Origin: Treponema sp.
Lineage (GTDB): Bacteria; Spirochaetota; Spirochaetia; Treponematales; Breznakiellaceae
Reading direction: 5' to 3'
Length of the DNA stretch: 52,507 nucleotides
Assembly: GCA_009785215.1 (NCBI GenBank)
Contig: WQWU01000010.1
Location: 1 to 52,507, forward strand
Notes under the pieces: model-generated
What the model was told of the DNA's origin: nothing
Databases searched by the model: none
Seen by the model: the letters and a program-made list of their open reading frames with translations, nothing else
Translations under genes and position numbers: made by a program
Shown: piece by piece, positions 1 to 52,507 of the stretch
How the letters are laid out: the number at the start of each line of letters is the position of its first letter
Numbering within the stretch: the stretch's first letter is position 1

Positions 1-16
1 ATAAATATTTTTTCAT
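1..16 (-). CDS. Start of a gene running off the left edge (probably second peptide-ABC ATPase)
   Basis: On the minus strand an ATG at 16-14 begins M-K-K-Y-L and leaves the window after five codons. It lies 14 bases after the stop of the permease-ATPase fusion, with a purine-rich stretch (gggaaag) before it. Peptide importers usually need a second ATPase (OppF type) after OppD, so that is my guess from context only. Five codons cannot identify a family. Confidence 0.4.
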
Positions 17-30
17 AATTTTTTCTTTCC

Positions 31-2112
31 CTATCTTTTTCTGCAGCACCTGATTTCTCTGCCGTTAATACTTTGCAGCTGCGGTATACTCTGCATACAT
101 TCTTCCCCTGCCTGCGCGCAGCGGGGAGCAAACGGACAGCCGGGTTCCGGAGCAGTCGGGTCGCTTACCTTTCCGGGAATTGTCAATAAATATTCTTTTG
201 AATAATGACTGCCAAAATTGGGTGATGCTGCTAAAAGCGCAATTGTATAAGGATGGCGGGGATCATTAATAATTTCATTTACGCTTCCCGTTTCCATAAT
301 AAGTCCGCCGTACATTACCATAATACGATCTGACATTTCTGCAACAAGACCAATATCGTGGCTTATAAAGATAATGGAAATATTTCTTGTACGGTGCAGT
401 TTTTTTAAGAGTTCAACAATTTGTTTTTGAATCGTAAGATCAAGCGCTGTAGTCGGCTCATCTGCAATTAAAAGCTCACAGCCCTGCGCAAGAGCCAAAG
501 CAATTCCGATACGCTGCAATTGCCCGCCGGAAAACTGGTGGGGAAAGTTTATTAATCTTTCTGCGGCATTGTCTAAACCAGTCTCTTCCAGAAGCGCAAC
601 AGCCCGCTTTGCGGATTCTTCTTTTGTAATACCGGGTTCGCTGTTTCTGAATGTTTCAAAAAACACGCTTCCCATATTCTGCAAAGGATCAAAAGAACGC
701 CCCGGCTCCTGAAAAATCATACCTATTTTTTTACCGCGGTATTCACGCAAGACTTTAACGCCAAGTCCTGCCAGTTCATTTCCTTCGTAAAGGACAGAAC
801 CTTTTATACTGGCATTGGCAGGCAGAAGCCCGGGAATTGCCAGAGTTCCAACGCTTTTACCGGAACCGCTCTCTCCTACAATGCCAAGAGTTTCGCCTTT
901 TTTAAGATTAAATGAAAGCCCTCTTACAGCCTGAACTGTAATTAAATCCCTGCCGCGAAGAATGGAAAAATCTACAAACAGATCATTAACTGACAATAAA
1001 TACCTATAATCTTTTTCTGCAGGAGAGCGCAAAGAAGGCGCCTTTGGAAATATAAAACTTTTTTTCTTTATTCTTCTTGCATGGTAAGGATCAAAGAAAT
1101 CGCGCAGCGCATCTCCGATAAAATTAAAACCGAGCGTTACAACTAATACAAACCAGAGAGGACTTAACAGCCAAGGAAACGCCTGCAAATTTGCCAATGT
1201 TGATAAATCCCGCTTTATAAGAGAACCCCAGCTTACGGCAGGGTCTGTAATACCCAATCCAAGAAACGATAAAACAGTCTCAGTCATAATATAGCCGGGT
1301 ACGCTTAACGCAACATTCACAATTAAAATACTTGCCAATTGAGGAATAATATGCCTGAAAATTATAATAACAGAAGGAATCATTTCCAATTTTGCATTTA
1401 AAACAAATTCTTCACGTTTAATTGAATGAACCAGACCGCGGATTGTCCTTGATGATCCCGGCCAGCCAATAAGGGAAAGTATCAGGGTAATCATAATAAA
1501 AGTCTGAGCAGGATCCATATTGGATGTTAGAAGCGAACGCAGAAAAAGTATCAGGTACAGGGAAGGAATAAGCATTAAAAATTCTGCTGTCCTCATAAGT
1601 GACCAGTCTGTAATACCGCCGAAATAACCGGCAAGCCCTCCCGCAAGGGCTGCAAGCGAAAGGGAGATAAATGTTGCAACAAAACCTATTGTAAGAGAAA
1701 TGCGCGACCCGTAAATAATACGCGAAAAAATACACCTGCCAAGATTATCGGCGCCCAAAAGAAAAACAGGATATTCATCTGAACCTGTAGTAAAAAAATG
1801 CCTTTCTGCAGGTATGAACTTCCAAAGAGAATAAGAATCACCCTTGCCGAAAAATTTTAAAGGTGAATAATGATCCCTAATGCGGACATATTTCCATGAT
1901 ATAGAATCAATTACCCTGAATTCCTGCGCCTGCAGTTTTCCCTGATAAAAACGCACATTGGGGGGATGATAACTTTTTGCCGCAAACGAAGTGTTAGGTG
2001 AATACGGAGCAAAAAACTCCGCAAAAAGCATCATTATATAAAGTATTACAAGAAGGAAAAGCGATACAAGGGCTGCCGGACGTGTTTTAATATAATTAAA
2101 AAATTTTTTCAT
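31..2112 (-). CDS. Fused OppC-type permease and OppD-type ATPase of a peptide/nickel-type ABC importer
   Basis: 693 residues, about the sum of an OppC and an OppD protein. Residues 1-345 are the permease: one N-terminal membrane helix (about 15-35), a long extracytoplasmic stretch, then the core from LGADNLGRC at about 119 with five further helices and the cytoplasmic EAA-type loop near 222-250. A basic linker (346-350, RIKKK) leads into the ATPase, with Walker A GESGSGKS at 413-420, signature FSGGQ at 527-531, Walker B LLIADEP at 547-553, H-loop SHD near 584, and the cysteine-rich oligopeptide/dipeptide C-terminal domain (PGCPFAPRC) from about 657. The reading frame is continuous, so the fusion is real unless the assembly is wrong. 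Its ATG overlaps the stop of the OppB-type gene by one base (TAATG), implying translational coupling. No substrate-binding protein is nearby, so the substrate (peptide, sugar oligomer or metal) is open. Confidence 0.9.
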   Translation of the reverse strand: MKKFFNYIKTRPAALVSLFLLVILYIMMLFAEFFAPYSPNTSFAAKSYHPPNVRFYQGKLQAQEFRVIDSISWKYVRIRDHYSPLKFFGKGDSYSLWKFIPAERHFFTTGSDEYPVFLLGADNLGRCIFSRIIYGSRISLTIGFVATFISLSLAALAGGLAGYFGGITDWSLMRTAEFLMLIPSLYLILFLRSLLTSNMDPAQTFIMITLILSLIGWPGSSRTIRGLVHSIKREEFVLNAKLEMIPSVIIIFRHIIPQLASILIVNVALSVPGYIMTETVLSFLGLGITDPAVSWGSLIKRDLSTLANLQAFPWLLSPLWFVLVVTLGFNFIGDALRDFFDPYHARRIKKKSFIFPKAPSLRSPAEKDYRYLLSVNDLFVDFSILRGRDLITVQAVRGLSFNLKKGETLGIVGESGSGKSVGTLAIPGLLPANASIKGSVLYEGNELAGLGVKVLREYRGKKIGMIFQEPGRSFDPLQNMGSVFFETFRNSEPGITKEESAKRAVALLEETGLDNAAERLINFPHQFSGGQLQRIGIALALAQGCELLIADEPTTALDLTIQKQIVELLKKLHRTRNISIIFISHDIGLVAEMSDRIMVMYGGLIMETGSVNEIINDPRHPYTIALLAASPNFGSHYSKEYLLTIPGKVSDPTAPEPGCPFAPRCAQAGEECMQSIPQLQSINGREIRCCRKR

Positions 2113-3197
2113 TATTCTTTACCATACCTGATACGCGGATCTACCAATGCCAGAATAATGTCTGCGAGCGCCATGCCAACCAGAACAAGGAAAGAGATAA
2201 ACATAATATTCGCCAAAACAAGATTAATATCCTGCTGTGTAACAGCTTCATACATTAACCGGCCTATACCGGGATACGCAAAAATTATTTCCAGTATAAG
2301 AGAACCGGAAAAAAGACTTGCAAGCATATTTGCGCTTCCTGTTATATACGGATTTAATGTATTACGAAATGCATGCATTAAATATACCCGCCATTCTGCA
2401 ATACCCCGGGAGCGCAAAGATGTTATATAAGGCTGTCCAAGCTGATCCAGCATAGTTGCGCGGATCATGCGGAGATAACCGCCGATTCCGCCAAGGAAAG
2501 CGGCTAATAACGGCAGAAATATATGATGAGAATAGGAAAAAATAAATCTTACAGGGGCTTCGGAAAAAGGAAACGGCGGATATGCAGTTACAGGAAAAAG
2601 CCCAGTTACAGATGCAAAAAGCTGAAGCAAAATAAGAAGTAAAAGCCCCGGGAATGCATGAAGAACAAGAGCAAAAAATGTAACTGCAGTATCTCCTCTT
2701 GTTCCGGCTTTGGAAGAAAAATAAACGCCCAGAATAAAAGAAAAAACAGTAATAAGAACAAGCGATAAGATATTTAACAAAAGAGAATTTAAAATCCTGG
2801 AAGAAATAAGAAATGTAACCGGTGCGCGGGATATGGAACTTACTCCCAAATCCTGGTGAACAATAACACGGTTTAACCACCTGAAATATTGAATATAAAA
2901 AGGCTGATCCAGGCCAAGTTCTGCCCTGTATGCAGCAAGCTGATCAGCGTTCATCGCCTGCATATTCTGCCCTGCCCTGCCCTGATTTTCACTGAAAAGC
3001 TGCTGCATCATTATCTGATCTACAATATCGCCAGGCGCAAGAGCCATTAAGCCGAAAATAGCAAATCCCAGAAGAAAAAGCATAATTGCCATGGTCAAAA
3101 GCCTGTTAATAATATATGAGATAAGCGGGAAACGCCGTTTAAAGATATAAAAAGGTTTTAGTACTATTTCTGCAAAACTGCGGATAATAACAAGCAT
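2112..3197 (-). CDS. OppB/DppB-type ABC importer permease
   Basis: 361 residues, slightly longer than the usual 305-340 because of an N-terminal extension of about 30 residues (the helix starts near LLTMAIMLFLLGF). It has the family hallmarks: a membrane helix followed by an extracytoplasmic loop with APGDIVDQ and the sequence LGLDQPFYIQYFRWL, four to five C-terminal helices, and a cytoplasmic loop YITSLRSRGIAEWRVYLMHA (EAA loop). It should pair with the permease half of the downstream fusion to form the membrane channel. A strong Shine-Dalgarno run (GGGGGGAGA) sits directly before the ATG. It is the first gene of a leftward operon that continues past the window edge. Confidence 0.92.
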   Translation of the reverse strand: MLVIIRSFAEIVLKPFYIFKRRFPLISYIINRLLTMAIMLFLLGFAIFGLMALAPGDIVDQIMMQQLFSENQGRAGQNMQAMNADQLAAYRAELGLDQPFYIQYFRWLNRVIVHQDLGVSSISRAPVTFLISSRILNSLLLNILSLVLITVFSFILGVYFSSKAGTRGDTAVTFFALVLHAFPGLLLLILLQLFASVTGLFPVTAYPPFPFSEAPVRFIFSYSHHIFLPLLAAFLGGIGGYLRMIRATMLDQLGQPYITSLRSRGIAEWRVYLMHAFRNTLNPYITGSANMLASLFSGSLILEIIFAYPGIGRLMYEAVTQQDINLVLANIMFISFLVLVGMALADIILALVDPRIRYGKE

Positions 3198-3213
3198 TCT
3201 CCCCCCTGTTTCA

Positions 3214-3242
3214 TTTTATGCCTTGGCACAGTATAAAGTCAA
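3214..3242 (-). promoter_or_regulatory. Predicted promoter of the peptide-ABC operon
   Basis: On the minus strand TTGACT (3242-3237), 17 bases, ATAAAA (3219-3214), followed by about 16 bases and the GGGGGGAGA ribosome site of the OppB-type gene. It overlaps the oppositely directed promoter of the beta-propeller gene, so the two cannot easily be occupied at once. Confidence 0.5.
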
Positions 3243-3251
3243 TGGTACAAT
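3223..3251 (+). promoter_or_regulatory. Predicted promoter of the beta-propeller gene, leaderless
   Basis: TTGGCA at 3223-3228, 17 bases, TACAAT at 3246-3251, then only five bases (aaagc) before the ATG at 3257. There is no Shine-Dalgarno sequence. Transcription should start at or within a base or two of the ATG, giving a leaderless message. Confidence 0.55.
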
Positions 3252-3256
3252 AAAGC

Positions 3257-4507
3257 ATGAATGCTGCGGTTAGAAAACTAATTCTATGTTTAACATTGTT
3301 TTTATTTTTTTCTGCATATTTTATCAATGCTCAATCAACCTTTAATTTAAAATCCGCGCCTCCGGATTTAAATGTTTTTCTTAACGGTGTATTATTAAAT
3401 CCGGTTTCTGTATCCAGTGACGGATTACGTACATATATTATTAACAATGCCGGAACGATTCGTTTCGGCGCAGAAGGTTATCAATCAATTAGTTATCATA
3501 GCTATCTGCTTCAAACAAGAAACAACATCGTCGGAATTAAACTGGAAAATACTGCCGGACGCCTGCGGCAGATAAGCGAGTATGCTACAGGCATTCAGCC
3601 AAAAAGCGTATATTTTTCTCCGGAAGGAGACAGGCTTTTTGTTCCGCTTTTGGGTCAGCATGGAATTGATGTGTTCAGGCAGAGAGGACAATATCTGCAG
3701 TATGAAAAGCGGCTGGTTGTTCCAGGCAGTTCTGCCAGCGGCTTTGTAGAAGCCATGTGCGATGTCAGACGCCGCGAACTATGGGTATCAAACATGGAAG
3801 AAAATAAATTACATATTTTTGATCTTGATACACTGGTTTATAAATTATCAATACCGGCAGAAGGTATTTTTCCCAAGGTTATTACTCAAAGCCCGGACGG
3901 AAACCTTACTGCAGTTTCCAATTGGTTAAGCATGGATATAAGTATTTTTGATTCCAATACAAAAAGACTGCTTCATAAAATACCTGTCGGAGGAACGCCA
4001 AGGGGTATGGCTTTTTCGCCCGACAGCTCCCTTTTATATATAACAATTTATGATGAACCTGTAATTGCCGTAATTAACATGTCGTTGAACAGAGTCACTT
4101 CCCGTTTCCGGTTATATTCCGGCGCAGGAGCCGCAAGGCATATAATTTACAGAGACGGAAAACTTTATGTGTCTGATATGCTAAGAGGAACAGTAAATAT
4201 ACTGGATGCATCAACAGGAACTTTATTAAGATCCCGGCGCGTTGGGCCCAATCTAAATACAATTGTTTTATCTCCGGACGGACAGCATATTTTTGCATCT
4301 TCCAGGGGAAGTAATAATCCGGCAGATTATACAAGACCGGGTCCTGATTTTGGAGCAATATACATGCTTAATACAGACGATTTAACTATTCAGGAAAGAG
4401 TATGGGGGAAAAATCAGCCGACAGGTCTTGCAATCTCCCCGGACGGAAGATTTGTAGTATTCACTAATTTTTTAGATGCCAATATGGAATTCTATAGATT
4501 AGATTAG
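3257..4507 (+). CDS. Secreted YVTN-type beta-propeller protein with N-terminal PEGA-like domain
   Basis: 416 residues. Residues 1-25 are a signal peptide (basic start, hydrophobic core, cleavage probably after FINA). Residues about 27-95 (PPDLNVFLNGVLL...IRFGAEGY) resemble a PEGA-type surface domain. From about 105 the chain is made of roughly 40-residue repeats carrying SPDG, SPDS or SPEG turns (for example FSPEGDR, QSPDGN, FSPDSS, LSPDGQ, ISPDGR), typical of a seven-bladed YVTN/NHL propeller acting outside the cytoplasm. Ligand and role are unknown; such proteins often bind proteins or polysaccharide at the cell surface. It is separated by 35 bases from the downstream dehydrogenase, which has its own good ribosome site. 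The start codon is chosen because the signal peptide begins there, although no ribosome binding site is present. Confidence 0.85.
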   Translation: MNAAVRKLILCLTLFLFFSAYFINAQSTFNLKSAPPDLNVFLNGVLLNPVSVSSDGLRTYIINNAGTIRFGAEGYQSISYHSYLLQTRNNIVGIKLENTAGRLRQISEYATGIQPKSVYFSPEGDRLFVPLLGQHGIDVFRQRGQYLQYEKRLVVPGSSASGFVEAMCDVRRRELWVSNMEENKLHIFDLDTLVYKLSIPAEGIFPKVITQSPDGNLTAVSNWLSMDISIFDSNTKRLLHKIPVGGTPRGMAFSPDSSLLYITIYDEPVIAVINMSLNRVTSRFRLYSGAGAARHIIYRDGKLYVSDMLRGTVNILDASTGTLLRSRRVGPNLNTIVLSPDGQHIFASSRGSNNPADYTRPGPDFGAIYMLNTDDLTIQERVWGKNQPTGLAISPDGRFVVFTNFLDANMEFYRLD

Positions 4508-4542
4508 GATAAATAAAATAAATATATTTAAGGAGAAAAATA

Positions 4543-6177
4543 ATGAAACTTAACAATGAATCGTTAAAAACAAAAGATTTTTGGGAAAAGGCAAATATAA
4601 CTTTACCTCAATTTGACCGCGAAAAAATGATCGCAGCAACAAAAACAGCGCCTAAGTGGGTGCATTTCGGAGCGGGTAATATTTTCCGCGCTTTTCCCGC
4701 AGCATTAATGCAGTACCTGCTAGATAATGAAATGGAAACAACCGGCATTGTGGTTGCCGAAGGTTACGACGGCGAAATAATCGATAAAAGTTTTACAGCA
4801 TTCGATAATCTTACTATACTTGTAACTTTAAAATCGGACGGAACAACAGAAAAAAGCGTGATAGCATCAGTTGCATCATCACTGCGGATGGATTCAGCAT
4901 TGGCAGAACTTAAAGATATATTTAAATCTCCTTCATTACAGATGGCAAGCTTTACAATCACAGAAAAGGGTTATAGTTTAACAGGCCGCGACGGCAGTTT
5001 ATTTCCTGATGTTGCAGAAGATATAAAAAACGGCCCTCTTGCAGCCGGCGGAACATCTCCAAAAAGTTATCTGGGACGCATCGCCAGTCTCCTGTACGAA
5101 CGATTCATTAACGGCGCTTCTCCGCTTGCCATGGTCAGCATGGATAATTGTTCACATAACGGCGATATACTGTTCGCCGCAATGGAAACAATAACAAAAG
5201 GATGGATAGAAAATAATAAAGCCGATACAGCCTTTTTAAATTACCTGCAGGATAAAAATAAAGTATCTTTTCCATGGTCAATGATCGATAAAATTACTCC
5301 AAGGCCGGATGACAGCGTAAAGGATATGTTAATTTCCTGCGGGCTTGAAAATATGGAAGGAACTGTAACATCAAAAAACACATACGTTGCTCCATTTGTA
5401 AATGCCGAAGAAACTCAATACCTTATAATAGAAGATATTTTCCCCAACGGAAGACCGGCTTTGGAAAAAACGGGAGTAATGTTTACAGATAAAGAAACCG
5501 TAGACAGGGTCGAAAAAATGAAAGTCTGCACATGTTTAAATCCTCTGCATACAAGTCTTGCTGTTTTTGGCTGTCTCCTGGGATATACCAGAATAAGCGA
5601 TGAAATGAAAGACCCAAGTCTTGTAAAACTAATCGAAGGAGTCGGATATAAAGAAGGGCTTCCTGTAGTAACAGACCCGGGTATAATAAAACCAAGAGAT
5701 TTTATTGATCAGGTAATAAATGTACGCCTTCCAAATCCATTTATGCCCGATGCACCCCAGCGTATTGCCATGGATACATCCTTAAAAATTCCTATCCGCT
5801 TCGGCGAGACATTAAAAGAATACAAAAAAAGCGGAAAAAACTTTGCCGGTCTCAGGCTCATCCCGCTGGTTATAGCCGGATGGCTTCGTTATCTTCTGGG
5901 TATTGATGATCAGGGTAAAAACTTCGAGGTTAGCCCGGATCCCAATTATGAGACCTTAAAAATAGCTCTTTCCGGCATTACACTCGGGCAAACCGGGCCA
6001 TTTACAGAAAAATTGAAGCCTATATTATCGAATCCTGTATATTTTGGCATCAATCTGTATGAAACAGGCTGTTCCGAGACAAATCTTGGAAAACGTATCG
6101 AGGATTTATTTACACAGATGTTAAATGGCGCCGGCGCTGTCAGAAAAACACTTGATTTATCTGTGAATATCGGTTAA
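4543..6177 (+). CDS. Mannitol dehydrogenase family oxidoreductase (fructuronate reductase / polyol dehydrogenase)
   Basis: 544 residues, the size of the long-chain mannitol dehydrogenase family (mannitol 2-dehydrogenase, UxuB, UxaB), which interconverts ketoses or keto-uronates and polyols or aldonates with NAD(H). The N-terminal Rossmann part shows VHFGAGNIFRAF at about 40-51 (dinucleotide-binding glycines). The C-terminal half has the catalytic block around KVCTCLNPLHTSLAVFG, with the conserved Asn and His, and the preceding PRPDDS segment. I cannot separate D-fructuronate reductase from a polyol dehydrogenase by sequence alone; no uxuA, uxaC or mannitol transport gene is adjacent to decide. 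AAGGAG lies just before the ATG. Confidence 0.88.
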   Translation: MKLNNESLKTKDFWEKANITLPQFDREKMIAATKTAPKWVHFGAGNIFRAFPAALMQYLLDNEMETTGIVVAEGYDGEIIDKSFTAFDNLTILVTLKSDGTTEKSVIASVASSLRMDSALAELKDIFKSPSLQMASFTITEKGYSLTGRDGSLFPDVAEDIKNGPLAAGGTSPKSYLGRIASLLYERFINGASPLAMVSMDNCSHNGDILFAAMETITKGWIENNKADTAFLNYLQDKNKVSFPWSMIDKITPRPDDSVKDMLISCGLENMEGTVTSKNTYVAPFVNAEETQYLIIEDIFPNGRPALEKTGVMFTDKETVDRVEKMKVCTCLNPLHTSLAVFGCLLGYTRISDEMKDPSLVKLIEGVGYKEGLPVVTDPGIIKPRDFIDQVINVRLPNPFMPDAPQRIAMDTSLKIPIRFGETLKEYKKSGKNFAGLRLIPLVIAGWLRYLLGIDDQGKNFEVSPDPNYETLKIALSGITLGQTGPFTEKLKPILSNPVYFGINLYETGCSETNLGKRIEDLFTQMLNGAGAVRKTLDLSVNIG

Positions 6178-6199
6178 TATGTAAACCACTGGAGGTCAC

Positions 6200-6610
6200 A
6201 TGAAAAAACTCTTTTTTGCATTAATTTTAATTGCGCTTATTACACCGGTTTTTGCCCAAAATAACTCAGGTAATCAAGACAGGATTTATTATATCAATGT
6301 ACCGGTAGAGCGGATATTTCCAACTTCGTCCGGATATGTTATCCAATACCGCAGCAGTTCAAGCGTATTGGCTACTATTGGTATTCCGGTTGAATGGTTT
6401 ACAGATGCCGGGGGCAGCGCTGAAATGGTTCGTTTGCCAGCTGCATCAGATTGGCCGACAATGTCTGTATTTTATAGAAACGGCGAATTTAGTCATGTAA
6501 GACTGTATGTTCACCGTGTTAAAGGGCATCGAACCTGGGGAACTATTCCGCAGGGTACAGATGTAAGCAGGTTCTTTACAGACAAGGAATCTTTTAAAAT
6601 AGAACATTAA
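6200..6610 (+). CDS. Small secreted protein of unknown function
   Basis: 136 residues. Residues 1-19 form a clean signal peptide (MKK, hydrophobic core, cleavage after PVFA). The mature part is about 115 residues and rich in beta-forming and aromatic residues (IYYINVPVERI, GIPVEWFT, VRLYVHRVKGHRTWG), so probably a small beta domain in the periplasm or at the surface. I recognise no family. GGAGG sits eight bases upstream of the ATG. Its stop overlaps the start of the DHH phosphoesterase by one base (TAATG), so the two are co-translated, though a functional link is not obvious. Confidence 0.8.
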   Translation: MKKLFFALILIALITPVFAQNNSGNQDRIYYINVPVERIFPTSSGYVIQYRSSSSVLATIGIPVEWFTDAGGSAEMVRLPAASDWPTMSVFYRNGEFSHVRLYVHRVKGHRTWGTIPQGTDVSRFFTDKESFKIEH

Positions 6611-7596
6611 TGTTTTCCGGATTACATGAAGTACCAGGCGAACTTGTTGAGTTTATAAAGACGGGTTCCAGCTTCATTATTGCAGGACACAAAGAACCGG
6701 ATGGTGACTGCGTAGGGAGTCAGCTTGCCCTGCGCAGTGCGCTTTTTAGATTAAATAAAGAAGCTATAATATGCGCTGCAGGTCCGTATAAACGGACAGA
6801 ACTTCAAAACTACATTAATCAGCTTGTTTCTATCCCGGACGAAGTAAAACCTGATACAAGAGTAATTATTATAGATTGTTCAGGAAAAGAAAGAACTGGC
6901 GAACTTCAAAATTCTTTAGAAAAATATCCTTGTGCGATAATTGACCACCATGCGGCAGTTACGCATCCGCCTTCTTCAGCCGAAGCTCCGGTTTATGTTG
7001 ATGCTTCTTCTCCGTCGTGTACATTGCTAATTTATAAACTTATTTGCGCTCTTGGTTTACAGCTTAGCGAAGAAGAAGCAGAATTGCTTCTCTTTGGTCT
7101 TTGCACCGATACAGGGTTTTTCCGCCACATGACAGAAAAAAACGCTGAAGCATTTGAAGCTGCAGCAAAAATGATCCAAAACGGAGCAAGCCCAAAAAAG
7201 ATTTTTAGCATAATCAACGGGGGAAAAAGCTTAAATTCCAGAAAACTGATCGGCATTCTTTTGGCAAGAACAGAGTCCTATTTTGACGGAAGGTTTTTAG
7301 TCACCTGGGAAACTCTGGAAGAATTTAATACGTTTGGCATGGAAAGCAGAGATTCTGACAGCTTGAATCAAATGATGCTTTCCATAAAAGGCGTAGAAGC
7401 TACTATTGTTATCCGCCAGGAGTGCGAAAGTAATTGCACAGTGAGTTTAAGGTCTACCGACAAAATTAACGTTGCAGAAATAGCGGCATCTTTTGAGGGA
7501 GGCGGACACAAAAATGCAGCAGGCCTTTCAATGAGCGGCGATATTTCATTTGTAAAACAAAAAATGTTAGATTCATTCTCTAAAGCTTTCATATAA
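6610..7596 (+). CDS. DHH/DHHA1 phosphoesterase, NrnA type (nano-RNase / pAp phosphatase)
   Basis: 328 residues, the usual length of NrnA proteins, which degrade 2-5 nucleotide RNA fragments and hydrolyse 3'-phosphoadenosine 5'-phosphate in the cytoplasm. The Mn-binding motifs are all visible: GHKEPDGDCVGS near 26-37, IIIDCSG near 87-93, the DHH signature in AIIDHH near 113-118, and CTDTGFFRH near 165-173. The C-terminal DHHA1 domain ends in GGGHKNAAG near 297-305, the substrate-binding glycine loop. It starts inside the stop codon of the preceding small secreted protein. A c-di-AMP or pApA phosphodiesterase role is an alternative for this family. Confidence 0.9.
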   Translation: MFSGLHEVPGELVEFIKTGSSFIIAGHKEPDGDCVGSQLALRSALFRLNKEAIICAAGPYKRTELQNYINQLVSIPDEVKPDTRVIIIDCSGKERTGELQNSLEKYPCAIIDHHAAVTHPPSSAEAPVYVDASSPSCTLLIYKLICALGLQLSEEEAELLLFGLCTDTGFFRHMTEKNAEAFEAAAKMIQNGASPKKIFSIINGGKSLNSRKLIGILLARTESYFDGRFLVTWETLEEFNTFGMESRDSDSLNQMMLSIKGVEATIVIRQECESNCTVSLRSTDKINVAEIAASFEGGGHKNAAGLSMSGDISFVKQKMLDSFSKAFI

Positions 7597-7689
7597 AACA
7601 AAAATAGTTTCAAAATGACTATTATCATACATTGATTAATAAAAAACACGTTTCTGCGGTTAATTTCACGGGAAACCGATATTTTATCC

Positions 7690-8553
7690 ATGGAAAACAT
7701 ACTAAACAAACTGCATTCAGATTTCATGGCTGGCGGTTTAAAACAGGCGCAGCTGGAAGGACAAATCTACACTTTCCTTACCGGCAATCAGGAAAAAACT
7801 TGTCTTAATTACTGGAGCAGAACGGATTACGAAGATTTTTTATCGTGGTTTTACCCTCGTTTAAAAAGAGCAATAAATTCATACAGAGATATAGGATCAT
7901 CTTTTGATGCTTTCCTGTCCAAATACCTTCTTATTGCTTCCAAAGAATACCGTGTACGCACAGTTACAAACGAAATAACCGAATACTCTACCTGGTGTGC
8001 GCAGGTTCCGGAAATGTATGCACGGGAAGAACCGCCTGTTTATTTTAACGATGAAGCAGAAGAATTCATAAAAAATATAATTACAGATAAGAGAGGCAAA
8101 AAAAAGACAAAGCAGGTTTTGGCGCTAATCCTGAAATGCTATTATTATATTTCTGAAGATTTTGCAGAAAAAGCGGCGCCGATAATAGGTATCGGTAAAA
8201 ATGAACTTTTGGAGATGTTAAAAAAAATACGAAGTTTAAGGCAGGAAAGAGATGATAAATTATATATTTTAAGGGAAAGAGTTTATCGTCAGTTTTACAG
8301 ATGTTTAATTTACGATAAAAGACTTTCTTTAACAAAAGAAGATACTGCAGCTTACATAAAATTAAATAAACAGCAGAAAAAAGCCAGACAATGCCTTGAA
8401 AAAATGAGAAACCGCATGGCAAGAACACGCACAGAAGCTACTAATATACAGGTCGCGGAAGTTATCGGTTTAAAAAAAGGTACAGTAGATTCCAGTCTTT
8501 TCCAGTTAAAATTAAAACTGGAACATATGTCCGGAAAAGCAAAATTAAATTAA
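7690..8553 (+). CDS. Unknown protein with sigma-70-like N- and C-terminal regions
   Basis: 287 residues, strongly basic and helical, no signal peptide or membrane segment. Residues about 50-100 (DFLSWFYPRLKRAI...SSFDAFLSKYLLIASKEYRVR) look like sigma-70 region 2 helices, and the last 55 residues (KARQCLEKMRNRMART..IQVAEVIGLKKGTVDSSLFQLKLKL) have the shape of a region 4 helix-turn-helix. I do not see the full promoter-recognition motifs, so it may be a divergent sigma factor, an anti-activator or a DNA-binding regulator specific to this lineage. No clear ribosome site precedes the ATG; an in-frame stop (TGA) lies 63 bases upstream and no ATG or GTG occurs in between. Its end overlaps the end of the convergent galM by four bases. 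Confidence 0.65.
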   Translation: MENILNKLHSDFMAGGLKQAQLEGQIYTFLTGNQEKTCLNYWSRTDYEDFLSWFYPRLKRAINSYRDIGSSFDAFLSKYLLIASKEYRVRTVTNEITEYSTWCAQVPEMYAREEPPVYFNDEAEEFIKNIITDKRGKKKTKQVLALILKCYYYISEDFAEKAAPIIGIGKNELLEMLKKIRSLRQERDDKLYILRERVYRQFYRCLIYDKRLSLTKEDTAAYIKLNKQQKKARQCLEKMRNRMARTRTEATNIQVAEVIGLKKGTVDSSLFQLKLKLEHMSGKAKLN

Positions 8554-9590
8554 TACAGGTTAAATGCAAAAACCGCTTTTTCGTTATAATCCTTTCCGGA
8601 AGATACTATACACGAAGGAAAATTCCTGTTATTCGGCGAGTCGGGAAAATGCTGAGTTTCCAGGCAAAAACCGGAATATTTTTTATAGACAGACCCCTGT
8701 TTTCCTGGAACTTCTTTTAAATGATTCCCTGTATAAAATTGTACACCAGGCTGAGTAGTAAAAACTTTTAAGGAACGGCCGGAATTGGATTCATATATTT
8801 CTGCGCAAGGGCGAAGTTTACCAGGTTCTCCGTCAACTGCAAAACAATGATCATAACCTTTAAATGGTTTTATCATAGAATAATCGGCGCGGATTTTCCG
8901 GCGTCTTTTAAAATTAAAACCGGTTCCGTTTACAGGAAGTATACGGCCGGAAGGAATACCAAATCTGTCTACTTCTACATAAGATGATGAATATAACAGC
9001 GCTTCATGAGAAAGAATATTTCCTTGACCTTCTCCTGCCAAATTAAAATAAGCGTGATTTGTAATATTTACAGGACATGATTTACTTACTTTTGCCTGAT
9101 AATCGCAGATTATTTCATTTGATTTTGTAAGTCCGTAACAGACAACAGCTTTTAGGTTTCCCGGAAAACCGCAATCGCCGTCTGGGCTTTCCAGTTCGAA
9201 TCTTACAAATACGCCTTCTTTTTCTTCGTAGGCTTCGGACTTCCAGAGAAGTTTATCAAATCCGCGCGGCCCTGAGTGCAGAGAATTTTTTCCATCGTTT
9301 GCATTAAGAGGGTATGTTCCTCCCAATAAATCGAAAGAAGCGCCTTTGATGCGATTGGCAAAACGTCCAACGGTAACGCCTATATACGGTCCGTTATTTA
9401 AATAACCGTCTAAACCGGAATAACCAAGCAATATATCATCTTTTTTACCGCTTCGTGACGGCATTATAAGACTTGTCCATGCTGCGCCGAAATTGGTCAG
9501 CGAAAATTTTAAATCCCCTGCTTTTAATGTCCACAGTTTTACTTTTTTTCCGTTGGATAAATATCCAAATATTTTCTTCTCTATTTTCAT
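8550..9590 (-). CDS. galM: Aldose 1-epimerase (mutarotase)
   Basis: 346 residues, the usual GalM length. It interconverts alpha and beta anomers of glucose or galactose in the cytoplasm. Visible hallmarks are GRFANRI near 76-82, LHSGPRGFDK near 103-112 (substrate-binding His), VNITNHAYFNLAG near 175-187 with the catalytic His, HCFAVDG near 250, GVQFYTGN near 284 and the catalytic Glu in CLETQHFPDSPN near 310-321. The start is preceded by a -10 box at only six bases and by no ribosome site, so translation is probably leaderless. It converges on the sigma-like gene with a four-base overlap of the stop regions. Confidence 0.93.
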   Translation of the reverse strand: MKIEKKIFGYLSNGKKVKLWTLKAGDLKFSLTNFGAAWTSLIMPSRSGKKDDILLGYSGLDGYLNNGPYIGVTVGRFANRIKGASFDLLGGTYPLNANDGKNSLHSGPRGFDKLLWKSEAYEEKEGVFVRFELESPDGDCGFPGNLKAVVCYGLTKSNEIICDYQAKVSKSCPVNITNHAYFNLAGEGQGNILSHEALLYSSSYVEVDRFGIPSGRILPVNGTGFNFKRRRKIRADYSMIKPFKGYDHCFAVDGEPGKLRPCAEIYESNSGRSLKVFTTQPGVQFYTGNHLKEVPGKQGSVYKKYSGFCLETQHFPDSPNNRNFPSCIVSSGKDYNEKAVFAFNLY

Positions 9591-9596
9591 GGAGCT

Positions 9597-9625
9597 ATTA
9601 TATCAATATTTTGCTAAAATCTCAA
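9597..9625 (-). promoter_or_regulatory. Predicted leaderless promoter of galM
   Basis: Minus strand TTGAGA (9625-9620), 17 bases, perfect TATAAT (9602-9597), six bases (agctcc), then the galM ATG at 9590. With normal spacing the first transcribed base is the A of the ATG. The -35 box lies just outside the stop codon of the upstream outer-membrane barrel gene. Confidence 0.7.
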
Positions 9626-10750
9626 CCTGACTTTCGCTGTACAATTAACACCATAAAATGTATTAGTATCAAACGGTGTTTGAACAGAAACCGTTAACAC
9701 AGCTCCTTGAAAAATATCATGGTTCAGAATAATTAACGGCGTATATGTAATTTCTTCAAAACTGGTTATTAAAGCTGCGCTTAAATTCGTAAAATCATTA
9801 AACCGCCATGTTAATCCTGTATAAATATAATGCCTGTTTAAAAACCCAAAAATATTATTTGTACTGTATGCAAGCGATGAGTTTTCTCCATTGTAAAGAT
9901 ATTCTGCAAGGGTTATTAATTTTCCGTCAAAAAACGAGTAGTCAAATCCGGCGCTTACAGAAAGACCGCTTATTTCCGTTTCCGCCTCGTGATTATATGT
10001 ATAAAGCGCATCTGCAGTAAAACTAATTTTTATATCTAATTTAACTGAAAGTCCAACACGGTGAATCCCTTTGGAAGAACCAGCATTTGGAGTTTCAAAA
10101 GAGTACAATGTTTGTAAACTTACCCTCTCCCAATGCCTATCCATGGAAAAGCCCGTAAGTGAGCCTTTGCCATCACTGGAAAAAGGATCGCGCGGTGCCG
10201 TATAAAAACCAAGTAATTTTAATTCTTCTATCGGGTACAAGGTAAGAGCAGAGCCTAATACGGCACGCGGCCGGGCATCTGGTTTTAACGGATTTTTTGG
10301 ATTTAAAAAATCGCTGGGGCTCCATACTTGTCCATAACCAAATGGCAGCCGGAAAAGACCGCTGTCAAAATCCAGATGTTCACCGCGCAGTCTAAAATAA
10401 AGCCGTTCCAGTTCGATGGCAGTTATAAAATTTTCTCCGCTAACATAAGAAGAAACATTTAAACCTGATGATTCATCTGCGCCGGTAAGACTCAGCGTTT
10501 CCTGAACAAGGACGGCATAATTGCCGGAAGCTGCTATTAAATTTACAGCGCCGTAAACTACTGCCCTGTCGCGCAGTCTCGATTGAAAGCGGATATTTGC
10601 AAATTCTTCCAGCCCTGATAGAACTGTGTTTGATTCGGGATCAACATTTACTGAAACGGAAGAATCCAATATGCCGGAAACACTCATCTGCGCCGGCAAT
10701 ATATTTATAGAAAATAAAACAAATAAAAATATAAATATAATTTTTATCAT
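9614..10750 (-). CDS. Predicted outer-membrane beta-barrel protein, last gene of the gntR-led operon
   Basis: 378 residues from the ATG at 10750, which has AAAGGGG just upstream and begins a signal peptide (MIKIIFIFLFVLF, cleavage near LPA-Q). The frame is open for 32 more codons upstream, but those run through the CGCAGAG repeat and do not look like protein. The mature chain alternates polar and hydrophobic residues with many aromatic and Gly/Asn/Ser turns and ends in TAKVRLRF; a terminal Phe is the usual signal for the outer-membrane assembly machine. I see no named family; it resembles porin-like or FadL/DUF-type barrels only in character. Placement after a LolA-like protein and FtsX-type permeases suggests it is the outer-membrane partner or cargo of that system. 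Confidence 0.75.
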   Translation of the reverse strand: MIKIIFIFLFVLFSINILPAQMSVSGILDSSVSVNVDPESNTVLSGLEEFANIRFQSRLRDRAVVYGAVNLIAASGNYAVLVQETLSLTGADESSGLNVSSYVSGENFITAIELERLYFRLRGEHLDFDSGLFRLPFGYGQVWSPSDFLNPKNPLKPDARPRAVLGSALTLYPIEELKLLGFYTAPRDPFSSDGKGSLTGFSMDRHWERVSLQTLYSFETPNAGSSKGIHRVGLSVKLDIKISFTADALYTYNHEAETEISGLSVSAGFDYSFFDGKLITLAEYLYNGENSSLAYSTNNIFGFLNRHYIYTGLTWRFNDFTNLSAALITSFEEITYTPLIILNHDIFQGAVLTVSVQTPFDTNTFYGVNCTAKVRLRF

Positions 10751-10764
10751 TAATTCCCCTTTAA

Positions 10765-10910
10765 CCTCGCAGAGCCGTAACATTCCTTTGGAATGTAGAG
10801 GCGCTGAGGTCGCAGAGAATAGAAGATGGAGAAGAAAATTAAACAATATTTCTTATCTTCCCTCTGCGATCTTTGCGTTCTCTGCGTCTCCGCGAGAAAT
10901 CTTCTATACA
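10765..10910. repeat. CGCAGAG-heptamer repeat element, copy 1
   Basis: Between the barrel gene and the LolA-like gene lies a 146-base stretch built from CGCAGAG / CTCTGCG words in both orientations: CTCGCAGAG at 10766-10774, GGTCGCAGAG near 10808-10817, and CTCTGCG twice, with related TTTGCG and TCCGCG words, in 10861-10900. A short perfect hairpin (CATTCC, TTT, GGAATG) is at 10781-10795. The two halves are roughly inverted. A second copy of the same family is at 31409-31610. Similar CTCTGCG-type intergenic repeats occur in several bacterial phyla; their origin is unclear to me. Confidence 0.7.
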
Positions 10911-10913
10911 AAC

Positions 10914-11654
10914 TTATCGTTCCAGATTGCGCTGGCTGAAAACAGAGTCTGCGATTGGCCTGTCCAAAACAACATTCCTCATTATAAATGTTGTCCGCGA
11001 ATCCCTGCGCATTAAATCCCGCATTTCTACTTCTACAGGGAAGCGGCGTCCGCCGATTACTTCCACGCGTTTAAGGTTATACTCCTTTAGTTTTACGCCA
11101 GAAAGAGCAAAAAGTTCGTAACGCAGAAGGTCTCCGTTTTCTTTATCGATCCATAATTTGCGTGTAGGATAACTTTCTGTTCTTCTTCTTGCAGTAAGTT
11201 CCAAAACCCAGGCATCGCGTCCGTTAATAATTTCTGATCCGGCTAAAACAGGATCATAACGGCTGGACAAAGTTTCATTATCCAATGTATCTTCGTAAGA
11301 CATGTCAGAGCCCATCATGGATTCGCGCAGCATGTGCCCCGATATCAGCATAACCTCTTCTGTGTCGGGCGAATAAACAAAAAGCCTTCCGTCTCTTCTT
11401 AGGTACTTTGTGCCTCTGTCTTCCGGATTTGTAAACTCTATAAAACTATGTGTATTTCCCCTTGCCCATGCTCTCATTGTTTTAACAAACCGCCTTCCGC
11501 CATGCTCGATAATAATATCGCCCTCGTACTGAATGGTTGTGTAAATTTCGTTATTGTCTACTCTGCGCAATAACTCCGCCGCAGTCGGCGTCTGTGCAAA
11601 CACAGGAATAGCTATTACAAATATTAACACTACTAAAAACATTCTTTTCAACAT
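10914..11654 (-). CDS. LolA-like periplasmic protein (outer-membrane lipoprotein-sorting family)
   Basis: 246 residues from the ATG at 11654, chosen because GGAGGG lies four bases upstream; a TTG at 11666 is in frame but would bury that site. Residues 1-20 are a signal peptide (LKRMFLVVLIFVIAIPVFA-Q). The mature protein has the curved beta-sheet pattern of the LolA/LolB/RseB fold as seen in COG2834: AAELLRRVDNNE, then YEGDIIIEHGGRRFVKTMRAWARG, RGTKYLRRDGRLFVYSPDTEEV, and KLWIDKENGDLLRYELF. It should bind a lipid or lipoprotein acyl chain in the periplasm. Its position directly after two FtsX-type permeases matches a lipid or lipoprotein export relay. Confidence 0.85.
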   Translation of the reverse strand: MLKRMFLVVLIFVIAIPVFAQTPTAAELLRRVDNNEIYTTIQYEGDIIIEHGGRRFVKTMRAWARGNTHSFIEFTNPEDRGTKYLRRDGRLFVYSPDTEEVMLISGHMLRESMMGSDMSYEDTLDNETLSSRYDPVLAGSEIINGRDAWVLELTARRRTESYPTRKLWIDKENGDLLRYELFALSGVKLKEYNLKRVEVIGGRRFPVEVEMRDLMRRDSRTTFIMRNVVLDRPIADSVFSQRNLER

Positions 11655-11675
11655 AAAACCCTCCAAATAAAATAA

Positions 11676-12938
11676 TTATCTTCTAAGCGCTTCTACTGGT
11701 TCAACAAATGCGCTCTTAAGCGATGGTATCAATGTAAAAAGCGACGCTATTACAACACCCATTAGCCATGCCCGAATCAATATAGTAAAATTAAACGCCA
11801 GAAAAATAGATTGACTCATCGGCATTTCGCTGAATGTATTGCCGTACATATCCCCCATACGAATCGGATTCAATGAACCTACTCCTGTAAGTAAACCGCC
11901 AATAACTACCCCTGCAAAAGCGCCGATAGCTGCCATGAAAACTGACTCAAAAAAGAAAACCTTTACTATTTCTGCGCGTGTCATTCCAAGGCAGCCCATC
12001 ATGCCGATTTCCTTTATACGTTCATGTATTATCATAACAACTGTATTGATAATAAGGAAACTTGCAACAAGCAAAAATATAAAAAACAAAATCATATAAA
12101 CCGGTTCGACCATTTTCATTACTGCTACCCAGTAATTATCGCTCCATTCTGTTACAACACTTCCTTCTCCCAAGAGATTTTGAACCGAGGCAGTTATAAT
12201 GCCGCTTTTTCTTTCATCATCGGCATAAATAATAAGCGATTGCGTTCCTTCGTTTAAAACCAGAAGACGCTGCAGCCTTTCAAAATCTACGATAATATAC
12301 TGCTCATCGAACTTGATATAATCAAAATTAAAAATACCGGTAATCGCCGGGCTCCAGAATCTTTCCGAAAAATTTGACGATATAGCTCTTAACGGAATCC
12401 TATCTCCGATTTTTAATCCGGATTTTTCGGCAAAAACATGCCCTACAACAGCTTCATTGGCATTTCCCGGCCAGCGTCCTTCTATTAAACCATCGGTGCG
12501 GTTAGTCATATTAAAATGATTTATTTCCATTTCTTTTTCAAGATCAATGCCCCACAAAACCGCATGTTTTATTGTACTTTCCTGCAAAGTCGCCATCGTT
12601 GTAATGCGCGGCAATACAGCGCGAACACCGGGGATCTGATAAATATCCTGTGCCAGTTCTTCCCAGTTTTTTCCGTCTGATACAGGATACTGCACAGGCA
12701 AGTACTCACTTTCTGCTTCAAATTGAGATGATACTACCCTGACATGCCCCAGTTCATAAATCTGTACTGTATTGTTTATACTATCTATCATTCCTTCGAT
12801 CATTGATGAATAAGCAACAATAAATAATACGGCTATTCCTACCGCAGAAAAACAAAATATTGTTCGTCTCTTGTTACGCCAAATATTTCTAAAGGCGATA
12901 AGAATTAGCATTTTTGTTCCGCCTTTTTTATTACTCAT
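11676..12938 (-). CDS. FtsX/MacB-type ABC transporter permease, second of the pair
   Basis: 420 residues from the ATG at 12938, preceded by AGAGGAGGAG. An in-frame TTG at 12959 would overlap the upstream gene and skip that ribosome site. Topology is that of LolC/E and MacB: one N-terminal helix (about 20-45), a periplasmic domain of about 230 residues, then three C-terminal helices (about 280-310, 330-355, 385-410). The conserved cytoplasmic stretch IHERIKEIGMMGCLGMTRAEI between helices 2 and 3 is the ATPase-coupling region of this family. It probably pairs with the 578-residue permease just upstream and with the LolD-type ATPase. Confidence 0.9.
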   Translation of the reverse strand: MSNKKGGTKMLILIAFRNIWRNKRRTIFCFSAVGIAVLFIVAYSSMIEGMIDSINNTVQIYELGHVRVVSSQFEAESEYLPVQYPVSDGKNWEELAQDIYQIPGVRAVLPRITTMATLQESTIKHAVLWGIDLEKEMEINHFNMTNRTDGLIEGRWPGNANEAVVGHVFAEKSGLKIGDRIPLRAISSNFSERFWSPAITGIFNFDYIKFDEQYIIVDFERLQRLLVLNEGTQSLIIYADDERKSGIITASVQNLLGEGSVVTEWSDNYWVAVMKMVEPVYMILFFIFLLVASFLIINTVVMIIHERIKEIGMMGCLGMTRAEIVKVFFFESVFMAAIGAFAGVVIGGLLTGVGSLNPIRMGDMYGNTFSEMPMSQSIFLAFNFTILIRAWLMGVVIASLFTLIPSLKSAFVEPVEALRR

Positions 12939-12951
12939 ATAACTCCTCCTC

Positions 12952-14688
12952 TTATTCAAATCTCAAGCTTTCGGTTATGGGTCTTTTTACCGCTTTCCAT
13001 GTCGGGAAAATTGCCATAAACGACGCTAATATTGTTGCAATAATACCAGAACCGATAATAACAGGCACATTCCACATGCTGCGGAAAATAGCTGTTGTGC
13101 GGAAACCCAATCCGTCACCTAACACATCACCCATTGCAGAAAAATTAATACCGTATTTCACCATTGGATAATTAATTAAACAGCCAAGTATTATACCTAA
13201 AACCGATCCAATAAATCCAAGGAAACCTGCTTCCAGCATATAGGTCATAACCATCTGCCTGTCTGTCATACCCAATGCCCGCATCATGCCGATTTCTTTT
13301 GTACGTTCCAGTATCGCAAGCAAAATTGTATTAGAGATTCCAAGGAATGCAAGGAAAAGTAAAAGGAATGCCAGCATCTGAGGCGCTCCGACTTGCAGCG
13401 CTTCAAAACCAAGGTAATCTTCCATGTAATCTCTCCATGTAAAAACACCCAGTTCTTCCGGCAATGTTAAATCCATGTTTTCCAAACCACGTTTAAGCGC
13501 TGCAGTAATTGCCGCACTGCTTTCGCTGTTTCCAGGCAGGCGAGTATCAGGAACACCTTTTTCTCTTATAATTAATTCTGTTACTGCACCCTGCAGCATC
13601 ATTCCTCTGTCATCCTGCAAGGCATCAAGCGGAATAAATGCAGTATTGCCGTTAGGAAGCGGAGCCGGTGAATTGATCACACCAACAACAATAAAATCCA
13701 TAAGTTGATTCACATGCCTTATTGCTCCTCTGTAATCTGCGCGAATCATAATTTCCAGAATTCTTAAAAGCTGGCGTTCGTCATTTTCTGTTAGAATATA
13801 CATACCTAAGGATTCAAAATGTTCATACGCCGCTTCCAGCAAAAGTACATCTTCATTACGCAAAGCCGGTATTAATTCACCTTCCCATCTGTCTGTACGG
13901 ATCATTTCCGGTACATCTTTTATATGGATAACAGTGTTAACCCTAACATTGTTCCGTCCGGTTGCAGTTATTAAATCCCAATACCGGTCTTTTTCCGCCT
14001 GCGAAATATTTCTTTTTAAAATCATCCGCTCGTTGCCTTCTATTGTTTCGATTTTTGGCGAAAAAATATCTCCGCCTGCCCGGACAGAAGGAGCAACATC
14101 ATAAAGAGACCTTATAAATTCTGCATCTCCCGGAACCTTTGCAGATATTAAAATTAATTCTTCCAGTTCCTGCCTGTGAGGGCGGGTGGGAATACCAATT
14201 CTTAATCTTTCAGCTGCAACAGTACCAATTGTTATTTCGTTTCCGCTCTCTGCGAATCTGCCGAAATCTACATATGGTACATACCGCAATACTTCTCTTT
14301 CTAAATCTGGTTCAATTCCGAAAAACATCATTGGAGCAGAACCTGAATTGGAAAACATAGTTCCGCTAAATGAAAAACGAGGAGCGCTGTTATAACCTTC
14401 ACTGAGCAGCGCTTCCCTGTAAATTTCCCAATCCATAAATGTTTCAAAACTGGGCATTTCATCTTTTTTATCAAAATATAAATTGGTTTGCAGTTTTGCG
14501 GCTCCAATTTCAAAATTGACGATATTACGCCTGGATTCAATCTGCATACCGCTAAGCCAGCTATTCAAAAAAATGTACATCGCTACGCTGACCATGATCG
14601 CAAGCGAAGTTAATATTGTTTTTGTCTTGTGGCGTGCTAGGTTACGCAGAGCCATTTTTTTAAGCTCCCAAATACCTGTTAGTTTCAT
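12952..14688 (-). CDS. FtsX/MacB-type ABC transporter permease, first of the pair
   Basis: 578 residues, longer than its partner because the periplasmic domain between helix 1 (about 22-45) and the last three helices is about 390 residues. The coupling stretch LERTKEIGMMRALGMTDRQMV near 455-475 is very similar to that of the partner, so the two arose by duplication. The end (WKAVKRPITESLRFE) matches the conserved P-x-ESLR tail of the family. The ATG at 14688 has AAGGGG before it. The stop lies two bases beyond the start of the ATPase gene's stop region (14691), so ATPase and permease are closely coupled. Substrate unknown: lipoprotein, lipid or an amphipathic molecule would fit. Confidence 0.9.
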   Translation of the reverse strand: MKLTGIWELKKMALRNLARHKTKTILTSLAIMVSVAMYIFLNSWLSGMQIESRRNIVNFEIGAAKLQTNLYFDKKDEMPSFETFMDWEIYREALLSEGYNSAPRFSFSGTMFSNSGSAPMMFFGIEPDLEREVLRYVPYVDFGRFAESGNEITIGTVAAERLRIGIPTRPHRQELEELILISAKVPGDAEFIRSLYDVAPSVRAGGDIFSPKIETIEGNERMILKRNISQAEKDRYWDLITATGRNNVRVNTVIHIKDVPEMIRTDRWEGELIPALRNEDVLLLEAAYEHFESLGMYILTENDERQLLRILEIMIRADYRGAIRHVNQLMDFIVVGVINSPAPLPNGNTAFIPLDALQDDRGMMLQGAVTELIIREKGVPDTRLPGNSESSAAITAALKRGLENMDLTLPEELGVFTWRDYMEDYLGFEALQVGAPQMLAFLLLFLAFLGISNTILLAILERTKEIGMMRALGMTDRQMVMTYMLEAGFLGFIGSVLGIILGCLINYPMVKYGINFSAMGDVLGDGLGFRTTAIFRSMWNVPVIIGSGIIATILASFMAIFPTWKAVKRPITESLRFE

Positions 14689-14690
14689 AA

Positions 14691-15377
14691 TTACCCCTTA
14701 ACTTCGTCGGATTCGATTTGTCCGTCGCGGATACGGACAAGACGGCGGGCATAATCCATTACCATCTGATCATGAGTAGAAAAAATAAAAGTAGTGCCTT
14801 CGGATTTATTTAACGTTAACATCAGTTCTAAAATCTCGCGGCCTATTTTTGAATCCAGGTTCGCAGTAGGTTCATCCGCCAGGATTAAAGCTGGTTTTTT
14901 TACAAGAGCGCGCGCAATCGCAACACGCTGCTGCTGACCGCCGGACATTTCTTTTGGACGGCGTTTTTCCATGCCGTCAAGACCGACATCTTTTAATACT
15001 TTAGCTGTACGTTCTTTAATTTCTTTTTTATCGATACCCATCAGCGTAAGGGGAAACGAAACATTTTCTTCTACAGAAAGAACAGGAATTAAATTATAAG
15101 CCTGAAAAATAAAACCTATACTATGACGGCGAAGCAGCGCCAATTGATAACGTGTCATATCTCCGGTATTTGAACCGCCGACTATCATACTTCCTGCAGT
15201 AAGTCTATCAATACATCCAACAAGATGCAGAAATGTTGATTTACCGCTGCCCGAAGGCCCTGCAATTGCCGAGAATTCTCCGCCCTGAAATTCAAGATTC
15301 ACTCCGCGCAGAGCGTGTACCGTCTGATCATTTAAACCGTAATCTTTAATTACATTTTCCGCTTTTACTACTGTCAT
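14691..15377 (-). CDS. LolD/MacB-type ABC transporter ATPase
   Basis: 228 residues, typical for the LolD/FtsE/MacB class, which drives mechanotransmission by FtsX-type permeases rather than ordinary import. Motifs: Walker A GPSGSGKST near 40-48, the Q-loop in IGFIFQAYNLIP near 87-98, signature MSGGQQQRVAIARAL near 144-158, Walker B LILADEPTANLDS near 163-175, H-loop STHD near 198. The ATG overlaps the slipin stop by four bases and has GGGGGA upstream. It lies directly before the two permeases it should power. Confidence 0.94.
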   Translation of the reverse strand: MTVVKAENVIKDYGLNDQTVHALRGVNLEFQGGEFSAIAGPSGSGKSTFLHLVGCIDRLTAGSMIVGGSNTGDMTRYQLALLRRHSIGFIFQAYNLIPVLSVEENVSFPLTLMGIDKKEIKERTAKVLKDVGLDGMEKRRPKEMSGGQQQRVAIARALVKKPALILADEPTANLDSKIGREILELMLTLNKSEGTTFIFSTHDQMVMDYARRLVRIRDGQIESDEVKG

Positions 15378-16315
15378 GAAATATCCCCCTGATTTTTTTC
15401 TTTATTTATTCTTTTAATTTCATTTAATGCTTTAAGACCGAATACATCTTTTGTTTCAAGTTCTTCGGCAATTGAATTAGGCACAAGCATCATTGAATTG
15501 CCTGCTTTTAATCCTTCGTTTAAGATCGAAAGAATTTTTAGTTTTAATGCAGGTTCGTTTTTCATATACACCTGCGCGGCTTCTTCCAATTTGCGTGCAA
15601 TTTCTATTTCTGCTTCTGCAAGAAGGATGCGTCCTTTCTTTTCACGTTCCGCCTGAGCAATACGCGAAAGCGAATCCTGCAGAGCCTCTGGAATTTGAAT
15701 ATCTACAATTTCGATGTGTAATACAGTAATGCCCCACTCTGTTGTTTTTTTATCAACTTCTTCCTGAATTTGTTTTTCTATAATATCACTGCGTTCCAGG
15801 AATGTAGAAAGATCATGGCTGGAAATTGATGTGCGAAGTGCTGTCTTGGAAGAAAGTACAACAGCATCAACATAATTTTCAACTTCTAAAACTGCCTTTT
15901 GCGGATCCCATACAAGCCAGAAACAAATTGCATCGACATTAACAGTTACAGAATCGCTTGTTAAAGTTTTTTGTGTAGAAAAATCCGATACACGGATACG
16001 TATATCAACAATTTGCGCAATCCTGTCTATAACCGGAATAAGAAAGAAAAGTCCAGGCCCTTTTACTTTGCGGAACTTTCCAAAACGCAAGACGATAACT
16101 CGTTCCCATTCATCGGCTTTTCTGATTGAACAAATCAAAATCATCACGATTATTAAAACAATAAAACCAGGACCCATGTCCTGTAAATCATCAATCTGAA
16201 AATTTGTATTCCCCGGCACATTATACACAAACGAAATAACTGTTATTGTAATAATCAATGTTATTAATCTTATTACAGCTAGAGTATGATCCGTTTTTTT
16301 CTTTAATAAATTCAT
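15374..16315 (-). CDS. Slipin (SPFH/band 7 membrane scaffold protein)
   Basis: 313 residues. Two hydrophobic stretches at the N terminus (about 14-31 and 48-63) anchor it, followed by the stomatin-type SPFH domain (WERVIVLRFGKFRKVKGPGLFFLIPVID near 68-95, then DIRIRVSDFSTQKTLTSDSVTVNVDA) and a helical coiled region (QAEREKKGRILLAEAEIEIARKLEEAA). Slipins form oligomeric rings that organise membrane microdomains, usually with an NfeD partner; none is present here. Instead the gene lies between a repressor and a LolD/FtsX-type transporter, suggesting it scaffolds that machine or senses membrane state. The ATG has GGAGG upstream and sits one base from the gntR stop. Confidence 0.9.
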   Translation of the reverse strand: MNLLKKKTDHTLAVIRLITLIITITVISFVYNVPGNTNFQIDDLQDMGPGFIVLIIVMILICSIRKADEWERVIVLRFGKFRKVKGPGLFFLIPVIDRIAQIVDIRIRVSDFSTQKTLTSDSVTVNVDAICFWLVWDPQKAVLEVENYVDAVVLSSKTALRTSISSHDLSTFLERSDIIEKQIQEEVDKKTTEWGITVLHIEIVDIQIPEALQDSLSRIAQAEREKKGRILLAEAEIEIARKLEEAAQVYMKNEPALKLKILSILNEGLKAGNSMMLVPNSIAEELETKDVFGLKALNEIKRINKEKNQGDIS

Positions 16316-16316
16316 T

Positions 16317-16739
16317 TTAACCTCCGTTTTGTTTTTCTTCTTTAAAGAATGTTTCTATCAATTTAATAAGTTCCTTATTTTCTACTCCAAGGCCGCGAAG
16401 TTCATGAATAAAACGTCCAATTACCTCCCGGATTTTCCGGTTTAAGCTGTCATCCTGTGCAGCTGGTTTTTTGTCAGAAATGTAAGTACCGCTTCCTACC
16501 TGGGTTTCTAAAATCCCCCGGATTTCCAGTTCGCCGTAAGCCTTGGCAATTGTGTTGGGGTTGGTTTTTAAGTCAACCGCTAAGGAGCGGATTGTCGGCA
16601 GTTTATCGCCGCAGTTCATCCGCCCTGATAAAATAGCATATTCAATCTGCTGGATTATCTGTCTGTATATTGGCGTTCCGTTTGCCTGATCCAGCGAAAA
16701 ATTGATAATTTGCTCATGGGCTACCTTTGTACTATTCAT
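16317..16739 (-). CDS. YtrA-type GntR family transcriptional repressor
   Basis: 140 residues, matching the short YtrA subfamily: a winged helix-turn-helix at about 18-88 (TPIYRQIIQQIEYAILSGRM...LPTIRSLAVDLKTNPNTIAKAYGELEIRGIL, then the wing GSGTYI), followed by a short helical dimerisation tail instead of a large effector domain. YtrA-type repressors usually control their own operon with ABC transporter genes, which is what follows here. The ATG is only eight bases from a perfect TATAAT, and no ribosome site or alternative start is present, so translation is probably leaderless. A matching operator overlaps the promoter. Confidence 0.93.
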   Translation of the reverse strand: MNSTKVAHEQIINFSLDQANGTPIYRQIIQQIEYAILSGRMNCGDKLPTIRSLAVDLKTNPNTIAKAYGELEIRGILETQVGSGTYISDKKPAAQDDSLNRKIREVIGRFIHELRGLGVENKELIKLIETFFKEEKQNGG

Positions 16740-16769
16740 CTAGTACAATTATAAGTGTACTAGTACAAT
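16740..16769. promoter_or_regulatory. Predicted GntR operator: CTAGTACAAT direct repeat with embedded palindrome
   Basis: CTAGTACAAT occurs at 16740-16749 and again at 16760-16769, exactly 20 bases (two helical turns) apart. Between and across them lie the inverted pair TAGTAC (16741-16746) / GTACTA (16757-16762) and the perfect palindrome GTACTAGTAC (16757-16766). The array spans the region from the -10 box back across the spacer of the gntR promoter, so bound repressor would exclude RNA polymerase. The YtrA-type repressor encoded next to it is the obvious ligand. Confidence 0.75.
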
Positions 16770-16776
16770 ATGTCAA
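16748..16776 (-). promoter_or_regulatory. Consensus promoter of the gntR-slipin-ABC operon
   Basis: Minus strand TTGACA (16776-16771), exactly 17 bases, TATAAT (16753-16748): a perfect sigma-70 consensus. The gntR ATG begins eight bases after the -10 box, leaving at most a two-base leader. A promoter this strong needs a repressor, in line with the operator embedded in its spacer. Confidence 0.85.
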
Positions 16777-16835
16777 GTAAAAAATTGAAAAATTTGAAGA
16801 AAAATATACTATAATTAATGTATAAGGAAACATTT

Positions 16836-18770
16836 ATGCAAAATATACCGCAATTATTTATAAAAAACTTCTTTAAATTGAATGACTCGCCAGAAGATGA
16901 GGTTATGCTAAAACGCCTTGAATCTGCTCTGGTTCAGAAAGAATATGCGAATAATGAGGTTATTTTCAGCATTGGAGAAGATGCCGATGCGATGTATTTT
17001 ATAGAATCCGGGAAAGTCGAGGTTCTTGGAACCGATGATGAACCGCTTAATGAAATTGAAGAAGGAAATTATTTCGGCGAATATGCAGTCCTTACGGGCA
17101 ATAAACGGCTTTCTACAATTCGTTCAAAAGGCGGAGTATTGGTTTACCGCCTGAATACAAAAGATGTTCTGGAAGGCGCAAAATACAATTCTTCCATTTA
17201 CGGCGATTTAATAAAACGGCTTTACGGGCAGATTGCGCAAAAACATACAAAACTTATGAATATTAGTTCCAACCGCCGCGGTATTGTAAGGGATTCTAAA
17301 AATCAGAAAAAAAAGAGTTTAAAAGAATTAATAATTCATTATAGTATTATTTTAGCATTGTTTCTTTTAATTTTATTAATACCCGCAGGAGTAACGCCGA
17401 CGCCGATATATATTCTTCTGCCCATTATCTTTTTAATTGTTAATATAACAATTACAAAACGTACAATGGAATCTATCGTATTCGGCTGTTTATTGGCATT
17501 GTTTATTCTGGGTAAATACGGCTATTCTTACGGGTTTTACGATAAAATATTTAAAATACTTACCACAGGTTATACAATGAAAATAAGTTTGATTCTTGTT
17601 CTGCTCGGCTCTCTTATAAAACTTTTATCATGTTCAGGCGGCGTAAATGCACTGCGGCGTATTACAATGGAACGAATTAAATCTAAACGGGGTTCTTTAC
17701 TTACATCTTTAATGATAATTATTATTGTATTTATAGATGATTATTTAAGTTTATTCATAACAAGCACATGTTTTGTTCCGATTAACGATAAAAAACGGGT
17801 TCCGCGCGAAATGTCAGCATTTTTAATGGGGATGCCGACAGTAGCGGTGAACACTCTTGTTCCTCTGTCTATCTGGGGTGTTTTTATTGTTGGTATTATA
17901 AACATTTCAATAGGAAGCGAAACCGGTACGGCGGTTTTTTATCAGTCTATTCCGTACAACTTTGTTTCTATTCTTGTATTGGTTCTTGCTTTTTTGGCTG
18001 CAATGGGGAAACTGCCGCTTGTCGGCGCATTAAAATCGGCTCATGAACGTACCGAAAAAGGCGGCGATCTTTGGCCGGAAAAATCCGAACAGTATTTTTC
18101 TCATGATGAAGTATGTACAAGGGGAAATGTTATAAATCTTTTTCTTCCCATTGCAGTATTGCTTGTTACATCGGTAGTAAGCGGAACATTGGCAGAAGGT
18201 TCATTTTCGATCAATATCGGATACGGACTTATTGCAACTTTAATGTTTATGTTTGTATTTTATATATTCCAAAGGTTAATGACCCCGGAAGAATTTTTTG
18301 ATAATATTATTTCCGGCGCAGAACATATGTTCGGAACAATTATATTGATGATTATAATGATTTGTTTTTCTAAAAGTCTGGAAGAACTTGGTTTAATAAA
18401 CTGGCTAACCAGTGTAATGGGTGTTTTTAGTAATTTTATGCTTCTCCCGGTTGTATTGTTTCTTTTATTTACCGTTATATGTTATTTATTGGGATACTCA
18501 TGGGGTATGTATGCCTTTGCTTTGCCTATCGCGATTCAATTAGCGGCAGCGGCAGATGGTAATATTGCTTTATGTATCGGAGCTGTTATCGCTGCAGGTG
18601 TCGCAGGAGATGGTTTATCAAACTTTCAGTCGGATAATGAACACTTTGCTCATGCAATAGGCTGCGAACCAATGGCGCTGGTAAAAGCAAGATTTCCGTA
18701 TTTTGTTTTTATTACGGTTTTTGCTGCTCTCTTGTATTTAACTGCGGGAATCTTGCATTCAATAACTTAA
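16836..18770 (+). CDS. NhaC-type Na+/H+ antiporter fused to an N-terminal cyclic-nucleotide-binding domain
   Basis: 644 residues from the ATG at 16836, chosen for AAGGAAA just upstream; an ATG at 16818 in the same frame lacks one. Residues about 15-140 form a CRP-type cNMP-binding domain (IFSIGEDADAMYFIESGKVEVLG, then GNYFGEYAVLTGNKRLSTIRS). After a basic linker (QKKKSLKELI) the rest has about 12 membrane segments and the NhaC/ion-transporter hallmark around FIDDYLSLFITSTCFVPINDKKRVPREMSAFLMGMP, then TLVPLSIWG. Ordinary NhaC proteins lack the regulatory domain. The phosphate-binding cassette GEYAVLTGNKRLST departs from the GE(L/I)ALL-x-x-x-PRAA(T/S) consensus, lacking the usual PRAA, so true cAMP/cGMP binding is uncertain. 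It is divergent from the gntR operon and shares its upstream region. Confidence 0.88.
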   Translation: MQNIPQLFIKNFFKLNDSPEDEVMLKRLESALVQKEYANNEVIFSIGEDADAMYFIESGKVEVLGTDDEPLNEIEEGNYFGEYAVLTGNKRLSTIRSKGGVLVYRLNTKDVLEGAKYNSSIYGDLIKRLYGQIAQKHTKLMNISSNRRGIVRDSKNQKKKSLKELIIHYSIILALFLLILLIPAGVTPTPIYILLPIIFLIVNITITKRTMESIVFGCLLALFILGKYGYSYGFYDKIFKILTTGYTMKISLILVLLGSLIKLLSCSGGVNALRRITMERIKSKRGSLLTSLMIIIIVFIDDYLSLFITSTCFVPINDKKRVPREMSAFLMGMPTVAVNTLVPLSIWGVFIVGIINISIGSETGTAVFYQSIPYNFVSILVLVLAFLAAMGKLPLVGALKSAHERTEKGGDLWPEKSEQYFSHDEVCTRGNVINLFLPIAVLLVTSVVSGTLAEGSFSINIGYGLIATLMFMFVFYIFQRLMTPEEFFDNIISGAEHMFGTIILMIIMICFSKSLEELGLINWLTSVMGVFSNFMLLPVVLFLLFTVICYLLGYSWGMYAFALPIAIQLAAAADGNIALCIGAVIAAGVAGDGLSNFQSDNEHFAHAIGCEPMALVKARFPYFVFITVFAALLYLTAGILHSIT

Positions 18771-18782
18771 CCGGCAAATGTT

Positions 18783-20072
18783 TTATTTCTTTTTAATTAC
18801 ATCAAACCCGCAGTACGGCACAAGCGCTCTTGGAATGCGCACCGAACCGTCTGCCTGCTGAAAGTTTTCCAGAATTGCAATGATGGCGCGGGAAACAGCA
18901 ATTGCAGTTCCGTTAAGCATGTGAACAAATTTATTTTTGCCGTCTGTATCTTTAAAACGGATGTTAAGACGCCGCGCCTGATAATCGGTACAGTTTGATG
19001 TCGATGTTACTTCGCCGTATTCGCCGCCATTACGTCCAGGCATATATGCTTCCAGATCCCACTTGCGGTAAGCGGGTGCACCCAAGTCGCCGGTACATGT
19101 GTCTACAACACGGAATGGAATATTTAAACCTTCAAATATTTCTTCTTCTATTAAACGCAGCTCTTCGTGGAACTTGTCAGACTCTTCCGGCAGACAATAA
19201 ACAAACATTTCCAGTTTAGTAAACTGATGAACGCGGTACAATCCCTTGGAAAATTGACCTGCTGCTCCTGCTTCGCGCCTGAAACAATGCGAAAGCCCTG
19301 CCATCCGCAGCGGTAAATTTTCTCTTGGTAAAATTTGGTTGGAATAATATCCGCCAAGAGTAATTTCTGCAGTACCCACAAGACACGCCCGCGGCGACGT
19401 ATCATCACCTTCAAGCGTGTAAACATTTGATTCTGCTCCGCGCGGATTAAAACCAATACCTTCCAGTATTTCTTCGCGTGCGATGTCAGGAGTAATAAAC
19501 GGTGTAAAACCTTTTTTTTGCAGAATATCAAGAGCATAACGGACAAGTCCAAGTTCTAAAAATACACCTTCGTTTTTAAGATAATAAAATTTTGTACCGG
19601 AAACTTTTGTTGCAGAATCAAAATCGATAATATCAAGATCCTGCCCAAGTTTTACATGGTCTGCAGGATCAAAATCGAACTTTGGAATTGTTCCAACTTT
19701 TTTTACTTCCAGATTGTCTTTATCTTCCTTACCGACAGGTGCATCAGGATGCGCCATATTTGGAATCTTTCTGGCTTCTGTTAAAAGTTCAGCTTCTATA
19801 GAAGTTAAACTGTCTTCTATTGCGGCAATTTCTTCTTTTAGTTTTTTTCCTTCATCGATAAGGTTTACACGCTGTTCCGGCGTTAAAGTTTTTACTTTCA
19901 TACCATCGGCATTTGCATTTCGCTTTTGCTGCAAACCCTGCAAATTTGTGGTTAACTCTGTTCTTTTAACATAAAGACGTGCAACTTCCTGTGCATCGGC
20001 TTTCATAAAACGGTCGGCAATATTGGCCGAAACAGCCGAAATATTCTCTGTTATAAATTTGTAGTCTAACAT
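18783..20072 (-). CDS. serS: Seryl-tRNA synthetase
   Basis: 429 residues, the normal length. It charges tRNA-Ser (and tRNA-Sec) with serine in the cytoplasm. The N-terminal 110 residues form the antiparallel coiled-coil arm that grips the tRNA variable arm (LQQKRNANADGMK...LKEEIAAIEDSLTSIEAEL). The class II core shows the TAEI serine-binding loop near 234, motif 2 CFRREAGAAG near 265-274, and motif 3 NGTAIAVSRAIIAILEN near 388-404. The N terminus MLDYKFITENI matches the family start, so the ATG is secure even though no ribosome site precedes it; a TACACT -10 box lies six bases upstream. It converges on the antiporter gene. Confidence 0.97.
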   Translation of the reverse strand: MLDYKFITENISAVSANIADRFMKADAQEVARLYVKRTELTTNLQGLQQKRNANADGMKVKTLTPEQRVNLIDEGKKLKEEIAAIEDSLTSIEAELLTEARKIPNMAHPDAPVGKEDKDNLEVKKVGTIPKFDFDPADHVKLGQDLDIIDFDSATKVSGTKFYYLKNEGVFLELGLVRYALDILQKKGFTPFITPDIAREEILEGIGFNPRGAESNVYTLEGDDTSPRACLVGTAEITLGGYYSNQILPRENLPLRMAGLSHCFRREAGAAGQFSKGLYRVHQFTKLEMFVYCLPEESDKFHEELRLIEEEIFEGLNIPFRVVDTCTGDLGAPAYRKWDLEAYMPGRNGGEYGEVTSTSNCTDYQARRLNIRFKDTDGKNKFVHMLNGTAIAVSRAIIAILENFQQADGSVRIPRALVPYCGFDVIKKK

Positions 20073-20078
20073 AGGGTT

Positions 20079-20108
20079 AGTGTATCAGTGACCAGCATGA
20101 AATGTCTA
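20079..20108 (-). promoter_or_regulatory. Predicted leaderless promoter of serS
   Basis: Minus strand TAGACA (20108-20103), 18 bases, TACACT (20084-20079), six bases (aaccct), then the serS ATG. No Shine-Dalgarno sequence is present. Because the SerRS N terminus is well conserved, the start codon is not in doubt, which makes this one of the better leaderless candidates here. Confidence 0.6.
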
Positions 20109-20136
20109 GTGTCCAGTAATTTTTATAGGATACTAG
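20106..20136. repeat. Short palindrome related to the TAGTGTC element
   Basis: CTAGTGTCC at 20106-20114 and GGATACTAG at 20128-20136 are inverted with one mismatch. The outer bases TAGTGTC are the same as the ends of the larger element at 51594-51700. The right arm overlaps the ychJ stop codon (20133-20135) and the left arm the serS -35 box, so if it is a decayed insertion it supplied both. Confidence 0.4.
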
Positions 20137-20618
20137 CGGGCACAGCAGTGTTTAAATTTTTTTCCGCTTCCGCAAGTACAGGGATCGTTACGGCCGGTTT
20201 TCGGCGCTGTGCGGACTACAGTACGCGGCGATATACGCCCTTCAACATAAAGCCATTCATCTTTTTCTTTTTTAAATTTGCCTATTTCATGATGTATATC
20301 TTTTAATCCATCTTTTTCGTAAGCCGCTTCGAACACTACGGTTCCTTCAGTATCTGTTACGCCGCCTTTTTCTGCAGAAATAATTTTAAGCCCCAGCCAT
20401 TTTGACTGCCTGCTCCAATCGCTTGTAGATTTGTAATCAATGTCATCCTTGCCGCGATGAAAACATGTGTTAATAATATAGTCTATCTCATGTTCAGCAT
20501 AAGCCGAGTAACGGCTTCGCATCAGCGCTTCTGCTGTCGGCGCTTTTATTTTACCGCGGATATATTGTTCACAGCAGTCTGAGTAAACGCGGCCTGAACC
20601 GCACGGACAGTTTTTCAT
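20133..20618 (-). CDS. YchJ-like protein with two SEC-C metal-binding motifs
   Basis: 161 residues. A SEC-C motif at each end ([13 protein letters not shown] at 4-16, [13 protein letters not shown] near the C terminus) brackets the YchJ central domain ([26 protein letters not shown], an NTF2-like fold). SEC-C motifs bind Zn and are found in SecA and in proteins thought to help SecA-dependent export, but the YchJ function is not established. A TACAAT box lies six bases upstream of the ATG with no ribosome site. It is transcribed in the same direction as serS but is separated from it by a palindrome and serS's own promoter. Confidence 0.9.
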
Positions 20619-20624
20619 AGATTA

Positions 20625-20630
20625 ATTGTA
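20625..20630 (-). promoter_or_regulatory. Predicted -10 box of ychJ, leaderless spacing
   Basis: Minus strand TACAAT (20630-20625) is followed by six bases (taatct) and the ychJ ATG. The -35 region is A/T-rich with no good hexamer at 16-18 bases, so this promoter is less certain than the others. Confidence 0.4.
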
Positions 20631-20659
20631 ACATATATTAATTTTTTATAAAAGCAAGT

Positions 20660-22306
20660 TTACTTTTCATTTTTATCAATTGCTGCTTCTATAAGTACAG
20701 GTTTACCGGAATTTAGCAGTTTAACAGCAGCCTGAAGCGCAATTGTAAAAGACTTTTCATTATAAACTCTGAATGCAGTTACATTGTATGCATCGGCAAG
20801 CTTGACAAAATCAGGGCTGCTTTTTTCCAGGTCAGTTTCAAAATAAATTGATTTATATGATTTCTTCTGCCATTGACGGAGCAAACCAAGCGTATGATTA
20901 TTAAATACAATAATCAGAACTGGCAAATTATATTTAACCATTGTTGACATTTCAGCACAATTCATTCTAAAACTGCCATCGCCTGTAAAAAGCACAACAG
21001 GTGTTTTTGGATTTGCGATCTTTGCTCCTGCCGCCGCGCCCATGCCGTACCCCATTGTGCCCATACCGCCGGAAGTTAAAAACTTTTGTCCGTTTTTAAA
21101 AGGGAAATACAACGCTGTCCATATTTGATGCTGTCCTACGTCAGTAACTACAATGGCGGAACCGCCGGCGATACTGCCGGCGGTTCCGCCTAATAATCTT
21201 GCTGTCTCTCTTACAACAAAACCAGGGTTTAATACAGCTTTACGCCCGGATTTTTTTTGCGCGGCGGCTTTCAGAACAGCAATATCACTGCCCCACTCGT
21301 TAACAATTTTTGCAGGTAAATGTTTTTCAAGTTTGGTTAACACTTCTTTTAAATCCCCAATAATAAAAGCATCTGCGTGAATATTTTTATTTATCTCTGC
21401 AGGATCAATATCTATATGAACAATCTTTGCGTTTTTTGCAAAACTTTCATTATTGCCGGTAACACGATCAGAAAATCGTGCGCCAAGCGTTATCAGTAAA
21501 TCGCATTTCTGCACTGCCTTACCTGAAGTTATAGTACCGTGCTTGCCGATTAATCCAGTACAAAGCGGATGATCAGCCGGAAAAGCCCCCATTCCCATAA
21601 GCGATAAAGCAACCGGCGCACCTAGAGTCTCTGCAAGTTTTTTAACTTCTTCATTTGCGCCGGAACGGACTGCGCCGCCGCCAACATAAAGCATAGGCCG
21701 TTTTGAGTTTTTAATTAATGAAATAACATTGTTTATATCATCATCTTTAAATTTATAATACCTGGATTTATTGGTTTGACTGCCGTTGTCATACCCGCAG
21801 ACAGCAGCGCTTACATCTTTTGGAATATCAATTAAAACAGGGCCGGGTCTGCCGGACTGCGCTACAATAAATGCTTCATTTACAATTTCTGCCAGGTCGC
21901 GCACATCTTTTACAATCCAATTGTGTTTAACAATCGGCATTGTAATCCCTGCTATATCAACTTCCTGAAAACTGTCTTTGCCGAGAAGCGGAAGCCCAAC
22001 ATTGCCGGTTATCGCTATGATTGGAACGGAGTCAACAAATGCTGTTGCAATTCCTGTAACAAGATTTGTCGCACCAGGGCCGGATGTAACAAGGCATACT
22101 CCAACCCTGCCGCTTGAACGCGCATAACCGTCTGCGGCGTGCGCGGCGTGCTGCTCATGACTTACAAGAACATGTTTAATGCGATCTTTGTATTTATAAA
22201 GTTCATCATAAATATTTAAAACTGCGCCGCCGGGATAGCCGAAAACAGTATCAACTCCGTTTTTAATTAATGATTCAATTAATATCTGCGCGCCTGTATA
22301 TTTCAT
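20660..22306 (-). CDS. ilvB: Acetolactate synthase large (catalytic) subunit
   Basis: 548 residues, usual for IlvB/IlvI. With ThDP, Mg and FAD it joins two pyruvates to 2-acetolactate (valine, leucine) or pyruvate and 2-oxobutyrate (isoleucine). Hallmarks: YPGGAVLNIYDEL near 24-36, the catalytic Glu in SHEQHAAHAADGYAR near 49-63, SGPGATNLVTGI near 74-85, and the ThDP motif GDGSFRMNCAEMSTM...VFNNHTLG in the last third. The start overlaps the cimA stop by four bases (ATGA). It is the last gene of the operon, whereas its small subunit is the first of the biosynthetic genes. Confidence 0.96.
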   Translation of the reverse strand: MKYTGAQILIESLIKNGVDTVFGYPGGAVLNIYDELYKYKDRIKHVLVSHEQHAAHAADGYARSSGRVGVCLVTSGPGATNLVTGIATAFVDSVPIIAITGNVGLPLLGKDSFQEVDIAGITMPIVKHNWIVKDVRDLAEIVNEAFIVAQSGRPGPVLIDIPKDVSAAVCGYDNGSQTNKSRYYKFKDDDINNVISLIKNSKRPMLYVGGGAVRSGANEEVKKLAETLGAPVALSLMGMGAFPADHPLCTGLIGKHGTITSGKAVQKCDLLITLGARFSDRVTGNNESFAKNAKIVHIDIDPAEINKNIHADAFIIGDLKEVLTKLEKHLPAKIVNEWGSDIAVLKAAAQKKSGRKAVLNPGFVVRETARLLGGTAGSIAGGSAIVVTDVGQHQIWTALYFPFKNGQKFLTSGGMGTMGYGMGAAAGAKIANPKTPVVLFTGDGSFRMNCAEMSTMVKYNLPVLIIVFNNHTLGLLRQWQKKSYKSIYFETDLEKSSPDFVKLADAYNVTAFRVYNEKSFTIALQAAVKLLNSGKPVLIEAAIDKNEK

Positions 22307-23889
22307 TTTCTAACTTCTTCATTTATCAGCATATACTCAATAGAGTCTACCAAAGCAGCGCGTGATGCGTCTAAAATATCTGCGCTTACTCCAACAGTAT
22401 TCCAGGTACGCTGACCATCTGTAGATTCAATTAAAACACGAACACGCGCGGCAGTTGCGTCTTTGCCGTCTATAACCCTTACCTTGTAATCTTCCAGCCT
22501 CATTTTTGCAAGCCCGGGAAAAAACCGGGTAAGAGCGCGGCGAAGCGCTTCATCCAAAGCGCCGACAGGACCAACTCCTTCTGCCGCAGCAACTTCATAT
22601 TGATCCCCGGCTAAAACTTTTACCCATGCATTACTGCATTCAATCTTTTCTCCCTTTGGATGTTCACTCATTACACGGTATGCCTCAATATTAAAAAACG
22701 GCTTATAACGCCCCAGTTCACGCAGAATTAAAATTTCAAAACTTGCATCCGCTCCTTCGTAGGCCCAGCCGCCGGCTTCCAGGGCTTTCAGTTTTTCAGC
22801 TAACGAAATAATCACAGGGTGGTCTTTATGCACATCTGGCTCTATCTTTTTCACACGTTCAGCAATAGCCGCGCGTCCGCCGACTTCGCTCATTAATAAA
22901 TGACGGTTATTGCCGACTGCCGCAGGGTTTACGTGTTCAAATGACTGTTTGTTTTTTAAAACTCCATCGGCATGCATTCCGCCCTTGTGCGAAAAAGCAT
23001 GAGTTCCAATATACGGCATATCATCGCTTATAATTACGTTGGCAATTTCTGCAACACGCCGTGTTAATTCGCCGATACGGACAAGATTTCCCTGCGGCAG
23101 GCAATAAAGAGCCATTTTAAGCTCCAAAGTTGGAATTAAAGCCGCTAAAGATGTATTACCGCACCTTTCGCCAAAGCCGGCAAGCGTACCCTGAACATGA
23201 ATAAAACCTGCCTGCACTGCCGTTATAGAGTTTGCTATAGCAAGACCGCAGTCATTGTGCGCGTGTATTCCAAAAACTGTATCCGGCATTAATTTTTTTA
23301 CTTCCTGCGCCGCAGTATTAATTTTACCGGTAATTGACCCGCCGTTTGTATCACATAACACTATTCTGGCAGCGCCTGCGCCAAAAGCTGTCTGTATCGT
23401 AGAAAGCGCATACGAATAATCAGCGGCATAACCGTCAAAAAAATGTTCTGCGTCATAAATTACTTTTTTGCCCTGCGCTTTTAAAAAAGAAATTGTATCG
23501 CCGATCATGTCAAGATTTTCATTGAGAGAAACCTGCAGCACTTCATTCACATGCAAATCCCAGCTTTTGCCGAATATTACAACAACTTCTGTTTCTGCAT
23601 TTAAAAGAGAGCGAAGCTGCATATCATCACAAGCTTTAACGCCTTTTTTCCTTGTAGAACCAAAAGCGCATAATTTTGCGTTTTTTAAATTGATAGATGC
23701 CGCCTGCCTGAAATATTCCATATCTTTTGGATTACTTCCCGGATTCCCCGCTTCTATAAATGTAACACCTAGTTCATCGAGAGTTTCTGTTATGGCAAGT
23801 TTATCGCGAAGAGAAAAAGAGATACCTTCGCCCTGCGCTCCATCGCGCAAAGTTGTATCCAGTACTTCTATATCAAAATTATTTTTCAT
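22303..23889 (-). CDS. cimA: (R)-citramalate synthase
   Basis: 528 residues. It condenses acetyl-CoA with pyruvate to citramalate, giving 2-oxobutyrate for isoleucine without threonine dehydratase. The DRE-TIM barrel starts VLDTTLRDGAQGEGISFS, the CimA variant (LeuA here has TTLRDGEQAPGCSM); metal-binding HAHND is near 203 and the C-terminal LeuA-type regulatory dimer domain covers about 400-528. CimA also shows SHKGGMHADG near 304, where LeuA has AHEAGIHQHG. It overlaps leuA by four bases. Homocitrate synthase is the main alternative, but the neighbours favour citramalate. Confidence 0.93.
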   Translation of the reverse strand: MKNNFDIEVLDTTLRDGAQGEGISFSLRDKLAITETLDELGVTFIEAGNPGSNPKDMEYFRQAASINLKNAKLCAFGSTRKKGVKACDDMQLRSLLNAETEVVVIFGKSWDLHVNEVLQVSLNENLDMIGDTISFLKAQGKKVIYDAEHFFDGYAADYSYALSTIQTAFGAGAARIVLCDTNGGSITGKINTAAQEVKKLMPDTVFGIHAHNDCGLAIANSITAVQAGFIHVQGTLAGFGERCGNTSLAALIPTLELKMALYCLPQGNLVRIGELTRRVAEIANVIISDDMPYIGTHAFSHKGGMHADGVLKNKQSFEHVNPAAVGNNRHLLMSEVGGRAAIAERVKKIEPDVHKDHPVIISLAEKLKALEAGGWAYEGADASFEILILRELGRYKPFFNIEAYRVMSEHPKGEKIECSNAWVKVLAGDQYEVAAAEGVGPVGALDEALRRALTRFFPGLAKMRLEDYKVRVIDGKDATAARVRVLIESTDGQRTWNTVGVSADILDASRAALVDSIEYMLINEEVRK

Positions 23890-25466
23890 CTTCCCTCAAT
23901 CTCATAAAACATAACATTAATCGCTGCTAAATATGCCTTCATGGAAGATTCTATCACATCTGTAGAAACTCCGCGACCATTCCAGCGCCGCAAGCATCCG
24001 TATTTGTCGTTTAACGCAATTTTTACCATTGTCTCGCCCTGCGAAGAAGATCCTTCTACCCCGTTTTTATCCGCGCCTGTTATATCTGTTATTGCGCCAA
24101 GTTCATATAACTCAAGCTCAGGTTCCTTTCCGGTAATTTTATTTATTGTCCTGAAAATTGAATCAAGAGGACCATCGCCCCCGCATATGGATTCTTCATA
24201 TATTTCACCATCACGCCGAAGCCGGATAACACCGCTGGCGCCGGCCGATGAACTTGTTTTTAATTCCCAAAAATCCAGTTTCCATATTTCCGGCACAGAA
24301 GTTGTTTCATTCATTACAAGCGCTTCAATATCGCGCAAACTTACTGTTTTCTTTTTATCTGTTAGTTTTTTAAAATCTCCGAATACTTTTTCAAAAGTTT
24401 TTTCATCAAGATTGATATTTAATTCTTTTAAACGTTCTTCAAAAGCATGACGCCCTGAATGTTTTCCAAGAACAAGATTACTGGAAGAATCTAATTTGCT
24501 CTTTGGAATACCAATCGCCTGCGGTGTCATAATTTCGTAAGTTTCACGGTTAGATAAAACCCCATGCTGATGAATCCCCGCTTCATGAGCGAATGCATTG
24601 TCGCCTACTATTGCTTTATTCGGCTGCAGTTTAATTCCTGTTACCTGCGAAACAAGCCGGCTTACAGAATAAATCTGCGTTGTATCAATTTTTGTTTCAA
24701 CATTAAAATAATCGCGGCGGACTTTCAGCCCCATTACGATTTCTTCCAGCGATGCATTTCCTGCACGTTCGCCGATTCCGTTAATTGTGCATTCAACCTG
24801 ATCCGCGCCGTTTAAAATTGCAGAAATACTGTTTGCCGCCGCAAGACCCAAATCATTATGACAATGAACAGAAAGAAATACTTTTTCAATTCCTGCAGTA
24901 TTTTCTTTTATATAACGAATAGACTTTCCGAATTCTTCCGGCATTGCATAACCTAAAGTATCGGGAAAATTTACTGTAAGCGCGCCGGCTTTTATAACCG
25001 CGCTAAAAACTTTACAGACAAAATCAGGATCACTTCTGAACGCATCTTCTGCAGAGAACTCAACATCGCTGTTAAATTTTTTTGCATATTTAACGCAATT
25101 TACTGCCTGTTCCAAAACCTGTTCCTGCGTCATTTTTAATTTATATTCCATATGAACAGGACTTGTTGCCAAAAATACATGAATACGCGGAGATTCTGCT
25201 TTTTTAAGCGCTTCCCATCCAACATTTATATCTTTTTCCAAACACCTGCATAACGATGTTACAACGCATGTTTTAATAACAGATGCTATTTTTTTTACAG
25301 ATTCAAAATCGCCAGGTGAAGAAACAGGAAAACCAGCTTCGATTATATCAACGCCGAGTTTTTCCAGCCGCTTTGCTACTTCTATTTTTTCGCTTATATT
25401 CATGGAACAGCCGGGAGCCTGTTCGCCGTCTCTAAGTGTGGTGTCGAATATTTTTACAGCACGCAT
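23886..25466 (-). CDS. leuA: 2-Isopropylmalate synthase
   Basis: 526 residues, normal for bacterial LeuA. It makes 2-isopropylmalate from acetyl-CoA and 2-oxoisovalerate, the first leucine-specific step. Motifs: FDTTLRDGEQAPGCSM near 7-22, EFSAEDA near 137, SVHCHNDLGLAAANS near 201-215 with metal ligands, GIGERAGNAS near 232-241, and AHEAGIHQHG near 293-302. The C-terminal allosteric domain (about 390-526) includes the leucine-binding type GxGxxDS stretch (GGDGPLDSIFRTI). It starts two bases from the ilvN stop and overlaps cimA by four bases. Confidence 0.96.
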   Translation of the reverse strand: MRAVKIFDTTLRDGEQAPGCSMNISEKIEVAKRLEKLGVDIIEAGFPVSSPGDFESVKKIASVIKTCVVTSLCRCLEKDINVGWEALKKAESPRIHVFLATSPVHMEYKLKMTQEQVLEQAVNCVKYAKKFNSDVEFSAEDAFRSDPDFVCKVFSAVIKAGALTVNFPDTLGYAMPEEFGKSIRYIKENTAGIEKVFLSVHCHNDLGLAAANSISAILNGADQVECTINGIGERAGNASLEEIVMGLKVRRDYFNVETKIDTTQIYSVSRLVSQVTGIKLQPNKAIVGDNAFAHEAGIHQHGVLSNRETYEIMTPQAIGIPKSKLDSSSNLVLGKHSGRHAFEERLKELNINLDEKTFEKVFGDFKKLTDKKKTVSLRDIEALVMNETTSVPEIWKLDFWELKTSSSAGASGVIRLRRDGEIYEESICGGDGPLDSIFRTINKITGKEPELELYELGAITDITGADKNGVEGSSSQGETMVKIALNDKYGCLRRWNGRGVSTDVIESSMKAYLAAINVMFYEIEGR

Positions 25467-25467
25467 T

Positions 25468-26007
25468 TTATTTTTTCTCTACAGACGAAGCGGCGGCTGC
25501 CGGTAAAATATCCGCACCGCGTTCCAATGCAACCATACCGGTTCTGGCAAGCTCTAAAATGCCATACGGGCGAAGCAGCAATAATAAACCATTAAGTTTT
25601 TCCATATTGCCTGTCACTTCTACAGTGATGGTAGTCTGCGAAACATCAACAACTCGTGCGCGGAAAATAGAAGTTATCTCGATAACTGCAGGGCGGCTTT
25701 TTTCGTCTGCGCCTATTTTAACAAGCATTATTTCACGGCGGAGACAAGTGGAGCTGTCAAGCCCGCGCACAGCGATCACATCTACAAGTTTTTCAAGTTG
25801 TTTAATAATTTGATCCAGGATGCGTTCTTCGCCGGTTACTGCGATGGTCATTCTGGAGATTGAAGGATTTTCTGTCTCTCCGACAGTAAGACTATCAATA
25901 TTAAAACCGCGGCGGCTGAAAAGACCGGAAACCCTGCTAAGGCTGCCAGCCCTGTTTTCTACAAGCGCCGAGACAACATGCTGTTTAGTAACCTTTTGTT
26001 TTGCCAC
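25468..26007 (-). CDS. ilvN: Acetolactate synthase small (regulatory) subunit
   Basis: 179 residues, within the usual 160-180. The N-terminal ACT domain (about 11-85, VSALVENRAGSLSRVSGLFSRRGFNIDSLTVG) binds the feedback inhibitor valine and activates the large subunit; the C-terminal half (about 95-165, EIMLVKIGADEKSRPAVIEI) is the second ACT-like domain. The start is GTG at 26007, directly abutting the TAA of the upstream lipoprotein gene (TAA-GTG), so its translation probably depends on ribosomes finishing that gene. A short alanine-rich tail follows the second domain. Confidence 0.94.
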   Translation of the reverse strand: MAKQKVTKQHVVSALVENRAGSLSRVSGLFSRRGFNIDSLTVGETENPSISRMTIAVTGEERILDQIIKQLEKLVDVIAVRGLDSSTCLRREIMLVKIGADEKSRPAVIEITSIFRARVVDVSQTTITVEVTGNMEKLNGLLLLLRPYGILELARTGMVALERGADILPAAAASSVEKK

Positions 26008-26574
26008 TTACTTCTTTCTGGCGCTCGCCGCGGCGGCGATACTCTGATTAACATCGGAAAGATCAGAACGCACTACCCTGGCTCTGTCTAATGCCTGCTG
26101 ATGTCTTCCTGCCGCCTGATCCGCTTCCGCTTGATCAGCAGTATTATAAGCGTCCATAATTGTCCTGTCTAATGAGTCATAATCAAGATTTAACTGGGAA
26201 TATCTGGCTCCATTAACATTTCTGAAAGTTTCTTCTATTTCATCCCGCAAAGTTGATATTAACGAATCAGATTCACCGCCTACCCTTTGAGCGGCAATCC
26301 TTCCTTCGGCTATAGCTCTATCTGCCGTTGATATAGCATCCGATGCATAAGTCCTGGCTGCATCATAGCGTTTATTATCGGCCTCTTCCTGCATACGGCG
26401 CAAAGAATCCCGTGCCCGTGCAAGGGTACCGCCGGCATATTCGACAGCATTTGAGTCATTTTCAGCTCTAAAAACCGCTTCCCTGGCATTTTCCATCTCT
26501 GTTAAAGGAGGTTGTTCACATCCAATTAGAAGGATAGAAACAATAACCAGAATATAGAATAATTTAATCTTCAT
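26008..26574 (-). CDS. DUF4398-like lipoprotein, first gene of the ilv-leu operon
   Basis: 188 residues. Lipobox LLIGC with the modified Cys at 19. The mature part is almost wholly helical, charged and alanine-rich (ARDSLRRMQEEADNKRYDAARTYASDAISTADRAIAEGRIAAQR), the pattern of the DUF4398/OmpA-associated coiled-coil lipoproteins; it lacks an OmpA domain. AAGGAG precedes the ATG at 26574. It ends exactly where ilvN begins, so an envelope lipoprotein heads an amino-acid biosynthesis operon. There is no room between the two for a separate ilv promoter or attenuator. Confidence 0.85.
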   Translation of the reverse strand: MKIKLFYILVIVSILLIGCEQPPLTEMENAREAVFRAENDSNAVEYAGGTLARARDSLRRMQEEADNKRYDAARTYASDAISTADRAIAEGRIAAQRVGGESDSLISTLRDEIEETFRNVNGARYSQLNLDYDSLDRTIMDAYNTADQAEADQAAGRHQQALDRARVVRSDLSDVNQSIAAAASARKK

Positions 26575-26681
26575 GCAGTACTCCTTTATTAATTTTAATA
26601 CATTTAAGAAAAATTATCCATAAGTAAAAACAGGTATTTCGACCCTTGAATAATATCGATTACCGCATTATTTTCTATATT

Positions 26682-27089
26682 ATGAGATTAATTAGTTTCC
26701 TAAAAACCGGACTTTTTATATATGAGTGTTTCAGAATACTCATTTTAGCCATAATTTTGATTATTCAGGGAAGTGAACCTGGTTTATCCATTCGAATGAT
26801 TTTTGCTGCTTCTGCAGCTTTATTCCCGTTAATGGCATTGTTCATTTGCATCGATATAAATCGATATAAAACATATCTGCCCTTGTTTGCGGCTGGAAAA
26901 TGCATCTGTATTTTCATGGAACTGGGCTGGTCTATTATTTCCCGGCAGGTTACAATGATTGGAAGCATTGACAGTGCAGCAATTCTTGCCCAATTAATAC
27001 TAAGCGGCGATTTATTTGCTCTGGCTGCTGTTTTTATGATTATTAAAAATGTAAATGCAGAAAATACAGACATAGCGGAGGAAAACTAA
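26682..27089 (+). CDS. Small membrane protein of unknown function
   Basis: 135 residues from the ATG at 26682; a TTG at 26646 is in frame but the extra 12 residues are not needed for the first helix. Neither start has a clear ribosome site. Four hydrophobic segments are visible (about 15-30, 35-52, 65-80, 100-120), then a polar tail ending TDIAEEN. I recognise no family. Its stop overlaps the start of the MinD-like gene by one base (TAATG), so it is co-translated with that ATPase and may be its membrane partner, though this is inference. Confidence 0.65.
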   Translation: MRLISFLKTGLFIYECFRILILAIILIIQGSEPGLSIRMIFAASAALFPLMALFICIDINRYKTYLPLFAAGKCICIFMELGWSIISRQVTMIGSIDSAAILAQLILSGDLFALAAVFMIIKNVNAENTDIAEEN

Positions 27090-28228
27090 TGCGGATTATT
27101 CCAATCGCAAGCGGAAAAGGCGGAGTAGGCAAATCTCTGGTTTCGGCAAATCTTGCCGTTTCCTTTGCTCAGGCAGGAAAGAGCGTTGTGCTTGCGGATC
27201 TTGATTTGGGAGCATCGAACCTGCATCTGGTTCTGGGGCATCAAGCGCCAAAAGCTGGAATCGGCACTTATTTAAATAATATCAAATCCAACTTTTCGGA
27301 CGTTATTACGCAAACCGATGTCCGCGGGCTTAGATTTATTCCAGGCGATAACGAAATACCAGGCACTGCGAACCTTACTGCAGCCCAGCGGAAAGCTCTT
27401 GTAAAACAGCTTCTGGCGCTCAAAGAAGATACCGATATATTAATCCTTGATTTGGGCGCAGGAACACATCAATCAATATTGGATTTCTTTTTGCTTTCTA
27501 ATCAGGGTATTGTTGTTTCCGCACCGGCAGTAACAGCAGTTTTAAACGCCTATGTTTTTTTAAAAAATACTGTTTTTCGTTTAATGTTCAGTTCATGCAC
27601 AAAAGGTTCCAAAGCGCGTGCACATCTGGAAAAAATGAGAAAAGACGGCGCAGGCCATATTTATATTCCAAAATTACTGCCGGAGATTCAGAAGATCGAT
27701 CCTGTCTCTCATGAAAAATTTGTTAAACGCCTTGATACTCTTCGTCCGCGTCTTATTATGAATATGGTAGATGAACCAAAAAATGCGGATGTAGCTATGA
27801 AGATACGCCGTTCATGCGAAGAATATCTTGATCTTAAAATAGAACATATGGGCATTATCTACCGCGACATGATTCAGGATAAAGCGCTTTCTTCCAGACT
27901 GCCAGTTGTTTTATATAAACCGCAGTCGGTTTTATCACAGGCAATTTACCGTATCGCAGATAAAATAATGGAAAGCCCTGAAGATAACTTTACGCCGGAC
28001 GACAAGCAGATCGATGACAGCTTTACAGAAGCGGAACTGGAAGCAGAAATTGATTTTGATACTAAAATGGAATATGTAGAAGACCTTCTGCATTCCGGAG
28101 CCATGAGTCAGGGCGATTTAATAGAAACAGTTAAATCACAGCAGCTGGAAATTTCAAAACTTAAAAAAGAAAATAATTTCCTAAAGCTGAAAATAACAAA
28201 AGCTTTACAGCAAGGTTATAAGGTATAA
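27089..28228 (+). CDS. MinD/FlhG-type ParA-family ATPase with C-terminal coiled coil
   Basis: 379 residues. Deviant Walker A GKGGVGKS at 9-16, including the signature lysine K10 of dimerising ParA/MinD ATPases; switch I DLDLGASNLHLVLG near 38-51; Walker B ILILDLGAG near 119-127. The middle has an insertion (about 165-215) compared with MinD, and a C-terminal extension of about 90 acidic residues ends in a coiled coil (QQLEISKLKKENNFLKLKI). It does not end in the amphipathic membrane helix of MinD. Proteins of this shape act in flagellar placement or cell-pole organisation; no flagellar gene is adjacent, so the target is open. GCGGAGG precedes the ATG. Confidence 0.85.
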   Translation: MRIIPIASGKGGVGKSLVSANLAVSFAQAGKSVVLADLDLGASNLHLVLGHQAPKAGIGTYLNNIKSNFSDVITQTDVRGLRFIPGDNEIPGTANLTAAQRKALVKQLLALKEDTDILILDLGAGTHQSILDFFLLSNQGIVVSAPAVTAVLNAYVFLKNTVFRLMFSSCTKGSKARAHLEKMRKDGAGHIYIPKLLPEIQKIDPVSHEKFVKRLDTLRPRLIMNMVDEPKNADVAMKIRRSCEEYLDLKIEHMGIIYRDMIQDKALSSRLPVVLYKPQSVLSQAIYRIADKIMESPEDNFTPDDKQIDDSFTEAELEAEIDFDTKMEYVEDLLHSGAMSQGDLIETVKSQQLEISKLKKENNFLKLKITKALQQGYKV

Positions 28229-28229
28229 T

Positions 28230-29270
28230 ATGCCATTTTTATATATTAATTTTCCATCATGGCTTAATCCGGAAATTATCCCCGGCCTGCCAGTCCGCTG
28301 GTACGGATTAATGTACATTTTTGCTTTTGCAACTGCATTTTTTTTATATAGAAAACAGGTTAAAGAACGGCACTTTCCAATGTCCGAAGACGACCTTTCC
28401 AGTTTATTCTTTTGCGGGATACTTGGTTTATTGCTTGGAGCAAGGCTTTTCCATACATTGATTTATGAAACAAGCGATTTTTACAGAAGGCAGCCCTGGT
28501 TAATTTTCTGGCCTTTCCGTAACGGGCAATTTACCGGTTTACAGGGAATGAGTTATCACGGCGGAGCTTTTGCAGGTCTTTTGGCTGTTATCATTTTTGC
28601 AAAGGTAAAAAAATACAGTTTCCGCGAAATCGGCGATATGTTTGCAGCAGCGATTCCTCTTGGTTTTACATTCGGGCGTATTGGTAACTTTATCAATGCC
28701 GAACTTTACGGCAGAGCTACCGCAAGTCCTTTAGGAATGGTTTTTCCCGGCGCAGCTCCGCTCCCTGCAAGCGAAAACTGGGTTCAGGAAATTGCAGAAA
28801 AAACAGGTATGGATATAAACGGTTTATGGGAAGTTAATCTGCCGCGCCATCCTTCGCAGTTATATGAAGCCTTTTTTGAAGGTATTATATTATGGGCAAT
28901 TATCTGGTTTTTCCGAAGCCGTAAACCATTTAAAGGTTTCCTTGTTGGGCTTTACTTTCTGGGATATGGTTTTTTCCGTTTTATTATCGAATATTTCCGC
29001 GAACCGGATGCCGATCTTGGTTACCGGTTTGAAATCGTAAAAACAACACTTCCTACTGCGTATGCGCATCCTCTTCTTAGCTTTTCTACAGGGCAGGTGC
29101 TTTGCTTTTTTATGATGGTTTTCGGAGCTGTCTGGCTTATCTATGCTTCCCGTTTATCCGACAGCAAAGATATTTTTGTTTATAACGAAGAAGAACTTGA
29201 ACAATTAAAGGTTAACGAAGCGGCAAAAGAGCGGAACCAGCGCAGAAAATTAAGAAAAAAACTGCGGTAA
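28230..29270 (+). CDS. lgt: Prolipoprotein diacylglyceryl transferase
   Basis: 346 residues, somewhat longer than usual. It transfers diacylglycerol from phosphatidylglycerol to the lipobox cysteine of prolipoproteins in the inner membrane, the first step for the many lipoproteins encoded in this window. Seven membrane segments are visible. Hallmarks: VRWYGLMYIFAF near 22-33, the HGGAFAG loop near 110, the Lgt signature GRIGNFINAELYGR near 149-162, and HPSQLYEA near 206-213. The basic tail (AAKERNQRRKLRKKLR) is cytoplasmic. It starts two bases after the MinD-like gene. Confidence 0.96.
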   Translation: MPFLYINFPSWLNPEIIPGLPVRWYGLMYIFAFATAFFLYRKQVKERHFPMSEDDLSSLFFCGILGLLLGARLFHTLIYETSDFYRRQPWLIFWPFRNGQFTGLQGMSYHGGAFAGLLAVIIFAKVKKYSFREIGDMFAAAIPLGFTFGRIGNFINAELYGRATASPLGMVFPGAAPLPASENWVQEIAEKTGMDINGLWEVNLPRHPSQLYEAFFEGIILWAIIWFFRSRKPFKGFLVGLYFLGYGFFRFIIEYFREPDADLGYRFEIVKTTLPTAYAHPLLSFSTGQVLCFFMMVFGAVWLIYASRLSDSKDIFVYNEEELEQLKVNEAAKERNQRRKLRKKLR

Positions 29271-29278
29271 AGAAGCAC

Positions 29279-29307
29279 TTGAATTTCCGCTATTTAGCAT
29301 GTAATAT
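29279..29307 (+). promoter_or_regulatory. Predicted promoter of the oxaloacetate decarboxylase genes
   Basis: TTGAAT at 29279-29284, 17 bases, TAATAT at 29302-29307. The leader is about 25 bases and carries AAGGAG at 29325-29330, so this unit uses an ordinary ribosome site. It separates oadG-oadA from lgt. Confidence 0.55.
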
Positions 29308-29338
29308 GAATTAATCGGAAAATTAAGGAGAGATTGGG

Positions 29339-29617
29339 ATGAAAACGATGATTTGCAGCGTTTGCGGTTACGTGTGTCCGAATAAAGGGCATATGACTAT
29401 TTTAGAAATGATGGAACAGGGAATGGTTGTACAACTTATAGTTGTAGGTATTCTTTTTGTCCTAATGGGATTAATGATCAATGCAATCGGCAAAGGAAGA
29501 GCTGCAGCTTTAAAGGAAACCGGTTCCGGCAGTTCCTCTGTCAATAATAAAACAATAGAAGGCTCTGCAATTATTGCAGCAATTACAGCCGCTGTTAATG
29601 AATACAGAAAAAAATAA
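29339..29617 (+). CDS. oadG: Oxaloacetate decarboxylase gamma-chain-like protein with N-terminal cysteine knuckle
   Basis: 92 residues. Residues about 19-92 match the small membrane subunit OadG: an amphipathic start (MTILEMMEQGM), one membrane helix (VVQLIVVGILFVLMGLMINAI), a polar linker and the end IAAITAAVNEYRKK. OadG anchors the carboxyltransferase alpha chain to the beta chain and often binds Zn. Unusually, it is preceded by MICSVCGYVCPNKGH, which copies the first Cys knuckle of rubredoxin (C-x2-C-G-Y) with an extra Cys and His. The ATG at 29339 has AAGGAG at a good distance; an internal ATG at 29393 has only AAAGGG at three bases. The alpha chain follows 19 bases later. Confidence 0.78.
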   Translation: MKTMICSVCGYVCPNKGHMTILEMMEQGMVVQLIVVGILFVLMGLMINAIGKGRAAALKETGSGSSSVNNKTIEGSAIIAAITAAVNEYRKK

Positions 29618-29636
29618 ATAATCAAGGAAGGAAAAA

Positions 29637-31394
29637 ATGCCAAAAATAAAATTAACCGATTTAGTACTGCGCGATGCGCACCAGTCACTTTTTGCTACCC
29701 GCATGGTCACTGCAGACATGCTGCCAATCTGCGACAAGCTCGACAAAGCGGGCTTTTACGCGCTGGAAGCCTGGGGAGGCGCTACTTTTGACGCCTGTAT
29801 CAGGTTCTTAAACGAAGATCCGTGGGAAAGGCTGAAAAAGCTTAAAAAAGCCCTGCCTAAAACTCCAATAATGATGCTTCTTCGCGGTCAGAATCTTTTA
29901 GGTTACCGCCATTATGCCGACGATGTAGTAGAAAAATTCGTTGAATATGCAGCAAAAGACGGCGTTGATATTTTCCGTATCTTTGACGCTTGCAATGATC
30001 CGCGCAACTTTAAAACAGCAACTGCAGCCGCTTTAAAAACCGGCAAACATATTCAGGCAACTATTTCTTATGCTGTAACTCCTTTTCATACAGTCGAAAA
30101 ATACGCAGAGTTTGCAAAACAGCTTGCAGACCTTGGCGCTAACTCTCTTTGTATTAAGGATATGGCAGGTCTTTTAAAACCATACGAAGGTTACGAACTT
30201 GTAAAAGCTATTAAAAAAGCAACAAGCCTTCCTTTGGAAATCCACACTCACGCCACTACAGGTATGTCAGTAGCTACTCTTACCAAGTGCGCCGAAGCTG
30301 GTGCGGAAATTCTTGATACTACAATTTCTTCCATGTCGATGGGAACAAGCCACAGCCCGACAGAAACAATGGTAGAAATTTTTAAAGGCACAGAGTTCGA
30401 CACAGGATTAGACATCAATCTGTTACTCGAAATTGCAGCATACTTCCGCGAAGTCCGCAAGAACTACAAAAAATTTGAGTCCAGTTTCCTTGGCGCAGAT
30501 ACTCGTCTCCTTGTAAGCCAGGTTCCCGGCGGAATGTTAAGTAACATGGAAAGCCAGTTAAAGGAACAGGGCGCAGCCGATAAAATGGACGATGTATTAA
30601 AAGAAATCGCAGTCGTACAAAAAGATGCAGGTTATCCGCCGCTTGTAACGCCTACAAGCCAGATTGTCGGAACACAGGCTGTATTTAATGTATTGTTCGG
30701 CCGTTATAATAAACTTTCCGGCGAGTTCCAGGATCTTGTTGCCGGTAAATACGGCGCATGCCCTGCACCAAAAAATGCAGACCTTGTCAAAAAAGCGCTT
30801 GAAGCTTTAAAGATGGAAAAAGAAATGACTTGCCGTCCTGCAGATGAAATCCCTGCAGAATATTCAAAACTGGAAGAAGAAGCAAAAAAAATACTTGGTA
30901 ATAATGTATCTACAGAGGATGTACTTACACTTGCAATGTTCCCGAAAGTTGCTCCGGACTTCTTTAAAACTCGCGCGAACGGCCCTGTTGTATTTAAGCC
31001 GGAAGCCGAAGCTGCGGCGCCGGCAGCAAGCGTAGCAGCTCCAGCAGGAAGTGCAGCGCGTTACAGCGTAAATGTTAACGGCGCAAATTATGATGTTGTC
31101 GTAGCTCCTGCAGGTTCTGTAGCAATTGCCCCAGCGGCAGCAGCCGCGGCTTCAGCCGCGCCAGCTCCAACAGCTTCTGCAGGCGGCGATACGATTATAG
31201 CTCCTGTAGCCGGAACAATTCTGCGTTTTGTAGCATCAGAAGGCGCGGATGTAAAAGCCGGTGATACAATATTAATTCAGGAATCCATGAAAATGGAACT
31301 TGAAATTAAAACAAGTGTTGCAGGAAAAGTTCACTTCCTGGTTCAGACAGGAACCCAGGTAGCTTCCAAACAGCCGGTTGCAAAAATAGGCTAA
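29637..31394 (+). CDS. oadA: Oxaloacetate decarboxylase alpha chain / pyruvate carboxylase subunit B type biotin protein
   Basis: 585 residues. Residues 1-270 are the DRE-TIM carboxyltransferase barrel (LVLRDAHQSLFATRM near 7-21, EAWGGATFDACIRFL near 43-57, EIHTHATTGMS near 201-211 with metal ligands), followed by the PYC_OADA domain to about 450, an Ala/Pro-rich linker (about 462-515) and a biotinyl domain with ESMKME; Lys552 should carry biotin. The subunit transfers CO2 from oxaloacetate to biotin as part of the sodium-pumping decarboxylase. The beta chain that does the Na transport is not in this window, so the partner must be elsewhere or the protein acts in a transcarboxylation. AAGGAAGG precedes the ATG. 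Confidence 0.93.
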   Translation: MPKIKLTDLVLRDAHQSLFATRMVTADMLPICDKLDKAGFYALEAWGGATFDACIRFLNEDPWERLKKLKKALPKTPIMMLLRGQNLLGYRHYADDVVEKFVEYAAKDGVDIFRIFDACNDPRNFKTATAAALKTGKHIQATISYAVTPFHTVEKYAEFAKQLADLGANSLCIKDMAGLLKPYEGYELVKAIKKATSLPLEIHTHATTGMSVATLTKCAEAGAEILDTTISSMSMGTSHSPTETMVEIFKGTEFDTGLDINLLLEIAAYFREVRKNYKKFESSFLGADTRLLVSQVPGGMLSNMESQLKEQGAADKMDDVLKEIAVVQKDAGYPPLVTPTSQIVGTQAVFNVLFGRYNKLSGEFQDLVAGKYGACPAPKNADLVKKALEALKMEKEMTCRPADEIPAEYSKLEEEAKKILGNNVSTEDVLTLAMFPKVAPDFFKTRANGPVVFKPEAEAAAPAASVAAPAGSAARYSVNVNGANYDVVVAPAGSVAIAPAAAAAASAAPAPTASAGGDTIIAPVAGTILRFVASEGADVKAGDTILIQESMKMELEIKTSVAGKVHFLVQTGTQVASKQPVAKIG

Positions 31395-31408
31395 GTGTAA
31401 AAAAGAGG

Positions 31409-31610
31409 TTCTCGCAGAGGCGCGGAGTTTTGCAACTAAAGTTGCTTAAAGAACGCAGAGTTTTTGTACGAAAACAATGCGTTCAACTCCGAGCTTCCTG
31501 TGAGAGATAATCAAAAATTAAAAAAATTAAGAAATCTAATAATCAGAAAACCAGAAGCTCATAATATATAATACTAACAACAACTCTGCGCCTCAGCGTC
31601 TCTGCGAGAA
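31409..31610. repeat. CGCAGAG-heptamer repeat element, copy 2, with inverted ends
   Basis: Between the convergent oadA and sigma-factor genes. Left arm TTCTCGCAGAGGCGCGGAGTT at 31409-31429 and right arm at 31582-31610 are imperfectly inverted; both share TTCTCGCAGAG and GAGTT, and the right arm has eight extra bases. In between are further ACGCAGAG (31454-31461) and TGCGTT words and an A/T-rich core. Because both flanking genes end here, the element could help stop transcription, though I see no proper U-tract after a strong stem. Confidence 0.65.
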
Positions 31611-31624
31611 TCTTTCTTAATAAA

Positions 31625-32686
31625 TTAAGAGTTTTCTTTAAGTTCGCGGAGTTCCTGCAGTGTTCTTAATTTCCAGATTGCTTTTTCCTGAATCTGCCTT
31701 ACCCTCTCGCGTGTAATTCCAAGAAATTTTCCAGTTTCTTCCAGTGTTAGAGGATTTTCTCCCGTTAAGCCGAAACGAAGCTGAATTATTCTCATTTCTC
31801 TTTCGGATAACTGAGAAAGAATCCCGCCCATTGTCTCCTGCAATGTCATGGAAAAAACCATTTCAAAAGGCTCAGCTCTTATATCGTCTTTTATAAGATC
31901 TGCCAAACGAGTCATATTTCCGTCATCAACGATAGTATCAAGGCTTGTAGTTTCCTGCGATAACTTTACAATTTCTTTTACCTTTGAAACGGGCACATTC
32001 AAATATTCTGATAATTCCTGTTCGTTAGGGTCTCGCCCTAAATCCTGAGTAAGCTGCTTTGCTACATAATAACATTTTTTTATCGTATTAAGCATATGGA
32101 TAGGGATGCGGATAACACGCCCTTTATCTGCAATACTTTTAATTATTGCCTGTCTTATCCACCATGTACCATATGTGGAAAAACGGCAGCCCCTTGTATA
32201 ATCAAAACGTTCTACAGCTTCTATAAGACCGATATTTCCTTCGTCAATCAGATCTAAAAGAGATAAACCGCGATGCTGATAATTTTTGGCAATTGAAACA
32301 ACAAGGCGTAAGTTTGAATTAATCATTGTGTTTTTATAATGCAAAAGCGTACTGTCCAAGGCTGCTTTTTCACTGCTAAAGTCTTTAGTAACTCCGTCTA
32401 TTTCCTTGTTTTTCTTTTTTTCAGCTTCCAAAGCTTTTAATTTGCTTCGTAAACTAATAATTTTTTCGCCGATATTCTGCTCTTCCTGCAATGTTAAAAG
32501 CGGAAACCTGGAAATCTGCCTAAAATATAAAGCCAGAGGATCCGATTCTTTCTGCAATTTAATCCTTTTATGGGATTTATCCAGCGATTTCCTTGGGTCT
32601 CTGCGGTTCCCGCTGCGGGAACTGCCGCGTTTAGTGCTGCTGCGACTGCCATGAAGCTGTCCTATATTATCAATTCCAATCTCCAT
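31625..32686 (-). CDS. Group 2 sigma-70 factor (RpoS-like)
   Basis: 353 residues. It lacks region 1.1 and the long insertion of a primary sigma factor; after a basic N-terminal 45 residues come region 1.2 (DPLALYFRQISRFPLLTLQEE, 48-68), regions 2.1-2.4 (NLRLVVSIAKNYQHRGLSLLDLIDEGNIGLIEAVERFDY, then FSTYGTWWIRQAI), region 3 and a complete region 4 (LTLEETGKFLGITRERVRQIQ). The promoter-contacting residues look like those of RpoD/RpoS, so it should read near-consensus promoters. A stationary-phase or stress role is inferred from size and from the upstream LysM/LytM gene, as in nlpD-rpoS. GAGGTG lies before the ATG; the gap to the upstream gene is 15 bases. Confidence 0.9.
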   Translation of the reverse strand: MEIGIDNIGQLHGSRSSTKRGSSRSGNRRDPRKSLDKSHKRIKLQKESDPLALYFRQISRFPLLTLQEEQNIGEKIISLRSKLKALEAEKKKNKEIDGVTKDFSSEKAALDSTLLHYKNTMINSNLRLVVSIAKNYQHRGLSLLDLIDEGNIGLIEAVERFDYTRGCRFSTYGTWWIRQAIIKSIADKGRVIRIPIHMLNTIKKCYYVAKQLTQDLGRDPNEQELSEYLNVPVSKVKEIVKLSQETTSLDTIVDDGNMTRLADLIKDDIRAEPFEMVFSMTLQETMGGILSQLSEREMRIIQLRFGLTGENPLTLEETGKFLGITRERVRQIQEKAIWKLRTLQELRELKENS

Positions 32687-32701
32687 TTTTCACCTCATCT
32701 T

Positions 32702-33580
32702 TTAAGTTCTGGAATTATTAGCGCCTGCTCTTGGAGCAATTGCCGGATCAATCGGTATATCATTTCTAAATACCATAAAAAATAACTGCGGTTTCTCTGA
32801 AACAGCATTAACTCCTAACCTGCCCAGTTCCATCCCTGGAGTTATACGGTCTCCTACATTTACAGATATTGTTTCGCAGCCGCCGTACATGTAATAATAC
32901 CCTCCGGCAGTTTCTACAATTACAACTCTTCCAAACTTGCGCCATGGTCCTGCAGAAACAACAAACCCCTGAGTTAAGCTCTGTACAGATTCAAATTGAT
33001 TCCCTTCTACAACAACACCCATCTGCCCTGTCATATAAGTAATATCTTTCGGCATAATAGGCCAGCGTAAAGAATACAATCCGCTTGCTGCTCTTGTGTT
33101 TCCGGCATTTCCTGAATTTGAATTTGCAGAAGCAGCCGCGGCTGCAGGCTGAGCAGTACTTGTTGTACTCGAACCCGGCACTTTAATAACATCACCTGCT
33201 CTTAACGAATGATTGGAAGCAAACCCGTTTATATCCAATAGCCTTTGCAGGGTAATTCCATGAGTACGCGCAATACTAAAAAGCGTATCGCCTCTTACCG
33301 CCCTGTAATTAACCAATGTTTGAACATTGATGGTTGGCGTCGCCGCAGAATCGTCAGATGAAACCGGAATTACAAGTCTCCTTCCAGCCTGCAGCCTGGA
33401 AGGATCTGTAATGCCATTGGTTCTCATTAGATCATCCGCAGTAACATTGTAAAAGCGGGAAATTGAGTAGATTGTTTCCCCTCTTCCTACTACATGGATC
33501 AAATTATCCGCGGCAGCTGCTCCGGAGGAAAGGAGACATGCCAAAACAAAAAACAGCAATAAAATTTGTAGATACTTCAC
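32702..33580 (-). CDS. LysM protein with degenerate LytM (M23) domain, NlpD/EnvC-like
   Basis: 292 residues. Signal peptide 1-24 (or a poor lipobox at Cys15). Two LysM peptidoglycan-binding repeats at about 28-72 and 91-136, a Ser/Ala/Asn-rich linker, then an M23 fold at about 170-285. All zinc ligands are absent: the HxGxD-type site reads GQMGVVVEG, the HLH-type site reads YGGCE, and the last His is Phe in LFFMVF. Such inactive LytM proteins (NlpD, EnvC) activate cell-wall amidases rather than cutting themselves. The start is GTG at 33580 with no strong ribosome site. It heads the transcription unit of the sigma factor 15 bases downstream. Confidence 0.88.
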   Translation of the reverse strand: MKYLQILLLFFVLACLLSSGAAAADNLIHVVGRGETIYSISRFYNVTADDLMRTNGITDPSRLQAGRRLVIPVSSDDSAATPTINVQTLVNYRAVRGDTLFSIARTHGITLQRLLDINGFASNHSLRAGDVIKVPGSSTTSTAQPAAAAASANSNSGNAGNTRAASGLYSLRWPIMPKDITYMTGQMGVVVEGNQFESVQSLTQGFVVSAGPWRKFGRVVIVETAGGYYYMYGGCETISVNVGDRITPGMELGRLGVNAVSEKPQLFFMVFRNDIPIDPAIAPRAGANNSRT

Positions 33581-33769
33581 GGCTCTTCATTATCGGCAGT
33601 TTTTGCGTAAATCTATAATAGATATGGAAATATGACAAGGATGATTATCACTACTGCTGTATCTAGCGTTATAAAAATGAATAGACACCAGATATAGCGT
33701 AGGTGCAAAATACAAAGAACAGTAATCCGCAGTCTTTACATACTTAAATCATATATTGTAAAGTAAAAC

Positions 33770-34246
33770 ATGAGTGATTATAAAAGACCAAGCTGGGATG
33801 AATATTTTATGGAAGTTTGCGAGGCAATATCCAAACGGGCAACCTGCGATCGCGGGCGCTCCGGCTGCGTAATTGCCAAAGACAAACAGATTCTTGTTAC
33901 CGGATATGTCGGTGCTCCAGCAGGGCTTCCTCACTGTGATGACGAAGGCCATCAGCTAAAAAAAATGGTGCATGAAGACGGCAAAGAGACGACTCATTGT
34001 GTCAGAACTGTTCATGCCGAACAAAATGCAATTTGCCAGGCGGCAAAACGCGGTATTTCGATAGATGGAGCTACTCTTTACTGCCGGATGACTCCGTGCA
34101 GAACCTGCACTATGCTGATAATTAACTGCGGAATAAAACGTGTCGTCTGCCAGCGGCGCTATCAGGACAGCAGCGATTCACTAGCCATGTTTGAAAAAGC
34201 GGGAATTACAATAGAACACCTGCACGATGAATTACAGCAGTACTAA
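33770..34246 (+). CDS. dCMP deaminase (ComEB-like)
   Basis: 158 residues, typical for deoxycytidylate deaminase, which makes dUMP for thymidylate synthesis. Zinc-binding motifs HAEQNA (His82, Glu84) and PCRTC (Cys110, Cys113) are intact, and the N-terminal RPSWDEYFMEVCEAISKRATCDR and SGCVIAKDKQILVTGYVGAP segments are characteristic. The allosteric dCTP-binding features cannot be judged by eye. A TATATT box about 12 bases upstream with no clear ribosome site suggests a very short leader. It is convergent with the following unknown gene. Confidence 0.93.
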   Translation: MSDYKRPSWDEYFMEVCEAISKRATCDRGRSGCVIAKDKQILVTGYVGAPAGLPHCDDEGHQLKKMVHEDGKETTHCVRTVHAEQNAICQAAKRGISIDGATLYCRMTPCRTCTMLIINCGIKRVVCQRRYQDSSDSLAMFEKAGITIEHLHDELQQY

Positions 34247-34260
34247 TGTAAATTTTAATA

Positions 34261-35241
34261 TTAACTGGATTCCAGAATAATCCGGTATTTTAAGTATACC
34301 TCTTCCAGGGTATGCAAAGGCCCCGGGGCGTTTACTCTCTTTCGTAAAGTACAGGCATCACGCCTCTCGATAAAAAAGTCATAAATTGCCCTTGGATCAT
34401 GATCATTAAACATGGAATAAACAGGTTTTGAATCCAGATACGAACGCACTTCTTCATGTCCGACAGTCGTTATTCCATATCGTTTTAATCTGCTTCGAAT
34501 CTGAAGGATCTCTTCATAAGACAGTCCAAAAAGGAATTCTTCAAGCGCCCATCTTGTTTTATCATTGGTGGATTCCTCTTTTAGAAAATCCTCCCATTCG
34601 GTTTCACTGTCCATATCAAACGAAATACGCAATAATTCTGTATTTCCGTCCATAGTTCCAAAACTTGGCGGCGCAGAATCTCTGGCAGCCCATAATGAAG
34701 AAAGCGCCATCAAATGGCGGATACTGCGCTGATCTACACCGCTGTCCCAAAGAGCAATTAGGTCATTTGCAAGCTTGGCTTTTGTATTACTGGAAAAGCC
34801 GGGATCTTCAAGGCACGAAAAATATACATTCTCTGCCATTAAGGTAAAAACAACAGAAAAGGAAATTTCCTTTGCAGGAGTGTATAAACCGGTATTTTCT
34901 TTTGTTAATTTGGAAAGCAGGGAAAAAGCATGGAATTTTGCCACCAAAAAGCTGCGAAGAGCTGCAACTTTAGCAGGAATCCGCAGAAGATGAGATGCAG
35001 TAGAGAAAAAGAGCAGCGATTCAGTAAGCTGATTTTCGTTAAGCAGAATATCCCTTACAAACTTTGTATCTTTTATGGAAGGATAATCAAAAACTGCATT
35101 CCCAAGATTTCGCAGCCGCCGAAACCTTTCGCTTACAAGAATAAAATCTCCGTTATTTTTTTCTTTTAGCCAATTTTCACATTTTTCAACAAGGATTTCT
35201 TCGTCTTTTGATAAAACTTGCGCTGAATGCATATTAACCAT
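34261..35241 (-). CDS. Unknown helical cytoplasmic protein
   Basis: 326 residues with no signal peptide or membrane helix. Predominantly alpha-helical, with motifs such as LLRIPAKVAALRSFLVAKFHA, NDLIALWDSGVDQRSIRHLMALSSLW and DHDPRAIYDFFIERRDA. I do not recognise the family. Two ATG codons lie at 35241 and 35232; neither has a ribosome site, and a TTGATG-N17-GATAAT promoter ends eight bases before the first. It is transcribed separately from the dCMP deaminase (convergent) and from the phosphate operon, whose last stop codon overlaps its -35 box. Confidence 0.7.
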   Translation of the reverse strand: MVNMHSAQVLSKDEEILVEKCENWLKEKNNGDFILVSERFRRLRNLGNAVFDYPSIKDTKFVRDILLNENQLTESLLFFSTASHLLRIPAKVAALRSFLVAKFHAFSLLSKLTKENTGLYTPAKEISFSVVFTLMAENVYFSCLEDPGFSSNTKAKLANDLIALWDSGVDQRSIRHLMALSSLWAARDSAPPSFGTMDGNTELLRISFDMDSETEWEDFLKEESTNDKTRWALEEFLFGLSYEEILQIRSRLKRYGITTVGHEEVRSYLDSKPVYSMFNDHDPRAIYDFFIERRDACTLRKRVNAPGPLHTLEEVYLKYRIILESS

Positions 35242-35249
35242 ATTAGTAT

Positions 35250-35278
35250 ATTATCGTACAGAATATCCAATTCATCAA
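35250..35278 (-). promoter_or_regulatory. Predicted promoter of the unknown gene at 34261-35241
   Basis: Minus strand TTGATG (35278-35273), 17 bases, GATAAT (35255-35250), then eight bases to the ATG at 35241. Spacing leaves a leader of two bases or fewer, as in the gntR unit. The -35 box overlaps the stop codon of the degenerate PstB. Confidence 0.5.
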
Positions 35279-36030
35279 CCGAATCTGCCGGTTATATAAT
35301 CACTTGTTCTTTTATCTTTTGGGGTCATAAAAACTTCGGCTTTTGAACCTTCTTCGATAAGGTTTCCCATAAGCATAAAAACAGCTCTGTCGCATACACG
35401 TCCTGCCTGCTGAACATTGTGCGGGGCAATGATAATCGTATATTGTTTTTTTAACTCAATAAGGGATTCTTCAATTTTTGCAGTTGATATAGGATCAAGA
35501 CCGGAACATGCCCTGTCTAAAAGAATTATTTCAGGTTCAAGCGCCAGAACACGCGCAATACAAAGGCGCTGCTGCTGTCCTCCCGAAAGGCTCATCCCCG
35601 AAATTGAAAGCCTGTCTTTAACTTCGTTCCAAAGCGCGGCTCTTTGCAGGGATCTTTCTACTATCTCTGCGAGTTCTTTTTTGCTTTTTCTGCCGCTTAA
35701 ACGGGGCCCGTAACAAATATTATCAAAAATAGAAACAGGAAGAGGAGTGGGAACTTCAAAAACCATACCAACCTTATTGCGAAGTTCGGTAACATTAACA
35801 TCCTGATCATAAATGTTTTTTCCATCAAGAAGAATCTCGCCGTTCATCCATGCGCCTGCATTCAAATCACATAACCTGTTAAACGAACGCAAAAGGGTCG
35901 TTACTCCGCTGTTTGCAGGGCCAAAAATTGCTGTTATTTCATTTGCCTTTATTTTCATATTTAAATTGTGAATAACCTGTTTTTTATCGTAATAAAAATT
36001 AACGTTATTTACAGTAATTTTTGATTCCAA
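35275..36030 (-). CDS. PstB-like ATPase with dead Walker A and Walker B but intact signature motif
   Basis: 251 residues, PstB-like over its whole length, including the PKDKRTSDYITGRFG tail. Walker A reads GPANSGVTT (37-45): the ATP-binding Lys is Val43. The Q-loop Gln is Glu92 (GMVFEVP). Walker B reads IILLDRACSGLDP: the catalytic Glu is Arg173. In contrast the signature LSGGQQQR (148-155) is perfect and the H-loop His204 is kept. It should not hydrolyse ATP at its own site, but can complete the site of the partner PstB encoded at 38558-39340, whose lesions are the opposite. It is the last gene of the pst operon, 17 bases after pstA. Confidence 0.9.
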   Translation of the reverse strand: MESKITVNNVNFYYDKKQVIHNLNMKIKANEITAIFGPANSGVTTLLRSFNRLCDLNAGAWMNGEILLDGKNIYDQDVNVTELRNKVGMVFEVPTPLPVSIFDNICYGPRLSGRKSKKELAEIVERSLQRAALWNEVKDRLSISGMSLSGGQQQRLCIARVLALEPEIILLDRACSGLDPISTAKIEESLIELKKQYTIIIAPHNVQQAGRVCDRAVFMLMGNLIEEGSKAEVFMTPKDKRTSDYITGRFG

Positions 36031-36047
36031 TCCAATACCTCTTTACC

Positions 36048-36899
36048 CTATCTCTTGACAGATTTTGCAATAAATCTGTTAACCATTGCATTTGCAACAA
36101 CATTTATAAGTAAAATCATAATAATTAAAAGAGTTGCAGTACCATAGGCATTTTCCATGGAAATACCTTCTCTAGCCAATATATAAAAATGAACTGCCAT
36201 GGAACGCGTAGAAGAAAAAACCGATGACGGCATTCTAAAAGCGGAACCTGCAGTAAGAATAACTGCAGCAGTTTCTGCAACACAGCGCCCAACACTTAAA
36301 ATAATTCCATTTACAATGCCAAGCAATGCAGAAGGAAATACTACCCTGCTGATTGTCTGCCATTTTGTAGCGCCTAACGAAAAACTGACTTCCCTGTAAA
36401 TATTCGGAACTGCGCGAATCGCTTCCTCCGATGTACGTATTACAGTAGGCAGAATCATAAATGCAAGGGTCAATCCGCCCGCAAGAATAGACCAGCCCAA
36501 TTGCAGATATATAACAAAAAAAATAAAACCAAAAAGCCCGTACACAATAGACGGTATTCCTGCAAGAGATTCTGCGCTAAAGCGGATAATACGGGTTACT
36601 ATATTTTCTTTTGTATATTCAGCCAGATAAAAAGCAGTTCCAATGCCAAACGGAACAACAATTGCAATAGCCAGCGCTGTCAGCAGAAATGTACCAACAA
36701 TCATGGAAGAAATACCGCCGGCACGCCCCATACTGCGCGGAACTTCTGTAAGGAACTGTAAATTAATTACAGGCAGCCCTTTTGCAACAATATAAATAAT
36801 AATGAACAATAAAAGCCCTATCACAAACAGCGCTGCTGACCAAATTATTATTTTTGCTATTTTCTCCGAAAGAGCCGCTGTCATTTTCATTTTCTTCAT
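36048..36899 (-). CDS. pstA: Phosphate ABC transporter permease PstA
   Basis: 283 residues, six membrane segments. The PstA/PstC-type core is visible: GGISSMIVGTFLLTALAIAIVVPFGIGTAFYLAEYT near 62-97, ESLAGIPSIVYGLFGFIFFV near 109-128, and the EAA-type loop IRAVPNIYREVSFSLGATKWQT near 160-182. It forms the inner-membrane channel with PstC. Its start overlaps the pstC stop by four bases. Confidence 0.95.
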   Translation of the reverse strand: MKKMKMTAALSEKIAKIIIWSAALFVIGLLLFIIIYIVAKGLPVINLQFLTEVPRSMGRAGGISSMIVGTFLLTALAIAIVVPFGIGTAFYLAEYTKENIVTRIIRFSAESLAGIPSIVYGLFGFIFFVIYLQLGWSILAGGLTLAFMILPTVIRTSEEAIRAVPNIYREVSFSLGATKWQTISRVVFPSALLGIVNGIILSVGRCVAETAAVILTAGSAFRMPSSVFSSTRSMAVHFYILAREGISMENAYGTATLLIIMILLINVVANAMVNRFIAKSVKR

Positions 36900-37741
36900 T
36901 TTCTCCGCGTAATAAATTGTGCCAATGAATTCAGCAGCATAATTGCAACAAACAGAACAATACCTGTAGCAAAAAGAGCCTGTTGATGTTCTCCCGATGC
37001 ATATCCCATTTCTATACCGATATTTGTTGTAAGAGTCCTGACAGGATCCAATATTGACTGAGGTACTGCAACAGCATTACCCAAAACCATTATTACTGCC
37101 ATTGTCTCGCCGATAGCACGTCCTATTCCAAGAATAACCGCCGCTACAATTCCGGATTTTGCAGCAGGCAGAATTACAGAATAAATTGTCTGCCAATGCG
37201 TTAATCCCAAAGCAAGGGCGCCTTCTTTATATTGACGAGGAAGCGCAAGAATGGAAACTTCTGTTATACTTATTACAGTAGGCAGAATCATAATCCCAAG
37301 AATTAATGAACCTGTCAGAATGCTTAACCCCGGCCCTCCCAAATAATTGCGCACTGCAGGTACAATAAACAAAAGACCCCAAAATCCATAAACAACAGAA
37401 GGAATACCGGCAAGCAATTGTATCGCAGGCCTGAATATACTGCTCATCAGCGGAGGAGCATATTCTGCAAGAAAAACGGCGCAGCATATTCCTATAGGCA
37501 CTCCAACAATTGCCGCTCCAATCGTGACAGTAACAGAACCAATTATCATCGGGAAAATTCCAAATAACCCTCTGCTCGGCGCCCATTCCATTCCAAAAAT
37601 AAAATTGATTATCCCAACCTCTGCAATAACTGTTGCACCCTGAAAAATAATAAAAACAGTAATTAATGCCAATGCAGATATTGATGAAAGAGCAAGCGCG
37701 AAAAATGTATATTTTGATACCAGTTCTTTAAATTTATTCAT
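36896..37741 (-). CDS. pstC: Phosphate ABC transporter permease PstC
   Basis: 281 residues, six membrane segments. Hallmarks: WAPSRGLFGIFPMIIGSVTVTIGAAIVGVPIGI near 53-85, QLLAGIPSVVYGFWGLLF near 107-124, and the EAA-type loop ILALPRQYKEGALALGLTHWQT near 164-185. It pairs with PstA, with which it shares a four-base gene overlap. It starts 18 bases after the pstS stop. Confidence 0.95.
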   Translation of the reverse strand: MNKFKELVSKYTFFALALSSISALALITVFIIFQGATVIAEVGIINFIFGMEWAPSRGLFGIFPMIIGSVTVTIGAAIVGVPIGICCAVFLAEYAPPLMSSIFRPAIQLLAGIPSVVYGFWGLLFIVPAVRNYLGGPGLSILTGSLILGIMILPTVISITEVSILALPRQYKEGALALGLTHWQTIYSVILPAAKSGIVAAVILGIGRAIGETMAVIMVLGNAVAVPQSILDPVRTLTTNIGIEMGYASGEHQQALFATGIVLFVAIMLLNSLAQFITRRK

Positions 37742-37759
37742 TTTGTTCCATATATCATT

Positions 37760-38557
37760 TTAAGGGATAAGCCCCTCTTGTGTCATTAGCTCTTTTCCGC
37801 TTGGAGAAAGAATAAATTCGATAAATTCCATTGCCATGCCAGTTGGCGGAATTTCTTTTGATACAAACAAAAACGGCCTAAAAAGACTGTAACTGCCGTT
37901 TCTTACATTTTCCGATGAAGCTTCAACGCCATCAAGTTTTATAGCTTTTACCGTATTATCTACAAGACCAAGAGATATAAAACCTATTGAATTGGGATCT
38001 CCTGCAACAAGCTGTCTTACAGCGCCGTTTGAATCCTGTATTATGGCTCTTGGAGTAATTCTATTATCGCCCATGACCATATCTTCAAATGCGCTTCGGG
38101 TTCCTGATCCTTCTTCACGTGCAATTATATGTATCCTTGCCTGACGTCCGCCAATCTCGCTCCAGTCTCTTATTTCTGCTGTATATATACTTCTTACCTG
38201 TTCCAGTGTTAAATCAATCACAGGATTCCGCGGATTAACAATCATTGCAAGTCCATCTCTAGCTATCTCGATAGACCAAAGATCTTCTTCTGTTCTTTTT
38301 AACCAGCGGGATGACATTCCAATATCTGCAGTACCGGTCTCGGCTGCTGTGATACCTGCAGAAGAGCCGCCTCCCTGAATATCAATTTTTCTATCCGGAA
38401 ACAAGAATTCAAATTCTTCTGCCAAAAGCTCAACATACGGCTGCACCGAAGTAGAACCGGCAACGATGACACATACGCCCGATCTGCCTGCGCAGGAAAC
38501 AACTGCCATTAGTATCAATATAATAAATAAATATTTACTTGTTTTTACATTAATCAT
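37760..38557 (-). CDS. pstS: Phosphate-binding lipoprotein PstS
   Basis: 265 residues. Signal peptide with lipobox ending VVSC (Cys22), so it is membrane-anchored. The phosphate-binding loops are recognisable: AGSTSVQP near 33-40, GGGSSAGITAAETGTADIGMSSR near 62-84, and REEGSGTRSAFED near 147-159. It delivers phosphate to PstC/PstA. The ATG directly follows the TAA of the upstream pstB (TAA-ATG), so the two are translationally coupled. Confidence 0.95.
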   Translation of the reverse strand: MINVKTSKYLFIILILMAVVSCAGRSGVCVIVAGSTSVQPYVELLAEEFEFLFPDRKIDIQGGGSSAGITAAETGTADIGMSSRWLKRTEEDLWSIEIARDGLAMIVNPRNPVIDLTLEQVRSIYTAEIRDWSEIGGRQARIHIIAREEGSGTRSAFEDMVMGDNRITPRAIIQDSNGAVRQLVAGDPNSIGFISLGLVDNTVKAIKLDGVEASSENVRNGSYSLFRPFLFVSKEIPPTGMAMEFIEFILSPSGKELMTQEGLIP

Positions 38558-39340
38558 TTAACCAAACCTGCCGGAAATATAATCTTCTGTGCGTTTATCT
38601 TTTGGAGATAAAAACATCTGTTTTGTAGCGCCGTATTCAACCAGCCTTCCTACTTTGTCATCTCCGTCTCCTATCATTAAAAATGCGGACATTGTTGATA
38701 CCCTAAGCGCCTGTTCCATATTGTGCGTCACAATTATGATTGTATATTTTTTCATCAGGTTTAACATTAGTTCTTCAATTTTCATGGTCGATTCCGGATC
38801 GAGGGCGCTGCACGATTCATCCATCAGAATTACATCGGGTTCAACTGCAATGGCGCGGGCTATGCATAACCTTTGCTGCTCTCCAGGCTGAAGTTCAAGT
38901 GCTGGTTTTTTTAAGTTGTCTTTTACCTCGTTCCAAAGCGCTGCTTGAATCAAACTGTTCTCTACTATTTCTTCTATTTGGTATTTATCTTTTATTCCAT
39001 GTTTTCTTGGACCAATGGCAATATTATCGTAAATGCTCATTGGAAACACATTAGGTCTCTGAAAAACCATGCCTATTTTTTGTCTAAGATAAACAACATC
39101 TGAAGTTTTATCGTAGATAGAAAAATTATCTAAATAAACACCGCCTTCTACCCTGACTTTTGGTATTAAATCGTTCATACGGTTAAAAACACGCAAAAGT
39201 GTGGATTTTCCGCAGCCCGAGGGGCCGATTATTGCTGTTATACTGCGTTCATAGATATCCATGGTAATATCGCCCAACGCGTGATAAGTATCATAATAGA
39301 GGTTTAACGCTTCTGTTTTTATCTTAACGCTATTATCCAC
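38558..39340 (-). CDS. pstB: Phosphate ABC transporter ATPase PstB with intact catalytic site but degenerate signature motif
   Basis: 260 residues, first gene of the operon rather than the last as is usual. Walker [10 protein letters not shown] (39-47), Q-loop Gln94, Walker B ILMDE with catalytic Glu175 and H-loop His206 are all intact. The signature, LSGGQ in ordinary PstB, reads LQPGE (150-154), so it should not contact ATP bound to a partner. A homodimer would therefore have two incomplete sites; combined with the PstB-like protein at 35275-36030, one complete and one doubly dead site results. The start is GTG at 39340 with GGGAG six bases upstream. No phoU gene is in the window. Confidence 0.93.
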
Positions 39341-39362
39341 ATATGCTCCCGCAGAATGTCTA

Positions 39363-39391
39363 ATTATAGCAGATTCCGGCTCTTACAGCAA
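39363..39391 (-). promoter_or_regulatory. Predicted promoter of the pst operon
   Basis: Minus strand TTGCTG (39391-39386), 17 bases, TATAAT (39368-39363), then a leader of about 15 bases with GGGAG before the pstB GTG. I see no obvious pho-box array in the sequence just upstream. Confidence 0.55.
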
Positions 39392-39420
39392 TCCACGGTT
39401 TTTGAGAATTCAGATATTGA

Positions 39421-39635
39421 TGGAGGTCCAGTACCGCGAAAGCGGTAAGGAGTCGCCTTACAGTCGTAAACTTCCTGTTTTTGGAGGTGGCGGGAGTCGC
39501 CTTACAGTCGTAAACTTCCTGTTTACTCCTTCCAGGCCGTCTGCGCCGCTAAACCGACCTCCATGTCGGTTTTCTTCTCAGACGCTCTCGCGTCTTCGAA
39601 GCCGCGGCTCCGTTTCGACTCCCGCATCGTTAGAG
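39421..39635. repeat. GC-rich, hairpin-dense stretch with a 32-base direct repeat and ssrA-like fragments
   Basis: This fills most of the 348-base gap between pstB and ssrA and has no believable gene. A 32-base unit at 39449-39480 recurs exactly at 39493-39524 (period 44). Perfect hairpins: TACCGC-GAAA-GCGGTA at 39432-39447, AAACCGAC-CTCCAT-GTCGGTTT at 39551-39572, AGACGC-TCTC-GCGTCT at 39580-39595. An inverted fragment of the tmRNA T-arm (CGACTCCCGC) lies at 39617-39626. The composition contrasts with the A/T-rich flanks. It may be a scar of integration at ssrA or a lineage-specific structured repeat. Confidence 0.7.
39482..39499 (-). other. Duplicated 3' end of ssrA (attachment-site-like)
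   Basis: TGGAGGTGGCGGGAGTCG at 39482-39499 is identical to the last 18 bases of the tmRNA gene, CCA included, at 39689-39706, in the same orientation and 207 bases away. Tyrosine-recombinase elements that insert into tmRNA genes leave just such a duplication. No integrase gene remains between the copies. Confidence 0.6.
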
Positions 39636-39688
39636 TTTTCTATCAATTATTATACCGTAAAAGATTTAATGAGTAATTAAAAATGCCA

Positions 39689-40032
39689 TGGAGGTGGCGG
39701 GAGTCGAACCCGCGTCCCAATACGCGAAACATAAACATCTACAGATTTAGCCGTTTATTAAATTGTCGGAACAGACTTGGCTAAACGGCGCGCGGTCTGT
39801 CCGTATTCCGGAAAATCTTACCTGACCACTTCCGGAAGAAGTGGTCAGACCAGCTCTGATTGCGACGCGGAAGCTGTTCCTCAGAGCGGCGGAACAGTTC
39901 CACGCGATTACGCAGCTAAGGCGTATTCGTAACTGTCAGTTTTGGCAGTTAAATTTTTGCCCAATCAGGAGATGAGCACTCCATCTGCAGCTTATACCCC
40001 GAAGACGTACCAGTCGAAACCGGTGCACCCCC
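39689..40032 (-). ncRNA. ssrA: Transfer-messenger RNA (tmRNA)
   Basis: 344 bases. The 5' end GGGGGTGCACCGGTTTCGAC and the 3' end GGTTCGACTCCCGCCACCTCCA-type acceptor/T-arm pair over seven base pairs (GGGGGUG with CACCUCC), with encoded CCA. The tag frame runs 39946-39908: GCC resume codon, then AKTDSYEYALAA and TAA. The segment before the resume codon (TTTAACT) is placed as in other tmRNAs, and the middle carries several G/C-rich stems consistent with pseudoknots. It rescues stalled ribosomes together with SmpB, whose gene is not here. A promoter about 20 bases upstream of the mature end implies 5' processing by RNase P. Confidence 0.96.
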
Positions 40033-40052
40033 AACGATTAACTATACAAAAC

Positions 40053-40080
40053 ATTATAACACAATAATTAAAAAAAGCAA
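40053..40080 (-). promoter_or_regulatory. Predicted promoter of ssrA
   Basis: Minus strand TTGCTT (40080-40075), 16 bases, TATAAT (40058-40053). The mature tmRNA begins 20 bases after the -10 box, leaving a short precursor leader. Confidence 0.6.
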
Positions 40081-40113
40081 TGTCTGTTTATTTACCGGCT
40101 AGCGTAAATTAAT

Positions 40114-41169
40114 TTATTGATACTTTTGGGAAATCTCTCTGAATTTATCATTAATTTTTTCGACAGCATCGGCTATTATAGGATCAAACTGTGTTCCCTT
40201 TCCATCAATAATAATTTTTAAAGACTCTTCATAGGGAATAGCAGATTTATACACACGAGCGCAGACAAGAGCATCGTAAACATCAGCTAATGCGGCAAGG
40301 CGGGCTGTCAGCGGAATCTCTTCGCCTTTTAACTGTTCCGGATATCCCTTGCCATCCCAGCGTTCATGATGTCCGTAACAAATATCTTCGCAGTGTTTTA
40401 AGTAAAGAGATGTATTAACATCGCCAAGTTCATGAACAATTTCCTTGCCGCGGGTGGTATGAGTTTTCATAATCTCATATTCATCAGGATCAAGTTTTCC
40501 CGGTTTTAAAAGAATTTTATCCGGAATTGCAATTTTGCCGACATCATGCAGAGCCATGGACTTCATAATAATATCAGGTTTAAGACTAATTAATTCTTCT
40601 GCATAAACAGAGTTATTTTCTATAAGGTAGTCAATAAGCGCTTTAACAAATAACTGCGTTCTTTTTACATGTTCGCCCGATTCCAAATCGCGGTGTTCAA
40701 TTACGTTTGCTAAACCCTGCAGTGCATTTTCCAGCGTTTTTGTAGCTTCGGCAGTTTTATATGCAACAATCTCTTCCAAATTATCGCTGTATTTTTTTAA
40801 CTCTATCTGGTTTCTAACGCGTAATTTTACAATCTGCGGATTAAACGGCTTGTTAATAAAATCAACTGCACCTGCTTCCAATAAATCATTCTCTGAATCG
40901 CTTTCTATTGTAATAAAAATAACCGGAATGCGCCTGAAAGTACTGTCTGCTTTTAAAATGCTAAACAGTTCACGTCCGTCCATCTGAGGCATCTGAACAT
41001 CCAGAAGAATTATCTTTGGAAGAGGGTCAGTAGTTCTGAGTTTTTCCAGCGCTTCTTTACCGTTTAATGCAGTTATAATGTTGTAATCATCTTTTAAAAT
41101 TTCTTCCAGAATCATAACATTGGCATCAAGATCATCAACTACTAAAACTGTGGGCGTATTTTCAAGCAT
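40114..41169 (-). CDS. Response regulator with HD-GYP cyclic-di-GMP phosphodiesterase domain
   Basis: 351 residues. Receiver domain 1-120 with the acidic pair Asp12/Asp13, phosphoacceptor Asp57 (ILLDVQMPQMDG) and Lys107 (NKPF). A coiled linker (about 122-150) leads to the HD-GYP domain: HDVGK at 208-212, the PDKILLKPGKLDPDEYEIMKTH stretch, GHHERWDGKGYP with GYP at 275-277. It should break down c-di-GMP when phosphorylated. The start overlaps the HPt gene by eight bases, so the pair acts as a phosphorelay output. No histidine kinase is in the window. Confidence 0.95.
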   Translation of the reverse strand: MLENTPTVLVVDDLDANVMILEEILKDDYNIITALNGKEALEKLRTTDPLPKIILLDVQMPQMDGRELFSILKADSTFRRIPVIFITIESDSENDLLEAGAVDFINKPFNPQIVKLRVRNQIELKKYSDNLEEIVAYKTAEATKTLENALQGLANVIEHRDLESGEHVKRTQLFVKALIDYLIENNSVYAEELISLKPDIIMKSMALHDVGKIAIPDKILLKPGKLDPDEYEIMKTHTTRGKEIVHELGDVNTSLYLKHCEDICYGHHERWDGKGYPEQLKGEEIPLTARLAALADVYDALVCARVYKSAIPYEESLKIIIDGKGTQFDPIIADAVEKINDKFREISQKYQ

Positions 41170-41506
41170 ATTGATTTATAACCTTATCAATTTCAACTAA
41201 TGTCTTATCGTAGACATCATAAAACAGGTTTAACTGTTCGTCTTTTACAGCTCCGGCTTTTATTTGATTTTCCAGTTCTACGCATTGATTATATAATTCG
41301 GTAAGGGAAAGATTAGCTGTAAGTCCTTTCAGCGCATGAGCGGAAGTTTTTGCTTTTATCATATCTCCCTCTGCCAGGGCAGTTTTTATTTCGCTGAGAG
41401 ATTGATCCGCCTTAAACTTATCCAGTAACTTTGAGTAAAGTTTTGTATTATTCATGACTCTTTTTGAACCTTCACTGACATTTATATAAATTGAATCATC
41501 TGTCAT
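41162..41506 (-). CDS. HPt histidine phosphotransfer protein
   Basis: 114 residues, a stand-alone four-helix HPt domain. The phospho-accepting His57 lies in the consensus SAHALKGLTANL. It would pass a phosphoryl group from a hybrid kinase to the HD-GYP response regulator overlapping it. AAGGGG lies before the ATG at 41506; a second Met (residue 18, MNNTKLY) is a possible later start. It follows infA by 12 bases and appears to be in the same transcript. Confidence 0.9.
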   Translation of the reverse strand: MTDDSIYINVSEGSKRVMNNTKLYSKLLDKFKADQSLSEIKTALAEGDMIKAKTSAHALKGLTANLSLTELYNQCVELENQIKAGAVKDEQLNLFYDVYDKTLVEIDKVINQYA

Positions 41507-41518
41507 AATAACCCCTTA

Positions 41519-41743
41519 TTAACGTTCCCTGTAAATAATGCGTCCTCTGCTAAGATCATACGGAGAAAGGGCAACCCTTACACGGTCTCCGGGAACTATA
41601 CGAATATAATGCTTACGCATTTTCCCCGATAAATGAGCCAAAATAAGATGCCCGTTCTGATTATCCAATTCCACCCTAAACATGGTGTTGGGAAGGGCTT
41701 CCCTGACTACACCTTCTACTTCTATTGCTTCTTCCTTAGCCAC
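41519..41743 (-). CDS. infA: Translation initiation factor IF-1
   Basis: 74 residues, an OB-fold protein of normal length that occupies the ribosomal A site during initiation. Hallmarks: [46 protein letters not shown] split over residues 8-53 and the end [15 protein letters not shown]. It starts with GTG at 41743, with AAGGAG six bases upstream. It heads a transcript that continues into HPt and HD-GYP signalling genes instead of ribosomal genes. Confidence 0.97.
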
Positions 41744-41763
41744 ATATACTCCTTATTTTACAT

Positions 41764-41791
41764 GTTATAATAAATAACCCCTTTATGTCAA
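41764..41791 (-). promoter_or_regulatory. Predicted promoter of infA
   Basis: Minus strand TTGACA (41791-41786), 16 bases, TATAAC (41769-41764). The leader of about 15 bases carries AAGGAG. Its -35 box overlaps the -35 box of the divergent thrC promoter. Confidence 0.65.
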
Positions 41792-41811
41792 TTGTAACTA
41801 TATGATAGAAT
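41783..41811 (+). promoter_or_regulatory. Predicted leaderless promoter of thrC
   Basis: TTATGT at 41783-41788, 17 bases, TAGAAT at 41806-41811, then five bases (aaaga) before the thrC ATG. The ThrC N terminus is conserved and fixes the start codon, and there is no ribosome site, so the transcript should be leaderless. Confidence 0.55.
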
Positions 41812-41816
41812 AAAGA

Positions 41817-43184
41817 ATGCATTATTACAGCACCAGAAATAAAAATGAAAATGTTACCTTTGCAGATGCAGCCCTAAAAGGCCTTGCTCCGGACGGAGGT
41901 CTTTATGTTCCGGAGGAGATCCCCAATTATCCTCCGGCTGTTCTAGCTTCGCTTGCTTCGATGGACTTTAACCAAATTGCATTTGAAACTGTAAAGCCGT
42001 ATGTAAAAGATGAAATTTCAGACAGTGCGTTATCTGATATTATAAAATCGGCTTTTAATTTTACTGCTCCGCTGATACCTGTTTTAGACCGTTACACATC
42101 CGAACTATTTCACGGACCAACTGCCGCTTTTAAGGATTTTGGCGCCCGTTTTATGGCTCGCGCTTTTTCTTATTTGCGCCGGGGGGAAGACCGTCCTTTA
42201 AAAATACTTGTTGCCACTTCCGGAGACACAGGCGGAGCAGTAGCAGACGGTTTTTTTGATGTACCCGGCATTTATGTAACTGTTCTCTACCCTGCAGGGA
42301 GAGTATCCGCTCTCCAGGAAAAACAAATCGCTGGATTGGGAAAAAATATTACAGCTCTTGCTGTAGAAGGCAGTTTTGATGACTGCCAGTTTCTTGTAAA
42401 AAAAGCTCTTGCAGATGAAAACTTAAAAAAAAGAATGTCTCTTTCATCTGCAAATTCGATAAACATAAGCCGTCTTATTCCACAGGCTGTTTACTATTCT
42501 GCAGCCGCTGCAAAAGCTTATAATGGACTTTTTGATCCTGACGGCGAAGCAACACCGCGTTCTGCAGGCAGAGCAGCGTTTTCTCATTCTTTAAATTCCC
42601 GCAAACCGGTAACATTGTGCGTTCCTTCCGGAAACTTCGGCAATTTAACAGCTGGCTTATATGCGATGAAAATGGGTGCGCCTATTAAACAATTTATAGC
42701 GGCAACAAATATAAATAAAACAGTACCCGATTATCTGGATTCCGGCGAATATCTTGCAAGGATTTCCCAGGCGACAATTTCCAACGCAATGGATGTCGGC
42801 GCACCCAGTAACTTTGAGCGGATGTCTGCACATTTTTCCTGGGAAGAAATGCGCCGGATTATTTTAGGCGCGGCTGTGTCCGACGAAGAAACAAAAGAAA
42901 CCATAACCAGTATATACGAACAAGCGGGTTATTATCTTGATCCTCACAGCGCAGTCGGCTGGAAAGGACTAGATAAACTCCGCGTTGAAAATAAAATTAC
43001 AGAAGATGTATCTATTATTCTCTGCACAGCGCATCCGGCAAAATTTTCCGAAATTGTTGAACCGCTTTTAGGCGCTGTACCCGTGCCTGTTTCGCTTAAA
43101 AACGCAATGGAAAGAAAAGCAGATTCAAAAAGAATCCCTGCAGATGTTTCTGCGCTGATAGATACATTAAATGAAAGTTTATAA
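41817..43184 (+). CDS. thrC: Threonine synthase
   Basis: 455 residues, the longer enterobacterial/fungal-type class. It converts O-phosphohomoserine to threonine using pyridoxal phosphate. The start MHYYSTRNK matches the family's conserved first strand. PLP-binding Lys106 lies in PTAAFKDFGARF, the glycine-rich phosphate loop in ATSGDTGGAVADGF near 141-154, and PSGNFGNLTAGLYA near 268-281. No hom or thrB gene is adjacent. It is convergent with the cobalamin adenosyltransferase-like gene. Confidence 0.95.
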   Translation: MHYYSTRNKNENVTFADAALKGLAPDGGLYVPEEIPNYPPAVLASLASMDFNQIAFETVKPYVKDEISDSALSDIIKSAFNFTAPLIPVLDRYTSELFHGPTAAFKDFGARFMARAFSYLRRGEDRPLKILVATSGDTGGAVADGFFDVPGIYVTVLYPAGRVSALQEKQIAGLGKNITALAVEGSFDDCQFLVKKALADENLKKRMSLSSANSINISRLIPQAVYYSAAAAKAYNGLFDPDGEATPRSAGRAAFSHSLNSRKPVTLCVPSGNFGNLTAGLYAMKMGAPIKQFIAATNINKTVPDYLDSGEYLARISQATISNAMDVGAPSNFERMSAHFSWEEMRRIILGAAVSDEETKETITSIYEQAGYYLDPHSAVGWKGLDKLRVENKITEDVSIILCTAHPAKFSEIVEPLLGAVPVPVSLKNAMERKADSKRIPADVSALIDTLNESL

Positions 43185-43192
43185 TTTTTTAT

Positions 43193-43732
43193 CTAAAGCC
43201 CTGAAATCTGATTTATAAAATTAACGTTTATTAATGATTCCTGCTGTGATAAAAAATAAAGGTAGTCAGATAACTTATTTAAATATTTTCCGGCATTGGG
43301 GCACAAAGTATGCTCCTTATAAATGGCAGTATAGTACCGCTCTGCCCTTCTTGCTACTGTTCTTGCTATGTGAATCTGCGCTTCTATAATATTTTTCCCC
43401 GGCAAATTAAATTTAGTCTGCCTGGGAATATTTTCCAGCAGTCTTTTAATTTCTTTTTCCATACTTGCAACTTCGTTTTCGTTAAAATAATAACTTTCGT
43501 TATTATTATCTGAAACATGAGACATAAGCTTCATAAGATTTCTTTGTATCCGTTCGATAAACTGACATGCATGCTGCCAGGAAAACTGCCATGCGTCTTC
43601 ATTTGCCAAAATAGCCCTGATTAGACCCAGATGCGCATTTAACTCATCTGCCGTGCCGATAAAATGTATTAATATATCACTTTTAGAAATTTTAAAACCG
43701 CTTAAATCGTTTGTTTCGGTTGATATATTCAT
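43193..43732 (-). CDS. PduO-type cobalamin adenosyltransferase-like protein with degenerate ATP-binding N terminus
   Basis: 179 residues. The five-helix bundle of PduO/MMAB enzymes is clear: GTADELNAHLGLIRA near 26-40, FIERIQRNLMKLMSHVS, then IHIARTVARRAERYY near 128-142 and LNKLSDYLYFLSQQES near 155-170. The usual N-terminal TRTGD-x-GTT-x-L-x-GG-x-R loop, which holds the ATP phosphates, is shortened to TETNDLSGFKI without the glycines. Activity is therefore doubtful; it may bind cobalamin without adenosylating it. It starts nine bases after the chemoreceptor stop and is likely co-transcribed with it. Confidence 0.8.
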   Translation of the reverse strand: MNISTETNDLSGFKISKSDILIHFIGTADELNAHLGLIRAILANEDAWQFSWQHACQFIERIQRNLMKLMSHVSDNNNESYYFNENEVASMEKEIKRLLENIPRQTKFNLPGKNIIEAQIHIARTVARRAERYYTAIYKEHTLCPNAGKYLNKLSDYLYFLSQQESLINVNFINQISGL

Positions 43733-43741
43733 ATTTATCAG

Positions 43742-46006
43742 TTACCTTTGAATTGCATCTGTTGTCTGAATAAGAATTTGCGTATTCTTTTTATTCTGAA
43801 TCATAACATCTTTTATGGTCTGTATTGATTCCGCAATAGACTTCCCGTTATCCATCTGAGAAGTAATCATCTTGGAAACAAGCTGAAAGAAATCATGTAC
43901 CTTTGAAAGAGAATCCATAAATTCTTTATTTCCCGCTTGTTCTGCTTCTGCAAGTTCCTGAATCTGCATGGTGTTTTTTAACAATTCACTCATGCCGCAG
44001 GTGATAGTTTCTGACTCAATCTGCTGTTTCTTCATATTTGCAGTAATATTATTTATCATATTGGATGATTTTTCCGAGTTTTCTATAATAGTAAGAAGCC
44101 TTTCTGTTACTTTGTTGGATAACTCGATCCCTTCTTTTACAGTATCTATCATTCCTTTAATATTGGAAAAACTTTCTGTCAGCGTTGCTCTGGATTTTTC
44201 TGCAAGCTGGCGGATTTCTAAAGCAACAACAGCAAAACCTTTTCCGGAAGCGCCGGCGCGCGCAGCTTCTATTGACGCATTAAACGAAAGCATATTTGTT
44301 TTTTCAGAAATAGCATCCATTGATTCAAGGAGTTTGCTTAAAAATGCCGAGTTGCCGGAAATTAATTCCATGTTTTTCTTTGATTCAACAATCAATTCGC
44401 GGCTTTCTACTGCCAATGAAGCCAGTTCATTTGCGTATTCACTTGTTTTAATGGAATCAGTTGTCATTTGGGAAATGTCTTCACTTATTTCTGTAATTAC
44501 TTTATTTGTCTGTTCTACAACCGATATTTGACTTTCAATAGCTTTTGGCATTTTGTCTACAGAATCTTTAACTCTCTCAGATACTTTATCGATTATTCCG
44601 TTAATTAATTCAAACTGAGAAAAAATGGTATCTTCCAGCTGTTTATTTCCGTCTGTATATTCGGTCATAACGTTAATTGTATTTGTTATGCTGGAATCAA
44701 GCTGCTGATTCGAAACTCCGGAACGTTTCGTTACTCTGACTATATTATCCAAAAGCATTCCCAATGATTCATTTTTTTCTTCTATTTCGAGTGATGCTTT
44801 CTGCGATTTCTTGTACATTGCAGCTTCTTCTATAACAAGAAGAATGTACATGGTTAAAATTACAAATAAAAATGCATAAGGAACATGTTTAAACATCGGC
44901 GCTATACCGTCTGCAAGCATTCTCATATCACGAACGCTTGCCAGAGCTACGATTACTACAGCTATAATAATGGGAATAAATCTAAGATTCCTTTTTAAAA
45001 TAAGCGTAAGAACCGATGTTATTAAAACAATAACCAGTATTGGTCTTAAATAAAAATTTGACATAATACCAAAGGCAATATTTATCGCTTCTTTAGTCGG
45101 CTGAATACCTACATAAATTGCAGGGCCTATACAATAAACAAGAAGTATGGGAATTAAATATTTTTTAATTTTGTCAAAAATTTTGGAGTACTCAATAACA
45201 AAAATAGTAAAGAAGCCAAGACACAACATCTGAAAGCACCTGGTAGATCTTACAAACCAGGTAAAATAATTTGTGTCATAAGAAGAACCCATAGTGACAT
45301 ATGCCAGCGTAAATGAAAAAGAAAATAATGTAAAATACAGGTATCTTTTATCCTTGCATCCCCTGGAGATAAATGTAAATAACTGATAAAGCGCAAAGAT
45401 AACGGAAAGAAACTGCGCAGCAAAAACCAAATGAACATTTAAAATATTTTTAATAAATACTTTCCGGGCATTTTCCCTGTACTCTGCTATTGCCATTTCA
45501 GGCAATGCAAGATTTTCATACTGAGGAAAAACTTCGATAATTAAAGAATTTCCCCTGTCAAAATTTACCAGCCCTGCAAAAAGAGGAACATGCGTAGCCA
45601 GAATTTCCCCTGTGCTGTAAAATCCGTCACGTTCCTCTATAAGACCCTTTTTATAAACAGTTGAATTATTAATATAAATAATCGCAGGCATTTCAAATTC
45701 GCCGATATACAAAGACAAGTTTTCGTTAACACAATCTAAATCCAGATAAAATGCAGTTTTGAATACAAAATAATCATTACCGCCGCTGCCAGTATTCGGA
45801 AGTTTATCTCCATGGTATGGTATAAACCCATCAAGCTCAAACCCGCTGGCTCTCATTGCTGTATGATTGTCATATTTTCCGGAAAAAATCAAAAAATCGC
45901 CAAGAGTTACCCCTTTGCTGCCCGACACATATGTATTTTGAGAGAATACAGTATTACAAATAAATGCCAGAAAAAGAAAAAAAAACACAGATCTACGAGT
46001 ATTCAT
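43742..46006 (-). CDS. Chemoreceptor (MCP) with 7TMR-DISM type sensor and membrane region
   Basis: 754 residues. Signal peptide 1-22; an extracytoplasmic beta-rich domain to about 190 (7TMR-DISM extracellular type, with LYIGEFEMPAIIYINNSTVYKKG); seven membrane helices at about 195-405; a coiled segment; then the MCP signalling domain whose tip reads SFNASIEAARAGASGKGFAVVALEIRQLAE, where the usual E of GE-x-G-x-GFAVVA is Ala. There is no HAMP domain. It would signal to CheA/CheW. The ligand is unknown; DISM domains often bind carbohydrate. GGGGAATTT precedes the ATG. Confidence 0.92.
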   Translation of the reverse strand: MNTRRSVFFFLFLAFICNTVFSQNTYVSGSKGVTLGDFLIFSGKYDNHTAMRASGFELDGFIPYHGDKLPNTGSGGNDYFVFKTAFYLDLDCVNENLSLYIGEFEMPAIIYINNSTVYKKGLIEERDGFYSTGEILATHVPLFAGLVNFDRGNSLIIEVFPQYENLALPEMAIAEYRENARKVFIKNILNVHLVFAAQFLSVIFALYQLFTFISRGCKDKRYLYFTLFSFSFTLAYVTMGSSYDTNYFTWFVRSTRCFQMLCLGFFTIFVIEYSKIFDKIKKYLIPILLVYCIGPAIYVGIQPTKEAINIAFGIMSNFYLRPILVIVLITSVLTLILKRNLRFIPIIIAVVIVALASVRDMRMLADGIAPMFKHVPYAFLFVILTMYILLVIEEAAMYKKSQKASLEIEEKNESLGMLLDNIVRVTKRSGVSNQQLDSSITNTINVMTEYTDGNKQLEDTIFSQFELINGIIDKVSERVKDSVDKMPKAIESQISVVEQTNKVITEISEDISQMTTDSIKTSEYANELASLAVESRELIVESKKNMELISGNSAFLSKLLESMDAISEKTNMLSFNASIEAARAGASGKGFAVVALEIRQLAEKSRATLTESFSNIKGMIDTVKEGIELSNKVTERLLTIIENSEKSSNMINNITANMKKQQIESETITCGMSELLKNTMQIQELAEAEQAGNKEFMDSLSKVHDFFQLVSKMITSQMDNGKSIAESIQTIKDVMIQNKKNTQILIQTTDAIQR

Positions 46007-46076
46007 ATAAATTCCCCATTTTTAACCATTTTAATATATTTTGGACAAAAATGCAAAGAAATTTATCGTATTTAAC

Positions 46077-47900
46077 TTATAGAGTATCAGGCGAATCCAG
46101 CCAAACAGGAAGAGTCATATTTGTTTCGAGATAACCCATTCGCCGTTTTTTAATGGAAATTTCCAATATAGCAAAACCTTCGTTTTCCATTATACGTAAA
46201 CGGTTTATGGAAATAGGATCATCTTCTGATATTCCTGCTTCATCCGCGATTGAACCGCGTACTACTCTGTTAACCCGGAAGTTCGATGAGAAAAAACCGC
46301 TTTGCAGCGGCGTAAGCTGCATACCAAACAACGGAGCGGCAATTCTATCCCGCCTGTCAATTCTTGCAGCATCCAATAAAGGCAGATCCGGACGGCGGAC
46401 AGTCATCATAACCCGTCTTTCTACTGTTGTTCCTTCTCTGTTTACAGTTTCAAAAGCAACAAGTTCTCCAGGGCCGCACATAAACAGTTCATTCTGAAGC
46501 GCAGGAATAAGCCCTCCCTGGGAAGCGGTTACTCTTTTTCCGTTAACTGTCCTTATAAAAAATCCTTCGCTTACTTTGTGATGAGCAGCCGGAGTATTAG
46601 GAGCCGTATAAATAATTTCCGCGCCGTTAAATGTTTCGCATAACGTAAGGCCAAGCCATGGACGCGGCGCTCTGCCGCCTTTTATCATCGCAGGAAGAGC
46701 AGCAGCAAGCCTCTCTGCAGGAACAGCAAAGTTAAGCCCCTGATGCTGAGCAATACCTGCAAAAGCAACTCCAACAAGCCGGCCTTCGCTGTCAATAATC
46801 GGGCCGCCGGAATTGCCGCTGTTAATCGCCGCATCAATTTGAATAACATTACCAATTTGCAAGAAACGCCTGCCCAATGCAGAAACAATACCGGATGTTA
46901 CGGTTTTTTCCAGACCTAAAGGAGAGCCGATTGCAAGCACAGTGTCACCGACACGCGGAACAACTCTGTCAACAAGCGAAAACACATATTCAGTTTCTAT
47001 TTCTGTTTTTATTAATGCAAGGTCTAATGCTTTATCCCAGCCGATAACACGGGCAGGAATACGCGGGCTTGTAGAATCTCCCATGCGAATAAACATTCGT
47101 GAATATCCCCTGTGTCTGGGATCTACTTCGCTTGCAATAACATGGTAGTTTGTAATTAATAAACCGCTTGAATCAACAAAAAAAGCAGAACCCAAAACCC
47201 TATCGGGCATTCCCATACCCCTTTCGATTCTGAATCCTCTATCAACAATAACCGTAGCAACACCTTTTATCATGTCAGAGAATGTATCGCGGCCTGTCGC
47301 GTATGTACGTAAATTCTCAGGGATATTTCTTGCGCCTGCAGCCGTGGCGGCAGCAAGAAAGTATGCAGAAGAACGGCGCTGCCTTGCCTCTACGGCTTTT
47401 CCAAGAAATAAAACTGCGCTTGCTGCATCCATCGGCTGTATTTCATGAGATCTAACAGCCGCTAAAAAAGCGCTTAAATTATCGCCCTCTTCCAGTTTCT
47501 TCTTTGCAAATGAAAGTGTAAAAGCCGCTTCTTTTCCGGTATTTGCAGTTGTAACACCGATACTTGCGATAGATCTTCCAAAAGAAGCAGCATCATCCCA
47601 GCGTTCTTCTCTTATCGCCTTTTCCTGCAATTCTATAAGGTTTTCTATTGCCTGCTTTTCATATAAAGCCAATAAAAGCCAGTCTTCATTTTCGCTTTCT
47701 GTTATATTTGTTACAGAATAAACTTCTTTATAAATATAAATAAGGTTTAATGCGTTAACAGGATTTTCCTGAAGCTGCCTTTCTATATCACCCAAACGGA
47801 TTGAACTGGTTGAACGAGGCGGCGTATCATCGGTATTTTTTAAACTTCTGCAGCCGGAAAGAATAATAAATATAAAAAACAATACTGCAATTTTTTTCAT
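46077..47900 (-). CDS. HtrA-like trypsin-fold lipoprotein protease with N-terminal helical and C-terminal PDZ-like regions
   Basis: 607 residues. Lipobox LSGC (Cys17). Residues about 35-200 are helical and TPR-like (LLLALYEKQAIENLIELQEKAIREERWDDAASFG). The protease domain spans about 210-410 with the full triad: His253 (TNYHV), Asp293 (ALDLALIK), Ser364 (NSGNSGGP). A PDZ-like region covers about 420-600 (RPWLGLTLCETFNG, then GSIADEAGISEDDPI). Probably an envelope quality-control protease. Its start overlaps the stop of the 587-residue gene by four bases, placing it third after ftsH. Confidence 0.9.
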   Translation of the reverse strand: MKKIAVLFFIFIILSGCRSLKNTDDTPPRSTSSIRLGDIERQLQENPVNALNLIYIYKEVYSVTNITESENEDWLLLALYEKQAIENLIELQEKAIREERWDDAASFGRSIASIGVTTANTGKEAAFTLSFAKKKLEEGDNLSAFLAAVRSHEIQPMDAASAVLFLGKAVEARQRRSSAYFLAAATAAGARNIPENLRTYATGRDTFSDMIKGVATVIVDRGFRIERGMGMPDRVLGSAFFVDSSGLLITNYHVIASEVDPRHRGYSRMFIRMGDSTSPRIPARVIGWDKALDLALIKTEIETEYVFSLVDRVVPRVGDTVLAIGSPLGLEKTVTSGIVSALGRRFLQIGNVIQIDAAINSGNSGGPIIDSEGRLVGVAFAGIAQHQGLNFAVPAERLAAALPAMIKGGRAPRPWLGLTLCETFNGAEIIYTAPNTPAAHHKVSEGFFIRTVNGKRVTASQGGLIPALQNELFMCGPGELVAFETVNREGTTVERRVMMTVRRPDLPLLDAARIDRRDRIAAPLFGMQLTPLQSGFFSSNFRVNRVVRGSIADEAGISEDDPISINRLRIMENEGFAILEISIKKRRMGYLETNMTLPVWLDSPDTL

Positions 47901-49660
47901 CTTTGATTCCCTGTCTCAGAATAAATCATTTCGCCGCTGCCGTCCATATCAAAGTAATAAACAACCGAACCGTCCAACTGATACACTTCCATTGTTCTGT
48001 GCCGCCCGTCTCCTGACCAGTCACTTTCCGAAGAAGATATTAAACTGCGGAAATTTAATGTTTCCTGCCACGAAGAATCCTGAACATTGCGGAAACGGCG
48101 TATTGTTTCCATCCTGCCGTCCAAATCCAGGTCTATATGCTGAATAACCGGCATACCTCTTTCAAACTCTGTGATTGAGACCTGCCTCCCATTTAAATTT
48201 TCAACAGCCTGAAGAATTACTCCTCTATTTTTATATATAGTTTCTACTGCACCGTCAATTTCCTGACTTGGACGGCTGACACTTGAACAAAATGATAAAA
48301 GAGCCCGGCGGGTAAGTGTTATATATTGATCAGAAAACTGCGGGTAAAGAAGACCTATTTTGGTTCTGCTTCCGCCAATTTCTGCAAATGAAACAGGCGC
48401 ATACATAAAATCCGCAGGACCAAATTTGAATATTTCATTGCCCATTTCTGCCTGCAGAACAAAAGGATAACGTTCCCATGTAATCTGCGCCGGACTCAAC
48501 TGCCCTGTAATATAATACTTTGCAGAAACCGGCGCGCCTTCTAAATTAAACTCTATACTAAAATTAAAAAAATTATTTTGATGCATATCATGAGAGAGAG
48601 ATTTAATTAAACCTGATTCATAAAATACAAATGTATCGATAAACCCGGCTTTATCTTCATCCCAAATAATATAACCGGAAAAAGAATGCAGTTTCTGCGT
48701 AAAAAAATCCCGCCCCTCTTCGTTCCTTAACAGATTATATACGTTTATTAATATATCTTTTTCAAGCGAGTCATCTTCTTCATTATCGAACAGCTCTTCT
48801 ACTGCCGTAAAGTCATCGATAAGTCCAAGGTTTAATGCAACTGGAATTGAAGCCTTATGAGGTTTAAAGTTTTCTATGTTAACCATACTTCCGGATCTGT
48901 ACGAGGCAGCCAAGCGGCGCGATTCTTCTAAATCTCTTATAAAAGGAGCAGCCATCCACGATAATTCAGGATCTATTTCAAGTAAAAAAGGAAGCCGTCT
49001 AAGAGCCAGTTCAAGAAGTTCGATATCTCCTTCCGGAAGTTCAAGCGGCTCCGGTCTTCTGTTTTTTGCGTATTCAAAAAATATTTTTAAAGGACGGGAA
49101 TCGCGCGGAAACCTGTCCATTGTAATTAAAACCTGACTGCGGAACAGCGCAAGCGATTGAATATCCCCCATTCCTCTTAAAGCAAGCAGGCGCAGCATTG
49201 CAGAATCTGCCCTCATCTGCGCATTGGCAGGACTGGAAGTGCGCATAGTATCTGCATTATCAATTTGATCCAGACAGTTTAGAGCGTAATTATATTTCCG
49301 CATAATTACAAGCAGTTCCGCTTTTAAAAGGAGCGCATGATTTTCGCTGTAAGATGTCCAGCGGTTTGTCTGGATTGCAAAATCCAGAACATCTGCCATT
49401 TTGTCTCTTTCTCCTGCAGATCGCGAGTGAATAACAGCGAAAAGGTAAGAAATATCCGATGATACATTTGCAAAAGCCCAGGCGCGTAAAATTGCTGCCT
49501 GTGCATCATCCCATCGCTTTTCATTAACTGCCTTTTGTATCCATTCTACATACTGCCTTGCAGCTTCTGAATCATCACGTCCGCCCGGTCTGTATTGCTG
49601 CTGGGCAAAAACATTAAAAAAACAAAAGAATAGTATTAAAATTAAAAGATATTTTTTCAT
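47897..49660 (-). CDS. Secreted TPR-like protein of unknown function, between ftsH and the protease gene
   Basis: 587 residues. Signal peptide 1-19 (FFCFFNVFA-Q). Residues about 28-260 are helical with TPR-like spacing (ARQYVEWIQKAVNEKRWDDAQAAILRAWAFA, LLKAELLVIMRKYNYALNCLD). The C-terminal 300 residues are beta-rich and contain DLDLDGRMETI and DMDGSGEMI, calcium-loop-like or FG-GAP-like turns. It has four-base overlaps with both neighbours, so translation of all three is coupled. I recognise no family; an adaptor or substrate receptor for the two proteases is a reasonable guess. Confidence 0.75.
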   Translation of the reverse strand: MKKYLLILILFFCFFNVFAQQQYRPGGRDDSEAARQYVEWIQKAVNEKRWDDAQAAILRAWAFANVSSDISYLFAVIHSRSAGERDKMADVLDFAIQTNRWTSYSENHALLLKAELLVIMRKYNYALNCLDQIDNADTMRTSSPANAQMRADSAMLRLLALRGMGDIQSLALFRSQVLITMDRFPRDSRPLKIFFEYAKNRRPEPLELPEGDIELLELALRRLPFLLEIDPELSWMAAPFIRDLEESRRLAASYRSGSMVNIENFKPHKASIPVALNLGLIDDFTAVEELFDNEEDDSLEKDILINVYNLLRNEEGRDFFTQKLHSFSGYIIWDEDKAGFIDTFVFYESGLIKSLSHDMHQNNFFNFSIEFNLEGAPVSAKYYITGQLSPAQITWERYPFVLQAEMGNEIFKFGPADFMYAPVSFAEIGGSRTKIGLLYPQFSDQYITLTRRALLSFCSSVSRPSQEIDGAVETIYKNRGVILQAVENLNGRQVSITEFERGMPVIQHIDLDLDGRMETIRRFRNVQDSSWQETLNFRSLISSSESDWSGDGRHRTMEVYQLDGSVVYYFDMDGSGEMIYSETGNQR

Positions 49661-51519
49661 ATAGTTGTCTCTTTAGGCGAAAGACCGATAATTTGACGCA
49701 CTTCTTCATCAATAAGTGTTTCACGTTCCAAAAGAGCATCGGCTAGTTTTTCAAGATTATCCTTACGGCTTTCAAGAATCTTTGCGGCATTTTCTCTGGC
49801 ACAGTCAAGTATTTCTTTAATTGCCTTGTCTATGCGTTTTGCAGTATCTTCGGAATAGTCTTTGTGACGCGCAATTTCTTTTCCAAGAAAAATAGGTTCG
49901 TCTTCCTGTCCGTAGGCAACAGGACCAAGTTCTTCTGCCATGCCCCATTCGCAAACCATGTTACGCGCAAGTTCTGTAGCCTGTTTAATATCGTTTTTTG
50001 TTCCAGTGGTTGTTTCATCATAAAAAAGTTTTTCTGCAATCCAGCCGCCGTAAAGAATAGCGATGAAATCTTTCAGCCAGCCTCTGGAACGGCTGTAGCG
50101 GTCTTCTTCGGGAAGCGACATTGCCATGCCTAAAGCGCGTCCATGCGGAATAATTGTAACTTTATGCAGCGGATCAGCATTCTCTAAATAATAATGCAGA
50201 AGAGCATGACCCGCTTCGTGTATGGCAGTCATACGCCTTTCTTTATCGGATACAACAAGCGTCTTCCGCGCTACACCCATTAATACTTTATCTCTTGCTT
50301 CTTCAAAATCGGTCATAAGTACTTCTGCACGATCCTTACGCGCGGCAAATAAAGCCGCTTCATTTACAAGATTTGCAATATCAGCGCCGCTCATTCCCGG
50401 CGACATTCTTGCAACGCGCAAAAGATCAACACCTTCGTTTAAGGGAATTTTTGAAGCATGAATCTGTAAAATAGCCTCGCGTTCTTTTATATCCGGCATT
50501 GCAACAACAACTTGACGATCAAAACGACCAGGCCTAAGAAGAGCAGGATCCAAAACATCCGGCCGGTTTGTAGCTGCAAGAATGATAACGCCGTCTTTGG
50601 AGTCAAAGCCGTCCATTTCAACTAACAGCTGGTTTAAAGTCTGTTCGCGCTCATCGTGCCCGCCGCCGTAACCTGCGCCACGTGTGCGCCCGACAGCATC
50701 CAATTCATCAATAAAAATAATACAGGGAGCGCTTTTTCTTCCTTGATCAAATAGGTCTCTTACACGGCTTGCTCCAACGCCGACAAACATTTCGACAAAA
50801 TCCGAACCGGACATATGAAAAAAAGCAACTCCGGCTTCGCCTGCAACAGAACGCGCCATTAATGTTTTACCTGTACCAGGCATTCCTACAAGAAGCACAC
50901 CCTTTGGAATACGCGCACCCATCTTTGTAAACTTTTGCGGATTTTTTAAAAACTCTACAACTTCTTCAAGTTCAAATTTTGCATCTTTTTGCCCGGCAAC
51001 ATCGGAAAAGCTTACTTTTTTTCCTTCGTCATGATACCGTTTTGCTTTGCTTTTTCCAAAATGAAAATTTCTCATTCCGGCGCCTTGCATATTTCTGAAC
51101 ATAATAAAAATAATAAATATAATAAAAAACCAGGGAAGCATATCAAGAAGAACACGCAAAGGAGTAATTCTGACAGGCGCACCGGCAATATTAATATTTT
51201 TTTCTCTCAGATTGGACAAAAGCGCAGGATCGTTATAGGGAATAATGGTTCTATATTGAGCCGAGCCGTCTCCCACAGACCCTCTCAAAAATATTTCGAT
51301 AGTATCATTTTGAGTTATAGTAACAGACTGAACCTGACCTTGATCAACAAAACGCAGGAATTCTGAATAAGTAATATTTGTTACAGAAGTTTTATCTCCC
51401 ATAAAAAAATAGGCAGCAAAAATAACCAGCATTGCAATAAACAGAACAAGCGCCAAATTACCAGACCGCCGCGGCTGATTTGGCGTACGATCCGGCATAT
51501 TATCATTTGGATTAAACAT
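49657..51519 (-). CDS. ftsH: ATP-dependent zinc metalloprotease FtsH
   Basis: 620 residues. Membrane helices at about 22-39 and 125-142 flank the periplasmic domain. AAA domain: Walker A GMPGTGKT at 212-219 (GPPGTGKT is usual), Walker B CIIFIDE at 266-272, second region of homology [20 protein letters not shown] near 316-335. Protease: zinc site HEAGH at 434-438 and the third ligand Asp in NDIKQA near 513. It degrades membrane and short-lived cytosolic proteins. GGGAG lies before the ATG. It leads a three-gene overlapping set with a TPR-like secreted protein and an HtrA-like protease. Confidence 0.97.
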
Positions 51520-51593
51520 TAGTACTCCCGCTTATACTCTTATATATAGAAAGTATATGCCAAAAATACACTAAATACTAGAGTATGTAATGC

Positions 51594-51700
51594 TAGTGTC
51601 ATGTAATATTCGGTTTGTAAAATAAAAAATGCGGTAATTCCTTATTACACAAGGAATTACCTTAATTTACATTGTGTCGTTTGAATATTACAGGACACTA
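51594..51700. mobile_element. MITE-like element with TAGTGTC ends and an internal hairpin
   Basis: 107 bases. Terminal inverted repeats TAGTGTCATGTAATATTC at the left (51594-51611) and, inverted, TAGTGTCCTGTAATATTC at the right (51683-51700) differ at one position. TA at both ends fits the TA target duplication of Tc1/mariner (IS630) transposases. In the middle GGTAATTCCTT and AAGGAATTACC (51633-51643, 51651-51661) form a perfect 11-base stem with a seven-base loop. There is no coding capacity. It lies in the 241-base gap between ftsH and the next gene. Related ends occur at 20106-20136. Confidence 0.7.
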
Positions 51701-51760
51701 AAAAGACCGAATTCAGCCTGTTTAACGTTAAATTCAGGGGAATTTTGATATTTCTTGTGC

Positions 51761-52192
51761 CTAATTTATAGGAAAAATTCTTATTCCTGTTTGAGAATAA
51801 TTAGTGCCTTGTTTACGAATAACAAAAAATATATCTTCATAACTTTCACCTCTTCGCTGATAAATTAAATATTCTGCTCCATGCCAGGTCATTAATGTTC
51901 TTAAGTTATCCCTTAAATTAGGGGCAGGTGTAAAATTAAATTCAGATACAAATTGTTCCAAATCATCTGGCCGTTCAAGTTTTGAACCGCGCAAAGAATA
52001 AATATAAGCCAATGCCTGATATGCGCCTTCATTATCAGCGCAAAGGTAAATTGTTAAATTATCACCTGAGAACTCTACATTTCTTTTTATTGTGTATTCT
52101 CCCGGCTCTAATTTTTCTATTGGTGTAGTTGCACAGCTAACAATGATCATTACAAAAGCAATCGCAAAAAATAAAATAGAAAGTTTTTTCAT
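51761..52192 (-). CDS. Small lipoprotein of unknown function
   Basis: 143 residues. Lipobox IVSC (Cys20) after a good signal peptide. The mature part (about 120 residues) contains PGEYTIKRNVEFSGDNLTIYL and a stretch resembling a short surface domain (AYQALAYIYSLRG). I recognise no family. AAGGAG precedes the ATG. A TTGACT sequence about 60 bases upstream may be its -35 box, but no good -10 follows at the right distance. Confidence 0.8.
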   Translation of the reverse strand: MKKLSILFFAIAFVMIIVSCATTPIEKLEPGEYTIKRNVEFSGDNLTIYLCADNEGAYQALAYIYSLRGSKLERPDDLEQFVSEFNFTPAPNLRDNLRTLMTWHGAEYLIYQRRGESYEDIFFVIRKQGTNYSQTGIRIFPIN

Positions 52193-52251
52193 AAATTCTC
52201 CTTATAAACGTGTTTATATTTATATTGACATATAATATCAGTAAAGTCAAT

Positions 52252-52368
52252 AGCCGTAACGCATAGCCCTGGCAGGTTCCGGACGGCTGACATCTGTCAA
52301 CGCACGTTTTGACGTGGCATTTATCTACCTCAGCCGTATGTCACCTGCCAGTGCTCTTCGCTACGGCT
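52252..52368. repeat. GC-rich 117-base inverted repeat, nested
   Basis: Outer arms of 26 bases (52252-52277 and 52343-52368) match at 22 positions when inverted and begin AGCCGTA; an inner pair ACGGCTGA (52283-52290) / TCAGCCGT (52330-52337) nests within, and a further small stem TGTCAA/TTTTGAC sits at the tip. There is no U-tract, start codon or protein-like frame. It lies between the small lipoprotein and the gene at the right edge, in otherwise A/T-rich sequence. It could be a structured RNA, a REP/BIME-type repeat or a decayed MITE. Confidence 0.65.
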
Positions 52369-52383
52369 GTAATAGTTATTGTT

Positions 52384-52507
52384 TTAATTATTGCCGATAT
52401 ATTGCTGGGTAAGTTCGTTTACAAACTTATGAAGCGAGTCATTAAAACATTTTACATAACTCATCGCATCGTTATTAAGTATATTTTCAGGCAGAAAAAG
52501 TTGATAC
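52384..52507 (-). CDS. C-terminal tail of a gene entering from the right edge
   Basis: The last 40 codons of a minus-strand frame end at TAA 52386-52384. The tail reads YQLFLPENILNNDAMS, then YVKCFNDSLHKFVNELTQQ and YIGNN, polar and helical with protein-like composition and no stop within the visible part. The product cannot be identified. It is followed by the nested inverted repeat. Confidence 0.6.
   Translation of the reverse strand, partial: YQLFLPENILNNDAMSYVKCFNDSLHKFVNELTQQYIGNN

What the first reader, a model, noticed from the sequence alone, without database searches (positions are those of the whole stretch)
35275..39340. Two PstB ATPases with complementary lesions predict an asymmetric phosphate importer
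Seen: the PstB at 38558-39340 keeps Walker A, Q-loop, catalytic Glu175 and His206 but its signature LSGGQ is LQPGE. The PstB-like protein at 35275-36030 has a perfect LSGGQQQR signature but Val43 for the Walker A Lys, Glu92 for the Q-loop Gln and Arg173 for the catalytic Glu. Known: in ABC dimers each ATP site pairs the Walker motifs of one subunit with the signature of the other; asymmetric heterodimers are established for exporters such as TAP1/2 and TM287/288, while PstB is normally described as a homodimer. Inference: only the heterodimer makes one complete site, the other being dead on both faces, and each homodimer would be inactive. The genes lie at opposite ends of one operon (B-S-C-A-B'), which suggests ordered, one-to-one assembly.
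Basis: partly seen in the sequence, partly recalled or inferred. Interest (0 to 1): 0.82.

Follow-up and report, generated by a model that had tools for sequence, protein, structure and literature searches.

The report
Phosphate importer with one working ATPase
Gut-type spirochaetes and some unrelated bacteria carry a phosphate importer whose two ATP-burning subunits are broken in opposite, matching ways, so that only the mixed pair should make one working ATP site; it looks like a distinct, scattered one-engine version of a common nutrient pump.

Summary
In the operon PstB(Y)-PstS-PstC-PstA-PstB(X), X has an intact LSGGQ but lacks the Walker A Lys, Q-loop Gln and catalytic Glu; Y keeps these but has a degenerate signature. 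All 8 same-genus genomes with the operon (of 36 searched) keep order and complementarity. One public-genome scan (best 80 loci) plus fetched relatives add 31 paired loci (Clostridia-type, Coriobacteriales, Omnitrophota, Planctomycetes, other Spirochaetota): 39 of 39 pairs are complementary, and none of 206 distinct PstBs has both kinds of lesion. X is one clade even with motif columns removed (100/97). A second form (S-C-A-X-Y) has other lesions: Gln to Ala and switch His to Asn in X; LSLEQ or LPLYQ in Y. Both subunits are under purifying selection.

Best reading: an obligate X-Y heterodimer with one consensus and one dead ATP site. Assembly and ATPase activity are untested. In three genomes X occurs with only an intact PstB, so X's lesions look primary. 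Gene order varies, so 'ordered assembly' is unsupported. Degenerate-site importers (RbsA, NupO) are in print; my paper searches showed no asymmetric PstB pair.

The parts
38558..39340 (-). PstB-Y: ATPase subunit with intact Walker A, Q-loop, Walker B Glu and His switch but degenerate signature
   Evidence: ORF; TIGR00972 367.6 bits over cut-off 343.2; motif alignment; AlphaFold pLDDT 93.9, pTM 0.91
38870..38893 (-). Y degenerate signature LQPGEQQR (residues 150-157)
   Evidence: not LSGGQ in any of the 39 rows of the two Y clades
39203..39226 (-). Y intact Walker A GPSGCGKS (residues 39-46)
38816..38818 (-). Y catalytic Glu175 codon, intact
38723..38725 (-). Y switch His206 codon, intact
37760..38557 (-). 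PstS phosphate-binding subunit (putative lipoprotein, by eye)
   Evidence: TIGR02136 231.7 bits over 206.6; aligns with E. coli PstS, keeping R-x-x-GSGT; its GSTSV aligns with E. coli GATFP
36896..37741 (-). PstC permease
   Evidence: TIGR02138 291.2 bits over 196.45
36048..36899 (-). PstA permease
   Evidence: TIGR00974 276 bits over 193.45; clade with type-I, type-IIb and L099 PstA, 100/100
35275..36030 (-). PstB-X: pseudo-ATPase subunit with intact signature and degenerate Walker A, Q-loop and Walker B
   Evidence: ORF; TIGR00972 343.8 bits, just over cut-off 343.2; AlphaFold pLDDT 94.0, pTM 0.91; best PDB matches E. coli PstB 9k3s_C and 9k3x_C, TMq 0.92 and 0.95
35902..35904 (-). X Val43 codon in place of the Walker A Lys
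   Evidence: V, I or T in 30 of 31 rows of the type-I clade, Lys in L099
35755..35757 (-). X Glu92 codon in place of the Q-loop Gln
   Evidence: E or D in 31 of 31 rows of the type-I clade including L099
35512..35514 (-). X Arg173 codon in place of the catalytic Glu
   Evidence: Arg in 30 of 31 rows of the type-I clade, Glu in L099
35566..35589 (-). X intact signature LSGGQQQR (residues 148-155)
   Evidence: LSGGQ in 49 of 49 rows of the X clade

Best explanation
The operon encodes an asymmetric Pst phosphate importer. PstS delivers phosphate to a PstC-PstA channel driven by an obligate PstB-X/PstB-Y heterodimer. Shown by sequence: in that dimer one composite site joins Y's intact Walker A, Q-loop, catalytic Glu and His switch to X's intact LSGGQ; the other joins X's dead Walker side to Y's degenerate signature. 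Inferred: only the first site hydrolyses ATP, so one ATP is split per closure, and the X-Walker/Y-signature face is a structural or regulatory hinge. Inferred order of evolution: X lost catalytic residues first, after which the Y signature facing it was free to decay. In type II operons X keeps the Lys and Glu (loses Gln and His), so its dead site may still hold ATP as in asymmetric exporters; in type I, as in this window, Lys, Gln and Glu are all replaced, so the dead site is probably nucleotide-free.
For: Lesions present at the stated residues. 8 of 8 same-genus operons conserve order and complementarity. 39 of 39 pairs complementary; 206 distinct PstBs: 114 intact, 48 X, 44 Y, 0 both (the classes are defined by the motifs, so the informative zero is 'both'). 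X and Y orthologues co-occur in exactly the same 8 of 36 genus genomes and type-I X and Y in the same 3 of 392 phylum genomes, with a wide score gap to the next hits. X is one clade with motif columns removed: 97 SH-aLRT with 159 rows, 100/97 with 86 rows; all 49 X-clade rows keep LSGGQ. Replacement residues are fixed, not drifting: Arg for Glu in 30 of 31 rows of the type-I clade, Asn for His in 18 of 18 rows of the type-II clade. Median dN/dS about 0.07 for X and Y, 0.04 for canonical PstB. X and Y fold confidently; X matches E. coli PstB. All five genes pass Pst family cut-offs. A PhoU gene follows X in L077 and L080.
Against: No physical or biochemical data. Three genomes (L096-L098) have a type-I X but no degenerate Y was found; the only other PstB found there is intact, and L097 and L098 show a whole S-C-A-X operon without Y, so Y's signature loss is not required and X can probably use another partner. 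The L091 and L099 genomes gave no Y, though both contigs end upstream. The window genome also has two canonical pst operons (C9, C6), so X or Y might mix with canonical PstB. Type-I Y keeps LxxG, so some Y-homodimer activity is possible. dS near 1.7 makes dN/dS rough. Single origin of Y is neither shown nor rejected (best tree needs two changes; AU p 0.298).
Confidence: 0.77

Rival explanations
1. X is the obligate asymmetric partner of any intact PstB: in the cell it pairs with housekeeping PstB as well as, or instead of, Y. Y's signature loss is a neutral consequence of sitting opposite a dead Walker site.
For: L096-L098 genomes have type-I X and, of PstBs found, otherwise only an intact one; L097/L098 operons lack Y. 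The window genome has two intact PstBs.
Against: In 39 of 39 paired operons the PstB paired with X is a degenerate-signature Y; if intact PstB were the usual partner, Y need not be kept with X under purifying selection.
Confidence: 0.1
2. Y works alone as a slow homodimer (its signature keeps the second Gly), and X is a regulatory pseudo-ATPase that is not an NBD of the pump.
For: Type-I Y signatures are LxxG, milder than the type-II LSLEQ/LPLYQ.
Against: X keeps LSGGQ in 49 of 49 clade rows, which is pointless unless it faces a working Walker site; type-II Y has lost the second Gly too (LSLEQ, LPLYQ, LSGEQ), so a Y homodimer is implausible there.
Confidence: 0.06
3. The transporter has become a phosphate sensor or a phosphate-gated regulator rather than an importer.
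For: The host also has two canonical pst operons with PhoU, so uptake may be covered; the window operon has no PhoU beside it.
Against: One complete ATP site is retained; PstS, PstC and PstA pass their family cut-offs; two clostridial versions carry PhoU right after X.
Confidence: 0.05
4. X or Y is decaying, or the motifs are assembly errors.
For: The window genome is an incomplete MAG-like assembly (74.7% complete, 54 contigs).
Against: Same replacements in 8 of 8 related genomes and similar ones in distant phyla; median dN/dS about 0.07; open reading frames.
Confidence: 0.01

Closest known systems
PstSCAB phosphate importer (E. coli; PDB 9k3s, 9k3x, seen as search rows only)
   Same: All five gene products pass the Pst family cut-offs; X matches E. 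coli PstB in fold, and X and Y in sequence
   Different: E. coli PstB is one protein, two chains per entry in the PDB rows, with intact motifs in the chain aligned; here two proteins with complementary lesions
Tandem PstB1/PstB2 of Firmicutes (E. faecalis, PMC12096839, abstract and passages seen; B. subtilis PstBA/PstBB listed as the two NBDs of one model, PMC11466899, passages seen)
   Same: Two PstB genes in one pst locus; in E. faecalis with non-equivalent functions
   Different: In E. [quoted passage not shown] no degenerate site
Asymmetric exporters with a degenerate site (TAP = ABCB2/B3, TM287/288, Pdr5; review PMC7756269, passages seen)
   Same: One consensus and one degenerate composite site, lesions spread over both NBDs; in Pdr5 all four motifs of the degenerate site deviate
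   Different: Exporters of another fold class; ATP is described as staying bound in the degenerate site, whereas type-I X has lost Lys, Gln and Glu (that most exporters keep the Lys is recalled)
RbsA and NupO fused-NBD importers (PMC11466899, passages seen)
   Same: Importers with one degenerate site: second Walker A lacks Lys and a signature deviates from LSGGQ
   Different: Two NBDs fused in one polypeptide, ribose and guanosine uptake; here two separate PstB subunits of a phosphate importer

Membership tests
PstB / PstSCAB phosphate importer | PstB subunit scores over the family cut-off (TIGR00972) | tested here: met
   X 343.8 (just over), Y 367.6, cut-off 343.2
PstB / PstSCAB phosphate importer | PstS, PstC and PstA in the same operon | tested here: met
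PstB / PstSCAB phosphate importer | each PstB has all ATPase motifs intact | tested here: not met
   X lacks Lys, Gln, Glu; Y lacks LSGGQ
PstB / PstSCAB phosphate importer | phosphate is the transported substrate | not testable with these tools
   only PstS family score and aligned residues
Heterodimeric ABC transporter with one degenerate site | one composite site intact, the other degenerate, by sequence | tested here: met
   39 of 39 pairs
Heterodimeric ABC transporter with one degenerate site | the two NBDs physically form the heterodimer | not testable with these tools
   only monomers could be modelled
Heterodimeric ABC transporter with one degenerate site | asymmetry conserved among relatives | tested here: met
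   exceptions without Y: L096-L098
Firmicutes tandem PstB1/PstB2 | both PstBs with intact motifs | tested here: not met
   comparison from passages of PMC12096839
RbsA-type fused-NBD importer | two NBDs in one polypeptide | tested here: not met
   X and Y are separate ORFs of 251 and 260 aa

The most novel reading that the evidence does not exclude
In the type-I clade the Q-loop Gln is always Glu or Asp (31 of 31 rows) and the catalytic Glu is Arg (30 of 31, all but L099), two positions that in ABC structures flank the gamma-phosphate (recalled). The dead site may be closed by a built-in acid-Arg salt bridge in place of Mg-ATP, giving a nucleotide-free protein hinge, or the Arg may bind cytosolic phosphate and brake import. 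Type II (Lys and Glu kept, His to Asn) would be the ATP-holding stage and L099 (Lys and Glu kept, Gln to Asp) a stage between, so a path from symmetric to ATP-holding to nucleotide-free asymmetric pump could be read off living relatives.
Probability: 0.2. Interest if true: 0.85.

Novelty: new variant of a known kind. Interest (0 to 1): 0.64.

Why it matters
[quoted passage not shown] Here is an importer in which a normally symmetric PstB has become asymmetric, in two lesion styles, with an intermediate, X-only relatives and intact relatives as natural controls. That makes the one-ATP-per-cycle and nucleotide-free-site ideas directly testable by mixing subunits. It also warns that some proteins that pass the PstB family cut-off are pseudo-ATPases.

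Tried and rejected
Rejected: sequencing error or decay (fixed replacements, dN/dS about 0.07). Rejected: spirochaete-only curiosity. Rejected: gene position at operon ends as a sign of ordered assembly (type II genes are adjacent). Left open: one or two origins of Y. The best trees need two changes, with two Dehalococcoidia PstBs with intact signatures next to type-I Y, but the AU test does not reject one clade (p 0.298). A first PstA/PstC tree wrongly labelled L085 and L086 as canonical; corrected. Promoter and terminator scans gave no more than shuffles. A heterodimer could not be modelled (monomers only) and model coordinates were not in the Python box, so the Glu92-Arg173 distance was not measured. 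Composition gave nothing: operon GC 0.397, window 0.400. No Pfam family at E 0.001 for the ORF after X.

Rows left out: the tree used 158 of 233 aligned PstB rows plus E. coli PstB (repeat fetches and most of the canonical rows of L009-L056 and L157-L184 dropped); that used 86 of these 159, chosen by me. In the phylum sample only 6 genomes with tandem hits (plus three other stretches) were opened, and G109 and G267, which also had two hits, were not, so the number of type-IIb genomes is a lower bound.

Paper searches for an asymmetric PstB pair: PstB, heterodimer, degenerate, ABC transporter; PstB, heterodimer, phosphate transporter; PstB1, PstB2, Walker. No listing or passage that I saw described one; the library holds open-licence PMC papers only, and most listed papers were seen as listing alone.
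Full report
Observation. The window is one whole contig (G000:C10) of an incomplete genome (74.7% complete). On the minus strand five genes lie head to tail: PstB-Y 39340-38558, PstS 38557-37760, PstC 37741-36896, PstA 36899-36048, PstB-X 36030-35275. All five products pass the NCBIfam cut-offs for Pst components; X passes TIGR00972 by only 0.6 bits. X reads GPANSGVTT, MVFEVP, LSGGQQQR, LLDRACSGLDP; Y reads [39 protein letters not shown].

Same genus. Orthologues of X (71% identity or more) occur in 8 of the 36 genomes of the genus searched, orthologues of Y (69% or more) in the same 8, and neither at such identity in 23 genomes of the wider order (many are incomplete MAG-like assemblies, so absences are soft). 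All 8 have the order Y-S-C-A-X (for the window, for the other 7). In all 8, X has Val (4) or Ile (4) for the Walker Lys, Glu (7) or Asp (1) for the Q-loop Gln, Arg for the catalytic Glu and an intact LSGGQQQR; Y has every Walker-side residue and a degenerate signature (LQPGE, LTAGE in four, LSPGQ, LSPGE, LAMGQ). The 12 canonical PstBs aligned beside them are intact. In none of the 7 others did the fetched stretch hold, at E 1e-15, any of the seven window neighbour genes used as queries, apart from the pst genes; five stretches had at least 1.3 kb upstream and 4 kb downstream, the two short contigs (L060, L061) little flank. So the operon seems to sit in different places. On the X tree G021 falls among Oscillospiraceae and Coriobacteriales sequences (87 SH-aLRT), apart from the other seven, which group with two Clostridiales MAGs (97): horizontal transfer, probably more than once, is the simplest account, but binning error in single MAGs is not excluded.

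Beyond the genus. Of these, 35 of 80 hold an X-type PstB and 45 only intact PstBs. Type I (22 loci, L077-L098): mostly MAGs titled Oscillospiraceae, Clostridiales or Bacillota, plus a Coriobacteriales, a Paenibacillaceae, an Erysipelotrichaceae, a Hungatella, an uncultured bacterium and the strain Lacrimispora amygdalina PI-S10-A1B; where both genes are on the locus (13) the order is Y-S-C-A-X. Type IIa (12 loci titled Omnitrophica/Omnitrophota, Planctomycetes or Phycisphaerales, WOR-1, Acidobacteria): S-C-A-X-Y as far as the contigs reach (L100 and L143 are cut upstream), with X = GP[AS]NSGK, Gln to Ala, Glu kept, switch His to Asn, and Y = LSLEQ, LSIEQ or LSGEQ. Type IIb (6 loci, L185-L190, other families of the same phylum): same replacements in X, Y = LPLYQ or LPLYH. 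L099 is between: X with Lys and Glu kept and Gln to Asp. Summed over everything aligned: 263 rows, 206 distinct PstBs, 114 intact, 48 X, 44 Y, none with both kinds of lesion; 39 of 39 X-Y pairs on one locus (8 + 13 + 12 + 6) are complementary (Y of L187 is cut before its His, which was not counted as a lesion; L106, L107, L118, L141 and L189 also hold a further, intact PstB outside the pair).

Exceptions. Ten of the 35 scan loci show X but no Y. In five genomes (L082, L089, L090, L092, L094) a degenerate-signature Y lies on another contig. L091 and L099 are undecided: no Y was found, but the contig ends upstream. L096-L098 are exceptions: besides X only an intact PstB was found, and L097 and L098 show a complete S-C-A-X operon without Y; the L096 contig begins at X. 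I read this as X being able to pair with an intact PstB, and as the Walker-side loss in X coming before signature loss in Y.

Phylogeny and selection. With the motif columns left out, X is one clade (97 SH-aLRT with 159 rows; 100/97 with 86 rows), and all 49 of its rows keep LSGGQ and carry a Walker-side or switch replacement. Type-I Y (100/97) and type-II Y (98/94) are each one clade; the tree places two intact Dehalococcoidia PstBs next to type-I Y, so the signature may have been lost twice, but the AU test does not reject one Y clade (p 0.298). PstA of type I, type IIb and L099 is one clade (100/100); PstC gives the grouping of type I with IIb only weakly (72/18); type IIa is a clade apart in both. 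Median pairwise dN/dS in the genus is 0.068 (X, 23 of 28 pairs usable), 0.072 (Y, 24 of 28) and 0.042 (canonical, 18 of 21), with dS near 1.7, so rough but clearly purifying. In a 392-genome sample of the phylum, type-I X and Y occur in the same 3 genomes, far above the next hits (1e-147 against 1e-100 for X; 1e-155 against 1e-111 for Y). In a 299-genome sample of the family of Lacrimispora, type-I X occurs in 2, one of them Lacrimispora itself.

Structure and context. AlphaFold monomers are confident (X pLDDT 94.0, Y 93.9). X's best PDB matches are E. coli PstB chains (TMq 0.92 and 0.95). The window's contig has no PhoU; both canonical pst operons of the same genome have one right after PstB, and in L077 and L080 a PhoU-family gene follows X.

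Mechanism. Shown by sequence: only the X-Y pairing gives one complete composite site, and the other site is damaged on both faces. Inferred: obligate heterodimer, hydrolysis at one site, the other serving as a hinge. Type II X retains Lys and Glu and may still hold ATP, like degenerate sites of exporters (PMC7756269, passages). Type I X has lost Lys, Gln and Glu and probably holds none. The Arg opposite an acidic Q-loop residue suggests a salt bridge, which I could not measure.

Known relatives. Degenerate-site importers are in print: RbsA and NupO (PMC11466899, passages). Tandem PstBs are known in Firmicutes, with intact motifs in E. faecalis, and that paper says that no study of the relative contributions of tandem pstB paralogues had been published (PMC12096839, abstract and passages). 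E. coli Dpp has two different NBDs, and a figure legend says that they were aligned with consensus and degenerate sites (PMC12136057, a legend and a reference-list passage seen). My paper searches showed no description of a complementary PstB pair. So: a new variant (a Pst importer with a pseudo-ATPase half) of a known kind (ABC transporter with one degenerate site).

Noticed in passing
G000:C9:40.9-45.3 kb and G000:C6:32.2-36.5 kb (L064, L065): The window's genome also has two canonical pst operons (S, C, A, B), each followed by PhoU: three phosphate importers in a 1.9-Mb incomplete genome.
   Followed up: partly
L063 (G021:C9) 4.8-13.9 kb: In one relative the asymmetric operon and a canonical pst operon lie side by side, converging.
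   Followed up: no
L097 and L098, 3.4-6.75 kb: Complete S-C-A-X operons with a dead-Walker X and no Y; the only other PstB found in each genome is intact.
   Followed up: partly
L100, L105-L108, L111, L115, L118, L131, L141, L143, L150; L185-L190: Second form of the asymmetric pair (adjacent genes, His switch to Asn, Gln to Ala; Y LSLEQ/LSGEQ/LPLYQ), in Omnitrophota, Planctomycetes and others, and in other Spirochaetota families.
   Followed up: yes
L071 (G020:C26) 4.5-5.2 kb: The canonical PstB of this genome matches in two overlapping pieces, as if frameshifted or misassembled, while its asymmetric operon is open where the contig holds it.
   Followed up: no
window 34261-35241 (-): A 326-aa ORF starts 33 bp after PstB-X on the same strand; no match to it near the other operons and no Pfam family.
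   Followed up: partly
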